A stretch of 52,109 nucleotides of DNA from Alphaproteobacteria bacterium (GTDB lineage: Bacteria > Pseudomonadota > Alphaproteobacteria > CADEGL01), in assembly GCA_026400755.1 (NCBI GenBank), contig JAPLOM010000007.1, forward strand, positions 1 to 52,109. Reading direction: 5' to 3'. The notes beneath the pieces were generated by a model. It saw only the letters and a list, made by a program, of their open reading frames with translations. It ran no database searches and was not told the origin of the DNA. Position numbers and translations under genes: made by a program. Below, one piece after another: positions 1 to 52,109 of this stretch. How positions within the stretch are numbered: position 1 is the stretch's first letter; each line of letters starts with the position of its first letter.

Positions 1-595
1 GGCCGCCCAGCTCCTCATAGCGCGCGGCCAGGAGGCCGGCGCAGATCATCCGCTTGCCGCCCCGGATCACTTCGAGATCGGGATTGGCGCAGACAAAGGG
101 CACGCGCGCGGCGGCGCCTTCGGCCAAGACCGCTTCGTAATCGGCCAAGGTTTCCTCGTCGCGGTCGACGCCCGTGGCCAGGATAAAATCGGCCTCGCCG
201 GGCCGCGCGGCAGGATCGATATCGAGCCCCACCAGCATGCCTTTGTCGCGCGGCGGCCCCAGGTGGAAGCAGCGCCGGCCAAGGCGCGCATGCCAGGCGT
301 CGGTCTTGTTACGCAGCGCGTGCCAGGTGGCCTCGCCCGACGACAGCACGTCGTCATAGTGATCGCGCGGGATGCCCATGGCGGTCATGGCGTCGATCAC
401 CGACGCCGCGCGGCGCGGCGCGTTGGACAGAAGGATCAGCCGCCTGCCGCGCGCCTTGAGGCGGCGCAGCGAATCGACGGCGCCCGGATAGGGCCGCACC
501 CCATCGTGGATGACGCCCCACAGATCGAGCACGAAGCCGTCATAACGGTCGGCCAAAGGCGCAACGCCGGGCAGGATCTCGATCGTCTCGCTCAT
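1..595 (-). CDS. HAD superfamily class IIA-like hydrolase (3' end outside window)
   Basis: Open frame from an ATG at 593-595 running off the left edge; 198 residues are visible, starting MSETIEILPG. Residues 21-32 read FVLDLWGVIHDG, the motif I of a HAD subfamily (TIGR01459-like) in which the second Asp of DxD is replaced by Trp. LILLSNAPR near residue 54 is the motif II Ser/Asn region. The family is related to NagD-type sugar or nucleotide phosphatases, but the substrate is not known. Only 12 bases separate it from the pyrD stop upstream, so the two are probably co-transcribed. The C-terminal Asp motif lies outside the window, so catalytic completeness cannot be judged. Confidence 0.85.
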   Translation of the reverse strand, partial: MSETIEILPGVAPLADRYDGFVLDLWGVIHDGVRPYPGAVDSLRRLKARGRRLILLSNAPRRAASVIDAMTAMGIPRDHYDDVLSSGEATWHALRNKTDAWHARLGRRCFHLGPPRDKGMLVGLDIDPAARPGEADFILATGVDRDEETLADYEAVLAEGAAARVPFVCANPDLEVIRGGKRMICAGLLAARYEELGG

Positions 596-607
596 GGAAT
601 TGGTCTT

Positions 608-1690
608 CTATCTTTTGTTGCCGCTGCCCACCGCCGCCGCGACGGACGCGAAACCGTCCCGGCGCAGGAGCGCGGCCAGATCGCGCTTGATCCGCCCGAC
701 CAGCGCGGGGCCTTCGTACACCAAGGCGGTGTAGAGTTGCACGAGCGTCGCGCCGGCGCGGATCTTTTCGTAGGCGTCCGCGCCGCTCGAAATCCCGCCA
801 CAGCCGATCAGCGGAATGCGCCCGCCTGTCAGGCGATAGAGATCAGCCAGAACCTCGGTCGACAGTGCCATCAATGGACGGCCCGACAGGCCGCCGGCCT
901 CACCCTTATGTTCCCCGCGCATGCCCGGCGGCCGCGACACGGTGGTGTTGCCGATGATGACGCCGTCCACGCCCGTAACCTCGCCCAACACGGCGGCCAG
1001 ATCTTCGCGCTCGGCCGGCGTCAGGTCGGGCGCGACCTTGATGACGAGCGGCGGACGCGCCACGCCCGACACGCGCACCGATTCCGCAAGCGCCCCCTCC
1101 ACCTCGGCGAGCAGCGCGATCAGCGCCTCACGCCGCTGCAACTCGCGCAGACCCGGCGTGTTGGGCGAGGACACGTTGACGACCAGATAATCGGAATGGC
1201 GCGCCAGCGCCCGCACACCCGCCGCGTAATCCGGCCCGGCCGCCTCGCTGTCCTTGTTCTTGCCGACGTTCGCACCGATCAGTCCACGCCGTCCTTCGCG
1301 CGGAATCCGCGCCATGCGCGCCTCGGCCACCGCGAGTCCCTCGCTGTTGAAGCCGAAGCGGTTGATGACCGCGCGGTCTTCCGGCAGGCGGAACAGGCGC
1401 GGGCGCGGATTGCCGGGCTGCGGCCGGGGCGTGATGGTGCCGGCCTCGACCAACCCGAATCCGAGCGCCAGCAACGCCTCTGGCACCTCGGCGCCCTTGT
1501 CGAAGCCCGCGGCCACACCGACCGGGTTGGACAGGCGCCGTCCCCACAACTCCACGGCCAGGATCGGATCGTCCGTGCCCCGCGCGCGCGGCACCAGGCC
1601 CAAGGCCAGGGCGCGGATGGAAACGCGGTGCGCCGTCTCCGGCGGCAAGGCCCGTAAAACCGGCCCCAGAAGGGGATAAAGGTCGATCAT
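608..1690 (-). CDS. pyrD: Dihydroorotate dehydrogenase (quinone), class 2
   Basis: 360 residues. Oxidises dihydroorotate to orotate in de novo pyrimidine synthesis, passing electrons through FMN to membrane quinone. Visible signatures are the hydrophobic N-terminal membrane-association segment (MIDLYPLLGPVLRAL), VAAGFDKGAE, NRFGFNSEG, the active-site loop VNVSSPNTPGLREL with the catalytic Ser of class 2 enzymes, and the phosphate-binding IGCGGISSG near the C-terminus. I chose the ATG at 1690 because known class 2 enzymes begin just before YPLL; an in-frame start at 1735 would add 15 unusual residues. The downstream HAD-like gene follows after 12 bases. Confidence 0.96.
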   Translation of the reverse strand: MIDLYPLLGPVLRALPPETAHRVSIRALALGLVPRARGTDDPILAVELWGRRLSNPVGVAAGFDKGAEVPEALLALGFGLVEAGTITPRPQPGNPRPRLFRLPEDRAVINRFGFNSEGLAVAEARMARIPREGRRGLIGANVGKNKDSEAAGPDYAAGVRALARHSDYLVVNVSSPNTPGLRELQRREALIALLAEVEGALAESVRVSGVARPPLVIKVAPDLTPAEREDLAAVLGEVTGVDGVIIGNTTVSRPPGMRGEHKGEAGGLSGRPLMALSTEVLADLYRLTGGRIPLIGCGGISSGADAYEKIRAGATLVQLYTALVYEGPALVGRIKRDLAALLRRDGFASVAAAVGSGNKR

Positions 1691-1868
1691 CGGCGGGCCG
1701 GAGGGGGTGGCGGAGGGGGCCAGGAAAATTGTCATTCGGCAGTACCGGACGGCTAGGAAATGTCATATAGCAATAGTCGCTCGCTCACGCGTTGTCGCCC
1801 CCGCCCGCATCGAACGGACGGACGGCAAGACGGCCCGGGGCGGGAAACGGGAGGCGAAGCCGGGACAA

Positions 1869-1883
1869 CGGACAGAACGTCCG
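1869..1883. promoter_or_regulatory. Short inverted repeat in the pyrD / S24 regulator divergent spacer
   Basis: CGGAC-agaac-GTCCG lies 35 bases before the regulator start, in the 227-base spacer between divergent pyrD and the S24-type regulator. Its position would suit an autoregulatory operator. Five-base arms are common by chance in GC-rich DNA, so this is weak. I see no other clear site in the spacer. Confidence 0.2.
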
Positions 1884-1917
1884 GCTCGGTCACATCTTTG
1901 GGGGAACTACACTCCGC

Positions 1918-2547
1918 ATGTTCCAGCATGGCGACATTTGGCGCGCGCTCGACAATCTTGCGGCGTCGCGCGGCCTTTCCGCTTCGGCCTTGGCCAAGCG
2001 GGCGGGCCTGGATCCGACCACCTTCAACAAAAGCAAGCGCGTCACGCGCGACGGCAAGCTGCGCTGGCCCAGCACGGAGAGCGTCTCCAAGGTGCTGACG
2101 GCGGTGAACGCCACCACGGTGGAATTCGTCACCTATCTGGGCTCGGCCGAACCCGAGCGCCGGCGTCGCATGCCCGTCATCGGCTATGCCATGGCCGGCA
2201 AGGACGGGTATTTCGACGACGCGGGCTATCCCGCCGGTTCGGGCTGGGACGAGGTCGCGTTTCCCGACCTGGAAGATCCGCACTGCTATGCGCTGGAAGT
2301 GACCGGCGACAGCATGACGCCCGTCTATCGCGACGGCGACATCATCATCGTCTCGCCCCACGGCCAGTTGCGCCGCGGCGACCGGGTGGTAGCCAAGACC
2401 AAGTCCGGCGAGGTCCTGGCCAAGGAGCTGGTGCGCCAGACGCCGCGCCAGTTGGAGTTGATCTCGCTCAACCCCGCCCATGGCGAGCGGATCATCCAGG
2501 CCAACGAGCTGGCCTGGGTCCACCGCATCGTGTGGGCCAGCCAGTAA
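1918..2547 (+). CDS. LexA-like S24 family transcriptional regulator
   Basis: 209 residues. An N-terminal helix-turn-helix (about residues 9-40, containing SASALAKRAGLDPTTF) precedes a C-terminal S24/LexA-like domain. The nucleophile Ser132 lies in TGDSMTP and the candidate general-base Lys169 in VLAKEL. An Ala93-Gly94 pair in GYAMAGKDG matches the LexA/CI self-cleavage bond. The family comprises repressors that may self-cleave on stress; whether this one cleaves is inference. It is not lexA itself, because the DNA-binding half differs from LexA. ATG at 1918 was chosen because the HTH begins immediately after it; upstream in-frame sequence is low-complexity. It diverges from pyrD. Confidence 0.85.
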   Translation: MFQHGDIWRALDNLAASRGLSASALAKRAGLDPTTFNKSKRVTRDGKLRWPSTESVSKVLTAVNATTVEFVTYLGSAEPERRRRMPVIGYAMAGKDGYFDDAGYPAGSGWDEVAFPDLEDPHCYALEVTGDSMTPVYRDGDIIIVSPHGQLRRGDRVVAKTKSGEVLAKELVRQTPRQLELISLNPAHGERIIQANELAWVHRIVWASQ

Positions 2548-2562
2548 AATACGCCCTCCTTC

Positions 2563-2585
2563 TCCCCTCCCCTTGAGGGAGGGGA
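2563..2585. terminator. Perfect hairpin downstream of the S24 regulator
   Basis: TCCCCTCCC and GGGAGGGGA form a perfect 9-bp stem around a 5-base loop, 15 bases after the regulator stop. No U tract follows (aattcaagg), so it may be a Rho-assisted or mRNA-protecting hairpin. This kind of CT/GA-rich hairpin recurs between genes in many alphaproteobacteria. Confidence 0.5.
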
Positions 2586-2709
2586 ATTCAAGGAAGCCGC
2601 GGCCTAAGCCATAAGCTGCGCGCAGGGCTGACGTGACGTCCGCGCCCATGCGCGGGCGAATTCGCGTGCTACAGTTTCCGTCTTCGCACGCTTCGCGCGG
2701 GAGACGCCT

Positions 2710-3555
2710 GTGGATACGCTCGTCTATGTCGACGGCACCTGGCACGAAGGCAACCCACCGGTCATGGGCCCGGTCAGCCAATCCGCCTGGATGGGCACCT
2801 CGGTCTTCGATGGCGCCCGCGCCTTCCGCGGCACCGCACCCGACCTCGACCTTCACTGTCAGCGCCTGATCGACTCCGCCTACGTCATGGGGCTCAAGCC
2901 CATGCTGACGGCGGCGGAGGTCGAGGACATCGCGTGGGAGGGCATCAACCGCTTCCCGTCCGAGACCGAGCTTTATATCCGCCCGATGTTCTATGCCGAG
3001 GACGGCTTCGTGGTGCTCGACCCCGACTCGACGCGCTTCACCCTGAGCGTGCTCGCACGCCCGCTGAAAGAGGCGACAGGCTTCAGCGCTTCGCTCTCGC
3101 GCTGGCGCCGCCCCGCGCCCGACATGGCGCCGACGGAAGCCAAGGCCGGCTGCCTCTACCCCAACGTCGCGCGCGCCATCCGCGACGCGAACGTGGCGGG
3201 CTTCGACACCGCGATCCTTTTGGACCCCAGCAGCAACGTGGCCGAGTTCGCCACTGCCAATCTGTTCATCGTGAAGGACGGCGTGACGCAGACGCCCTTG
3301 CTCAACCGCACGTTCCTGAACGGCGTGACGCGCCGCCGCGTGATGCAGCTTCTGCGCGACGACGGCCGCGAGATGGTGGAGCGCACCATCACCTTCGACG
3401 ACGTGCTGGCCGCCGACGAGGTCTTCTCGACCGGCAACCTGGACAAGGTGCTGCCGGCCACGCGCATCGACAGCCGCGACTTCCAACCCGGCCCCGTCGC
3501 CAAGCGCGCCCGCGCGCTTTATTTCGAGTGGGCCAAGAGCCAGACGCGAAAATAG
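2710..3555 (+). CDS. Branched-chain amino acid aminotransferase (class IV PLP enzyme)
   Basis: 281 residues. Fold-type IV PLP aminotransferase that would interconvert Leu/Ile/Val and their 2-oxo acids. Supporting features are the N-terminal GTSVFDGARAFRG (IlvE-like GxxVFEGIR region), the PLP-binding Lys145 in PTEAKAGCLYPN, the cofactor-phosphate region SSNVAEFATANLFIVKDG, and the C-terminal STGNLDKVLP. The start is GTG at 2710, placed just before the first beta strand. The VAEFATANLF region differs somewhat from canonical IlvE (SEGSGENIF), so a broader class IV specificity, for example a D-amino acid or amino-lyase activity, is possible; I therefore leave the symbol blank. Confidence 0.88.
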   Translation: MDTLVYVDGTWHEGNPPVMGPVSQSAWMGTSVFDGARAFRGTAPDLDLHCQRLIDSAYVMGLKPMLTAAEVEDIAWEGINRFPSETELYIRPMFYAEDGFVVLDPDSTRFTLSVLARPLKEATGFSASLSRWRRPAPDMAPTEAKAGCLYPNVARAIRDANVAGFDTAILLDPSSNVAEFATANLFIVKDGVTQTPLLNRTFLNGVTRRRVMQLLRDDGREMVERTITFDDVLAADEVFSTGNLDKVLPATRIDSRDFQPGPVAKRARALYFEWAKSQTRK

Positions 3556-3580
3556 ACATTCTGCCTGCGTCACCGTGCGT

Positions 3581-3599
3581 TCACGCTTTGAAGCCGTGA
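3581..3599. terminator. Possible hairpin after the aminotransferase gene
   Basis: TCACG-CTT-TG-AAG-c-CGTGA forms an 8-bp stem with one bulged base, 25 bases after the aminotransferase stop. No T-run follows. Weak terminator candidate. Confidence 0.3.
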
Positions 3600-3709
3600 C
3601 ACATGGGTGACCCAGCGGAACGCACACGCATCGGGCCCCATATCTCCTTGAGTCCCCGCGCCTCGGCGCAGGGGCGCATTCGTTCCCGATTGCGATTGAG
3701 GAGATCACG

Positions 3710-3988
3710 ATGAAAAAGATTCTGTTCGCAGCCGCCCTGGCCCTGCCGCTCGGCGCCACCTCTCTGGCCATGGCCCAGAGCGCGCCGCCCCCCTCCGCCC
3801 CACCCGCCCAAATGCAGAAGCTGACGGAATCGGAAATCCATCAAGGGCTCAAGGCCGAGGGCTACACCGACATCAAGACGCTCAAGAACACAGGCGACGA
3901 GGTTCAACTCGAAGCCAAGAAGGCCGGCAAGACCGTGACCCTCATGGTCGATGCCCGCACGGGCCGCTACAAGGAATCGAACAGCTAA
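3710..3988 (+). CDS. Small exported PepSY-like protein
   Basis: 92 residues. A clear Sec signal peptide (MKKILFAAALALPLG...AMAQ) is cleaved near residue 23. A Pro-rich linker follows, then a 55-residue domain ending VTLMVDARTGRYKE, the strand pattern of PepSY/YpeB-like modules (EVQLEAKKAGKTVTLMVD). Such periplasmic proteins are proposed to inhibit or chaperone partners; no enzymatic residues are expected. The start ATG has AGGAG seven bases upstream (gaggagatcacg). Monocistronic between convergent and tandem neighbours. Confidence 0.85.
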   Translation: MKKILFAAALALPLGATSLAMAQSAPPPSAPPAQMQKLTESEIHQGLKAEGYTDIKTLKNTGDEVQLEAKKAGKTVTLMVDARTGRYKESNS

Positions 3989-4033
3989 TTCCGATCGCGG
4001 GAGGGGAGGCTCGGCCTCTTCTCCCGCGCGTCC

Positions 4034-5713
4034 TCAGCCCAACGCCTCGCCCGCCAGTGCCTTCTTGATCAGCGCGATCGTTTCGTCGCGGCCGTAGAGC
4101 GCGATGAACGAGCCCATGCGCGGCCCTTGCGTCTGGCCGAACAACACTTCGTAGAGCGTCTGGAACCAGGCGCGCAGATCGCGCTCGGGCTCGCGCACGA
4201 TCAGCTCCTTGCCGACCGTGTAGACCTCGTTCTGGAACGATTCGGATTCGGCGTCCTTGGGCAGCGCAGCCAGCTTCTCGGCCAGCTGCTCCAACGCCCA
4301 ACGCTCGTTCTCGGTCGGCGCGCGGTGCTTCTTCGTCGGCTTCACGAAGTCGCGGTAGTACTTGAGCGCGAAGCCGATCAGAGAATCGAGGATCGGGTGC
4401 GTCTCGGGCTTGGCATCCTTGGCATAGCGCGCGACGAAGCCCCACAGCACGGCTTTGTCTTCGGTGTTGCAGACGCTGGCCAGATTCATCAGAAGGCCGA
4501 AGCTGAGCGGCACCGCTTCCGCGGGCGGCTTGCCCTGGTGGATGTGCCAGACCGGATTGTCGAGCCGCGCGGCCTCGTCCTGCGCCGGAAACTTTTCCAA
4601 GGCACCCAGATATTCGTCGACCTGGCGCGGGATCACGTCGAAGAACAGGCGCTTTGCGCGGCGCGGCGCCTGGTACATGAAATAGGACAGGCTTTCGGGC
4701 GGCGCGTATTCCAGCCACTCCTCGACCGAAAGGCCGTTGCCCTTCGACTTCGAGATCTTTTCGCCGTTCTCGTCGAGGAACAGCTCGTAGGTGAAGCCCT
4801 CGGGCGGCTTGCCGCCAAGCGTGCGGCAGATGGCCGAGCCAAGCTTGACCGAATCGATCAGGTCCTTGCCCGACATCTCGTAATCGACGCCCAGCGCCGT
4901 CCAGCGCATGGCCCAGTCGACACGCCACTGCAGCTTGCAGTTGCCGCCGGTGACGGGCACCTCGAACTTGCCTTCGACCGCATCCTCGAACACGACCGTG
5001 CCGTCCTTCGGCCGGTATTCGACCGCCGGCACCTCCAGCACCTGGAGGCGACCGTCACGCTCGCGCACCGGCAGGAAGGGCGAATAGGTGCGCGCGCGGT
5101 CGGGATTGATGCCGCCCAAGGCCGGCAGGACGATCGACAGGATCTTGTCGTGGTTCTGCAGCACGCCCAGCAGCGCCTGGTCGAAGCGTCCGCTGCGGTA
5201 CCAATCGGTCGAGCTTTGGAATTCGTACTCGAAGCCAAACGTGTCCAGGAACGCACGCAGCCGCGCGTTGTTGTGGTGGCCGAAGCTCTCGTGCGTGCCG
5301 AACGGGTCGGGCACCGAGGTCAAGGGCGTGCCGAAGCTCGTCTTCTTGTCGCCGACGAACTTGGACATCATGGCCTGGTTCGGCACGTTGTCCGGAACCT
5401 TGCGCAACCCGTCCATGTCGTCGGAGAAGGCGAACAGCCGCGTCTTCACATCGGACAGCGTCTCGAACGCGCGCCGCACCATCGTGGTGCGCACCACCTC
5501 GCCGAACGTGCCGATATGGGGCAGGCCCGAGGGGCCGTAGCCCGTCTCGAACAGGACGTATCCTTTTTCCGCGGGCTTGCCGCCCAGGCGCTCCACGAGG
5601 CGGCGCGCCTCCTGGAACGGCCATGCGTTGCTCTTCTCCGCGATCGCGCGCAAGTCCGACACGTCAAACAACCCGCTGAAAGAGACGAAAGGAGCCTGGA
5701 ACCTATTGGCCAT
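4034..5713 (-). CDS. lysK: Lysine--tRNA ligase, class I
   Basis: 559 residues. Charges tRNA-Lys using the archaeal-type class I fold, the form also found in many alphaproteobacteria instead of class II LysS. The HIGH-like signature is in [13 protein letters not shown] (residues 60-72) and the KMSKS-like motif is KISKSKG at 319-325. The C-terminal alpha-helical anticodon-binding part is present. ATG at 5713 begins MANRFQAPF; an in-frame extension to 5800 would run through the repeat element 5749-5818 and is rejected. I see no second lysyl-tRNA synthetase in this window. Confidence 0.96.
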
Positions 5714-5748
5714 GCAGGGTTCCGTCAACGCGAAGGCGCAAGAAAGTG

Positions 5749-5818
5749 CCTCATGCTGAGCCCGTCGAAGCATGAGGCTCCGTGGAAACGACGGATGCAC
5801 ACCCTTCGACGGGCTCAG
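5749..5818. repeat. REP-like palindromic element upstream of lysK
   Basis: Two perfect 15-base arms, CTGAGCCCGTCGAAG (5756-5770) and its reverse complement (5804-5818), flank 33 bases. The left arm is itself embedded in a smaller palindrome, CCTCATGC (5749-5756) and GCATGAGG (5770-5777). Arms of this kind (CTTCGACGGGCTCAG) are known as dispersed intergenic repeats in many alphaproteobacterial genomes. It lies in the 166-base gap between divergent lysK and the helicase gene. Confidence 0.85.
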
Positions 5819-5879
5819 GGTAAGGATTTGTTAATCGATGCAATGGCGCATCGTGTTCAAGCCCCCTAACTTGCCGCCC

Positions 5880-8654
5880 ATGCGCGTCTCCGCCGACATC
5901 GCCCATGCGATCGAGAGCGCGCCGGTTCTGGTGGCCGGCGTGGGCGATTCCGTATGGGGGTTCGAAGGTGGCTTCGAACGTATTCGCCATGGCGAGGCCG
6001 TGCGCCGGGCACGCATGGGCGCGCCACCTTTGGTCTGCCATGCGCCCGCTTTGGCGCACCGTCTGCGCACCGACCCCTTCCCCGCGCGCGACCTGCTCGA
6101 ACTCTTCGCCTTCGCCCGGCCGGCGCGCTTCACCCTGCCGACCGCGCGCGGGCTCGCGACCGCCCTCGACCTCGACAAGCCGCATGACCTCGAGGGCGAG
6201 GCCGAGACGCTGCGCCGCGCGGCGATCATCCTCTTGGGCGACCTGGCGGCGCTCGAGGATCGCGCCGCATCCGAGGCACGCGGCATCGCGCTGGCCATGG
6301 CCGAGGCCGGCTGGAGTTGGGCGCGCGCGGTGCTGGACGCCCTCCCCGACCTGCCGCCCGAGCGGACGGCGCTGGAAGTCTGGCGCGAGCTGCCCGAATG
6401 GTCCGAGCAAGGACCGATGCCCCCGCCCGGCACGCTGCCCGTCGATCCGAAAGAAGCGCGCGCGCGCCTGGCCGAGCTGGTCGGTATCCATGCCGAGGAG
6501 CGCCCGGAGCAGGGCGACTATGCCTCCGCCGTCTCGGCCGCCTTCGCGCCGCGCAACGCGCCGGGCGCACCCAACCTGGTTCTGGCCGAGGCCGGCACGG
6601 GCGTCGGCAAGACGCTGGGCTACCTGGCGCCCGCGAGCCTGTGGGCCGAGAAGAACAAGGGCCCCGTCTGGATCAGCACCTACACGCGCAACCTGCAGCA
6701 CCAGATCGACGACGAGCTGGACCGGCTGGTGCCCGACCCGAAGGAAAAGGCGCGCCGCGTCGTCATCCGCAAGGGGCGCGAGAACTATCTGTGCCTGCTC
6801 AACCTCGACGAGGCCGTGGGTATCGCGCGCGCGCGCAGGCGCGACCAGCTGGCGCTCGGCCTCATGGCGCGCTGGGCGCGCGCCAGCCGCGACGGCGACA
6901 TGACCGGCGGCGACTTCCCCTCCTGGCTGCCCGACCTCGTGGGCCGCGCGCGCACCATTGAGCTCGCGGACCGGCGCGGCGAATGCATCTATTCGGCCTG
7001 CGCGCATTACCACCGCTGCTTCATCGAGCGCAGCGTGCGCCGTGCGCGGCGTGCGGACATCGTGGTGGCCAACCATGCGCTGGTGATGATCCAGGCCGCG
7101 CTCGGCGGGCTCGACGACGACAACGTGCCCCAGCGCTATGTCTTCGACGAAGGCCATCATGTCTTCGACGCGGCCGACGCGGCCTTCTCGTCCTACCTCT
7201 CGGGCCTGGAGATGACCGAGTTGCGCCGCTGGGTGCTGGGCGCCGAGGACCGGCGCGGCAGCCGCGCGCGCGGATTGCGCCGCCGCGCGGGCGACCTGGC
7301 CGCGGGCGAAGCGGAGGCCGAGGACTACATCCAGCAGGCCGAAAGCGCCGCGCGCGCACTTCCCGGCGAAGGCTGGCACCAGCGGCTCGGCGGCGGCTCG
7401 CCCCACGGGCCCGCGGAAACCTTCTTGGCGCTCGTGCGCCAACAGGCCTATGCGCGCGCGCCGGATTCGAACAGCGCCTACGGCTTCGAGACCGAGACCA
7501 ACGATCCCGTGCCGGGCCTGGTGGACGCCGCGCGCGAGTTGGACGGCGCGATGGCGCGCCTGGCCACGCCGCTGCAACGGCTCGCGCAATGGCTCGAAAC
7601 CCAGCTCGACGAGAAGGCCGACGAGTTGGACACGCCGACGCGCATGCGGATCGAATCGGTCGCGCGCGGCTTGCGCCGCCGCTCGGCCATCCTGATCGCG
7701 GGCTGGCGCGGCATGCTGCAAGCGCTGATCGCACCGGAGCCCGAGAGCAGCGAGCCGTCGCGCTTCGTCGACTGGTTCGCGGTCGAGCGCAGCCAGGGCC
7801 GCGACCTGGACGTGGCCATGGCGCGCCACTGGATCGACCCCACCCTGCCCTTTGCCGAATCCGTGGCCGCCAAGGCGCAAGGCCTGGTCATCACCTCGGC
7901 CACCCTGCGCGACGGCACGGGTGACGAGGAGGCCGACTGGGCCGCGGCCGAGGCGCGCACGGGCTCGGGCCACCTGCCCCTACCCGCCGTGCGCGCCGCC
8001 GTGCGCTCGCCCTTCGACTACGCGGCGCAGACGCGCGTGATCGTGGTGACCGACGTGCGCAAGACCGAGATGGACCAGGTGGCCGCCGCCTACCGCGAAC
8101 TGTTCCTGGCCTCGGGCGGCGGCGGGCTCGGCCTGTTCACCGCCATCGCGCGGCTGCGCGCGGTGCACGCCAAGATCGCGACCGCGCTGGAGAAGGCGGG
8201 CCTCACCCTCCTGGCCCAGCATGTCGACGCGCTCGACACCACGACGCTCGTCGACATCTTCCGCGCCGAGGAAGACACCTGCCTGCTCGGCACCGACGCC
8301 GTGCGCGACGGCATCGACGTGCCGGGCCGCGCGCTGCGCCTGATCGTCTATGACCGCGTGCCCTGGCCGCGCCCCGACATCCTGCACCGCGCGCGCAAGG
8401 CGCGGTTCCTGGGGCGCGGCTACGACGACATGATCGCGCGCCTCCGGCTCAAACAGGCCTACGGACGCCTGGTGCGCCGCGCCGACGACCACGGCGTGTT
8501 CGTGATGCTGGACCCGCAGATGCCCTCACGCCTCGCGGGCGCATTTCCGCCGGGCGTCGAGGTGAAGCGCATGGGATTGGCGGACGCGTTGAAGGAAGTG
8601 CGAAGATTCTTCGACACCGACGATGGACCCAAGGAAGAAGGCGCCGCGCCATGA
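5880..8654 (+). CDS. ATP-dependent DNA helicase, XPD/DinG-like with Fe-S cluster
   Basis: 924 residues. Superfamily 2 helicase of the XPD/DinG type. The Walker A is EAGTGVGKTLGY (about 237-248) and the motif II is FDEGHHVFD (DEGH 423-426, a DEAH variant). Four cysteines between motifs Ia and II (Cys305, Cys369, Cys374, Cys380, the last three in GECIYSACAHYHRCF) fit a 4Fe-4S cluster, and motif VI is QAYGRLVRR near the C-terminus. The first 200 residues match no domain I recognise. The likely role is unwinding damaged or R-loop DNA. ATG at 5880 precedes MRVSADIAHAI; an in-frame ATG at 5838 would add 14 residues and cannot be excluded. Its stop overlaps the next start by 4 bases. Confidence 0.92.
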   Translation: MRVSADIAHAIESAPVLVAGVGDSVWGFEGGFERIRHGEAVRRARMGAPPLVCHAPALAHRLRTDPFPARDLLELFAFARPARFTLPTARGLATALDLDKPHDLEGEAETLRRAAIILLGDLAALEDRAASEARGIALAMAEAGWSWARAVLDALPDLPPERTALEVWRELPEWSEQGPMPPPGTLPVDPKEARARLAELVGIHAEERPEQGDYASAVSAAFAPRNAPGAPNLVLAEAGTGVGKTLGYLAPASLWAEKNKGPVWISTYTRNLQHQIDDELDRLVPDPKEKARRVVIRKGRENYLCLLNLDEAVGIARARRRDQLALGLMARWARASRDGDMTGGDFPSWLPDLVGRARTIELADRRGECIYSACAHYHRCFIERSVRRARRADIVVANHALVMIQAALGGLDDDNVPQRYVFDEGHHVFDAADAAFSSYLSGLEMTELRRWVLGAEDRRGSRARGLRRRAGDLAAGEAEAEDYIQQAESAARALPGEGWHQRLGGGSPHGPAETFLALVRQQAYARAPDSNSAYGFETETNDPVPGLVDAARELDGAMARLATPLQRLAQWLETQLDEKADELDTPTRMRIESVARGLRRRSAILIAGWRGMLQALIAPEPESSEPSRFVDWFAVERSQGRDLDVAMARHWIDPTLPFAESVAAKAQGLVITSATLRDGTGDEEADWAAAEARTGSGHLPLPAVRAAVRSPFDYAAQTRVIVVTDVRKTEMDQVAAAYRELFLASGGGGLGLFTAIARLRAVHAKIATALEKAGLTLLAQHVDALDTTTLVDIFRAEEDTCLLGTDAVRDGIDVPGRALRLIVYDRVPWPRPDILHRARKARFLGRGYDDMIARLRLKQAYGRLVRRADDHGVFVMLDPQMPSRLAGAFPPGVEVKRMGLADALKEVRRFFDTDDGPKEEGAAP

Positions 8655-9286
8655 CCGAACTGCTCGTGCTGGCTACGATCCTCTTCACCGTCCTGATCGG
8701 CGCGGTCAGCCCCGGCCCTAGCTTCATCCTGGTGGTACGCACATCGGTCGCGCGCTCGCGCCGCCATGGCTTGGCCGCGGCGGCCGGCATGGGCGTGGGC
8801 GGCATGATCTTCAGCACCGCGGCGCTCTTCGGCGTGCACGCGCTGTTCACCCACGTGTCCTGGCTTTACGCCGTGTTGAAGACGGCAGGCGGGCTCTATC
8901 TCGTCTATCTGGCCTGGCGCCTGTGGCGCGCCGCGCGCGAGCCGCTCGCCTTGCCGGAAGACGGTGCGGCCTCGCCCGCTTCCTCGCACCGCTCGTTCCT
9001 CACCGCGCTGACGGTGCAGTTGAGCAACCCCAAGACCGCGCTCTTCTACGCCAGCATCTTCACCGCCGTGCTGCCGGCGCAAGCACCACCCTGGATCTTC
9101 ATCGCCGTGCCGCCGCTCGTCTTCTGCACGGAGACGGTCTGGTACGGCTTCGTCGCGCTGGCCTTCTCATCCGGCCCACCGCGCGCGGCTTACCTGCGCT
9201 CCAAACTCTGGATCGACCGCATCTGCGGTGCGCTCATGGGCGCGATTGGCGTGAAGCTGATCGTGTCGGCAGGCGCATCGCGGTGA
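8651..9286 (+). CDS. LysE/RhtB family amino-acid exporter
   Basis: 211 residues with about six hydrophobic segments. The N-terminal SPGPSFILVVRTSVARSRR is the family signature (GPxxxLV....GxRxG), and VQLSNPKTALFYASIF (about 120-135) is the second conserved block (NPK). Members export lysine, homoserine, threonine or related solutes; the substrate here is unknown. The start codon overlaps the helicase stop (ATGA), implying translational coupling, although no functional link is obvious. Confidence 0.92.
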   Translation: MTELLVLATILFTVLIGAVSPGPSFILVVRTSVARSRRHGLAAAAGMGVGGMIFSTAALFGVHALFTHVSWLYAVLKTAGGLYLVYLAWRLWRAAREPLALPEDGAASPASSHRSFLTALTVQLSNPKTALFYASIFTAVLPAQAPPWIFIAVPPLVFCTETVWYGFVALAFSSGPPRAAYLRSKLWIDRICGALMGAIGVKLIVSAGASR

Positions 9287-9335
9287 CATAGGCTTCAAAA
9301 CAAACTAATCCGCGTCTCAACGACGGAGCCCTTTC

Positions 9336-10133
9336 ATGGCTGAAGCACAATCAAAGAGCGCCCGCATCTATTTCGAAGACAACGGCGCGGGCACGCCCGT
9401 TCTGTTCATCTCCGGCATGATGTGCGACCACGGGTCCTGGGGAGATCTTCCGTCCGAATTCTCCGGCCACCGGACCATCGTCTTCGACAACCGGGACATC
9501 GGGCGCAGCAGCCTAGCCACCGCGCCCTACGACATCCGGGCCTTGGCCGACGATACGCTCGCGGTTCTCGATCATCTGAATCTGCCGGCGGCCCATATCA
9601 TCGGCCATTCCATGGGCGGCCAGATCGCGCAGGAATTGTGCCTGGCGCATCCCGACCGCGTGCGCAGCCTCGTCCTGGTCAACACATGGGCCAAGACCGA
9701 TGCCTATGTCCGCGCGTGCTTCGGTGCCTGGCAGGCGATGCGGAACCGGATCAAGGACCAGGACGAGTTCCTGCACGCCATGATCTTTTTCGGCAACGGG
9801 CGCAGCACGCTCGCGGTCAAATCGGCGGACGACCTGGTCAACGGCTTCAAGGCCACGGTCGCGCAGCAGACTCCAGAGGCATTCCTGCGCAATATCGCGG
9901 CCGGCATGGCGGCCGACACCTTGGACCGCCTCAAGCAGATCGCACGCCCGACTCTGGTGATCTGGGGCGACGAGGACGTGATCTTCCCGCCCGTCTACGC
10001 ACAACAGCTCATCGACAACATCCCGCGCGCGCGTAGCCTCTGCATCGAGGGGACGGGGCATGGCTCCCCCGTCGAGAAGCCGGAGATATTCATCGAAGCT
10101 GTGCGGAAGTTCCTAAGCGAAGCGGATCGGTGA
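9336..10133 (+). CDS. Alpha/beta-fold hydrolase
   Basis: 265 residues. The nucleophile elbow is GHSMGG with Ser92. The acid is probably Asp212 or Asp214 in WGDEDVIFP, and the catalytic His242 lies in GTGHGSPVEKPE. An oxyanion-side ISGMMCDHGSW stretch follows the first core strand. This pattern matches the 3-oxoadipate enol-lactonase/esterase-type group, but nothing nearby fixes the substrate. GGAG (9327-9330) precedes the ATG by a short spacer. Monocistronic. Confidence 0.9.
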   Translation: MAEAQSKSARIYFEDNGAGTPVLFISGMMCDHGSWGDLPSEFSGHRTIVFDNRDIGRSSLATAPYDIRALADDTLAVLDHLNLPAAHIIGHSMGGQIAQELCLAHPDRVRSLVLVNTWAKTDAYVRACFGAWQAMRNRIKDQDEFLHAMIFFGNGRSTLAVKSADDLVNGFKATVAQQTPEAFLRNIAAGMAADTLDRLKQIARPTLVIWGDEDVIFPPVYAQQLIDNIPRARSLCIEGTGHGSPVEKPEIFIEAVRKFLSEADR

Positions 10134-10150
10134 ATTGGCGCTTAACCGCG

Positions 10151-10384
10151 CTAACGCAACAATACCCCTGAGCGCCGGCATTCCGTCATGTACTGACGCT
10201 GATCATCCTTTTGCTCAGGGTGAGCAATAACTAATTCGATCACGCCACCATCAATCGTGAATGTACTTTTATAATTGCTCTTAAATAGATCCTCTGGCGT
10301 CCTAGGCGCGCGGCGATTGAACACTACGACATCCCAATCGCTGTCGGCTCGTGCATTACCGCGGAGTCGCTTCTGGGCGAACGA
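10151..10384 (-). pseudogene. Remnant of a MNT-type nucleotidyltransferase domain
   Basis: A 77-codon open stretch without a plausible start codon (TGA directly upstream). It contains RLRGNARADSDWDVVVFNRR, which fits the active-site region of minimal nucleotidyltransferases (GSRARGDARxDSDxDLLV), and IELVIAHPE as a following strand. The conserved Gly-Ser before the Arg is lost. The DNA is much more AT-rich than its neighbours, pointing to a foreign origin. Such domains occur in MNT/HEPN toxin-antitoxin pairs and in tRNA or antibiotic nucleotidyltransferases; no partner is present. It occupies most of the 308-base gap at 10134-10441, which otherwise holds only the hairpin at 10394-10440. Confidence 0.6.
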
Positions 10385-10393
10385 TCAAATCAA

Positions 10394-10440
10394 CAAACCC
10401 CAAGATCGTTTGCCTATTCTCTTCGGAGATTAGGGGTTTG
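10394..10440 (-). terminator. Hairpin at the 3' end of cysD
   Basis: CAAACCCC (10394-10401) and GGGGTTTG (10433-10440) are perfect 8-base arms around 31 bases, directly after the cysD stop on the minus strand. A partly T-rich tail (ttgatttgatcgtt) follows in the transcript direction. A terminator is the simplest reading; the long loop makes it an untypical one. Confidence 0.4.
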
Positions 10441-10441
10441 C

Positions 10442-11242
10442 TCACATATACCCGCCGACCCTCAGCCGCTCGAACGCGTCCTCGGATTCCTTGTCCTGGG
10501 CGCGGCCGGAGCGTTCGGAGACGCGGGTGTTCTCGAGCTCGGTGACGATCTCATCGAGGTTCGAGGCCTGGCTTTCGATCGAGCCCGTGCAGGGCGCGCA
10601 GCCGAGCGAGCGGTAGCGGCGGCCGTGTTTCGAGAAATAGAGCGAGACGACCGGGATGTTCTCGCGGCGGATGTAGCGCCAGACGTCCAGCTCCGTCCAA
10701 TGGAGGAGCGGATGGATACGCACATGGGTGCCGGGCGCGAAGTCGGTCTTGTACTGGTCCCAGAATTCGGGCGGCTGGTCGCGGTAATCCCACTGGGCCT
10801 CCGTCCCGCGCGGACTGAACACGCGCTCCTTCGCGCGGGTGCCTTCCTCGTCGCGGCGGATGCCGGCGATGATGCCGGTATAGCCGTTGGCGTCGATGAT
10901 CTGCTTCAGCCCGTCGGTCTTGAGCGCGGTGCAGCAGACGACGCGGCCCTTGGTGGAGTTCATGCCGGCGGCCAAGGCCGCCTCGTTCTTGCCCACCACC
11001 AGGTTCAGGCCCCATTCGCGCGCCACCTTGTCGCGAAAGGTGATCATCTCCGGGATCTTGAAGGTGGTATCAATGTGGACGAGCGGAAACGGCACATGGC
11101 CGAAGAAGGCCTTGCGCGCCAGCCAGACCATGATGTTGGAGTCCTTACCGATGGACCACAGCATGGCCAGCTTTTCGATCTTGTTATAGGCCTCGCGCAG
11201 GATGAAGATGCTCTGGCTTTCCAGCGCGTCGAGGTTGTCCAT
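10442..11242 (-). CDS. cysD: Sulfate adenylyltransferase subunit 2 (CysD-type), no cysN beside it
   Basis: 266 residues. PP-loop ATP pyrophosphatase of the CysD/PAPS-reductase family; with the GTPase CysN it makes adenylyl sulfate. Seen here: N-terminal [18 protein letters not shown] typical of CysD, PP-loop SIGKDS at 30-35, [11 protein letters not shown], and [10 protein letters not shown] followed by the C-terminal VGGYM (CysD proteins usually end GYF). It is about 35 residues shorter than typical CysD. cysN normally follows at once, but here the next sequence is a terminator-like hairpin and a gene remnant. Its ATG overlaps the divergent cox15 ATG. Confidence 0.88.
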
Positions 11243-12302
11243 GGTTCGCTCCCGGCTACCGGCAAGAGATGGGGGTGCGGGCTCCATTCGTCAATCAGAT
11301 GTTGGGTCCCTGCGGCCCGTCGTGTGCTGGCTGCTGGTCTGCGCGGCGATGATTTTCGCCATGGTGGTGATCGGCGGCGTCACGCGCCTGACCGAATCGG
11401 GCCTATCCATCGTCGAGTGGAAGCCCGTGACCGGCGCCCTGCCGCCTTTGTCAGACGCCGAATGGCAGGCCGAGTTCGATAAATACCAGCAGTTCCCCGA
11501 GTACCAGAAGATCAACCGGGGCATGAGCCTCGCGGACTTCAAGGGCATCTTCTGGTGGGAATACGTCCACCGCCTGTGGGGCCGGCTGATCGGCGTCGTC
11601 TTTCTGATGCCGTTCCTGTTCTTCTGGATGACGGGGCGCATCCCGCCCGGATACCGGCGGCGGCTGGTCTTCATCTTCCTGTTGGGCGGGGCGCAGGGCG
11701 CGCTCGGCTGGTACATGGTGAAAAGCGGCCTGGTCGACCGGCCGGACGTGAGCCAGTACCGCCTGGCCGCCCATCTGGGCCTGGCCGTCGCCATCTACGG
11801 CTTCATCCTGTGGACCGCGTGGGGGATGCGCGAGGCGCGCGGGCGCGCGGGCGCCGCCGGACCCATCGGCGCGGTGACGCTGGGTCTTTTGTTCGTGACC
11901 ATCCTGGCCGGCGCGTTCGTGGCCGGCATCGATGCGGGCCGCGACTACAACACTTGGCCGCTCATGGACGGACGCTTCGTGCCTGCGGCTTACGGCGCGC
12001 TTGATCCCTGGTGGCGCAATTTGTTCGAGAACATTCCGTCGGTGCAGTTCAACCATCGCTGGCTGGCCGCCCTCGTCGCGCTGCACGTCCTCCTCATGTG
12101 GCGGCGCACGGAGAAGGCGGGCGGACGCGAGCAGATGGCAGGACGCATCGCCCTCGGGGCCGTCGGTGTGCAGTTCATGCTGGGCATCGCGACACTGATG
12201 ACCGCCGTGCCGGTCGCGCTCGGCGCGCTGCATCAGACGGGCGCCATAGTGCTGTTCACCGCCGTCTTGTGGGCGAACCACCGCATCCGGGCGGCGGGCT
12301 GA
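11241..12302 (+). CDS. ctaA: Heme A synthase (Cox15/CtaA type)
   Basis: 353 residues, about eight membrane segments. Oxidises the C8 methyl of heme O to a formyl group, yielding heme A for cytochrome oxidase. Family signatures are [18 protein letters not shown] after the first membrane span and the four conserved His: [29 protein letters not shown] and [14 protein letters not shown] at 11241 gives a 26-residue N-terminal tail before the first span; later in-frame starts are lacking. The ATG is interleaved with the divergent cysD ATG (CCATGG), so each promoter must lie inside the other coding region. Confidence 0.94.
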
Positions 12303-12305
12303 CGC

Positions 12306-14249
12306 CTACGAGCCGATCTCGCCGCCGTCGTTCTTAGTGATGACGACCACGGCGGGGCGCGGCGGCATGCCGGGCTTGAAGTCGGGCCAGCGCGTCGGCG
12401 GCTTCTCGTAGAGCAGCGGTACGCTGGCATCGACGTCCTCGGAGGGATGCTGGACGCAGACGAACAGCGTGCGCCCGTCGGGCGTGAAACACGGGCCGCA
12501 CATCTCGGCCCCCGCCGGCACGCGATAGAAGAAACGCGTCAACGCACGGCCCGGCCCCGCGACGTCGCAGCCATAGAGACCGTCCATGCTGCCCGAGCGC
12601 AGCCAATTGTCGCCCTGGTCGGTCGCGATCCACAGCCGTCCCTTGGGATCGAAGGCCACGTTGTCGGGGCAGGCCAGCCAGCCGTTTTCCGACACGCCTG
12701 GGTTGTAGCGCGCGCCGACATCCGCACGGCGCGGATCGCCCGCCAGAAGGAAAATGTCCCAGCTATAGAATTCGGCGCCGTTGTCGGGCGCGCCGCCCGT
12801 GCCCGCGGGCGGCGTCAGCTCGATGATATGGCCGAAGCGGTTGACGGGGCGCGGGTTGGCGGGATCGGGACGTTTCCGCGGATCGGCGTTGTCCGCCGTG
12901 CGCTGGCAGTTGTTGGTGAAGACGGCGTAGATGCGCCCCGTCGCGGGATCGACATCGGCATCCTCGGGCCGGTCCATGCCCGTAGCGCCCACGAGATCGG
13001 CCGCGCGCCGCGCCTCGATCGTCACATCAGCCTGGCTTTGAAACCCGTTGGCCGGCGTGAGCGGGCCCTGGCCCCAGACCAGCGGCAGCCAGCGCACGAC
13101 GCCGTTCTCCTCGAAACGCGCGACAGAGAGCGTGCCGTCGTCGAGCACGTCGCGGTTGGCCGCGCGGTCTTTCAAATCCACGCGCTTGGATGAGACGAAG
13201 CGGTAGAAATATTCGAACGCCTGATCGTCGCCCATGTAGATCACGGCGCGCCCGTCGGGTGTCAACGCCGTGCCCGCGCCTTCATGGCGAAAGCGGCCCA
13301 GCGCCGTGCGCTTCACTGGCACCGACGCAGGATCGTACGGGTCGTATTCGACCATCCAGCCGAAGCGGTTGGGTTCGTTCGGCTCCTTCGACAGGTCGAA
13401 GCGCGAATCGTATTCCCACCACGAATAGCGCGACTTCTCGGAGAAGCCATAGCGCTTATACGCGGCAGCCTCGGCCTGGCTCGACGGCTTGCCGCCGAAA
13501 TAGAACGGGAAATTTTCTTCCGCGAAAAGCACGGTGCCCCAAGGCGTCACACCGCCCGAGCAATTGTTGGTCGTGCCGATGATGCGCGTGCCGGATGGGT
13601 CCGCCGTGGTGCGCATGCGCGCATCGCCCGCGGCCGGACCAGCGACACGCATCTCGGTGCCCGACGTGGTGATGCGACGCGCATATTGGCTGTTCGGCAC
13701 CACGGCCCAGCGCCCGCCCGTCTTGCGCAGCTCGACGACAGAATGGCCGTGGGCCGCCATCTCCACACCAACCTGCGCCTGGCTCAATCCCTCCGAGCCT
13801 TCCCTTCCCTTGATGCCCGGCCACATGAGTTGCGGCACGGTGTATTCGTGATTCACGCAGAGAAGCCCGTGGCTGGAATTCTTCGAACCCCAGGGCAACG
13901 GCATGAAGGCGGCGAAGTCGTTGTTGTAACCGAACTGGCGCGCCTGGGATTCCGCCGTCAGGTTCGCGGGATCGAAGGGCGCAGCACCCGGCAGAAGCGG
14001 ATCGCCCCAGCGGATCACGACATCGGCGCGATAGCCGCGCGCGACATGATCGGTCGCATCGGCGCCGTGCTCGACTTCTTGGAAGGTCAGCGTCGAAGGC
14101 CCGCGCGTCTCGGCCACGGCGCGGCCGATGGAACCCAACGCCGCCAGGGACGTTGCAACCGCACCCAGGCCGAGAGCCTGGCGCCGCGACAGGCGTGCCT
14201 CCAGGATGCGGGCGAATTCCGGCTCGCGATCCGGCCATGCTTTTGTCAC
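12306..14249 (-). CDS. phoX: PhoX-family alkaline phosphatase (DUF839), Tat-exported
   Basis: 647 residues. PhoX enzymes are calcium/iron-dependent phosphomonoesterases exported by Tat. The N-terminus carries a Tat-like signal, SRRQALGLGAVATSLAALG, 21 residues in. Conserved PhoX blocks include LLCVNHEYTVPQLMW, TTNNCSGGVTPWGTVLFAEENF (interrupting Gly-rich turn), GRFRHEGAGTALTPDGRAV, YMGDDQAFEYFYRF and GPCFTPDGRTLFVCVQHP. The start is GTG at 14249: AGGAG sits nine bases upstream, whereas longer in-frame starts have no ribosome site and would bury the Tat signal. A possible Pho box lies at 14308-14325. Confidence 0.92.
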   Translation of the reverse strand: MTKAWPDREPEFARILEARLSRRQALGLGAVATSLAALGSIGRAVAETRGPSTLTFQEVEHGADATDHVARGYRADVVIRWGDPLLPGAAPFDPANLTAESQARQFGYNNDFAAFMPLPWGSKNSSHGLLCVNHEYTVPQLMWPGIKGREGSEGLSQAQVGVEMAAHGHSVVELRKTGGRWAVVPNSQYARRITTSGTEMRVAGPAAGDARMRTTADPSGTRIIGTTNNCSGGVTPWGTVLFAEENFPFYFGGKPSSQAEAAAYKRYGFSEKSRYSWWEYDSRFDLSKEPNEPNRFGWMVEYDPYDPASVPVKRTALGRFRHEGAGTALTPDGRAVIYMGDDQAFEYFYRFVSSKRVDLKDRAANRDVLDDGTLSVARFEENGVVRWLPLVWGQGPLTPANGFQSQADVTIEARRAADLVGATGMDRPEDADVDPATGRIYAVFTNNCQRTADNADPRKRPDPANPRPVNRFGHIIELTPPAGTGGAPDNGAEFYSWDIFLLAGDPRRADVGARYNPGVSENGWLACPDNVAFDPKGRLWIATDQGDNWLRSGSMDGLYGCDVAGPGRALTRFFYRVPAGAEMCGPCFTPDGRTLFVCVQHPSEDVDASVPLLYEKPPTRWPDFKPGMPPRPAVVVITKNDGGEIGS

Positions 14250-14307
14250 GATTGAGTCTCCTAGTGGAATTTCCGGCCTGCGTGAAACCGGGCCGCGTGG
14301 GCAAGAT

Positions 14308-14325
14308 CGGACAGGATTGTTACAA
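14308..14325 (-). promoter_or_regulatory. Weak Pho-box-like direct repeat upstream of phoX
   Basis: On the phoX strand TTGTAAC-aatc-CTGTCCG has the 7+4+7 spacing of a PhoB site. The half-sites match the CTGTCAT consensus at 4/7 and 5/7. It sits 59 bases before the phoX GTG. Confidence 0.3.
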
Positions 14326-14359
14326 AGCGATGCAGCGAACCCCAGCAAGGTCGAATTCT

Positions 14360-15007
14360 ATGGCGTTTTTATGCCGCGCGCTGTTGGCGCTTTCCCTGAT
14401 CGGCGCCTTCGGCGCGGAGGCCATGGCGGAAGCGCCGCCGGGCACCTACCGCTACAAGATCGAGCGCAGCGGCTCCGTGATCGGCACCCAGACCCTGACC
14501 GTTGGTAAGGACGGCGACAAGGTGACCGTGTCGGACGAAACCGCGATCAAAGTGAAGGTGGCCTTCGTGACCGCCTATACACTCGACCATTCGCGCCGCG
14601 AGACCTGGCAGGACGGCAAGCTGACTGCGCTCGAGACCCGCCTCGACGACAACGGTACCAAAAGCACGCTGACCGCCAAGGCCGACGGCGACAAGCTGGC
14701 GATCAAGGGCTCGGAGGGCGATTCGACGCAAGCGCTCGGCATCATGCCGACCGGCTATTGGAACGTGGCGACCGTGAAGCAGACCAAGCTGTTCGACAAC
14801 GAGACCGGCAAGATCCTGAATATTTCCGTCTCGGGCGGCGAGGCGCAGAAGGTCGATCTGGGCGGCGGCCGCACGATCGACGCCAAGAAGTGGCAGATGG
14901 CCGGCGATAAAAAAATGGAGCTTTGGTACGACAGCCGCGACGTGCTGGTGAAGCAGCGCTTTGAAGCGCGCGATGGCTCGGTGATCGTCTACACGATCCA
15001 GGAATAG
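14360..15007 (+). CDS. Exported DUF6134/DUF3108-like protein
   Basis: 215 residues. A Sec signal peptide (MAFLCRALLALSLIGAFGAEAMA) is cleaved near residue 23. It is followed by a beta-rich domain with repeated strands (YRYKIERSGSVIGTQTLTV, ETWQDGKLTALETRLDDNG, LWYDSRDVLVKQRFEARDG), the outline of the DUF6134/DUF3108 periplasmic families. Function is unknown. The ATG at 14360 begins the signal peptide; an ATG at 14330 is possible but less likely. It diverges from phoX with a 110-base spacer. Confidence 0.8.
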   Translation: MAFLCRALLALSLIGAFGAEAMAEAPPGTYRYKIERSGSVIGTQTLTVGKDGDKVTVSDETAIKVKVAFVTAYTLDHSRRETWQDGKLTALETRLDDNGTKSTLTAKADGDKLAIKGSEGDSTQALGIMPTGYWNVATVKQTKLFDNETGKILNISVSGGEAQKVDLGGGRTIDAKKWQMAGDKKMELWYDSRDVLVKQRFEARDGSVIVYTIQE

Positions 15008-15051
15008 AAAGCGCAACCCACCTCACCCTGCCCGCCCGCCGGACGGGACCG

Positions 15052-16608
15052 TCATGACGCGCGCGACATCCTTTGCGTCGAGACCGGAAGACGCATCGTC
15101 GCCGTCGTGCCCCGTCCCATCTCGCTCCGCAGTTCGAGCGCGCCGCCCAAGAGGCGCATGAGGCGGTTGCTGATCGACAGGCCGAGCCCGGCCCCGCCGT
15201 ATTTCCGGCTGAGGTAGGGATCGACCTGCTGGAACGGCTCAAGCACGCGCTCCAGCGAATCCTCGGGAATGCCGATGCCGTTGTCGGAGACGGCGATCAC
15301 GATCATATCGCCGGCTCGGCGGGCCTCGACCGCGCCGGATCCGCCCCAGTTGGTGAACTTCACCGCGTTGGCGAGAAGGTTGAGCAAGACCTGCCGGATC
15401 GCCGCGGCGTCCGTTTGCTCGGCGACGAGCGACGGCGCGATGTCCGCCCATATCGAGATTTGCTTCTTGGTCGCCTCGGGGGAGACAAGCGCCACGCATT
15501 CGTCCGCCAGCTCGCCGATATCCACCTGCTCGGCCATCAGCTCGACACTGTCGGCCTCGAGTTTCGACTGGTCCAGCAATTGGTTCACCAGCCCCAGAAG
15601 ATGTGTTCCGCTGCCGTGGATCAGGTTCGTGTAACGCTTGTAGTGGGCGTTCCCCATCGGCCCCTGAAGTTCGCCGCGCATCATCTCGGAAAACCCGAGG
15701 ATCGCGTTGAGGGGCGTGCGCAGCTCGTGGCTCATGTTGGCGAGCATATGGTCCTTGGACTTGGACGCCCGCACCGCCTCGTCCCGCGCGCGCGACAGCG
15801 CGACCGCGTTGCGCTCCAACTCCGCGGTGCGTTCCTGGACGCGCGCTTCCAGAGCTTCGTTGGCTTCACGCAGGCCGAGCGTGCGGCGTCGGTCGATGGC
15901 GGCGAAGACGAACACGATGGCCAGCAAGGTCAGGACGAACACGGCAACCAGCGTGGCCAGGACGTCCGGCGCGATCATGCCCGACGGCATGACCTCGCCA
16001 TCATCGCGGAACATCAAGGGGCCTTGCAGTCCCACCGCCTTCATCCCGAACCAATGGGTGCCGCACACGCCCGCGCCCACCGCGACCGCGCCCAGCACCA
16101 GAACGCTGATCGGCTGCGGCCGCGCCGTCAGCCACATGACGGTGACCGCGATGGCAACGGCGACCAGGGAGGCATAGCCGAAGGGGGCCATCTCCATGGA
16201 AGGCGCGGCCTGCAGGTGGATCGCCGCCATGTCGAGCCGTAGCGCGGCCAGGATACCGATGGCCACGAGAGCGGCCGCGCCGAGCCGCGCGCCGAACCCG
16301 CGCACCACGCCGAGCATGGCGAAGCCCCCGCCGGCGAACAGCACGGACAGGATGAAGGCGCCGACCGTCGGCGCCAGGGCGTAGCGCGCGGGCATGTCCG
16401 GCGAAAAAGCCAGCAGGCCGACGACGTACTTGGCCCAGATGCCGCCGCCGAAGACCAAGGCCGCGGCCACGAGCCAGCGGCGGCGGGCCGGCGCCACCGC
16501 GTCGGACGCATTCGCGAGGACGCTGAGGGCGACCAGCGCCGTGAAGATGCTGACCGTCACCGAAAGCGCGGTCAGGGCGGTATCCCAATGGCCGGTCACA
16601 AGCGGCAC
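15052..16608 (-). CDS. Membrane sensor histidine kinase with degenerate MHYT-like sensor
   Basis: 518 residues. About seven hydrophobic segments (first 240 residues) resemble the MHYT sensor fold, but only the third repeat keeps a recognisable H-x-x-G-M motif (THWFGMK, 184-190). The first reads IWAKYVVGLL and the second DMAAIHLQ. A coiled-coil linker follows, then HisKA with His294 in MSHELRTPLNAIL, and an HATPase domain with N-box NLLANAVKFT, G1 DNGIGIPED and G2 GGAGLGLSI. Start: GTG at 16608, with GAGGAT eight bases upstream; a TTG at 16635 has no ribosome site. No response regulator gene is adjacent, so its partner is elsewhere. Confidence 0.88.
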   Translation of the reverse strand: MPLVTGHWDTALTALSVTVSIFTALVALSVLANASDAVAPARRRWLVAAALVFGGGIWAKYVVGLLAFSPDMPARYALAPTVGAFILSVLFAGGGFAMLGVVRGFGARLGAAALVAIGILAALRLDMAAIHLQAAPSMEMAPFGYASLVAVAIAVTVMWLTARPQPISVLVLGAVAVGAGVCGTHWFGMKAVGLQGPLMFRDDGEVMPSGMIAPDVLATLVAVFVLTLLAIVFVFAAIDRRRTLGLREANEALEARVQERTAELERNAVALSRARDEAVRASKSKDHMLANMSHELRTPLNAILGFSEMMRGELQGPMGNAHYKRYTNLIHGSGTHLLGLVNQLLDQSKLEADSVELMAEQVDIGELADECVALVSPEATKKQISIWADIAPSLVAEQTDAAAIRQVLLNLLANAVKFTNWGGSGAVEARRAGDMIVIAVSDNGIGIPEDSLERVLEPFQQVDPYLSRKYGGAGLGLSISNRLMRLLGGALELRSEMGRGTTATMRLPVSTQRMSRAS

Positions 16609-16677
16609 TTGGCTATCCTCATGCGAGAAGGGCAACCGAGGAGAACGCGGAGTCTGGCAAGCGGGTTCCCGCCACGG

Positions 16678-17616
16678 CTACAGGCGCATATAGGCCCGTG
16701 CGATGCGGCCTGCCAAGCGGGCGTTGTTCTCCAACAGGGCCAGGTTGGCCTTCAGGCTCGCCCCGCCCGTCGATTCGGCAATCCGCGCGAGAAGGAATGG
16801 AGTCACATCCTTGCCCGCGATCCGGCCCGCCGCGGCGTCCTTGAGCGCGCGCTCGATGTGGGCTTCGAGCTCCGCCCGGGGCAGCGCGAAGGGTGTCGGG
16901 ATCGGCTGGGCGATCACGATGGCACCCGGCAGGCCCAGGCGCCATTTGACGCGCAGGAGCCGCGCGGCTTCCTCCGCCGTGTTCACGCGCTGGCCGAGCG
17001 GGAGACCGCTTTCACGCGTGTAGAAGGCGGGAAATTCGTCGGTGCCGAAACCCACCACCGGCACGCCGCGGGTCTCGAGATATTCGAGCGTCGCGGGCAG
17101 GTCGAGGATGGCCTTGGCACCCGCGCAGACGACGGCCATGTGGGATTGCGGCAGCTCCTCGAGATCGGCCGAGATATCGAGCGTCTCCTGCCAGCCGCGA
17201 TGGACGCCGCCGATGCCGCCGGTGGCGAAGAAGCGTAAGCCCGCGAGCCCCGCGCACAGAAGCGTGCCGGCCACGGTGGTCGCGCCGCTCTTCCCCGTGG
17301 CGATCAGGTGCGGCAGGTCGCGGCGGCTGGCCTTCTCGATTTCGTCGCCGCCGGTGGCGAAGGTCTCGATCTCGGCCTGGGACATCCCGACTTTGATGCG
17401 GCCCGCGACGATGCCGACGGTCGCGGGGATGGCGCCCTCGGCGCGCACGGCCTCCTCGCAGCGCAAGGCAGCTTCCAGATTGTGCGGATGGGGCAGGCCC
17501 GCCGCGATGACGGAGGATTCGAGCGCCACCACGGCGCCAGATTTGCGCACCGCGACCGCGACCCTGGGCTCGACCTCGAGGAATTCGGCGAGGGTGCTGT
17601 CTTGCGGCGCGCGCAT
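16678..17616 (-). CDS. psuG: Pseudouridine-5'-phosphate glycosidase
   Basis: 312 residues. Cleaves pseudouridine 5'-phosphate to uracil and ribose 5-phosphate. Family residues are visible: the Glu in VVALESSVIAAGLPHPHN, the metal/phosphate region FFATGGIGGVHRG followed by SADLEEL (catalytic Asp), and the Schiff-base Lys in VVCAGAKAILDLPATLEYLE. NxxLLxxNA-type sequence (NLALLENNARLAGRIA) closes the protein. GGGAGG lies five bases before the ATG. The usual partner kinase psuK is absent; upstream on the same strand, 17 bases away, are two subunits of a thiamine-diphosphate decarboxylase. Confidence 0.94.
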   Translation of the reverse strand: MRAPQDSTLAEFLEVEPRVAVAVRKSGAVVALESSVIAAGLPHPHNLEAALRCEEAVRAEGAIPATVGIVAGRIKVGMSQAEIETFATGGDEIEKASRRDLPHLIATGKSGATTVAGTLLCAGLAGLRFFATGGIGGVHRGWQETLDISADLEELPQSHMAVVCAGAKAILDLPATLEYLETRGVPVVGFGTDEFPAFYTRESGLPLGQRVNTAEEAARLLRVKWRLGLPGAIVIAQPIPTPFALPRAELEAHIERALKDAAAGRIAGKDVTPFLLARIAESTGGASLKANLALLENNARLAGRIARAYMRL

Positions 17617-17633
17617 GCAGCCTCCCTGCCCGT

Positions 17634-18221
17634 CTAGAGGACGGACTGCGCGCCGAGCAGCGCGCCGCGGAAGCGATCCTTCAGATACGCGCCGTCGCGC
17701 GGCGGCAGCACCAGCGGATGCTTGTCCACCGAGACCTTGATGACCGACAAGGTCGGACCAGGCGCTTCGCGCGCGACCGTGATGGCCTTGGCCAGCGATG
17801 CCTCGTCGGTCGCGACCGCCGTGGCGGGGAAACCCGCGGCGGCGGCCAGCTTGGCCAGGTCGATGCCGCGGCCCGTGTGGGTCGGCTGCATGCCGGTCTC
17901 GCCGTAATGCTCGTTGTCGATGATGACGATGCCGAGATTCTTGGGCTTCTCCGCCGAAATGGTGGCCAAGGCACCGAGGCCCATGAGGAACTCGCCGTCG
18001 CCCGTGATGACCACGACGCGCCGCTCGGGCTGCGCCAGCGCGAGACCCAGCCCCACCATGGCCGCACCGCCCATGGCACCCCAGAGATAGAAGGTCAGCG
18101 GATCGTCGCCCGCGGCGGCCGCGTCCCAACACGTGCCACCGAGACCCGTGAGCACCAGCATGTCGCCACGGTTGGAAAGAAGGGATTTCACCGCCGCGCG
18201 GCGGTCGAGCATGTTCGCCAT
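17634..18221 (-). CDS. Thiamine-diphosphate decarboxylase beta subunit (sulfopyruvate/phosphonopyruvate type)
   Basis: 195 residues. C-terminal (TPP-pyrophosphate-binding) half of a split thiamine-diphosphate enzyme: the GDG...N motif runs from GDGEFLMGLGALATI to IIDNEHYGETG. The size and arrangement match ComE or the beta half of phosphonopyruvate decarboxylase, which turn 3-sulfopyruvate or 3-phosphonopyruvate into the acetaldehyde derivative. The ATG (MANMLDRRAAV) starts five bases after the alpha-subunit stop. The true substrate is unknown; the gene shares an operon with psuG. Confidence 0.85.
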   Translation of the reverse strand: MANMLDRRAAVKSLLSNRGDMLVLTGLGGTCWDAAAAGDDPLTFYLWGAMGGAAMVGLGLALAQPERRVVVITGDGEFLMGLGALATISAEKPKNLGIVIIDNEHYGETGMQPTHTGRGIDLAKLAAAAGFPATAVATDEASLAKAITVAREAPGPTLSVIKVSVDKHPLVLPPRDGAYLKDRFRGALLGAQSVL

Positions 18222-18226
18222 GGCGA

Positions 18227-18760
18227 TCAATCCTTGAACGACTTGCTGCCCAGCACGCGCTGGCTGATGGTCACCGCGACCTGCTGCACACTGTTGAACG
18301 CCAGCTTGGCCGCAGCCTCGACCGTGTCCTTGACCGATTCGGGCTCGGTCACGTCGTAGACCACGATGTCCTGCGCCAACAGCGAGGCGCGCGTGGCTTG
18401 GCCCATGGGCACCTGCCACGGATTGAACTCGCCCCATTCGCCGCGCATGGTCACGATGGTCAGGAACGGCACGCGGCAATGCTTCACCAGCGACAGCATG
18501 TTGATCGTGTTGCCGACGCCGCTCGACTGCATCAACAGCACGCCGCGCTGGCCGCCCAGATGCGCGCCGGTCAGAAGCGCGATGCCCTCCTCCTCCGTCG
18601 TCAGGGTGACGGTGCGCATGCCGGCGTCGGCCTCGCACAGGCGGATCAGGCGCGCATGGCCCGCGTCGGGCACGTGAGCCACCTGGCGCACCTGGAAGGC
18701 GCGCAACACATCGTAGATCTGGGCCGGCCAATCGAGGGCGGCGACCGCTGAATCCGGCAT
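18227..18760 (-). CDS. Thiamine-diphosphate decarboxylase alpha subunit (sulfopyruvate/phosphonopyruvate type)
   Basis: 177 residues. N-terminal (pyrimidine-binding) half of the same split enzyme. The activating Glu lies in TLTTEEEGIALLTGAHLGGQ, and GVLLMQSSGVGNTINMLSLVKHCRVPFLTIVTMRGEWG is the conserved core of the ComD/Ppd alpha family (given in parts: LMQSSGVGNTINML, then VTMRGEWGEFNPWQ). First gene of the apparent alpha-beta-psuG operon. It diverges from the DUF3830-like gene across about 130 bases. Confidence 0.85.
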   Translation of the reverse strand: MPDSAVAALDWPAQIYDVLRAFQVRQVAHVPDAGHARLIRLCEADAGMRTVTLTTEEEGIALLTGAHLGGQRGVLLMQSSGVGNTINMLSLVKHCRVPFLTIVTMRGEWGEFNPWQVPMGQATRASLLAQDIVVYDVTEPESVKDTVEAAAKLAFNSVQQVAVTISQRVLGSKSFKD

Positions 18761-18889
18761 TGGGTCCTCGCGCGTGGATCGAACCGAAATGGCTTACCCG
18801 ATTCGCACGCGGGACGCCACCCGGGGCCCTTTGCGCGAGGCGTCGCGCGTGGCGATACTGGCGTGGCAGACCAACATGTGGGGGCCGCC

Positions 18890-19786
18890 ATGGCGGGCAA
18901 AGACGAAGCAATGCTGATCCTGTCGGCGGAGGGTGTCGCGGTCGAGATCGGGCTGGACGTGGCGACTGCGCCGCGCACCATCGCAGCACTGCTGGCGGCG
19001 CTGCCGCTCAAGGTCGATCTGCACTGCGCGAAGATCGCGGGCGACCAGATCCTGTGGCCTGTGCCCGTGCTGCAGCCGCTGGAAAGCGCGCGCGACATCC
19101 AGGGCGCGGCACCTGGTGCCTTCATCTATTACCCCAAGCGCCAATTCCTTGAGATCATGTTCGGCCCGCTGCAGGAGGAAAGCGCGAACGTCACCATCCT
19201 GGGCGGCGCGCGCGGCGATCTTTCCGCGCTGAAGCGGCTGGGCGAGACGGTGCAGGCCGATCACGGCTGGCGCATCGTGTGGGGCGAATTGTCCGCCAAG
19301 CCCGGCGACTGGCAGAAGGCTCTGCCGGCGGCGGGGGATGCGAAGCTCAGCGCCTCGTGCTCGACCGCACGCAAGCTGCGCAAAACCGCGTGGCAGGCCG
19401 TGCCGGCGGAGTTCGAGCGGCTGCGCGCACGCCGCGGCGTGATGATTCCGCTGGGTCCGTTGTTCTACGCCGAATCGGAGACGCGCAAGCTGCACGAGAA
19501 TCTATGGCTCCTACGCGACGAGCGCGAAGCACGCTTCAAGTCAGAGGCCGCGGCTTTGCTGCTGCGTGGCGCGGCCGACATGCTGGAAGGCTTCCTCGGC
19601 CTGCACGACACGGCCAAGGGATTGTCGACCATGGCCGACGCGATCGGAAAGGAACCGAGCGACGCCGCCGCCCTGCTGGACGAGATCATTCTTTATGTCG
19701 GCCGCCTGTCCCACTGGCTCGATCTTTATTTTCCGTGGCGCAAGCTGAATGCCGTGGCCGAAGCCGCCGCCGACGGAAAGCGCTAG
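18890..19786 (+). CDS. DUF3830-like protein with extra C-terminal helical domain
   Basis: 298 residues. The first 130 resemble DUF3830, a cyclophilin-like fold of unknown function: TAPRTIAALLAALPLKVDLHCAKIAGD, then GAFIYYPKRQFLEIMFGP. The remaining 170 residues form a mostly helical region I do not recognise, ending LYFPWRKLNAVAEAA. Start is uncertain: ATG at 18890 is used, with GTG at 18863 and ATG at 18911 as alternatives. It is divergent from the decarboxylase-psuG operon and may belong to the same pathway. Its TAG overlaps the convergent znuB stop (CTAG). Confidence 0.7.
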   Translation: MAGKDEAMLILSAEGVAVEIGLDVATAPRTIAALLAALPLKVDLHCAKIAGDQILWPVPVLQPLESARDIQGAAPGAFIYYPKRQFLEIMFGPLQEESANVTILGGARGDLSALKRLGETVQADHGWRIVWGELSAKPGDWQKALPAAGDAKLSASCSTARKLRKTAWQAVPAEFERLRARRGVMIPLGPLFYAESETRKLHENLWLLRDEREARFKSEAAALLLRGAADMLEGFLGLHDTAKGLSTMADAIGKEPSDAAALLDEIILYVGRLSHWLDLYFPWRKLNAVAEAAADGKR

Positions 19787-20598
19787 GCGCGCGCGGCCCG
19801 CGCCACGCCGCGCCAGAGCGCGGCGGCGGCCTGGCAGAGCACGAACAGGATCGTCGCCGCCGCCACGATGGCGGGGCCGGTCGGCAGATCCCATTCGACC
19901 GATCCGTTGAAACCCGCCAGGACGGCGATCACGCCCGCGCCCGCGGCCAACGCGGCCATGGCTTCCGGCGTGTGCGCAAAGGGGCGCATGGCGGCGGCCG
20001 GGATGATCAGCAGCGAGATGATCAGCAGCACGCCCACGATCTTCATGGCGATGGCGATGACGACCGCGAACAGGATCATGAAGCCGAGACGCACGCGCAT
20101 GACCGGTACGCCTTCGGCGCGCGCCATCTCCTCATGGACGCTGGAGGCCAGAAGCGGCCGCCACAGAAGCGCCAGTGCGGCCAATGCCAAGGCGCCGCCG
20201 CCGAGAATCCAATAAAGGTCGCCAACCGTCACGGCCAACAGATCGCCGAACAGATAGCCCAACAGGTCAATCCGCACGCGGTCCATCAGGCTAACCACGA
20301 TGACGCCGAAGGCCAGCATGGCGTGGGCCAGGATGCCGAGCAGCGTGTCGCTGGCCAGTCGCCGTTGGGTCTGCATCAGCAGCACGAACAAGGCGAGCGC
20401 GACCGACGAGGCCAAGACGCCGATGGTCAGGTTGACGCCGAGCAGGAAACCCAACGCCACGCCGAGCAGCGCGCTGTGCGCCAAGGCATCGCCGAAATAC
20501 GCCATGCGGCGCCAGACCACGAAGCAGCCGAGCGGCCCAGCGACGAGCGCCACGCCCAGCCCCGCGATCAGGCCGTGAAGAAGGAACGGCTCCAGCAT
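19783..20598 (-). CDS. znuB: Zinc ABC transporter permease
   Basis: 271 residues with about eight hydrophobic helices, typical of ABC-3 family metal permeases. Characteristic segments are GPLGCFVVWRRMAYFGDALAHSALLGVALG and, near the C-terminal side, MKIVGVLLIISLLIIPAAAMRPF (quoted in parts). It works with ZnuC and ZnuA to import Zn2+ across the inner membrane. Its ATG overlaps the znuC TGA by one base (TGATG), so translation is coupled. Third gene of zur-znuC-znuB. Confidence 0.94.
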   Translation of the reverse strand: MLEPFLLHGLIAGLGVALVAGPLGCFVVWRRMAYFGDALAHSALLGVALGFLLGVNLTIGVLASSVALALFVLLMQTQRRLASDTLLGILAHAMLAFGVIVVSLMDRVRIDLLGYLFGDLLAVTVGDLYWILGGGALALAALALLWRPLLASSVHEEMARAEGVPVMRVRLGFMILFAVVIAIAMKIVGVLLIISLLIIPAAAMRPFAHTPEAMAALAAGAGVIAVLAGFNGSVEWDLPTGPAIVAAATILFVLCQAAAALWRGVARAARA

Positions 20599-21401
20599 CA
20601 CGAGGCTTTCTTCGCGTGGTGATGGTCGCCGTGGTCGTGATGATGGCCGTCTTCGACCACCTCGCCCGCCAGATCGTGGCTGTGGTCGTGCGCGTGGGTG
20701 TAGACGGCCAAGTTCTGCGCGGCCTGGGCACCGAACAGCGCCAGGTAGGCGGGATCGCGGCTGACGGCCTCCGGTTTCCCCTCGCAACAGAGATGGTGGT
20801 TGATGCAGACGACCCGGTCCGTCGCCGCCATCACCAGATGCAGATCGTGGGAGATGAGGAGGATGCCGCAGCCGTGACGGTCGCGCAGCCGCGCGATCAG
20901 GCCGTACAGTTCCATCTGCCCCGTCACATCCACGCCCTGGATCGGTTCGTCGAGGACGAGCAGATCGGGATCGCCGAGCAGCGCACGGGCCAGCAGCACA
21001 CGCTGCAGCTCGCCGCCGGACAGTTCCTGCACCTGGCGCGACAAAAGATGCGCGGCCCCCACCTCGTCGAGCGCCGCACCGATCGCCGCCGCGGACGCGC
21101 GCTGGGTCAGGGTCATCAAGCGCCGCACGGTCAGGGGCAGCACACTGTCGACGGCGAAGCGCTGCGGCATATAGCCGACCGTGAGGCCCGGTTTGCGCGT
21201 GACCGTGCCGCCATCGAGCGCGACCAGGCCCAGAAGCGCGCGCGCCATCATGGATTTGCCCGCGCCGTTGGGGCCGATGACGGTGACGATCTCGCCCGCG
21301 CGCACCGACACATCCACACCCTGAAGGATGTCGTGACCACCCAGGCGCAGGCGCAAGCCCCGCCCTTCGACGAGCGTGGTGCCGTTGGCGCGTTCAGGCA
21401 T
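20598..21401 (-). CDS. znuC: Zinc ABC transporter ATP-binding protein
   Basis: 267 residues. Walker A GPNGAGKSMMARALLG, signature LSGGELQRVLLARALL, Walker B PDLLVLDEPIQGVD and H-loop LISHDLHLVM. The last 40 residues are His-rich (HAHDHSHD, then HHHDHGDHHHAKKAS), a common zinc-binding tail in ZnuC. ATG at 21401 lies inside the end of zur (8-base overlap). Expression should follow zur and be repressed when zinc is plentiful. Confidence 0.95.
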   Translation of the reverse strand: MPERANGTTLVEGRGLRLRLGGHDILQGVDVSVRAGEIVTVIGPNGAGKSMMARALLGLVALDGGTVTRKPGLTVGYMPQRFAVDSVLPLTVRRLMTLTQRASAAAIGAALDEVGAAHLLSRQVQELSGGELQRVLLARALLGDPDLLVLDEPIQGVDVTGQMELYGLIARLRDRHGCGILLISHDLHLVMAATDRVVCINHHLCCEGKPEAVSRDPAYLALFGAQAAQNLAVYTHAHDHSHDLAGEVVEDGHHHDHGDHHHAKKAS

Positions 21402-21909
21402 GGGCGGCTTTACGGCAATCCGGGCAGGTTCCCTGGATCTCGACCACATGGCCGGCGACCGCGAAGCCCGAGCGGCCCGCGCGGTCGGCGATGGCGTCGA
21501 CGATGCGCGAGTCCGCCAGCTCCGCGACCGAGCCGCAGGAATCGCAGATCAGGAACTGGGCCTGATGGTTCGTGTCGGGATGGCCGCAACCGAGAAACGC
21601 GTTGCGGCTAGCCAGGCGGTGCACGAACCCCTGCTCCATCAGGAAATCGAGCGCGCGATAGACCGCGATGGGCGCCGGGCGCTTCCCGCTTTCGGCCAGC
21701 TTCTCCAGGATCTGGTAGGCGCCGATCGGCGCGTGGCTTTCCCACACCAGCGCCAGCACCTGTTTCCGGATTTCGGTCAGGCGCGCGCCGCGCTGGGCGC
21801 ACAGGGCCTCGGCCTGCGACAGCGCATCGGCCACGCAACGATGGTGATCATGGCCGCGGCGCGGAAAGGCGGCGTCGGATTTGGTGTCGGAGCGGGTAGA
21901 CTTGGTCAT
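21394..21909 (-). CDS. zur: Zinc uptake regulator, Fur family
   Basis: 171 residues. Winged-helix repressor that binds DNA in its Zn2+ form. The N-terminus contains PRRGHDHHRC. The recognition helix lies in the region APIAVYRALDFLMEQGFVHRL, and the structural zinc site is given by CDSCG and CPDC near the C-terminus. NHQAQFLICDSCG is typical of Zur rather than Fur. First gene of zur-znuC-znuB, directly next to two operators at 21913-21943, so it most likely represses itself and the divergent znuA. Confidence 0.95.
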   Translation of the reverse strand: MTKSTRSDTKSDAAFPRRGHDHHRCVADALSQAEALCAQRGARLTEIRKQVLALVWESHAPIGAYQILEKLAESGKRPAPIAVYRALDFLMEQGFVHRLASRNAFLGCGHPDTNHQAQFLICDSCGSVAELADSRIVDAIADRAGRSGFAVAGHVVEIQGTCPDCRKAAHA

Positions 21910-21912
21910 TTT

Positions 21913-21943
21913 GTTACATTATAACGTGACGTGACATTATAAC
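21913..21943. promoter_or_regulatory. Two tandem Zur boxes between zur and znuA
   Basis: GTTACATTATAAC (21913-21925) and GTGACATTATAAC (21931-21943) differ at one position. Each fits the alphaproteobacterial Zur palindrome GTTATnnnATAAC. Centres are 18 bases apart, close to two helical turns. The first box ends 4 bases from the zur start; the second is 33 bases before znuA. TATAAC within each could serve as a -10 element, so bound Zur would block polymerase on both strands. Confidence 0.85.
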
Positions 21944-21975
21944 AATCCTCGCCGACATCCGCCAAGGTTGCGCCC

Positions 21976-22896
21976 ATGCGCCGTTCCGCCCTCTTTGCCG
22001 CGCTTTTCCTGTTCCTCGCCCCCGCCGCCCAGGCCGCGCCCCAGGTGGTGGTTTCGATCTATCCCATCCACTCCCTGGTCGCGGGCGTGATGGCGGGCGT
22101 GGCTGAGCCTCTTCTGCTCGTGCGCGGCGCGGCCACGCCCCACGACTATGCGTTGAAGCCCTCGGACGCGAAGGCGCTGGCCAACGCCGACGCGGTGTTC
22201 TGGATCGGGCCCCAACTCGAGACGTTCCTGGTGAAGCCGCTGGCGACCGTGAAGAAGGGCGCGTCGGTGGTGGCGTTGGCGAATGCGCCCGGCATCACGC
22301 TGAAGGAGAACCGAGAGGGCGGCACGTGGGAGGCGCACGACCACGGCCACGGCAAGAACGCCAAGCACGACGATGACGAGACGGACATGCATGTCTGGCT
22401 CGATCCCGTGAACGCCCAGGCCATGGTGGCCGCGATCGTCGAGACGCTGGCCGCGAAGGACCCGCCGAACGCCGCCGCCTACCGTGCCAACGGCGCCAAG
22501 GTGAGCGCGCGCCTCGCGGCGCTGAACACGGACCTGGCAGCCAAGCTGAAGCCCGTGGCGGGCGTGCCCTACGTCGTGTTTCACGACGCTTACCAGTATT
22601 TCGACACGCGCTATGGGCTGAACGCCATCGGCTCGGTCACCGTCTCGCCGGAACGCCAGCCCAGCGCCGCGCGCCTGCGCGCGATCCGGGCCAAGATCGT
22701 TTCGCTCAAGGCGCGCTGCGTCTTCGGCGAGCCGCAGATCAAGCCGTCGGTGCTGGCCGCGGTGATGGAGGGGCTCGAGGTCAAGACGGCCGTTCTCGAC
22801 CCGCTGGAACAGGGGCCCAATCCCGGCCCCGACGCCTACTTCGCCGGTATGGAGCGTTTGGCCGACGCGCATGTGGCATGCCTCGGCACCAAGTAA
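21976..22896 (+). CDS. znuA: Zinc ABC transporter substrate-binding protein
   Basis: 306 residues. Signal peptide (MRRSALFAALFLFLAPAAQA), then the cluster A-I/ZnuA fold. Candidate zinc ligands are His in ATPHDYALKPSD, DMHVWLDP and VVFHDAYQYF, plus the C-terminal Asp/Glu region. A His/Asp-rich loop (AHDHGHGKNAKHDDD, about 115-130) is typical of zinc- rather than manganese-binding members. Divergent from zur and sharing its operators. The DUF1007 and NicO-like genes follow in the same direction. Confidence 0.95.
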   Translation: MRRSALFAALFLFLAPAAQAAPQVVVSIYPIHSLVAGVMAGVAEPLLLVRGAATPHDYALKPSDAKALANADAVFWIGPQLETFLVKPLATVKKGASVVALANAPGITLKENREGGTWEAHDHGHGKNAKHDDDETDMHVWLDPVNAQAMVAAIVETLAAKDPPNAAAYRANGAKVSARLAALNTDLAAKLKPVAGVPYVVFHDAYQYFDTRYGLNAIGSVTVSPERQPSAARLRAIRAKIVSLKARCVFGEPQIKPSVLAAVMEGLEVKTAVLDPLEQGPNPGPDAYFAGMERLADAHVACLGTK

Positions 22897-22941
22897 TCCC
22901 GGGTTATTAAAACTCCATCATGCTTTCCGTCGCGCGTTTGA

Positions 22942-22971
22942 TTGGCCCGTCCGTCCGCGCAGAGATATAGT
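22942..22971 (+). promoter_or_regulatory. Possible promoter for the DUF1007-NicO pair
   Basis: TTGGCC, 18 bases, then TATAGT, ending 17 bases before the DUF1007 start. The -35 match is poor. No Zur box is visible in this 92-base gap, so the pair may instead be read through from znuA. Confidence 0.3.
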
Positions 22972-22988
22972 CGCGGCCGCGAGATCAG

Positions 22989-23576
22989 ATGCGCCGTATC
23001 CGTCTCCTTCTCTTGTCCGCCCTGTTGGCCTGCGCCGCGTTCGTTCCGGCGCGCGCACATCCACACATCTGGATCGACGCCGTGGCGACCCTGGTGTTCG
23101 CCGAATCCAAGCTGACCGGAGTGCGCATCCAATGGACCTTCGACGAGCTGTTCAGCAGCGCGTTGCGCGATCAGTTCGATCCCAACAAGACAGGCAAATT
23201 TGACGGTCAGGCGCTGGCCAACCTGAAGGCCGACGCCACCAACGGGCTGAAGGAGTTCAACTGGTTCACCCATCTGACGATCGGCGGCAAGAAGCTCGTG
23301 GTCGCGGAGGGTAAGGATTTCAGCGCTACCATCGAAGGCGACCGCGTGGTCTACCGCTTCACCGTTCCGGTCGTCCCGTCCGTCAATCCGGCCGCGACGC
23401 CGGTGACGCTCAGCCTCTATGACCAGTCCTTCTATATCGACGTGGCGCTGGCCAAGGAGAACCCCGTCCGCATCGAAGGGGCGACGCCCTGCAAGACCGC
23501 CATCGTGACCGATAAGGGAAACCCGCTCTATTACGGCATGTTCTTCCCCCAACGCATCGACCTCGTGTGCAAGTGA
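22989..23576 (+). CDS. DUF1007 family periplasmic protein
   Basis: 195 residues. Signal peptide MRRIRLLLLSALLACAAFVPARA, followed at once by HPHIWIDA, the mature N-terminal His motif that defines DUF1007 and is thought to bind metal. FDPNKTGKFDGQAL is EF-hand-like. DUF1007 genes are usually found directly before NicO/RcnA-like transporter genes, as here (one base between stop and next ATG). The role is probably periplasmic handling of Ni, Co or Zn; the metal is unproven. Confidence 0.9.
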   Translation: MRRIRLLLLSALLACAAFVPARAHPHIWIDAVATLVFAESKLTGVRIQWTFDELFSSALRDQFDPNKTGKFDGQALANLKADATNGLKEFNWFTHLTIGGKKLVVAEGKDFSATIEGDRVVYRFTVPVVPSVNPAATPVTLSLYDQSFYIDVALAKENPVRIEGATPCKTAIVTDKGNPLYYGMFFPQRIDLVCK

Positions 23577-23577
23577 C

Positions 23578-24483
23578 ATGCGCCTGGCCCCGCTCCTTCT
23601 CCTCCTGATCGCGCTTCTGTTCGGCGCGGTGCGCGCGGAGGCCGCGGGGCTGAGCGCGCCGCGCCCGGTGGACGAGCCAACCTCCATCGCGGCGCCTGGA
23701 CCCATCGCGTGGCTGGGCCAGGCCATGCTGGAATTCCAGCGCAAGGCCAATGCGGAGATCGCCGTGCGCATGCGCGCGATCCGCGACCATTCCTCGCCCG
23801 CCGCCTTCTGGGTCGCGCTGGGCCTGGCCTTCCTCTACGGCGTGCTGCATGCCGCCGGGCCCGGCCACGGCAAGGCCGTCGTCGTCTCCTATTTCCTGGC
23901 GCGCGAAGCGCGCATCGGGCGGGGCCTGCGCATGGGCGCGCAGATCGCCTTCTTCCACGTCATCTCGGCCATCGTCATCGTGTCGCTGGCCGACCTCCTG
24001 CTGCGCCGGAGTTTCGGCGGCATGGCGGGCGAGATCCCGGCGGTGCGCATCGCCAGCTACGGCTCGATCCTCTTGATCGGGCTGATCATGCTGGTGCAGT
24101 CGGTGCGCCACGCCTTTGGCCGCGGGGGCCATAGCCATCATCACCATCACCACGACGGATGCGCCCATGGGCACGGCGCGCACCAGGGCCTGTTGGCCTT
24201 CGGCGTCGGGCTGATCCCCTGCACGGGTGCGGTGCTGATCATGCTGTACGCCCTGGCCAACGACATCGTCCTGGCCGGCGCGGCCATGGTGGCGGCTATC
24301 GGCGTCGGCATGGCGGCGACCATGGCGGGGCTGGGCCTCCTGGCCGTGGCGGCGCGGCGCTTCATGACTAAAATGTTCGCGCACCATCAGGAAGGCGGCG
24401 GACGCCTGGGTCTGGTGTTGGAAATCGGCGGCGCCCTGGCCATCACACTGTTGGGCGGGCTGCTTCTGGCTGCCTCGCTTTGA
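23578..24483 (+). CDS. Nickel/cobalt transporter, NicO/RcnA-like
   Basis: 301 residues, signal-like first helix and about six more membrane helices. Motif LHAAGPGHGKAVVVSYFLAR (HxxxPGHGK) is the metal-translocation signature, and a His-rich cytoplasmic loop (GHSHHHHHHDGCAHGHG, about 182-198) separates the two halves. GLIPCTGAVLIMLYAL is the second conserved block. Such proteins export or import Ni2+/Co2+; next to zur-znuABC a zinc role is equally plausible. It pairs with the preceding DUF1007 gene. Confidence 0.92.
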   Translation: MRLAPLLLLLIALLFGAVRAEAAGLSAPRPVDEPTSIAAPGPIAWLGQAMLEFQRKANAEIAVRMRAIRDHSSPAAFWVALGLAFLYGVLHAAGPGHGKAVVVSYFLAREARIGRGLRMGAQIAFFHVISAIVIVSLADLLLRRSFGGMAGEIPAVRIASYGSILLIGLIMLVQSVRHAFGRGGHSHHHHHHDGCAHGHGAHQGLLAFGVGLIPCTGAVLIMLYALANDIVLAGAAMVAAIGVGMAATMAGLGLLAVAARRFMTKMFAHHQEGGGRLGLVLEIGGALAITLLGGLLLAASL

Positions 24484-24488
24484 TTCTC

Positions 24489-24517
24489 TTGTCACCTTCG
24501 GGCGCAGCCTGGAGAAT
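24489..24517 (+). promoter_or_regulatory. Possible sigma-70 type promoter of purEK
   Basis: TTGTCA (5/6 to consensus), a 17-base spacer, then GAGAAT (4/6), ending 34 bases before purE. Best-spaced pair in the 68-base gap after the NicO-like gene. Confidence 0.35.
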
Positions 24518-24551
24518 GCCCACCTTCACGTGAAGCCGCGCAGGGGAACGC

Positions 24552-25064
24552 ATGGCGTCGAAAGCCAAGGCCGCAGCCGTCGGTCTGATCATGGGCAGCC
24601 AATCCGACTGGGAGACAATGCAGCATGCGGCCGAGACGCTGAAGGCGTTGGGCGTCGCCTGCGAGCGTCGCATCGTGTCGGCCCACCGGACGCCGAAGCG
24701 GCTCTACGACTATGCCACCACGGCGAAGAAGCGCGGCCTCAAGGTCATCATCGCGGGCGCCGGTGGCGCGGCGCATCTGCCCGGCATGGCTGCCTCCATG
24801 ACCACCCTGCCCGTGCTTGGCGTGCCGGTGGAGAGCGCCGCGTTGAAGGGCATGGACAGTCTTCTCTCCATCGTCCAGATGCCGGGCGGCGTTCCGGTCG
24901 GCACGCTGGCCATCGGCAAGCCGGGTGCGATCAACGCGGCGTTGCTCGCGGCCTCGATCCTGGCGCTGTCGGACGCCAAGCTGGGCGCGCGTCTGGAAGC
25001 CTGGCGCAAGCGCCAGACCGAATCGGTCGCGGCCGAACCCAGCGCACCCGGCCGCAAGCACTGA
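24552..25064 (+). CDS. purE: 5-(carboxyamino)imidazole ribonucleotide mutase
   Basis: 170 residues. Converts N5-CAIR to CAIR in purine synthesis. Signatures: [11 protein letters not shown] at the start, [15 protein letters not shown] (catalytic His), [16 protein letters not shown] and [19 protein letters not shown] lies six bases before the ATG. purK begins five bases after the stop, the standard pairing for the two-step bacterial route. Confidence 0.97.
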
Positions 25065-25068
25065 TTCC

Positions 25069-26166
25069 ATGAGCAAGGCTTCGAAGCAGAAAGGCGCCCT
25101 GGCGCCGGGTTCCGTCATCGGCATCATGGGCGGCGGCCAGCTGGGCCGCATGACCGCCATCGCCGCTGCGCGGCTGGGTTATCGCTGCCACATCTTCACG
25201 CCCGAGCGCGACGGCCCCGCATCGCAAGTGGCCTACGCCACCACGATCGCGGAATACACCGACAAGCGCGCGCTGGCCCGCTTCGCCGACGCGGTCGACG
25301 TGGTGACCTTCGAGTTCGAGAACATTCCGCATGCGAGCCTGACGCTTCTGGAAGCGCGGGTGCCTGTGCGGCCGGGCGTTAAAGCGTTGGAGATCAGCCA
25401 GGACCGGCTGATCGAAAAGGATTTCCTGCGCTCCATCGGCGTGCCCACGGCGGACTACCGCGCGATCCACAACGCCACCGAACTGGCCGACGCCTTCGAG
25501 GCGTTCGGCCGCAACGCGATCCTCAAGACCACCCGCTTCGGCTATGACGGCAAGGGCCAGGTGCGGATGTCGCCCGCGACGAAGCCACAGGACGCGTGGC
25601 GCAAGCTGGGCGCCAAGATCGCGATCCTCGAAAAGCGCGTCGACTTCGTCTGCGAGGTGTCCGTCGTCATCGCGCGCGGACTCGACGGCAAGTCGGTGCA
25701 TTTCGTGCCGGTGGAGAACCGCCATCTTCACGGCATCTTGGACACGACCACCGCACCCGCCCTCGTCCTGCCCGCGGTCGCCAAGCAGGCCGTCGCCATG
25801 GCCCAGCGCGCGGCCAAGGCGCTGGATCTGGTCGGCATCCTGGCCGTCGAGATGTTCGTCACGCGCCAGGGCCAGGTGCTGGCCAACGAGATCGCGCCGC
25901 GCCCGCACAATTCCGGCCACTGGACCATCGACGCCTGCCAGTCGAGCCAGTTCGAGCAGCATGTGCGCGCGGTCTGCGGCCTGCCGCTGGGTTCGCCCGA
26001 GCGGCACCACGACGCGCTGATGAAGAACCTGATCGGCCGCGACGCGCTGCGCTGGAAAAGCCTGGTGCGCGACCAGGACGCCAAGCTGCATCTTTACGGC
26101 AAGCGCGAGGCGCGCGCGGGCCGCAAGATGGGCCACGTGACGTGGCTCAAGCCGAAGAGCGACTAG
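25069..26166 (+). CDS. purK: N5-carboxyaminoimidazole ribonucleotide synthase
   Basis: 365 residues. ATP-grasp enzyme that carboxylates AIR with bicarbonate to give N5-CAIR, the substrate of PurE. Seen: [17 protein letters not shown] at the N-terminus, [21 protein letters not shown] (ATP-binding loop), [13 protein letters not shown] and [18 protein letters not shown], which binds Mg-ATP and is diagnostic of PurK. ATG at 25069 is 4 bases after the purE stop. The TAG overlaps the stop of the convergent FAD enzyme. Confidence 0.97.
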
Positions 26167-27272
26167 GACGCCAGCAATCCCGCCACATGATCGCCGATGG
26201 CCAGGCACGAGGTCAGGCCGGGCGATTCGATTCCGAACAGATTGACCAAGCCCGACACGCCGTGGTCGCGCGGGCCCCGGATCATGAAGTCGGGCGTCGG
26301 TACGCCCTTCGGCACGATCTTCGGCCGAACACCGGCATAGCCGGGCTGCAGCGCGCCGTCCGGCAAGGCCGGCCAATAGCTGCGCACCGCCTGATAGAAA
26401 GAATCGGCGCGCCTGGGATCGACCTCGTAGTCCGGCGTGTCGATCCATTCCACGTCGGGGCCGAAGCGCACCTGGCCGCCCATGTCGATGGTGACATGGA
26501 CGCCCAGCCAGAAATCGACCGGCAACGGATAGATCAGCCGTGAGAACGGCGCCTTCACGCCAGATAGGGTGAAGTAGTTGCCCTTGGCGTAATGGATGGG
26601 CGGCACCTCGGCGCGCGGCAACCCTTCCATGGCGCCCGCGATGGCCTGGGCGCCGAGTGCCGCGGCATTCACCACGCTGCGCGCGATCAGCTCCATGGGC
26701 TCGGCGCCACCGACGCGCAACGTGATGCCATCGTCGCCAATACGCCCACCCACGACGGGCACATGGCAGGCCAGAATGGCGCCGCGGGCCTCTGCGTCCG
26801 CCAACAACGCTTGCGTCAATTCGTGGCTGTCCACGATGCCGGTCGAGGGCGACAGGAGCGCGGCCGTGCAGTGGAGCTGCGGCTCCATGGCGCGCGCCTG
26901 TTGGGCCGTGAGCGACTCCAGATCGTCGACGCCGTTGGCGGTTGCCGCTGCCTTGAGCTTGGCCAGCGCCGGATGCTGGTCCACGGCGGTCGCCACGATC
27001 AGCTTCGTCGCACGCCGGTGCGGCACGCCGCGTTCGGCGCAGAATTCGTAGAGCGCCTTCTTGCCCGCGACGCAGAAGCGCGCCTTCAGGCTGTCCTTCG
27101 GATAATAGATGCCCGCGTGGATGACCTCGGAGTTGCGCGAGCTGACTTCGGTGCCGGCGGCCTCGGCCGCCTCCAGGATCAGAACCTCGCGTCCGTCCCT
27201 GGCCAGACGCCGCGCGATACCGAGACCGACCGCGCCTGCGCCGATGACGACGCAATCGACCCGCTCAGCCAT
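26163..27272 (-). CDS. FAD-dependent oxidoreductase, L-2-hydroxyglutarate oxidase-like
   Basis: 369 residues. DAO-type flavoprotein: Rossmann motif [17 protein letters not shown], then [15 protein letters not shown], the LhgO/L2HGDH signature, and C-terminal [22 protein letters not shown]. The most likely reaction is oxidation of L-2-hydroxyglutarate to 2-oxoglutarate at the membrane; other 2-hydroxy acids are possible. Its stop is interleaved with that of purK, and it diverges from the RidA fusion across 165 bases. Confidence 0.9.
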
Positions 27273-27319
27273 GGCGCGCAGGGATGGAAAGTCGAAGGAC
27301 CGGATTCATCGGGACGGAA

Positions 27320-27337
27320 TCTCGTGGCAAGACGAGA
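27320..27337. promoter_or_regulatory. Inverted repeat in the spacer before the RidA fusion
   Basis: TCTCGT-ggcaag-ACGAGA, 6-base perfect arms, in the 165-base divergent spacer. It could be an operator or part of a 5' leader; no regulator gene is nearby. Confidence 0.25.
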
Positions 27338-27437
27338 GAGTGTAGCACCGGGCGCGGATTAGGCCGAACGGCTGGATAGAGCCTGCGTTTCCCGCTACCG
27401 TTTCGCGGCACCAAAAAAGCCGTTGGGGAGAGACACG

Positions 27438-28661
27438 ATGCTGAAGCGCGAACATCATTGGCCCGAGGGTCACTGGGACTGGCTGATCCACCTGGCCTTC
27501 AAGCACGGCATCCGCTGCGGCGACATGATTTATGTCGGCGGCCAGGTCGACAAGGACATCAAGGGCCTGTGCCTCAACCTTTACGAGCTGGAAGCCCAGA
27601 CCCGCGTGGTGATGAAGCACATCGCGACCGTGCTGAAGGGCTTCGACGCCGGTCTGAACGACGTGGTCAAGCTGGTGGCCTTCTACGTCAACGACGGCAA
27701 GGTCAACGAGCGCGACTTCCTGGCCGAGATCGCGAGCCACCTGCCGACGGGCGCGAAGCCCGCGATCACGCTGATCCCCCTGCCGTGGCTGGCCTATCCC
27801 GGCATGATGGTGGAGATCGAGGCCGTCGCCATGCTGGGCCAGGACGGTGCGCATCTGGCGCGCACCCACGCCGCGCCCCAGAACCATGCGCCGCTGTTGG
27901 CGCCCTTCGCCCAAGCCGTGCGCTGCAACAAGATGATCCATGTCAGCGCGCAAGCGCCGCGCGACGGCAACAACCGTGTGCTGCATCCGGGCGACATCGT
28001 GCGCCAGAGCGAAGCAGTGATGGAGAACCTGGCCAAGGTGCTGAAGGAATTCGGCGCCACGCTCGACGATGCGGTGAAGTTCAACATCTATTACGAGGGC
28101 CGGGGCACCGAGGCCGACTGGCGCAAGGCGGCCGAAGTGCGCGCGCGCTATTTCAAGGAGCCCGGTCCGGTCGCCACCGGCCTGCCCGTGCCCTATCTGC
28201 CCGACGGCGAGACGATCCGCATGGAGATCGTGGCCATGCTGGGCGAGGACGGGAAGCATCTGCCGCGCGAGCATGTCTGGCCCGATGGGCATTGGGATTG
28301 GACGATCCATCTGCCCTACAAGCATGGGCTGAAGTGCGGCGACATGGTCTTTGTCGGCGGCCAGGTGGCCATGAGCCCCAAGGGGCAGGTACTGCATCCG
28401 GGCGATCTGATCCCGCAAACCAACATCACCATGGACAACATCGCCAAGGTCCTGGGCGGCTTTGGCTTGACCTTGGACGACATCGTGAAGAACAACGCCT
28501 TCTATAGGGGCACGGCCGGGCCCGACACGATCGTGGCCAACCAGCGCGTGCGCTCCGCGCGCTTCAAGGAGCCGGGCCCCGCTTCCACCGGCGTGCCGCT
28601 CAAGTTCCTGGCCTATGAAGGGATGGAGACGGAAATCGAAGTGATCGCCATGGTGCGTTAG
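27438..28661 (+). CDS. Three tandem RidA (YjgF/YER057c) domains in one chain
   Basis: 407 residues comprising three RidA-like domains at about 5-134, 146-268 and 276-407. Each ends in the family's final strand (VEIEAVAML, MEIVAMLG, EIEVIAMVR). Domains 1 and 3 begin with nearly the same segment: residues 4-37 and 277-310 agree at 25 of 34 positions, including HWPEGHWDW versus VWPDGHWDW. RidA normally works as a homotrimer that hydrolyses reactive enamines and imines, so this looks like a covalent trimer. None of the domains shows the catalytic Arg in the usual place (PAITLIPLPWL, GLPVPYLPDG, GVPLKFLAYEG), so it resembles non-deaminase Rid subgroups. ATG at 27438 has GGGGAG seven bases upstream. 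It precedes a liv-type ABC transporter operon. Confidence 0.92.
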   Translation: MLKREHHWPEGHWDWLIHLAFKHGIRCGDMIYVGGQVDKDIKGLCLNLYELEAQTRVVMKHIATVLKGFDAGLNDVVKLVAFYVNDGKVNERDFLAEIASHLPTGAKPAITLIPLPWLAYPGMMVEIEAVAMLGQDGAHLARTHAAPQNHAPLLAPFAQAVRCNKMIHVSAQAPRDGNNRVLHPGDIVRQSEAVMENLAKVLKEFGATLDDAVKFNIYYEGRGTEADWRKAAEVRARYFKEPGPVATGLPVPYLPDGETIRMEIVAMLGEDGKHLPREHVWPDGHWDWTIHLPYKHGLKCGDMVFVGGQVAMSPKGQVLHPGDLIPQTNITMDNIAKVLGGFGLTLDDIVKNNAFYRGTAGPDTIVANQRVRSARFKEPGPASTGVPLKFLAYEGMETEIEVIAMVR

Positions 28662-28668
28662 GGAGATT

Positions 28669-28714
28669 GGGGGCTGACGGCAGAAAATTTCTCCGAAATC
28701 TGCCCCCTGTCCCC
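28669..28714 (+). repeat. Long imperfect hairpin after the RidA fusion
   Basis: Inner stem ATTTC/GAAAT (loop tcc) stacks on GGCAG/CTGCC across an AAA bulge, and flanking GGGG (28669-28672) and CCCC (28711-28714) can extend it. It begins eight bases after the RidA stop. It may be a terminator, an mRNA-processing hairpin or a dispersed palindrome; the window has no second copy that I found. Confidence 0.55.
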
Positions 28715-28767
28715 TACAAAAATCTGCGGAGCCTCTCTATTGTGGTGCGATTGAAGCAAGCCGCGAA

Positions 28768-28824
28768 CGGCCCGGTGGGCCGGATAACGACGGCAAAACA
28801 GGGGTCTAGGCTTCGCGCCGAAGC
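28768..28824 (+). other. Two perfect stem-loops in the leader of livG
   Basis: CGGCCC-ggt-GGGCCG (28768-28782) and GCTTCG-cgc-CGAAGC (28810-28824), 27 bases apart, lie 80-136 bases before livG. With the hairpin at 28669-28714 they account for most of the 242-base gap. A structured 5' leader is possible, but I recognise no known riboswitch. Confidence 0.45.
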
Positions 28825-28903
28825 GGTACGGGATCGCCGGAGAGCGGCAACGCCCTTCCGGGCCTGACCAAACGGCGCTAGGCCGGTGAGCCGGGCGGAC
28901 CGA

Positions 28904-29651
28904 ATGGCTGGGGACTACATCCTCGAGACCGAGCGTCTGACCAAGGAGTTTCGCGGCTTCGTCGCCGTGAACGGCGTCGGCCTGCGCGTGCGCCGTGGCT
29001 CGGTCCATGCGCTGATCGGCCCGAACGGCGCGGGCAAGACCACCTGCTTCAATCTTCTCACCAAGTTCCTGACACCCAGCGCCGGACGCATCCTCTACAA
29101 CGGCCGCGACATCACCCAGGCAGCGCCGGCCGACGTGGCGCAGATGGGGCTGGTGCGCTCGTTCCAGATCTCGGCCGTCTTCCCGCATTTGACCTTGTTG
29201 GAGAACGTGCGCGTCGCGCTGCAGAAAAAGCGCGGAAAGTCGTTCGACTTCTGGCGCTCCGAACGGGTTCTCGATGCGCTCAACGACCGCGCCGCGGAGC
29301 TTCTGGCCGAGGTGGGATTGGCGGAGTTCGCGCATTTGACCGCGGTCGAGCTGCCCTACGGGCGCAAGCGCGCGCTGGAGATCGCGACCACCTTGGCGCT
29401 CGAACCGGAGCTGATGCTGCTGGACGAACCCACCGCCGGCATGGGCCATGAGGATTTGGGGCGCGTCGTCGCGCTCATCAAGCGCGTGGCGGCGAACCGC
29501 ACCGTCCTGATGGTCGAGCACAATCTGTCCGTCGTGGCGGACCTGTCGCACACGATCACGGTCCTGGCGCGGGGCGAGGTTCTGGTCGAAGGCGACTATG
29601 CCACCGTGTCGAAGAACCCGCAGGTGATCGAGGCCTATATGGGTTCAGGCC

Positions 29652-29659
<8 letters not shown>
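28904..29659 (+). CDS. livG: Branched-chain amino acid-type ABC transporter ATPase (LivG)
   Basis: 251 residues. Walker A GPNGAGKTTCFNLLT, Q-loop in VRSFQISAVFPHLT, a divergent signature LPYGRKRALEIATTLAL (LSGGQ replaced, as is common in LivG), Walker B LMLLDEPTAGM and H-loop VEHNLSVV. Drives uptake with LivF through LivH/LivM. A GTG at 28886 could add six residues; I used the ATG at 28904. The end overlaps livF by 8 bases. Confidence 0.92.
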
Positions 29660-30401
<742 letters not shown>

Positions 30402-30450
30402 CATTCCACTTTGATGCATTGAAAAAGAAACGAACCGAGGAGGAACCGAA

Positions 30451-31674
30451 ATGCGTGCGAAGAACAGCGTGAGAGCCCTGGGGCTCGCGGCCGCGGTGGT
30501 TTTGGCCGCCGGCACCGCCCGGGCCCAAGTCTCGGACGGCGTCATCAAGATCGGCGTCCTAACCGACATGTCCAGCCTCTATACCGACTTGGGCGGGCAA
30601 GGCTCCGTCGTCGCGGCCAAGATGGCCGTCGAGGATTTCGGCGCCGCCGCGAAGGGCATGAAGGTCGAGATCATCAGCGCCGACCACCAGAACAAGCCGG
30701 ACGTAGGCTCGGCCATCGCGCGCCAGTGGTACGACGCGGACAAGGTGGACGTGATCGTCGACGTACCCAATTCGGGCGTCGCTCTGGCGGTCAACGAGGT
30801 GACGCGCGAGAAGAACAAGGTCTTCCTCGTCTCCGGCGCGGCGTCCTCGGCGCTGACCAGCGACAAATGCTCGCCCAACACCGTTCACTGGACCTACGAT
30901 ACCTGGGCGCTGGCCAACGGCACGGGCCGTGCGATCGTGAAGACGGGCGGCGACTCCTGGTTCTTCATCACCGCCGACTACGCCTTCGGCCACCAGCTCG
31001 AGGCCGACACCACGGCCGTCGTGAAGGAGATGGGCGGCAAGGCGCTGGGCTCGGTCCGCGCGCCGTTGAACACGCCGGACTTCTCGTCCTTCCTGCTGCA
31101 GGCACAGGCGTCCAAGGCCAAGATCGTCGGCCTGGCCAATGCGGGCGGCGACACGGTCAACTCGATCAAGCAGGCGTCCGAGTTCGGCATCGTGAAGGGC
31201 GGCCAGAGCCTGGCCGGCCTTCTGGTCTTCCTGACCGACGTGCATTCCCTCGGGCTGCCCGTGGCCCAAGGCCTGATCTTCACCGAGGCCTGGTATTGGG
31301 ACATGAACGACGCGAACCGCGCCTTCGCGGCCAAGTTCGCGCCCCAGGACAAGGGCATCCATCCGACGATGGTGCATGCCGGCGTCTACTCGGCCGTCAC
31401 CCACTATCTGAAGGCGATCGAGCAGACCAAGAACGACACGGACGGCAAGGCCGTGGTCGACAAGATGAAATCCATGCCGACGGACGACAAGCTGTTCGGC
31501 AAGGGCACCATCCGCGCCGACGGACGACACATCCACGATATGTATCTGTTCGAGGTGAAGAAGCCGGACGAATCGAAGAAGCCGTGGGACTACTACAAGC
31601 TTCGCGCCACGATCCCCGCGGCGGAAGCCTTCCGTCCCGTCGAAAAGGGCAACTGCCCGCTCACCAAGAGCTAA
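30451..31674 (+). CDS. ABC transporter periplasmic substrate-binding protein, LivK family
   Basis: 407 residues. Signal peptide to ARAQ (about residue 25), then a type I periplasmic binding fold starting VIKIGVLTDMSSLYTDLGG. The substrate is uncertain: members of this group bind branched-chain amino acids, amides, urea or aromatic acids, and DMSSLYTDLGGQGSVVA differs from classic LivK. AGGAGG precedes the ATG by about seven bases, a strong site that suits an abundant binding protein. A hairpin (31683-31717) separates it from livH. Confidence 0.92.
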   Translation: MRAKNSVRALGLAAAVVLAAGTARAQVSDGVIKIGVLTDMSSLYTDLGGQGSVVAAKMAVEDFGAAAKGMKVEIISADHQNKPDVGSAIARQWYDADKVDVIVDVPNSGVALAVNEVTREKNKVFLVSGAASSALTSDKCSPNTVHWTYDTWALANGTGRAIVKTGGDSWFFITADYAFGHQLEADTTAVVKEMGGKALGSVRAPLNTPDFSSFLLQAQASKAKIVGLANAGGDTVNSIKQASEFGIVKGGQSLAGLLVFLTDVHSLGLPVAQGLIFTEAWYWDMNDANRAFAAKFAPQDKGIHPTMVHAGVYSAVTHYLKAIEQTKNDTDGKAVVDKMKSMPTDDKLFGKGTIRADGRHIHDMYLFEVKKPDESKKPWDYYKLRATIPAAEAFRPVEKGNCPLTKS

Positions 31675-31682
31675 CGAAAGCC

Positions 31683-31717
31683 GGCGCCGGAGAGGCACAC
31701 TCCGCCCCTCCGGCGCC
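31683..31717 (+). terminator. Intercistronic hairpin between binding protein and livH
   Basis: GGCGCCGGAG (31683-31692) and CTCCGGCGCC (31708-31717) form a perfect 10-bp stem with a 15-base loop, nine bases after the binding-protein stop. No T-run follows, so it more likely protects the upstream mRNA and lowers livHM output than ends transcription fully. Confidence 0.65.
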
Positions 31718-31736
31718 ACCTTCCCCGGCCCCACCG

Positions 31737-32624
31737 ATGTTCGAGCTTCTCGGCATATCGCCCCAGGCGCTGTTCGGCCAGTTGTTGATCGGTCTGATCA
31801 ACGGCTCGTTCTACGCCATGCTCAGCCTGGGGCTGGCCGTGATCTTCGGCCTGTTGAACATCATCAATTTCTGCCACGGCGCGCTCTACATGATGGGCGC
31901 CTTCGTGGCCTGGTTCGCGTTGAAGCATCTCGGCCTTGGCTATTGGCCGTCGCTGATCGTGGCCCCCATCGTGGTGGGCGCGTTCGGCATGGTGCTAGAA
32001 CGCTCGATGCTGCGGCACCTGTATAAGCTGGATCATATCTACGGTCTGCTTCTGACCTTTGGCCTGGCGCTCGTCATCGAAGGCGTCTTTCGCAACGAAT
32101 TCGGCGCTTCGGGCCTGCCCTACGGCATCCCGCCCACGCTGTCGGGGGGACAGAATCTGGGCTTCATGTTCCTGCCCAACTATCGCGCCTGGGTGATCGT
32201 GGCCTCGCTCGGCGTGTGCCTCGCGACTTGGTACGTCATCGAACGCACGAAGCTGGGCGCTTATCTGCGCGCCGCTACCGAGAATCCAACCCTGGTGCAG
32301 GCCTTCGGCATCAACGTGCCGCGCATGATCACGCTGACCTACGGCTTGGGCGTTGCGCTAGCGGCCCTCGCGGGCGTCTTGGCCGCGCCGATCTACCAGG
32401 TCAGCCCGCTGATGGGCTCCAATCTGATCATCGTGGTCTTCGCCGTGGTGGTGATCGGCGGCATGGGCTCGATCCTGGGATCCATCATCACGGGTTTCGC
32501 GCTCGGCGTCGTCGAGGGGTTGACCAAGGTGTTCTATCCCGAGGCGTCGTCGACCGTGATCTTCATCGTCATGGCGATCGTGCTTCTGATCCGGCCGACC
32601 GGCCTGTTTGGGCGGGCGCACTGA
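31737..32624 (+). CDS. livH: Branched-chain amino acid-type ABC transporter permease (LivH)
   Basis: 295 residues, about eight membrane helices. Typical LivH segments: LLIGLINGSFYAMLSLGLAVIFGLL, NFCHGALYMMGAF, RAATENPTLVQAFGIN (EAA-like coupling loop) and the C-terminal LLIRPTGLFGRAH (first segment split: NGSFYAMLSLGLAVIFG). ATG at 31737 follows a C-rich spacer with a poor ribosome site, consistent with lower expression than the binding protein. Stop and livM start overlap by one base (TGATG). Confidence 0.94.
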   Translation: MFELLGISPQALFGQLLIGLINGSFYAMLSLGLAVIFGLLNIINFCHGALYMMGAFVAWFALKHLGLGYWPSLIVAPIVVGAFGMVLERSMLRHLYKLDHIYGLLLTFGLALVIEGVFRNEFGASGLPYGIPPTLSGGQNLGFMFLPNYRAWVIVASLGVCLATWYVIERTKLGAYLRAATENPTLVQAFGINVPRMITLTYGLGVALAALAGVLAAPIYQVSPLMGSNLIIVVFAVVVIGGMGSILGSIITGFALGVVEGLTKVFYPEASSTVIFIVMAIVLLIRPTGLFGRAH

Positions 32625-33580
32625 TGGCGCAGGAAACCGCGCGCGCGAAGAAGGCCGGACACCGGCACCAATACGCCATCTTCGCCGGCATGGTGGCGCT
32701 GTTCGTGGTGCTGCCGTTCGTGATCTATCCGGTCTTCCTGATGCAGGCGCTGTGCTTCGCGCTGTTCGCCTGCGCGTTCAACCTTTTGATTGGCTATACG
32801 GGCCTCGTTTCCTTTGGCCACGCCATGTTTCTGGGCACCGCGGGCTATGTCACCGCGCACGCGGCCAAGGTCTGGGGAGTGCCGCCAGAACTCGCGATCC
32901 TTGCGGGCACGGCGGCGTCGGCGGCGCTGGGCCTGGTCGTGGGTCTTCTGGCCATCCGGCGGCAAGGCATCTACTTCGCCATGATCACGCTTGCGCTCGC
33001 GCAGATGATCTTCTTCTTCTCGCTTCAGGCCAAGTTCACCGGCGGCGAGGACGGCATCCAAAGCGTGCCGCGCGGCGTCATGTTCGGCATCCTGAATTTG
33101 CAGGACATGATGACGATGTATTACGTCGTCCTCGCCATCTTCCTGGCGGGCTTCCTTCTCATCTGCCGCGTCATCTATTCGCCCTTCGGCCAGGTGCTGA
33201 AGGCCATCCGCGAGAACGAGCCGCGCGCGATCTCGCTCGGCTACAACGTGCACCAGTACAAGCTGATCGCCTTCGTGCTGTCGGCCGCGCTGTCGGGCCT
33301 GGCGGGCGGCACCAAGGCCATCGTGTTCCAGTTGGCGTCGTTGACCGACGTGCACTGGACGATGTCCGGCGAGGTCGTGCTGATGACGCTCTTGGGCGGC
33401 ATGGGCACCGTGTTCGGCCCCATCGTCGGCGCCTTCATCGTCATCGCGATGCAGAACTACCTGGCCCAGCTCGGTTCCTGGGTCACCATCGCGCAAGGCG
33501 TCGTGTTCGTGATCTGCGTGCTAGCGTTCCGCCGCGGCATCGTCGGCGAACTCGGCCGCTTCCTGAAAAAACCGCTGTAG
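32624..33580 (+). CDS. livM: Branched-chain amino acid-type ABC transporter permease (LivM)
   Basis: 318 residues, about ten hydrophobic segments. LLIGYTGLVSFGHAMFLG is the LivM signature, followed by IRRQGIYFAMITLALAQM and the coupling loop VLKAIRENEPRAISLGYN. The C-terminus ends FRRGIVGELGRFLKKPL. Completes a permease pair with LivH. It converges on the RND permease gene with six bases between stops. Confidence 0.94.
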   Translation: MAQETARAKKAGHRHQYAIFAGMVALFVVLPFVIYPVFLMQALCFALFACAFNLLIGYTGLVSFGHAMFLGTAGYVTAHAAKVWGVPPELAILAGTAASAALGLVVGLLAIRRQGIYFAMITLALAQMIFFFSLQAKFTGGEDGIQSVPRGVMFGILNLQDMMTMYYVVLAIFLAGFLLICRVIYSPFGQVLKAIRENEPRAISLGYNVHQYKLIAFVLSAALSGLAGGTKAIVFQLASLTDVHWTMSGEVVLMTLLGGMGTVFGPIVGAFIVIAMQNYLAQLGSWVTIAQGVVFVICVLAFRRGIVGELGRFLKKPL

Positions 33581-33586
33581 CCAGCG

Positions 33587-36500
33587 CTATTCCGCCGGAC
33601 GGCCGCCAGCCGCGCGCTTCGGCTGCTCGGTCGCGATCTCGTCGGCCTCGACCCCATGCGCCAGGATGTCGGCCGGCGGCGCGCCCGCGGTCGCGATGCG
33701 GCGGAACCAGCCGAAATGCCGCACCCGGTCCAGATACAGGTAAAGAACCGGCGTGATGAAGAGCGTGAGGAGCTGCGAGACCATCAGGCCGCCGACGACA
33801 GCCAAGCCCAGCGGCTTGCGCGATTCGGCGCCGCCGCCGATGCCGATCGCGATTGGGATTGCGCCCATGAGGGCGGCCAGCGTCGTCATCATGATCGGAC
33901 GGAAACGAACGAGGCAGGCTTCGTAGATGGCCTTCTGCGGCGTCTGCCCGCCCTTGCGCTCGGCCTCCAGCGCGAAGTCGATCATCATGATCGCGTTCTT
34001 CTTCACGATACCGATCAGGAGGAGCATGCCGACGAAGGCATAGAGGGTCAGCGGTGTGTTGAAGATGAGGAGCGTGAGAAGAGCACCGACGCCGGCAGAC
34101 GGCAGGCCGGACAGGATGGTCAGCGGGTGGATGAAACTCTCATAGAGCACGCCCAACACGATATAGACGACCAGGATAGCCATCACCACGAGCAGGCCCA
34201 TGCCCTTGAGCGAAGCCTCGAAGGCCTTGGCCGTGCCCTGGAAAGCGGTGGTGACGGTGATGGGCATGCTCATGTCGCGTTCGATCTTCTTGACCGCATC
34301 CACTGCCTGACCGAGCGAGACGTCGGGCGCCAAGTTGAATGAAATGGTCACGGCGGGAAGCTGGCCGAGATGGCTGACCGTCAGCGGGCCGACATCGTTT
34401 TTGAGCGAGGCCACGGCGGCCAGCGGCACCAATGAGCCGCGCGACCCACGAACGTAGATCTTGTCGAGCGCCGAAGCATCGCGCTGGTACTGGCCCATCA
34501 CCTCGACGATGACCTGGTACTGCTCGGACGGCGTATAGATGGTCGAAACCTGCTGCGAGCTGAACGCCGCGCCGAGCGCCGACTGAATCTGCTCGACAGA
34601 GGGGCTGGTCAGGTACATGTCGCTGGTCACGTCGCGCAGCACGCCCAGCTTGGACATGGCGTCCTGCATCGCGGTCGCGGCCTTATAGAGCTCGACCAGA
34701 TCCAGGTCCTGCAGCGTGTACTGATACTGCGCCTTGCTCAGCGTACCGCCGATGCGGATCGGCGGCGGATTCTGCATGAAGACCTTGACCCCGGGGAAGC
34801 CCGAAAGCTGCGGCCGCAACTGATTGATGACCTGGTCGGCATTAAGCTCGCGTTCCGCGCGCGGCTTGAGCCGGATGAAGAGCGTGCCGCTGTTGGCCGT
34901 CGTGCGCGAGCCGCCCGCGCCGACCGAGGACATGAAGGCCGCGACGTTCGGATTCTTGAGGACGACCTCGGCCACCTTCTGCTGGTTGCGGATCATGGCC
35001 TCGAACGAAGTGTCCTGCGCGGCCTCCGTGAAGGCGATGATCTGGTTGTTGTCTTCGCTGGGCAGAAAGTCCTTCGGAACGGCCTGAAAGAGAACGACCG
35101 TGGACGCCAGCGTCGCGAGGAAGACGCAAAACGTGATCCGGTGATGGCGCAGGCACCATTGCAGCGAACGGTCGTAGCTCCGCTTCAGGCCCTCTAGCAC
35201 CCATTCGGACCAGCGGTAGACCATGTTGTGCTGAGTGTGGTGACCGTGGGGGCGTACGAACCGGCTGCACAACATCGGCGTCAAGGTCAGGGAGACGATT
35301 CCCGATACGACGATGGCGGCGCAAATGGTGACCGCGAAATCATGCAAGAGCCGTCCGACCATGCCGCCCATGAACAGGACGGGAATGAACACCACGCCCA
35401 ACGAGACCGTCATGGAGATGATGGTGAACGCAATTTCCTTGGAGCCCTTGATGGCGGCCGCGAACGGCTTCTCGCCCTTCTCCATGTGGCGAACGATGTT
35501 CTCGAGCATGACGATGGCATCGTCGACGACGACGCCGACGGACAGCGTCAGCGCCATGAGCGTGAGGTTGTTAAGGCTGTAGCCCAGGATCGCCATGGCC
35601 GCGAACGTGCCGACGACCGAGATCGGCAGGGCCAGCGAGGGGATGATGGTGGCGGAGACGTTCCTGAGGAACAGGAAGATCACCATGATCACGAGCGCGG
35701 CCGCCAGCACCAGTGTGAACTGCACGTCGGCGATCGAATGGCGGATGGTGTCGGTGCGATCGTAGAGCAGGTCCATCTTGATGGACGCCGGCAGGATCTG
35801 CTGGAACTGCGGCAGCACCGCCTTGACTGCGTCGACCACCTCGATCGTGTTGGCGCCCGGCTGACGGTAAACGCCCAGGACGATACCACGCTCGGAGTTG
35901 AACCAGCTGGCGATCTTGTTGTTCTCGACGCCGTCGATCGCCTTGCCGATATCCTGTACGCGCACCGGCGCGCCGTTGCGGTAGATGACGATCTGCTTGT
36001 TGTAATCCTCGGCGCGCGTGAGCTGGCCGCTGGACTTGATGGTGACGGTCTGGTCCGCGCCGCTTAGCGTGCCGGTGGCCTGGTTCTGGTTGGCGCGCTT
36101 GACCCCGTCCACCACCTCGTCGAAGCCGATGCCATAGGTGGCCAGCTTGTCGGGGTCGACCTGCACGCGCACGGCCGGCTTCTGCGCGCCGAAGACCACC
36201 ACTTGGGCAACACCCGTCACGCTCGATAGACGCTGCGCCAGGATCGTTTCGGCGTAGGTGTCGACCTGCGTCAACGGCATGGTCTTGGAGGTAAGCGCCA
36301 GGATGTAGATCGAGAAATCGGACGGGTTCACCTTGCGGAATGACGGCGGCGCGGGCATTTCCGTCGGCAAATAGCGCGACGCCGTCGAGATGGCCGTCTG
36401 CACGTCCTGCGCGGCGGCGTCGATGCTGCGCTCCAGATTGAACTGCAGCGTGATTTGGGTTTGGCCGAGCGAGCTGTTCGACGTCATGGAATCGACGCCG

Positions 36501-36724
36501 GGGATGCGCGAGAACTGCGCCTCCAGCGGCTGGGCGACAGAAGACGCCATGGTCTCGGGGCTGGCGCCCGGCAGGCTGGCGCTAACCTGGATGGTGGGAA
36601 AATCGACGTTGGGCAATTCGGCGACCGGCAGGGTCCGGTAGGCGAAGACGCCAAAGATGACGAGCCCCACCATGATGAGCGTGGTCATGACGGGCCGGCG
36701 GATGCATAGCTCAGGCAACGTCAT
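33587..36724 (-). CDS. RND efflux permease, HAE1 type (MdtB/MdtC-like)
   Basis: 1045 residues, full RND length, with twelve helices expected and two large periplasmic loops. Proton-relay Asp pair in LSVGVVVDDAIVMLENIV (TM4), which is the HAE1 (drug, multisubstrate) form, not the metal-type HME motif. N-terminus IRRPVMTTLIMVGLVIFGV and SLPGASPETMASSVAQPLE are close to MdtB/MdtC. One permease only, unlike the MdtB-MdtC pair; no outer-membrane channel gene is present. Last gene of a minus-strand group beginning with a Spy-like gene and an ECF sigma gene. Confidence 0.95.
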   Translation of the reverse strand: MTLPELCIRRPVMTTLIMVGLVIFGVFAYRTLPVAELPNVDFPTIQVSASLPGASPETMASSVAQPLEAQFSRIPGVDSMTSNSSLGQTQITLQFNLERSIDAAAQDVQTAISTASRYLPTEMPAPPSFRKVNPSDFSIYILALTSKTMPLTQVDTYAETILAQRLSSVTGVAQVVVFGAQKPAVRVQVDPDKLATYGIGFDEVVDGVKRANQNQATGTLSGADQTVTIKSSGQLTRAEDYNKQIVIYRNGAPVRVQDIGKAIDGVENNKIASWFNSERGIVLGVYRQPGANTIEVVDAVKAVLPQFQQILPASIKMDLLYDRTDTIRHSIADVQFTLVLAAALVIMVIFLFLRNVSATIIPSLALPISVVGTFAAMAILGYSLNNLTLMALTLSVGVVVDDAIVMLENIVRHMEKGEKPFAAAIKGSKEIAFTIISMTVSLGVVFIPVLFMGGMVGRLLHDFAVTICAAIVVSGIVSLTLTPMLCSRFVRPHGHHTQHNMVYRWSEWVLEGLKRSYDRSLQWCLRHHRITFCVFLATLASTVVLFQAVPKDFLPSEDNNQIIAFTEAAQDTSFEAMIRNQQKVAEVVLKNPNVAAFMSSVGAGGSRTTANSGTLFIRLKPRAERELNADQVINQLRPQLSGFPGVKVFMQNPPPIRIGGTLSKAQYQYTLQDLDLVELYKAATAMQDAMSKLGVLRDVTSDMYLTSPSVEQIQSALGAAFSSQQVSTIYTPSEQYQVIVEVMGQYQRDASALDKIYVRGSRGSLVPLAAVASLKNDVGPLTVSHLGQLPAVTISFNLAPDVSLGQAVDAVKKIERDMSMPITVTTAFQGTAKAFEASLKGMGLLVVMAILVVYIVLGVLYESFIHPLTILSGLPSAGVGALLTLLIFNTPLTLYAFVGMLLLIGIVKKNAIMMIDFALEAERKGGQTPQKAIYEACLVRFRPIMMTTLAALMGAIPIAIGIGGGAESRKPLGLAVVGGLMVSQLLTLFITPVLYLYLDRVRHFGWFRRIATAGAPPADILAHGVEADEIATEQPKRAAGGRPAE

Positions 36725-36762
36725 GCGCTCTTCCCACGTTTACGGAACGACGGCGCGGCCGT

Positions 36763-37869
36763 TCAGCCCTGCAACCGCACTTTGGCGCCAGGGACCAGCC
36801 GGAGCTGACCTTCGCGCACCACCTTCTCACCGGCCTCGACGCCGCTCTCGATGACGGTCATGCCGCCCTCGTTCACGCCTGTCACCACGGGGCGCTGTTC
36901 GACCGTCATGTCCTGCTTCACCACATAAACGAACTGGCCGTTCGGGCCGATCTGCACGGCCTCGGATGGAATGACCACGGCCTGCGCCTTGTTGGCCAAG
37001 GTCAGCGTGACGTTGACCGACTGGCCCGGCGTCAGCCGCTCGGGCTGGTTGGCGAACGTGGCCTTCATCTGAATGGTGCCCGTATTCGTATCGACGGTGT
37101 TGTTCACGAAGGTCAGTTCGCCCTGAACAGGCGCGCCCGTATCACCCTGAGGCAACGCATCGACTAGCAACGTACCTTCAGTCATGCGGCGCTTAATATC
37201 GGGCAGGTTGCGCTCGGGCACGGCGAAGGTGACATAAATCGGCTGGGTCTGGTTGATCACCACCAGCGAAACGGTGTCGTTGGCCTTCACCACGTTGCCG
37301 AGCTGGATGAGGATGTTGCCGGTGCGCCCCTGGATCGGCGAGCGGATCGCGGAGTAGGCCACCTGGAGCCGCGCGTGCTCGACCGCGGCTTCGTCCGATT
37401 TCACCGTAGCGGCGGCGCTGGCCGCATTGGCGATCGCCTGGTCGAGCTGCTGCTTCGGCGCATAGTCTTTCTTCGCCAGTTCGGTGTAGCGCGTCAGATC
37501 GAGCTTGGCCTTTTCGAGCAGCGCCTTGTCGCGCGCCAACGCAGCCTCGGCCTGCTTCAGGTCGGCCTCGAACGGGCGCGGATCGATGGTGAATAGAAGG
37601 TCGCCCTTCTTGACGATCTGGCCTTCCTGGAAGGCGACCGCGAGCACCTGGCCGTCGACCCGCGATTTCACGGAAACGGTGGTGTAGGGCTGCACGTTGC
37701 CGATGGTGCGGAAATTGACCGCGACGTCCTTAAGCCCGGCGTCGGCGGTGACAACGGGCGCGCCTTGCGGACCGGTGGCTGCTTTCGAAGCCGGCGAAGA
37801 ACCGCCGAAATAGAAATAGAGGCCCGCGCCCAACGCGACGACAATCGCGGCCGCTATGAATTTCTGCAT
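36763..37869 (-). CDS. RND efflux periplasmic adaptor (membrane fusion protein)
   Basis: 368 residues. N-terminal anchor (MQKFIAAAIVVALGAGLYFYF), then barrel-sandwich lipoyl halves (TVSVKSRVDGQVLAV ... IRSPIQGRTGNILI) around an alpha-helical hairpin (about 95-165, DLKQAEAALARDKALLEKAK), and beta-barrel and membrane-proximal domains. LTPGQSVNVTLTL is typical of MdtA-like adaptors. ATG at 37869; a TTG at 37905 would add residues before the anchor and is rejected. 38 bases before the permease start. Confidence 0.94.
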   Translation of the reverse strand: MQKFIAAAIVVALGAGLYFYFGGSSPASKAATGPQGAPVVTADAGLKDVAVNFRTIGNVQPYTTVSVKSRVDGQVLAVAFQEGQIVKKGDLLFTIDPRPFEADLKQAEAALARDKALLEKAKLDLTRYTELAKKDYAPKQQLDQAIANAASAAATVKSDEAAVEHARLQVAYSAIRSPIQGRTGNILIQLGNVVKANDTVSLVVINQTQPIYVTFAVPERNLPDIKRRMTEGTLLVDALPQGDTGAPVQGELTFVNNTVDTNTGTIQMKATFANQPERLTPGQSVNVTLTLANKAQAVVIPSEAVQIGPNGQFVYVVKQDMTVEQRPVVTGVNEGGMTVIESGVEAGEKVVREGQLRLVPGAKVRLQG

Positions 37870-37906
37870 AGATTTCAACTTCTTAATAATAAAAGCGGCC
37901 TCCAAT

Positions 37907-37934
37907 GGCCGGAGCGGGGTTGGTCACACCGGCC
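37907..37934 (-). other. Hairpin and AT-rich stretch between regulators and pump genes
   Basis: GGCCGG (37907-37912) and CCGGCC (37929-37934) pair around 16 bases. On the minus strand a smaller GGCC-attgga-GGCC hairpin and then GCTTTTATTATTAAG (37881-37895) follow before the adaptor start. This could be a partial terminator, or the AT-rich part could be a separate promoter for the pump genes. Confidence 0.4.
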
Positions 37935-37986
37935 GCCCCGGTAGAGCACGGCGTCCGAACAAATCCCCGCGTGTCTTATAAGGCAC

Positions 37987-38439
37987 CTAACGACCCTTTC
38001 GCCAGTCTGACAGCTTCATACGGCCCTCCGGCGACATTTTCGCGGCAGCCTCGGCGACGGCCTGTTCGACCGATTCCACCACCGGTTCGCGGGCGTCACG
38101 GGCCTCTGCCATGGCCTGCTCCAGGGTGGCGGGGTCGTAGGGCTGAGCCCGCATGGCGGCGCCGACACGCTCGCGGGCGGCCTGCACCTCCTTATCCATA
38201 CGATCCAGGTCAGGGCGGCGAGCCTGATAGGAGGTTTGCAGGATGTCCCGATCGGCGGGCGAGAGTTCGCCGGACATGCCCTGAATCATGCGCTCGAACC
38301 AAGGCCCAGGCGGCCGGGGCGGCGGAGGCCGCATATGCCAAGCCACCATGACCCCGCCGAGAAACAGGTTCAGGGCGAGCGAAAGGACGAGGAAAACCCG
38401 CGTCCGGCTGCGCGGACGGGCAACGGCGGTGGTGCTCAT
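37987..38439 (-). CDS. Periplasmic heavy-metal-sensor-like protein (CnrX/Spy fold)
   Basis: 150 residues. One N-terminal membrane anchor (VFLVLSLALNLFLGGVMVAW, 15-34), then a helical periplasmic domain with LSPADRDILQTSYQARRPDLD and a second LxxA-rich helix pair (YDPATLEQAMAEAR, AAAKMSPEGRMKLSDW), the pattern of the heavy-metal resistance family that includes CnrX/NccX and ZraP. The CnrX metal ligands (His, Glu, Met) are not obvious, so the signal may not be a metal. Start overlaps the anti-sigma stop by 4 bases. Confidence 0.85.
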   Translation of the reverse strand: MSTTAVARPRSRTRVFLVLSLALNLFLGGVMVAWHMRPPPPRPPGPWFERMIQGMSGELSPADRDILQTSYQARRPDLDRMDKEVQAARERVGAAMRAQPYDPATLEQAMAEARDAREPVVESVEQAVAEAAAKMSPEGRMKLSDWRKGR

Positions 38440-38867
38440 AGGCCGAAATCCCCTCCGTAGGTGATCGACAGCGTATCGGCGGCGGCGGGTGAAACCGGCT
38501 CGCCCCAGCCCGACAGGCCGAACAGGAAGCCCAGCACGGCGACCACCGCGAAGAGCGAGGCGCGCGGTGCCGTGGAGCTGGCCAGCCGCGTCATGAACGG
38601 TGCCGGCGCCTGAACGGAGACCTGCTGACGGCGATCCACCTCGGCCACGATGCGGTCGAAGCAACGCTCGACGGCGCCGTCGTCGACCTTGGCCGGATGA
38701 TGATCCAACAGACTGTCGAGCGCGGCCGCGCGGCTCCATTCCGTCCGTGCCTGGGGCGAGGCACTCAGAAGGCTCTGCGCCCGCGTCCAATCCGCTTCCG
38801 GCCAACGGCGTGCATCGGCGCCATAGGCGTCCAGCAACCGCTTGAAACGTTCCATCGACATGCTCAT
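38436..38867 (-). CDS. Anti-sigma factor, single membrane span
   Basis: 143 residues. Cytoplasmic N-terminal helical region (MERFKRLLDAYGADARRWPEADW) of the kind found in small alphaproteobacterial anti-sigma proteins, a membrane segment at about 103-119 (ASLFAVVAVLGFLFGLSG), and a short periplasmic tail. Located between the ECF sigma gene (4-base overlap) and the periplasmic sensor gene (4-base overlap), the place of CnrY in cnrYXH-like units. It is not a ZAS-type protein: no HxxxCxxC is present. Confidence 0.82.
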   Translation of the reverse strand: MSMSMERFKRLLDAYGADARRWPEADWTRAQSLLSASPQARTEWSRAAALDSLLDHHPAKVDDGAVERCFDRIVAEVDRRQQVSVQAPAPFMTRLASSTAPRASLFAVVAVLGFLFGLSGWGEPVSPAAADTLSITYGGDFGL

Positions 38868-39427
38868 TCCTCCACCGCCGTCTTAAGTCCCATCGCCGTC
38901 AACCGGTCGCGCATAGTTCGTCGCGCCCGCACCAGAAGCGATTCGAGCGCCGATACCGATACCGATAAAGCCTGCGCGGCCTCCACGTTGCTCATTTCCT
39001 CGAAGTAACACAGCGCCAAAGCGGCCCTTTGCCGCTCGGGCAATTCGCCGACCGCCTGATTGACCAAGCCAGCCATCTGCGTTCGCCATAGATCGTCGCT
39101 GGCGCTCGGCGCCGGGTCGACCGGATCGCCAGCTTCATCCAGCGATACGGTGCGCGCCTTGCGCTGCCGGTCGATGCAGAGATTGACCACGATCCGGTGC
39201 ATCCAGGTCGTGACTTTGGCCTTGCCGCCGTCCCATCGGGCCGCATGGGACCAGACGCGCAGAAACGCCTCTTGGGCCACGTCCTCGGCCTCGCTGGCGT
39301 TTCCCAAGATGCGCGTGGCGACGCGCAGGAAGCGCGGCAAGTGACGGCGCGTAAGCGCATGGAACGCGCCGCGGTCGCCCTCGGCGATGCGCCCCATGAG
39401 CGTCTCGTCGGTGTCGTCGCTATCCAT
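38864..39427 (-). CDS. ECF-type RNA polymerase sigma factor
   Basis: 187 residues. Region 2 is LRVATRILGNASEAEDVAQEAFLRVW followed by WMHRIVVNLCIDRQRK (quoted in parts: NASEAEDVAQEAFLRVW), and region 4 is LPERQRAALALCYFEEMSNVEAAQALSVS with SALESLLVRARRTMRD. No region 1 or 3, as expected for ECF. ATG at 39427 gives MDSDDTDETLMGRI; a GTG at 39478 would overlap the palindrome 39479-39492 and is rejected. Heads the sigma/anti-sigma/sensor genes and likely controls the flanking Spy-like and efflux genes. Confidence 0.92.
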   Translation of the reverse strand: MDSDDTDETLMGRIAEGDRGAFHALTRRHLPRFLRVATRILGNASEAEDVAQEAFLRVWSHAARWDGGKAKVTTWMHRIVVNLCIDRQRKARTVSLDEAGDPVDPAPSASDDLWRTQMAGLVNQAVGELPERQRAALALCYFEEMSNVEAAQALSVSVSALESLLVRARRTMRDRLTAMGLKTAVEE

Positions 39428-39478
39428 GGGCGGGCGGTCCCCGCTCCGATCGCCGCGTGCCGAAAGCACCCGATCCAC

Positions 39479-39492
39479 ATTGGCATGCCAAT
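39479..39492. promoter_or_regulatory. Perfect 14-base palindrome upstream of the ECF sigma gene
   Basis: ATTGGCATGCCAAT, fully symmetric, lies 52 bases before the sigma start and 16 bases after the Spy-like stop. Its form and place fit a dimeric repressor or activator site controlling sigma expression. Confidence 0.5.
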
Positions 39493-39508
39493 CGCGAACT
39501 CCCTGCCG

Positions 39509-40000
39509 TCAGCCGCGGGGCGGCGGCGGCGGGGGTGCCAACTTCTGCGCAGCGAGCTGACGCTGCTCGTCGTTCATCTGCGCGTAGAGCGGACGGAACG
39601 CGCTCAACAGCCGTTCGGCACCCTGCGCATGGACCTTGGCCATGGCGTCCATGGCTTCCATTCGCTTGAGGGCATCGGGCGCGGCACCCTCGGCGGGGCG
39701 CATGTCCGTCGCCGCACTTTGCATCGCCTTGGCGTTCGCGCGCATGGCGTCGGCGAAATTGTTCCAGGTCGGTGTCTGGGCCTCGGTGATCTTGAGATCG
39801 GCCTTGAGCGAGACCAGGCGCTCTTCCACCCGCTGCGGATCCATCATGCCGCCGCGCGGACCGCCCTGACCGCTTTGTTCGCCCGCAGGTGGCGGAGGCG
39901 GGCCCGCCGAGAACGCGGTTCCGGCGCCCACCACGAACAACAGGACCACGCTGGCGGCGAGAAAGGTCGATTTCAACGTCCGGTGCGGGTCGGTGGGCAT
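39509..40000 (-). CDS. Spy/LTXXQ-like periplasmic chaperone (copy 1)
   Basis: 163 residues. Signal or anchor segment (STFLAASVVLLFVVGAGTAFSA), Pro/Gly-rich linker, then a helical domain with LKITEAQTPTWNNFADAMRANAKAM and RLLSAFRPLYAQMNDEQRQLA, the LTxxQ repeats of the Spy/CpxP family. Spy proteins prevent aggregation in the periplasm and are induced by envelope stress. GGAG is seven bases before the ATG. 81 bases upstream of the ECF sigma gene. A second copy is at 42068-42556. Confidence 0.88.
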   Translation of the reverse strand: MPTDPHRTLKSTFLAASVVLLFVVGAGTAFSAGPPPPPAGEQSGQGGPRGGMMDPQRVEERLVSLKADLKITEAQTPTWNNFADAMRANAKAMQSAATDMRPAEGAAPDALKRMEAMDAMAKVHAQGAERLLSAFRPLYAQMNDEQRQLAAQKLAPPPPPPRG

Positions 40001-40010
40001 GGGTTATCTC

Positions 40011-40080
40011 CTGGCCTGTCGGCCAGCCCCGCCAGGGGCCTGTGGCCGTCACTGGATATACGGCGTCCAGCCGAAAACCC
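40011..40080 (-). promoter_or_regulatory. Upstream region of Spy copy 1: shared box and leader hairpin
   Basis: On the minus strand 40080-40054 holds GGCTGGACGCCGTATATCC, matching the box before Spy copy 2 at nearly equal distance (54 versus 51 bases from the ATG). A perfect CTGGCC-tgtc-GGCCAG hairpin (40011-40026) abuts the Shine-Dalgarno GGAG. Likely the promoter plus 5' leader of this gene. Confidence 0.5.
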
Positions 40081-40117
40081 TGCGCTCCCGAAACTCGATT
40101 TTCATGGGCAGATTCGC

Positions 40118-40525
40118 TCAAAATATGGCGCAAACCGGCCGTTCCACCCGCAATACGGTGTGTTGGTCGAAACGCCGCCGGTAGTCAGCCACGGCGGCCT
40201 CGATGACCTGCCGCGCGGCCGCGCCGTCTTGGGCAACGATCAGCACCACCTTGGTCCATTCGCCGAGGATTTTCCCGCTGCGCGGATCGCGCCACAGGCC
40301 TTTCGCGTCCAGGACAGTCAGCCCGTCGGGAAACCGCGGGCTCAAGATCTCGTCCACGAACCCCTGCCATTCCGCCTCCGTCACCTCTCCGCCTGGCTTG
40401 TCGCGGCCGAAATAGACCTCGAAACCAGTGGCGGCCACGGCAGGCGGTGCGCAGGGCGGCGCCGGAGGGGCGCAGGCCGCCAGCGCCAAGGCGGCGGCGA
40501 AGGCAAACCGGCCGATTCTGCCCAT
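40118..40525 (-). CDS. DUF3574-like putative lipoprotein
   Basis: 135 residues. Lipoprotein signal with lipobox LALAAC (Cys near residue 17), then Pro/Ala-rich linker and a small domain beginning FEVYFGRDKPGGEVTEAEWQGFVDEILSPRFPDGLTVLD (part: GGEVTEAEWQGFVDEILSP), which fits DUF3574. It ends with a strand-helix pattern (EWTKVVLIVAQDG) typical of a ferredoxin-like fold. Function unknown. ATG at 40525 starts the signal peptide. Confidence 0.8.
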   Translation of the reverse strand: MGRIGRFAFAAALALAACAPPAPPCAPPAVAATGFEVYFGRDKPGGEVTEAEWQGFVDEILSPRFPDGLTVLDAKGLWRDPRSGKILGEWTKVVLIVAQDGAAARQVIEAAVADYRRRFDQHTVLRVERPVCAIF

Positions 40526-40615
40526 CCGTGCCCCGGTTCGAAAGGAAACGCCCTGGCACCGTAGCCGCGCCTCGCGCCCTGGGACAAGATCGGCGGCAAC
40601 AAGGGAGTCGTGCCG

Positions 40616-41365
40616 GTGGATCAATTGCGCCCATCCAAGGCCGCCCGCGCTGTCGCCGCGGTCGGCGTCATTGTCGCGCTGGCAAGCGCTGGCGCGTTGG
40701 CCCTGGCCGGTTTCGGCTATCGCTGGGGCTGGTGGCCACTGCCCGATGCGTTCGCGATTCTACGCGTGGGGACCTTCGTGGCGGGCGGCGGTGCGCTGGT
40801 TGCCCTGATCGGCGCGGCCTGGAGCTGGCGGCGCGGCGCGCGCGCCCTGGCCGCGCTGGCGCTCGTGGCCGGTGTGATCGGCTTGGGGGCCGCGTCACTG
40901 CCCCTGCTCCAGCTCCGCACGGCCAAGAGCGTACCGCCGATCCACGACATCACGACCGACCCGGTCGATCCGCCGGCGTTCGAAGCGGTGCTGCCGTTGC
41001 GCGCGGGTGCCGCCAATAGCGCCGCATACGGCGGCGATGCCATCGCTGCGCAGCAACACGCCGCCTATCCCGACATCGTTCCGATCCGGCTGGATGCTGC
41101 GCCAACCCAGGCCTTCACGCGCGCGCTCGACGCCGCGCGGGCGATGGGCTGGATGATCGTGACCGCGGACCCCGCGCGCGGAACCATCGAGGCCACGGAC
41201 CAGACGCTTTGGTTCGGCTTCAAGGACGATATCGCCGTGCGCGTGCGCGCGGACGGCGCGGGCAGCGTGGTCGATGTGCGCTCGCTGTCGCGCATCGGAC
41301 GCAGCGATGTGGGCACGAACGCCCGCCGCATCCGCTCGTATCGTGAACGGCTGACGGGACGCTGA
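40616..41365 (+). CDS. DUF1499 family membrane protein
   Basis: 249 residues. Three hydrophobic segments in the first 100 residues (RAVAAVGVIVALASAGALAL; ILRVGTFVAGGGALVALIGAA; LAALALVAGVIGLGAASLP), then the soluble DUF1499 domain with PPIHDITTDPVDPPAFEAV and, near the end, VDVRSLSRIGRSDVGTNARRI, the most conserved block. Function unknown. GTG at 40616 has AAGGGAG eight bases upstream; the GTG at 40610 is too close to it. Confidence 0.85.
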   Translation: MDQLRPSKAARAVAAVGVIVALASAGALALAGFGYRWGWWPLPDAFAILRVGTFVAGGGALVALIGAAWSWRRGARALAALALVAGVIGLGAASLPLLQLRTAKSVPPIHDITTDPVDPPAFEAVLPLRAGAANSAAYGGDAIAAQQHAAYPDIVPIRLDAAPTQAFTRALDAARAMGWMIVTADPARGTIEATDQTLWFGFKDDIAVRVRADGAGSVVDVRSLSRIGRSDVGTNARRIRSYRERLTGR

Positions 41366-41400
41366 ATTTCAATTCGAGGTGCGGCGCTTCGGCCGGATCA

Positions 41401-41838
41401 CTAGCCGGTGCGAAGCGGCTTTAGAACCGGCGCGGCCGCGGTCACGAAACACTGCGCGTTCGTCCATTCGCCGCGCGGATGGGATTCGACCGTGGTGTTG
41501 ATCTCGCGCTGGGCGCCCGGCGCGATGCGCTGGTTGAGCTGGAACGTCTCGTCATCGACCGCATGGCCCTTCTTGTCGAGCAGGGCGCAGCGCACCTCGA
41601 TTCCTTCCACCGGCACGGCGTTGCCGTTCGAAACCACCGCGCGCAGACGCAGCCTGTCGGTGCGGTCGGGAGTCAGGTCGTAACGGACGAAATCGACCTT
41701 GCCCAGGTCGAACAGTGAATTCACGGCGGGCTGGAGCATGGGCGGAATCGAAATGGGCGACATCAATTGGGTGCCCGCGATCCCGGCCACGATCGCGACC
41801 AAGAGGGTGATACCCAGAATCGAACGAATGAAACCCAT
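41401..41838 (-). CDS. Membrane-anchored hypothetical protein with FxLYD-like domain
   Basis: 145 residues. N-terminal anchor (SILGITLLVAIVAGIAGTQL), then a beta-sandwich-like domain: LRLRAVVSNGNAVPVEGIEVRCALLDKKGHAV (part: AVVSNGNAVPVEGIEV) and QRIAPGAQREINTTVE, the layout of FxLYD or DUF3426-type domains. I do not recognise the family firmly. ATG at 41838 (MGFIRSIL) begins the anchor; an upstream in-frame extension lacks a ribosome site. Confidence 0.75.
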   Translation of the reverse strand: MGFIRSILGITLLVAIVAGIAGTQLMSPISIPPMLQPAVNSLFDLGKVDFVRYDLTPDRTDRLRLRAVVSNGNAVPVEGIEVRCALLDKKGHAVDDETFQLNQRIAPGAQREINTTVESHPRGEWTNAQCFVTAAAPVLKPLRTG

Positions 41839-42014
41839 CGAATCCACCAAAAGCGAAAGGGGCGTCCTTGAATCACGTACGCGTGAGTCTGGCAAGCCCG
41901 GCGATGAGGGGTGGTAGTCGCGCGATATGGCCAAATTGCGGCGAGCAGACGGGATTTACAGTGGATTTGTCCCGCTTTCGGCCGGATCGGCCCCATCGCA
42001 TCGACGGAAAAGCG

Positions 42015-42051
42015 ATGGAGCGCACCGCGGCACCGCCGCGATGCGCTCCAT
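42015..42051 (-). terminator. Strong hairpin terminator of Spy copy 2
   Basis: ATGGAGCGCA (42015-42024) pairs with TGCGCTCCAT (42042-42051), then one mismatch, then CGCGGC/GCCGCG inside (42026-42040) with a three-base loop: about 16 bp in total. On the minus strand CGCTTTTCC follows. It starts 17 bases after the Spy copy 2 stop. Confidence 0.8.
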
Positions 42052-42067
42052 TTGGTCCTTCGATACG

Positions 42068-42556
42068 TCAGCCGGCCTTCTTCTGCTGGCCCTGCTGACC
42101 ATGCTTGTGATGCTGCATCAGCTTCTGCGACGCGACCTGCTTCTGCTCGTCGTTGAGCTGAGCATAGAGCGGGCGGAAGGCAGTCAAGAGCCGCTCCGAG
42201 TTCTGCGCGCGCAGCTTGGCCCACTGGTCACGCGACTCCATGCGCTTGAGCACGTCGGTCTGCTTGCCGCTGGCCTTCTTCGCCTCGGCGGCCGTGCGCA
42301 TGGCGTTTGCGTTTGTGCGAACCGCATCGGCCACGGCGTTCCACGCCGGCGTCTGGGCTTCCGTGATTTTCAGATCGCCCTTGAGCGTCGTCAGCTTCTG
42401 ATCGACCTTCTGCGGATCCATCATCCCGTGGGCGGCGCCCTGTTCGCGGGGTGCGGGATTCGCGGCGAAGACGGAGCCAGCGCTGCCGAGAAGCATCAGA
42501 GCTATGCCGCCGGCCACGACGGCGGATTTCATGGTTTGGCGAATCGCAACAGACAT
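42068..42556 (-). CDS. Spy/LTXXQ-like periplasmic chaperone (copy 2)
   Basis: 162 residues. Signal peptide (MKSAVVAGGIALMLLGSAGSVFAA). The domain is clearly related to copy 1: GMMDPQKVDQKLTTLKGDLKITEAQTPAWN versus GMMDPQRVEERLVSLKADLKITEAQTPTWN (parts: LKITEAQTPAWNAVADAVR), and RLLTAFRPLYAQLNDEQKQ. The tail is His/Lys/Gln-rich (QHHKHGQQGQQKKAG), unlike the Pro-rich end of copy 1. AAGGAG is seven bases before the ATG at 42556. Ends at a strong terminator and diverges from the amine-oxidase-like gene. Confidence 0.88.
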   Translation of the reverse strand: MSVAIRQTMKSAVVAGGIALMLLGSAGSVFAANPAPREQGAAHGMMDPQKVDQKLTTLKGDLKITEAQTPAWNAVADAVRTNANAMRTAAEAKKASGKQTDVLKRMESRDQWAKLRAQNSERLLTAFRPLYAQLNDEQKQVASQKLMQHHKHGQQGQQKKAG

Positions 42557-42606
42557 TCATCGTCTCCTTGGGTGTCGGCCTTGCCTGTATCAGGCGGCCA
42601 TCACAC

Positions 42607-42633
42607 CGATATACGCGCCAAGCCTGGAACGCC
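42607..42633 (-). promoter_or_regulatory. Box upstream of Spy copy 2 shared with copy 1
   Basis: On the minus strand this reads GTTCCAGGCTTGGCGCGTATATC. The stretch GGCTTGGCGCGTATATC aligns with GGCTGGACGCCGTATATC before copy 1. It sits 51 bases before the start codon and is followed by a similar leader (GGCCGACA ... AAGGAGA). Confidence 0.5.
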
Positions 42634-42787
42634 TGCGTCATGCCGGCGGCGGCGCGCGGAAAGAATTTGATGCGCCCGGCCGCAGGAGTTTGACGAGTCG
42701 TGCGTATGGGGATGGCGGCGCCAAGCCTCTGTTGGCGGCCGGCTTCGCCCGCGTGTAACAATTCCGGCTCTCGCCCGGAGGCCGCCG

Positions 42788-44113
42788 ATGCCCAACGCCC
42801 AATTCGCGCTCAACGCCAAGATGGAGCCCTATTGGTGGGAAGGCGCGCCGCGTCCCGTCCTGCCGGAGCCAAAGCTGCCCAGGCGCACCGACGTGGTCGT
42901 GGTCGGCTGCGGTTATACCGGTGTCTCGGCCTCACTGACCTTGGCGCGCGAGGGGCGCGAAGTCGTCACCTTCGACGCGGAGCATGCCGGCTGGGGTTGC
43001 AGCACACGCAATGGCGGCCAAATCCACACCAAGCTGCGCCTGGGCCTGGGCACGCTGGCAAAGACCCACGGCAAGGACCGCGCCGTGGCGATGATCAAAG
43101 AAGTGACCAACGCGCGCAATTACGTCGAGGACCTGATCAAACGCGAGGCCATCGACTGCGACTGGAATGTGTGCGGCCTTTTTGTCGGCGCGCACCGTCC
43201 GGGCGACTATGACGCCCTGGCCGCGGAGCGGTCCGTCTACAAGCGCGAATGCGGCATCGATGCCGACATGGTGCCGCGCGGCGAACAGCGCAAGGAGATC
43301 GGCACCGACGCCTATTACGGCGGGCTGCTGGTGCACAAGAACGCCAGCCTCGATCCCGGCAAGTTCCATGCCGGCATGCTGGACCGTGCGATAAAGGCCG
43401 GCGTGAAGATCGCCATCCATTGCCCTGTGACCAAGGTCGAGAAGGACGGCAACGAGTTCGTCGTCACACACGCGCGCGGCACGATCCGCGCCAAGAACGT
43501 CATCATGGCGACCAATGGCTATACCAACGCCACGGGGGTATCACCCGAACTGCGCCGCCGCGTCGTCCCGATCGGCAGCTATGTGATGGCGACTGAAAAG
43601 CTGCCAGCCGACCTGATGAAGCGGCTGATGCCCAAGATGCGTGCCATCATCGAAACGCGGCAGGTCGTTTATTACTACCGCGCCTCGCCGGACGGCACGC
43701 GCTTCGTCTTCGGCGGGCGCGTGGCGGCCGGCGAGACCGACCCCACAGTGTCCGGCCCGCTCCTACACACGGCGCTGTCGCGCATCTTTCCCGAGGTGAA
43801 GGACACCAAGATCACCCATTCCTGGATGGGCTTCGTCGCTTACACCTTCGACTCGCTGCCCCATATCGGCACCCATGACGGCATCCATTACGCCATGGGC
43901 TATTGCGGCTCGGGCGCGCACCTGGCGCCCTATCTCGGTCACAAGGTCGCGCTGAAGGTGCTGGGCCGGACAGCCGACGCGGCCACGGCCTACGATGACC
44001 TGAAGTTCCCGACGCGGCCCTTCTATTCCGGCACGCCGTGGTTCGTGGGCGCGGCCGTCCGGTATTACAAGTTTCTCGACAGCTTGCCGTCAGGCAGCGG
44101 CCGTCGGCAGTGA
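42788..44113 (+). CDS. FAD-dependent oxidoreductase, gamma-glutamylputrescine oxidase-like
   Basis: 441 residues. DAO-family amine oxidase: Rossmann VVVGCGYTGVSASLTLA (about 37-53), then WGCSTRNGGQIHTKLRLG, the PuuB/OrdL-type flavin loop; C-terminal HSWMGFVAYTFDSLPHIG and MGYCGSGAHLAPYLGHKVA close the FAD site (second part MGYCGSGAHLAPYLG). The reaction would be oxidative deamination of a secondary or primary amine, giving an imine and H2O2; the exact amine is unknown. No other puu genes are present. 44 bases before the monooxygenase gene. Confidence 0.9.
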   Translation: MPNAQFALNAKMEPYWWEGAPRPVLPEPKLPRRTDVVVVGCGYTGVSASLTLAREGREVVTFDAEHAGWGCSTRNGGQIHTKLRLGLGTLAKTHGKDRAVAMIKEVTNARNYVEDLIKREAIDCDWNVCGLFVGAHRPGDYDALAAERSVYKRECGIDADMVPRGEQRKEIGTDAYYGGLLVHKNASLDPGKFHAGMLDRAIKAGVKIAIHCPVTKVEKDGNEFVVTHARGTIRAKNVIMATNGYTNATGVSPELRRRVVPIGSYVMATEKLPADLMKRLMPKMRAIIETRQVVYYYRASPDGTRFVFGGRVAAGETDPTVSGPLLHTALSRIFPEVKDTKITHSWMGFVAYTFDSLPHIGTHDGIHYAMGYCGSGAHLAPYLGHKVALKVLGRTADAATAYDDLKFPTRPFYSGTPWFVGAAVRYYKFLDSLPSGSGRRQ

Positions 44114-44157
44114 CGGAGCGTAGGCTGGGACACTCGGAATAGCAGGGTGATGGACGC

Positions 44158-45951
44158 ATGAGCGAGACCAACGCAACACGAGAAGCGCACGACTGGCTCG
44201 CGCGTTTTGACGCGGCGCTGGAGCGCCAAGACGTATCCGCCGCTACCGCGCTGTTCGAGGATTCCGGCTATTGGCGGGACCTCGTCGCGTTCACCTGGAA
44301 CAACAAGACCATGGAAGGGCGCGACGCCATCGCGGCCATGCTGGGCGCCACTTTGGAGCGCGTACGGCCCACCGCCTGGCGCATCGATGGGCTGGCTTCC
44401 ACGTCCGGCGACATCGTCGAGGCCTGGTTCACCTTCAAGACCGCGGTCGGGCGCGGCAAGGGCCTGTTTCGGCTGCGGAACGGCCGCTGCTGGACCCTGT
44501 TGACCGCGATGACGGAGCTTAAGGGCTTCGAAGAACCGCGTGGGCCGATACGCGCGAAAGGGACGGAGCACGGTGCATTCAAGAACCGCAAGAACTGGCT
44601 CGAGCGGAAGTCCGACGACGAAGCGACGCTCGGCTACGAACATCAACCCTACTGCCTGATCATCGGCGGCGGACAGGGTGGCCTTGGCTTGGCGGCCAGG
44701 CTCAAGCGGCTTGGCGTGCCGACCCTGATCGTCGACAAGCTGGCGCGGCCCGGCGACGCATGGCGGCGGCGCTATCACTCGCTCTGCCTGCACGATCCGG
44801 TCTGGTACGACCACATGCCGTATTTGCCTTTCCCGGATCATTGGCCCGTCTTCACGCCCAAGGACAAGATGGGCGACTGGCTCGAGACGTATTGCCAGGT
44901 CATGGAGCTGAACTACTGGTCTTCGACGGAATGCCAAAGTGCCGCTTATGATGAGGCCGCGCGCGCGTGGACGGTGGTGGTCCATCGTGAAGGAAAGAAA
45001 GTCACCCTTCGGCCGAAGCAGCTGGTTCTGGCAACCGGCATGTCGGGCGTGCCGAAGGTGCCCAAAATTCCCGGCGCCGAAGGATTTACTGGGACGCAGC
45101 ATCATTCCAGCGCGCATACGGGCGGCGACGCGTTTCGCGGCCTGAAGTGCGTGATCATCGGCTCGAACAACTCGGCCCACGACATCGCGGCGGATCTGTG
45201 GGAGCACGATGCCGACGTGACCATGGTGCAGCGCTCGCCCACGCTGGTGGTGCGCTCCGAGACGCTGATGAAATTGGCGATCGGCCGGCTTTACTCGGAA
45301 GAGGCTCTGGCGGCCGGCATCACGACGGAGAAGGCGGATTTCCTGGGCGCGTCGGTGCCCTTCCGGCTGGCGCCGCAGTTCCAGCGGCCGATCTTCGAAT
45401 CGATCCTGGAACAGGACGCGAAGTTCTATGAGCGCCTGCGCGCGACCGGATTCATGCTGGAATTCGCCGACCGCTCCGGCCTGGGAACGATGTATATCCG
45501 GCGCGGCTCGGGCTACTACATCGACGTCGGCGCGTCCGAACTGATCGCCGACGGCCGCATCAAGCTGAAGAGTGGCGTCGAAGTCTCGGCCATCAAGCCG
45601 CGCGCCGTGGTTTTCAGCGACGGCAGCGAGGTCGAAGCGGACCTCATCGTCTATGCGACCGGCTACGGCTCGATGAACGGCTGGGCCGCCCAGCTAATCT
45701 CACCGGCGGTCGCGGACAAGGTCGGCAAATGCTGGGGCCTCGGCTCCGACACCAAATTCGATCCGGGACCGTGGGAAGGCGAGCCGCGGAACATGTGGAA
45801 ACCGACGCAGCAGGAGGCACTGTGGTTTCACGGCGGCAACCTGATGCAGTCGCGGTTCTACTCGCAATTCCTGGCGCTGCAGCTGAAGGCTCGCATGGAG
45901 GGCATCCCCACGCCCGTCCATGGGCTTTCCGAGGTGTTTCACCTCGATTAG
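44158..45951 (+). CDS. NTF2-like domain fused to a flavin-containing monooxygenase
   Basis: 597 residues. The first 125 form a SnoaL/NTF2-like domain (FEDSGYWRDLVAFTWNNKTM, MEGRDAIAAML). A class B monooxygenase follows: FAD motif IIGGGQGGLGLAARLKRL (about 168-185), an FMO-type FTGTQHHSSAHTGG before the NADPH motif VIIGSNNSAHDIAADL (about 331-346), and the C-terminal YATGYGSMNGW. Such fusions are annotated broadly as NAD(P)/FAD monooxygenases, some Baeyer-Villiger or YUCCA-like; the substrate is unknown. Probably one operon with the amine-oxidase-like gene. Confidence 0.9.
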   Translation: MSETNATREAHDWLARFDAALERQDVSAATALFEDSGYWRDLVAFTWNNKTMEGRDAIAAMLGATLERVRPTAWRIDGLASTSGDIVEAWFTFKTAVGRGKGLFRLRNGRCWTLLTAMTELKGFEEPRGPIRAKGTEHGAFKNRKNWLERKSDDEATLGYEHQPYCLIIGGGQGGLGLAARLKRLGVPTLIVDKLARPGDAWRRRYHSLCLHDPVWYDHMPYLPFPDHWPVFTPKDKMGDWLETYCQVMELNYWSSTECQSAAYDEAARAWTVVVHREGKKVTLRPKQLVLATGMSGVPKVPKIPGAEGFTGTQHHSSAHTGGDAFRGLKCVIIGSNNSAHDIAADLWEHDADVTMVQRSPTLVVRSETLMKLAIGRLYSEEALAAGITTEKADFLGASVPFRLAPQFQRPIFESILEQDAKFYERLRATGFMLEFADRSGLGTMYIRRGSGYYIDVGASELIADGRIKLKSGVEVSAIKPRAVVFSDGSEVEADLIVYATGYGSMNGWAAQLISPAVADKVGKCWGLGSDTKFDPGPWEGEPRNMWKPTQQEALWFHGGNLMQSRFYSQFLALQLKARMEGIPTPVHGLSEVFHLD

Positions 45952-45958
45952 CGCGACG

Positions 45959-46337
45959 CTATTTCTTCGCCGCCACCAGGACGATCTCGACCTGATCCTT
46001 GCCCGCGAGCTGGACCTGAATGCAGGCGCGCTGCGGCCAATGGTTCGAATCGGCGCCGATCCACGTGTTCCACTCGACGTCCATCTCATGCTTCTTTTTG
46101 ATGTCCGTCACATAGACGGTCGCCTGGATGATGCGCGTCTTGTCGGAACCCAGCATGCAGCCGACGGGATGCCGTGCCGGCGGGGCGCTCGCGCCAGCCG
46201 TTCAGCGTGCGGAGCATCACCTCGAGTTGGTTGTTCGGGGCGGAGGACGGATCGACGGCCACCGCCGTCACCAGGTCGCCGAAGGCACCGCCGCGGCTGC
46301 GGCCGGCTGCTTTTCCTTTTGCACGCTTGATGTCCAT
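45959..46337 (-). pseudogene. Frameshifted RidA family gene
   Basis: Start ATG at 46337 with GGAGGAGAAGCC directly upstream, an excellent ribosome site. The N-terminal half (MDIKRAKGKAAGRSRGGAFG ... NNQLEVMLRTLNGW) and the C-terminal half (GSDKTRIIQATVYVTDIKK ... RACIQVQLAGKDQVEIVLV) are both RidA-like but lie in frames one base apart. Removing one G from the GGG run at 46149-46151 would join them as LHAGSDKTRII in one reading frame of about 125 codons. The linker RERPAGTASRR is odd, so a second compensating change is possible. Could also be a sequencing error. Confidence 0.75.
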
Positions 46338-46494
46338 GGCTTCTCCTCCAGCGGAAAATTGGCGACACAATCCGGAAATTTGACCGCGTCTCACAACGCA
46401 GGACTACTCGTAAGTATCTGAAGAAAAATCTTAAATCAAATGGCACCCTGTTCGGATCATGACATCGGTACGCCATGAGAGGATAAAATATTGC

Positions 46495-46507
46495 GCATGT
46501 GACATGC
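46495..46507. promoter_or_regulatory. 13-base palindrome upstream of the methyltransferase gene
   Basis: GCATGT-g-ACATGC, perfect, 55 bases before the methyltransferase start in an AT-richer 225-base spacer (46338-46562). Possible operator. Nothing else in the spacer is recognisable. Confidence 0.25.
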
Positions 46508-46562
46508 TCCAAATCGAGGCGAAATTGGGTTTCGCGAGACCGATACAGGATCGGGGGGAAGT

Positions 46563-47501
46563 ATGCGGTCTTCATCTTCGCTTCGTACATTGCCTCTGAG
46601 CCTCAAGGTCAGTGAGGCATTCGCGTTGCTGCGGATGCATCTAAAACGCCGACAGCTCGACGTTGCGAACTACCCTTACGACGCTCTTATGACGGAATAC
46701 TCATCGATTCTGGAACGGCATGGCAGGCGCTCCGTCGACGGCCAGCGGGTTCTCGAAATCGGTTTCGGCGCCCGCCCGTTTCGTCTGGCGTGGCTGTTCA
46801 ATCGCGGCATCGACGTAACCGGCGTCGACCTCGACATGCCGCTGATAAAATGGACGCCACGCAATATGCTGCACATCGCTCGCAAGTCCGGCTGGATGCG
46901 GGCGAGCAAATCATCCCTGCGATATTTTTTGACTGACATAAAGGAATGGCGGTTCCTGGCCGATCTGTTCAGGAAGGAACACGGCGCCGATTTTCGTTTT
47001 CCGGCCGACCGTCTTGTCGTCACCGACGCGTCGACGGACGAGTTTTGGGACCGCGCGGGGAAATTTGGCTTCATCTACTCCGAAGATGTGTTCGAGCACA
47101 TTCCCAAGGAAAACCTCAAGAATCTGGTCAAGAGGATGTCCGTGGCATTGAGTCCGGATGGTCTCGCGGTCATCCGCCCGACCGTTTTCACGGGTATTAC
47201 CGGCGGCCATCACCTCGAATGGTATGCGCATAAGGTGTCGGAACGCGACGCGCCCCGATCAACGGAGCCGTGGGAGCATTTGCGGCAAAATCGGCGCCCG
47301 GCGAACACCTTTCTGAACGGAATGACCCGCAGGGATTATGTCGAATTGTTCACGCCGCACTTTGAAATCCTCGAAAATCGGGCCATGCATCCCGACCTTG
47401 GTCGGGAACACATGACAGACGCGATCAGGGCGGAACTTTCGGCCTATGGGGACGATGAGCTTTTCTCAAACACAACCTTGTTCGTCCTCGCGCCCCGTTA
47501 G
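46563..47501 (+). CDS. Class I SAM-dependent methyltransferase
   Basis: 312 residues. Motif I VLEIGFGARPFRLAWLF (residues about 64-80) with ITGVDLDMP-like acidic strand (VTGVDLDMPLIKW), and FGFIYSEDVFEHIPKENLKNL as the post-II/III region typical of glycan or lipid methyltransferases (part: IYSEDVFEHIPKENL). Lower GC and unlike codon use (for example AT-rich FFLTDIKEW region) set it apart from neighbours; transfer is likely. The substrate is unknown. GGGGGA precedes the ATG. Confidence 0.85.
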   Translation: MRSSSSLRTLPLSLKVSEAFALLRMHLKRRQLDVANYPYDALMTEYSSILERHGRRSVDGQRVLEIGFGARPFRLAWLFNRGIDVTGVDLDMPLIKWTPRNMLHIARKSGWMRASKSSLRYFLTDIKEWRFLADLFRKEHGADFRFPADRLVVTDASTDEFWDRAGKFGFIYSEDVFEHIPKENLKNLVKRMSVALSPDGLAVIRPTVFTGITGGHHLEWYAHKVSERDAPRSTEPWEHLRQNRRPANTFLNGMTRRDYVELFTPHFEILENRAMHPDLGREHMTDAIRAELSAYGDDELFSNTTLFVLAPR

Positions 47502-47536
47502 GGCTGCGGCCTGCTGCAGGAACTCTATTTTTGGAT

Positions 47537-47610
47537 TGGAGCGGGTGAAGGGAATCGAACCCTCGTCGTGAGCTTGGGAAGCTCCTGCTCTACCATTGAG
47601 CTACACCCGC
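47537..47610 (-). tRNA. tRNA-Gly (anticodon CCC)
   Basis: Reverse-strand 74 bases: acceptor GCGGGTG/CACCCGC, D-loop AATGGTA, anticodon loop TTCCCAA (CCC), T-arm AGGGTTCGATTCCCT and encoded CCA. The first anticodon-stem pair is G-A, a mismatch; the other four pair. Confidence 0.96.
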
Positions 47611-47740
47611 GTGAGGCTGGATTATAAGGGCCACGGCCCGCGCCGCAACCGCGGGGCTTCCGTCCAAGGTGCCGCAATACACGGAGATTTGAAGGCCACG
47701 GCGATTGCGCCCCGCATGGGGGCAGCGATTTAATGACGCC

Positions 47741-48694
47741 ATGGCTTCAACCGCGCCGCTCGACCCGGCCAAGTTCCGCGACCCCGTGCTGACCGCGCGG
47801 GGCGAGCGGCGCGCCCACGTGGCGCCCACGGTCCTGGAGACGCTGTGGTTCAACACCGGCACGCTGTGCAACATCACCTGCCGGAACTGCTATATCGAAT
47901 CGAGTCCGCGCAACGACCGGCTGGTCTATCTGACCGCCGCCGAGGTTTCCGCCTATCTGGACGAGATCGCGCGCGAGAAGCTGGGCGCGCACGAGATCGG
48001 CTTCACGGGCGGCGAGCCGTTCATGAATCCCGACATGCCGGCCATGCTGGCCGACACGCTTTCGCGCGGCCACCGGGCGCTGGTGCTGACCAACGCCATG
48101 CGCCCCATGATGCGGTGGACCGAGGCGCTGGCCGCGCTGCAGCGCGCCTACGGCACACGGCTGGTTCTGCGCGTGTCGCTGGATCACCACACGAAAGACG
48201 GGCACGAGACCATGCGCGGCCCGCGCACCTGGACACCCGCGCTCAAGGGCATCGGCTGGCTGGTGCGGAACGGCATCACGCTGCACATGGCCTCCCGCCT
48301 GCCGGCGGATGAATCCGAGGCCGAGATGCGCGCCGGCTTCGCCGCGCTCTTCGCCCGCATCGGCGCGCCCGTGGACGCGCACGATCCGCGCACGCTGGTG
48401 CTGTTCCCCGAGATGGATGCGCGGCTCGACGTGCCGGAGATCACCGAGCAATGCTGGGGCATCCTGAAGCGCGATCCGGCCTCGGTGATGTGCGCGACTT
48501 CGCGGATGATCGTGAAACGCAAAGGTACGGCACGGCCCTCCGTCGTGGCCTGTACCCTCCTGCCCTATGATGAGCAATTCGACCTAGGCCCGTCCCTGGT
48601 TGCGGCGCTTCGGCCCGTTCCGCTCAACCACCCCCATTGCGCGCGCTTCTGCGTCTTGGGCGGTGCCTCATGCAGCGCCGCACCGGTGGCTTGA
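47741..48694 (+). CDS. Radical SAM protein of unknown function
   Basis: 317 residues. CxxxCxxC at Cys43/47/50 (TLCNITCRNCYIESSPRND) binds the SAM-cleaving 4Fe-4S cluster. FTGGEPFMNPDMPAML is the GGEP motif, and RVSLDHHTKDGHETMRG continues the barrel. Additional Cys lie at VMCATSRM, VVACTLLPYD and the C-terminus (Cys300, Cys304, Cys311 in HCARFCVLGGASC), possibly an auxiliary cluster or metal site. The family is conserved in proteobacteria but its reaction is not known to me. ATG at 47741; an upstream in-frame ATG at 47705 is possible. Confidence 0.88.
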   Translation: MASTAPLDPAKFRDPVLTARGERRAHVAPTVLETLWFNTGTLCNITCRNCYIESSPRNDRLVYLTAAEVSAYLDEIAREKLGAHEIGFTGGEPFMNPDMPAMLADTLSRGHRALVLTNAMRPMMRWTEALAALQRAYGTRLVLRVSLDHHTKDGHETMRGPRTWTPALKGIGWLVRNGITLHMASRLPADESEAEMRAGFAALFARIGAPVDAHDPRTLVLFPEMDARLDVPEITEQCWGILKRDPASVMCATSRMIVKRKGTARPSVVACTLLPYDEQFDLGPSLVAALRPVPLNHPHCARFCVLGGASCSAAPVA

Positions 48695-48725
48695 CAGGGC
48701 ATCCTCTCGCGCCTTACAGCTAGCG

Positions 48726-48783
48726 TTACGTGGTGATTTGGCCCGACCGGCTTGCGGCCACGTTAAACAAGCAGCTAAAGAGG
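48726..48783 (+). promoter_or_regulatory. SAM-II riboswitch aptamer upstream of metZ
   Basis: Core ACGTGG (48728-48733) pairs with CCACGT (48758-48763) as P1. GCTTG (48750-48754) pairs with CAAGC (48768-48772) to form the pseudoknot. GTGATTTGG, CACGTTAAACAAGC and GCTAAAGAGG match the conserved SAM-II sequence (metA/metZ leaders of alphaproteobacteria). It should bind S-adenosylmethionine and lower metZ expression. In typical SAM-II the terminal AAAGAGG is the ribosome site; here no start codon follows it and the metZ ATG is 76 bases on. Confidence 0.93.
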
Positions 48784-48827
48784 TCGGAGCGAGATATCGC
48801 CCTGACCTTCATTGGTCGGGGTTTTTT
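48781..48827 (+). terminator. Anti-terminator/terminator pair downstream of SAM-II
   Basis: Terminator: CCCTGACC (48800-48807), loop TTCATT, GGTCGGGG (48814-48821), then TTTTTT (48822-48827): 8 bp with one G-U. Competing hairpin: AGGTC (48781-48785) with GACCT (48804-48808), extended inside by GCGA/TCGC (48789-48800). The two share 48800-48808 and cannot form together, as in transcriptional attenuators. Confidence 0.85.
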
Positions 48828-48858
48828 GTTGCCCGCGCGACGGGCGGCGGAGGCTCGC

Positions 48859-50076
48859 ATGGACGGAAACGAAAAGACCGGTAAGACCAAGAAGCCCAAT
48901 CCCGCCAAGTGGCGGCCGCAGACGCGCCTGGTGCGTGGCGGGCTGGAGCGCAGCGGTTTCCATGAAACCAGCGAAGCGCTCTACATGACCTCGGGCTATG
49001 TCTACCCGAACGCGGAAGAAGCCGAGGCCGCCTTCAAGGGCGACATCCAACGCTTTGTCTATTCGCGCTACGCCAACCCGACCGTCGGCATGTTCGAAGA
49101 GCGCATGCGTCTGTTGGAAGGCGCCGAGGCCGCGCGCTCGACCTCCAGCGGCATGGCCGCCGTGTTCGCCTCGCTGATGGCGCAATTGCGCGCGGGCGAC
49201 CGCGTGGTGGCCGCGCGTGCCTTGTTCGGCTCGTGTCACTTCATCATCTCCGAGCTTCTGCCGCGCTATGGCATCGAGACCGAGCTGGTCGACGGCACGG
49301 ATCTGGACCAGTGGCGCAAGGCGCTAAAGAAGAAGACCAAGGCCATCTTCTTCGAGACGCCGTCCAACCCGCAGCTCGAGATCATCGACGTGCGCGCGGT
49401 GTCGAACCTGGCGCACGAAGCGGGCGCCTGCGTCGTCATCGACAACGTCTTCGCGAGCCCAGTCCTGCAGCAGCCGCTGGAGCTGGGCGCCGACGTGGTG
49501 GTCTATTCCGCGACCAAGCATATCGACGGCCAAGGCCGCAGCCTGGGCGGCGTGATCCTATCCACCAACGAATTCGCCCAGACCACCTTGAAGGATTTTC
49601 TGCGCCACACCGGACCGGCCATAAGCCCGTTCAACGCGTGGCTGTTGCTCAAGGGGTTGGAGACGCTGGATCTGCGCGTCATGCGCCAGATGGAGAACGC
49701 GCGCGTGATCGCGAACTTCCTGTCCAAGCAGAACAAGCTGCGCCGCGTGCTGCATCCGGACCTGGCGTCCCACCCGCAGCATGCCCTGGCCAAAAAGCAA
49801 ATGAAGGGCGGCGGCACCGTCGTGGCCTTCGACCTGGATGGCGGCAAGCCGGCCGCGTTCCGCTTCCTGAACGCCCTGCGGTTGGTCGACATCTCGAACA
49901 ACCTCGGCGACGGCAAAAGCCTGGTCACCCACCCGGCGACGACCACCCACCAGCGCCTGCCCATCGAGGACCGCGAACGGCTGGGCATCACCGAAGGGCT
50001 GGTGCGGCTGTCGGTCGGCCTCGAGGATCCGGCGGACGTGCAGGACGACCTGGCGACGGCGCTGAAGGCGGTCTGA
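48859..50076 (+). CDS. metZ: O-succinylhomoserine sulfhydrylase
   Basis: 405 residues. Cys/Met metabolism PLP enzyme that makes homocysteine from O-succinylhomoserine and sulfide. The PLP Lys220 is in VVVYSATKHIDGQGR. Other signatures: RYANPTVGMFEERM, STSSGMAAV, FFETPSNPQLEIID and the C-terminal RLSVGLEDPADVQDDL. GGCGGAGG is six bases before the ATG at 48859; an open frame from GTG 48730 would overlap the riboswitch and is rejected. Regulated by SAM through the upstream riboswitch. O-acetylhomoserine could be the substrate instead. Confidence 0.95.
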   Translation: MDGNEKTGKTKKPNPAKWRPQTRLVRGGLERSGFHETSEALYMTSGYVYPNAEEAEAAFKGDIQRFVYSRYANPTVGMFEERMRLLEGAEAARSTSSGMAAVFASLMAQLRAGDRVVAARALFGSCHFIISELLPRYGIETELVDGTDLDQWRKALKKKTKAIFFETPSNPQLEIIDVRAVSNLAHEAGACVVIDNVFASPVLQQPLELGADVVVYSATKHIDGQGRSLGGVILSTNEFAQTTLKDFLRHTGPAISPFNAWLLLKGLETLDLRVMRQMENARVIANFLSKQNKLRRVLHPDLASHPQHALAKKQMKGGGTVVAFDLDGGKPAAFRFLNALRLVDISNNLGDGKSLVTHPATTTHQRLPIEDRERLGITEGLVRLSVGLEDPADVQDDLATALKAV

Positions 50077-50092
50077 AAACCTTCCCGAAAAC

Positions 50093-50106
50093 ACGGGTTT
50101 ACCCGT
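50093..50106. terminator. Short hairpin after metZ
   Basis: ACGGGT-TT-ACCCGT, perfect 6-bp arms with a two-base loop, 17 bases after the metZ stop. No T-run. Possible Rho-independent remnant or palindromic site; the 120-base gap to apaG holds nothing else clear except GCGCC-ctca-GGCGC at 50170-50183. Confidence 0.3.
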
Positions 50107-50196
50107 ATGGACAAGGGCTTAGGCGAGGACTAAACCACTAGGCCTCGACCCGCGTAGGATCGTCACGAGGCGCCCTCAGGCGCGGAAAAACAGACC

Positions 50197-50592
50197 ATGT
50201 ATCAGGCGAAGACCCGGAACATCGAGATCACGGTGAAGCCCGTCTACTTGGAGGACCAATCGTCCCCCGAGGAGAGTCATTATGTTTGGGCTTACCAGGT
50301 GAAGATCGACAACCAGGGCGGCGAGAAGGTTCAACTGCTGAACCGCTATTGGCGCATCGTCGATTCCCTCGGCCGCGTGCAGGAAGTGCGCGGCGCGGGC
50401 GTGGTGGGCGAACAGCCCGTGCTGGAGCCGGGCGAATCGTTCGAATACACCAGCGGCACGCCGCTGCCGACGCCGTCGGGCATCATGGGCGGCACCTACG
50501 AGATGGAAGGGCCGGGCGGCGAGCGCTTCTCGGTCACGATCCCCACCTTCTCGCTCGACACGCCGGACGCGACGGCGAAGAAGCTGCACTGA
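50197..50592 (+). CDS. apaG: ApaG protein (Co2+/Mg2+ efflux-associated)
   Basis: 131 residues, full ApaG length. Fibronectin-like beta fold: SHYVWAYQVKIDNQGGEKVQLLNRYWRIVDSLGRVQEVRG (part: NRYWRIVDSLGRVQEV), GVVGEQPVLEPGESFEYTSG and GGTYEME, all conserved. Role in divalent cation homeostasis and diadenosine polyphosphate levels is inferred from E. coli apaG. 18 bases before folE. Confidence 0.95.
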   Translation: MYQAKTRNIEITVKPVYLEDQSSPEESHYVWAYQVKIDNQGGEKVQLLNRYWRIVDSLGRVQEVRGAGVVGEQPVLEPGESFEYTSGTPLPTPSGIMGGTYEMEGPGGERFSVTIPTFSLDTPDATAKKLH

Positions 50593-50610
50593 GAAAAGCG
50601 ACGGACGGCG

Positions 50611-51249
50611 ATGGACATGAAATCTCCCCGCAACGCCAAGACCCGCAACGGCGACAAGCGCCTCGCCAAACCCAGCCGCGCCGAAGCCGAGAAGGCCGTG
50701 CGCACCTTGATCCAATGGGCAGGCGACGATCCGGACCGCGAAGGGCTTCTGGATACGCCCGCGCGCGTCGTGCGGTCCTACGAGGAGTTCTTCGCCGGCT
50801 ACGATTCCGATCCCGAAAAGATTCTGCGCACCACGTTCGACGAAACGAACGGCTACGACGAGATGATCGTCTTGCGCGACATCCGCTTCAATTCGCACTG
50901 CGAACACCACATGGTGCCCATCGTGGGCCGTGTGCATGTCGGCTATCTGCCCACCAAACGCGTCATTGGCATCAGCAAGATCGCGCGCCTGGTTGACGCC
51001 TTCGGCCGCCGTTTGCAGATCCAGGAGAAGCTGACCGCCCAGATCGCCAACTCGATCCAGGACGTGCTGGAGCCGCAGGGCGTCGGCGTGGTGGTGGAAG
51101 GCTCGCATCAGTGCATGACCACGCGCGGCGTCACCAAGCCAGGCGCGGCGCTGGTGACTAGTCGCATGCTGGGCGTGTTCCGCAGCGATTCCACCACGCG
51201 ACGCGAATTCCTCAACATGATCGGAAACCCGGCAAGCGCGGCGTTCTAG
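50611..51249 (+). CDS. folE: GTP cyclohydrolase I
   Basis: 212 residues. Converts GTP to dihydroneopterin triphosphate for folate synthesis. Catalytic and zinc residues: [20 protein letters not shown] (Cys/His ligands) and [10 protein letters not shown] (second Cys ligand). [20 protein letters not shown] is the conserved helical region. Start at ATG 50611 (MDMKSPRN). Likely co-transcribed with apaG. Confidence 0.97.
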
Positions 51250-51295
51250 CATCCGGGCCGAAACAAGTCCGAAACCGAAAGCGCGGAGATAAACC

Positions 51296-52109
51296 ATGGC
51301 CGACCTTGCTCCGCGCGCGATGATCGACCGTCTGGTCGGCTTCGACACGGTCTCGTCGAAATCCAACCTGGCCCTCATCGAGTTCGCGGCAAACCATCTG
51401 GACGGGCTGGGCGTCAAAGCGTCGCTGGTTCACAACGCCGAGCGCACCAAGGCCAACCTGTTCGCGACCATCGGCCCCGACGCCCCCGGCGGCGCCTGCC
51501 TGTCCGGCCATACGGACGTGGTGCCGGTCGCCGGCCAGCCCTGGGACACCGATCCGTTCAAGATCGTGGAGAAGGACGGCAACCTATACGGCCGCGGCTC
51601 CTCGGACATGAAGAGCTTCCTGGCCATCGCGTTGGCGCTGGTGCCCGAAATGAAGGCCGCGCGCATGAAGCGGCCGATCCATCTCGCATTGTCCTTCGAC
51701 GAAGAGGTCGGCTGTCTGGGCGCGCCCCTGATGATCAAGGAGTTGGGCAAGACCCTGCCCAAACCGTCGGTCGTCGTGATCGGCGAACCCACGCTGATGA
51801 AGGTGGTCAACGCGCATAAGGGCTCGTTCGCCTATTGCACGACGGTGACGGGCCTCGAGGCCCATTCCAGCGCCACCCACAAGGGCGTCTCGGCCATCCA
51901 GTATGCGGCGGAGATCATCCACTTCATCAACGCCATGGCCGATGAGTTCAAGATGCGCGCCAAACCGGGCGTGGAATTCGAGCCGCCCTACACGACCTTG
52001 AGCGTCGGCATCATCGAGGGCGGCACCGCGATCAACATCATCTCGCGTCAGTGCCGTTTCCATTGGGACGTGCGCCTGATGCCGGGCGGCTCGCTGGACG
52101 AGATCGAAG
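51296..52109 (+). CDS. argE: Acetylornithine deacetylase (3' end outside window)
   Basis: 271 residues visible. M20 metallopeptidase family: ligand loop LSGHTDVVPVAGQPW, GRGSSDMKSFLAIAL with the bridging Asp, and SFDEEVGCLGA, whose first Glu is the general base. VIGEPTLMKVVNAHKGS and GLEAHSSATHKGVSAIQ fit ArgE rather than DapE. It cleaves N-acetylornithine to ornithine in arginine synthesis. GGAG lies eight bases upstream of ATG 51296. Confidence 0.9.
   Translation, partial: MADLAPRAMIDRLVGFDTVSSKSNLALIEFAANHLDGLGVKASLVHNAERTKANLFATIGPDAPGGACLSGHTDVVPVAGQPWDTDPFKIVEKDGNLYGRGSSDMKSFLAIALALVPEMKAARMKRPIHLALSFDEEVGCLGAPLMIKELGKTLPKPSVVVIGEPTLMKVVNAHKGSFAYCTTVTGLEAHSSATHKGVSAIQYAAEIIHFINAMADEFKMRAKPGVEFEPPYTTLSVGIIEGGTAINIISRQCRFHWDVRLMPGGSLDEIE

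Follow-up and report, generated by a model that had tools for sequence, protein, structure and literature searches.

Chains with three consecutive RidA domains were named "3x-RidA" by Niehaus et al. in 2015, with EF_0115 of Enterococcus faecalis as the example, and were presumed to represent covalently linked trimer units (PMC4433059). This was the only paper retrieved by a full-text literature search for 3x-RidA. In the single-domain protein TdcF, the intersubunit cleft holds 2-ketobutyrate in contact with Arg105, Cys107 and Glu120 (PMC1884159), and replacing Arg by Ala in RidA nearly abolishes activity (PMC4433059). Cyclic amide hydrolases have been described as concatenated YjgF trimers (PMC3758960), and chorismatases and the FIST domain have been placed in the same YjgF-derived group (PMC11185555). 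In the chorismatase Hyg5, the essential acid is Glu334 (PMC7170507).

The gene described here lies in a 52,109-nucleotide stretch of alphaproteobacterial DNA (contig JAPLOM010000007.1, hereafter the window, i.e., the whole stretch analyzed). It is a further member of the known, functionally uncharacterised 3x-RidA type. The architecture is not new, and the novelty implied by the initial annotation is limited, such chains having been named in 2015. We consider it probable that the protein is a pseudo-trimer formed by triplication, likely a Glu-based small-molecule protein, and that the adjoining liv genes are an inherited neighbour.

Domain architecture and triplication

The open reading frame was unbroken from the ATG at 27438 to the stop codon at 28661, with ggggagag immediately 5' of the start, and the orthologue at locus L014 began with the identical MLKREHHW start. 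Three PF01042 matches bore out the earlier reading of three RidA domains in a single chain. The gene and its parts are as follows (RidA numbering for Arg105 and Glu120).

27438-28661, plus strand: 3x-RidA gene, 407 aa; three PF01042 (RidA/YjgF, Ribonuc_L-PSP) stretches, whole-protein E 1.7e-49; AlphaFold2 (AF2) pLDDT 95.9, pTM 0.94
27438-27857, plus strand: RidA domain 1 (D1), residues 1-140; Arg105 replaced by Ile110, Glu120 kept as E126
27858-28262, plus strand: RidA domain 2 (D2), residues 141-275; Arg105 replaced by Ala246, Glu120 by Arg261 (Lys/Arg in 21 of 26 relatives)
28263-28658, plus strand: RidA domain 3 (D3), residues 276-407; Arg105 replaced by Ser383, Glu120 kept as E399
27459-27482, plus strand: WPEGHWDW motif of D1, residues 8-15; P9 and W13 invariant in 26 homologues
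28278-28301, plus strand: WPDGHWDW motif of D3, residues 281-288; W286 invariant, and W281, P282, G284, H285, D287 and W288 kept in at least 90%
27813-27815, plus strand: E126 codon, D1 equivalent of Glu120; Glu in 26/26
28218-28220, plus strand: R261 codon, Glu120 position of D2, now basic, from the alignment with E. coli RidA and homologues
28632-28634, plus strand: E399 codon, D3 equivalent of Glu120; Glu in 25/26; placed on the Hyg5 catalytic Glu334 by alignment offset

Elsewhere in the window, a short stretch (45968-46150, minus strand) with an 80-aa open frame matched only the C-terminal half of PF01042 and is perhaps a truncated Rid gene.

The identity of 25 out of 34 residues between positions 4-37 and 277-310, from which a duplication had been proposed, proved exact. 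Over the domains, identity reached 61/130 for D1/D3 (score 296, vs a shuffle maximum of 54), 49/140 for D1/D2 (score 184) and 49/130 for D2/D3 (score 235), each score being at least threefold the highest obtained from 500 shuffles. A 52-domain tree separated four groups, namely D1, D2, D3 and the single-domain Rids (those of the own genome along with E. coli RidA, TdcF and YjgH), and the split between single-domain proteins and domains of fused proteins had a support of 98/93; three wrongly extracted single-domain rows and two long-branch proteins were left out. The same grouping of D1, D2 and D3 was obtained with a set of 82 domains. Clades distinct from single-domain Rids are expected from one ancient intragenic triplication, and domain-pair scores and tree together supported internal triplication as the form that the proposed duplication took. 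Since both Pseudomonadota and Binatota are represented among the homologues, the triplication is old. The Rid fold and its triplication appear nearly certain.

Predicted fold and active-site positions

AlphaFold2, run with 26 homologues, predicted one compact chain with pLDDT and pTM values that indicate a confident relative placing of the three domains in the model. Among PDB entries, whole-chain similarity was highest for the chorismatases 5a3k, 5ag3 and 4bps (Hyg5/FkbO), with Z 28 and 2.9-3.1 A over 292-295 residues. Next came FBXO22 with its FIST domain (Z about 15) and the cyclic amide hydrolase 5hy4 (Z 10.6); each match to a single RidA chain covered one domain (Z about 12). The model, these whole-chain matches to YjgF concatemers and the literature on their folds support packing as a covalent pseudo-trimer, so that the covalent trimer first suggested from the sequence was also the outcome of the proposed structure check, at the level of prediction.

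In the alignment with E. coli RidA, the Arg105 position was occupied by I110, A246 and S383, in agreement with the earlier statement that the usual catalytic Arg region is missing from all three domains. Across 26 homologous proteins, D1 had I/V/L at this position, D2 mainly Ala and D3 Ser/Thr, and an Arg was found there in none of the 78 domains. The Glu120 position held Glu in every D1 (26/26) and in 25/26 D3, while in D2 it was Lys/Arg in 21/26 and Glu in 0/26; similarly, D1 and D3 retained the G31-Q32 pair, which was often missing from D2. With the acid at the Glu120 position of D1 and D3 and a basic residue in D2, the three clefts are not equivalent. Paralogues from the own genome mostly followed the same residue pattern, with two exceptions at the Glu120 position (C10b with Ser in D3 and C52 with Gln in D1), showing that Glu is not universal.

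The structural match ended at model residue 405 and chain residue 340, and by that offset E399 would be the equivalent of Hyg5 Glu334. In sequence profiles, only one domain aligned with chorismatase-like proteins (82% probability), and this was D1 and not D3; the E399/Glu334 correspondence thus comes from the offset.

We know of no function for Rid proteins that lack the catalytic Arg. The missing Arg would fit a protein that binds a ligand or acts as a scaffold and is catalytically dead, as seems to be the case for the FIST domain, and a Rid5/6-like protein without the Arg showed no deaminase function. The FIST domain of FBXO22 has the same fold without an obvious pocket (PMC11185555). Against a dead protein, D1 and D3 strongly conserve the Glu120 equivalents and the G-Q pair that D2 has lost, a pattern expected if some clefts were functionally constrained, and we regard this explanation as somewhat unlikely.

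Genomic neighbourhood and distribution

The gene is flanked by a divergent FAD oxidoreductase gene and by five liv-type transporter genes. All five, proposed earlier to form a complete liv operon at 28904-33580, were confirmed as real by Pfam matches.

26163-27272, minus strand: divergent DAO-family FAD oxidoreductase, L-2-hydroxyglutarate-oxidase-like; PF01266, NF008726 below cut-off; neighbour in three genomes only
28904-29659, plus strand: livG-like ABC ATPase; PF00005 and PF12399; link not conserved
29652-30401, plus strand: livF-like ABC ATPase; PF00005, closest NCBIfam model UrtE, below cut-off
30451-31674, plus strand: livK-like periplasmic binding protein; PF13458 E 1e-109, nearest solved structure 3i09
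31737-32624, plus strand: livH-like permease; PF02653
32621-33580, plus strand: livM-like permease; PF02653

The 3x-RidA gene and livG were separated by 242 bp, and a scan of this gap displayed no promoter- or terminator-like match. The ATPases and permeases at 28904-33580 scored nearer to Urt (urea-transporter) models than to those for Liv, in every case below cut-off, so this transporter cannot safely be assigned 'branched-chain amino acid' as its substrate; the nearest solved relatives of the livK-like protein indicated no ligand.

The initial annotation took the link to the liv genes as a hint that the substrate is imported by that transporter. The protein could be a dedicated partner of transporter and oxidoreductase, with an amine or amino acid being imported, turned into an imine by the FAD enzyme and hydrolysed by 3x-RidA. 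The liv genes adjoined 3x-RidA in three of the five genomes of the GTDB family (the window, L014 with 89% identity and L017 with 77%), and the order FAD oxidoreductase - 3x-RidA - livGFKHM was kept in these three genomes of two genera. Rid genes in general cluster with FAD amine oxidases, and unrelated ABC importers were found near 3x-RidA at L016, L019, L050 and L053. However, the window and L017 shared a syntenic block of about 17 kb in which purE, purK and the FAD oxidoreductase are also found, and the liv link may thus reflect nothing more than synteny. The two other genomes of the family (G003 and G004) kept a 3x-RidA orthologue (60% identity), but a livK search returned no match in their assemblies (92% and 87% complete) and the FAD oxidoreductase was on another contig than 3x-RidA. 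No liv genes were found near 3x-RidA at the more distant loci examined. The FAD enzyme is more like a hydroxyglutarate oxidase than an amine oxidase, and the Arg105 needed for imine hydrolysis is missing. A dedicated partnership of this kind is therefore unlikely. Conservation of the neighbourhood, whose absence in relatives the initial annotation had named as a refutation, did not extend beyond the closest relatives, and the proposed link to that transporter was not supported; the liv genes as a conserved link, and the FAD oxidoreductase as a fixed partner beyond two genera, were both rejected. Most likely, the adjoining transporter is an inherited neighbour and not a demonstrated partner, and we hold with good confidence that no dedicated liv partnership exists.

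A search of genome contigs yielded 42 3x-RidA loci. Besides the liv-linked ones, 3x-RidA genes adjoined amidases (at five loci, raw count), amidohydrolases, DDAH-like proteins, flavin oxidoreductases or hisD/murA, these names being readings of the sequence except for the amidase and MlrC matches. Homologues on plasmids were annotated as RidA family protein. On contig C10, two 3x-RidA genes flanked a pair of ORFs, each of about 210 aa and similar to one another (L009:7145-11086), next to an AtzE-like amidase (L009:5605-7038). The most divergent 3x-RidA paralogue adjoined an MlrC-like (microcystinase family) gene (L011:5589-8341).

The own genome encoded five three-domain Rid genes and gave 24 PF01042 matches at E 1e-10, vs 0 to 12 in 37 of 38 other genomes of the class and 30 in the remaining one (G145). 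Its 3.36 Mb (G000) contained about 20 ORFs of the Rid family, together carrying 30 PF01042 domains, a count well above the 'up to 11' per bacterium in the literature (PMC5979572). At E 1e-60, 10 of 387 genomes of the class matched the profile for this 3x-RidA clade. In G145, two adjacent three-domain Rid ORFs (open frames of 442 and 430 aa; C11:26473-28948) lay outside the reach of the A1 profile at that threshold.

Proposed function and comparison with known systems

In the preferred explanation, one ancient intragenic triplication would have produced three Rid-fold domains packed as a covalent pseudo-trimer. By analogy with RidA trimers, ligands would bind in the interdomain clefts, whose geometry is read from the alignment. 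The acid and the G-Q pair would remain only in the D1 and/or D3 clefts, and the D2 cleft would have been repurposed. The probable substrate or ligand of the protein is a small metabolite, nitrogenous or carbonyl. Glu would likely serve as general acid/base in the manner of chorismatases, and the protein would not be a classical Arg-dependent 2-aminoacrylate deaminase. A Glu-based, Arg-independent enzyme has about an even chance of being the correct reading.

Classical imine hydrolysis is unlikely because Arg105 is missing in all domains, and an ordinary imine deaminase stabilised by fusion is very improbable: its TIGR00004 score (Rid family detoxifying hydrolase, 136.5 vs a cut-off of 106.25) is a sum over three domains, Arg105 is replaced in all three of them across 26 homologues, and the Arg-to-Ala change nearly abolishes RidA activity (PMC4433059).

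More tentatively, the clade may be an uncharacterised enzyme family in which fusion let the three clefts diverge, with D1 and/or D3 turned into Glu-dependent catalytic sites and a basic residue of D2, located where the acid had been, substituting for Arg105. The result would be a single asymmetric active site whose new chemistry is chorismatase-like or hydrolytic. If so, the several paralogues per genome would serve different catabolic modules. Because the three clefts of a fused trimer can be told apart, such a protein amounts to a natural experiment in which the conserved cleft reveals which residues matter, and the acid kept in D1 and D3 but turned basic in D2 makes point mutants directly testable.

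The single-domain homotrimers RidA/TdcF and YjgH (Rid7) share the Rid fold with each 3x-RidA domain, and the alignment of D3 with YjgH spanned almost its full length and took in the N-terminal stretch. Unlike 3x-RidA, they are not fused; RidA keeps Arg105, where YjgH has Trp. With respect to RidA imine deaminases, the window protein thus has the Rid fold (PF01042) and lacks the catalytic Arg105. Cyclic amide hydrolases (Toblerone fold, AtzD/barbiturase), which carry a Ser-Lys dyad and an Arg in each repeat, are alike as YjgF concatemers with a whole-chain structural match, and no AtzD/TrzD family match was present among Pfam matches up to E 1. Chorismatases FkbO/Hyg5 are alike in whole-chain fold and, judged by alignment offset, may be alike in a C-terminal Glu, but differ in their low identity (15-16%) and in the alignment of one domain only by profile; membership was rejected, as TIGR04444 gave 21 bits vs a cut-off of 325. 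EF_0115, compared by description on architecture alone, has the same three tandem domains and presumed covalent trimer; the tandem domains are found here, and trimer-unit assembly is predicted by the model. The gene joins YjgF concatemers that were noted independently (chorismatase, cyclic amide hydrolase and FIST), which illustrate how new enzymes arise through fusion and subsequent asymmetry.
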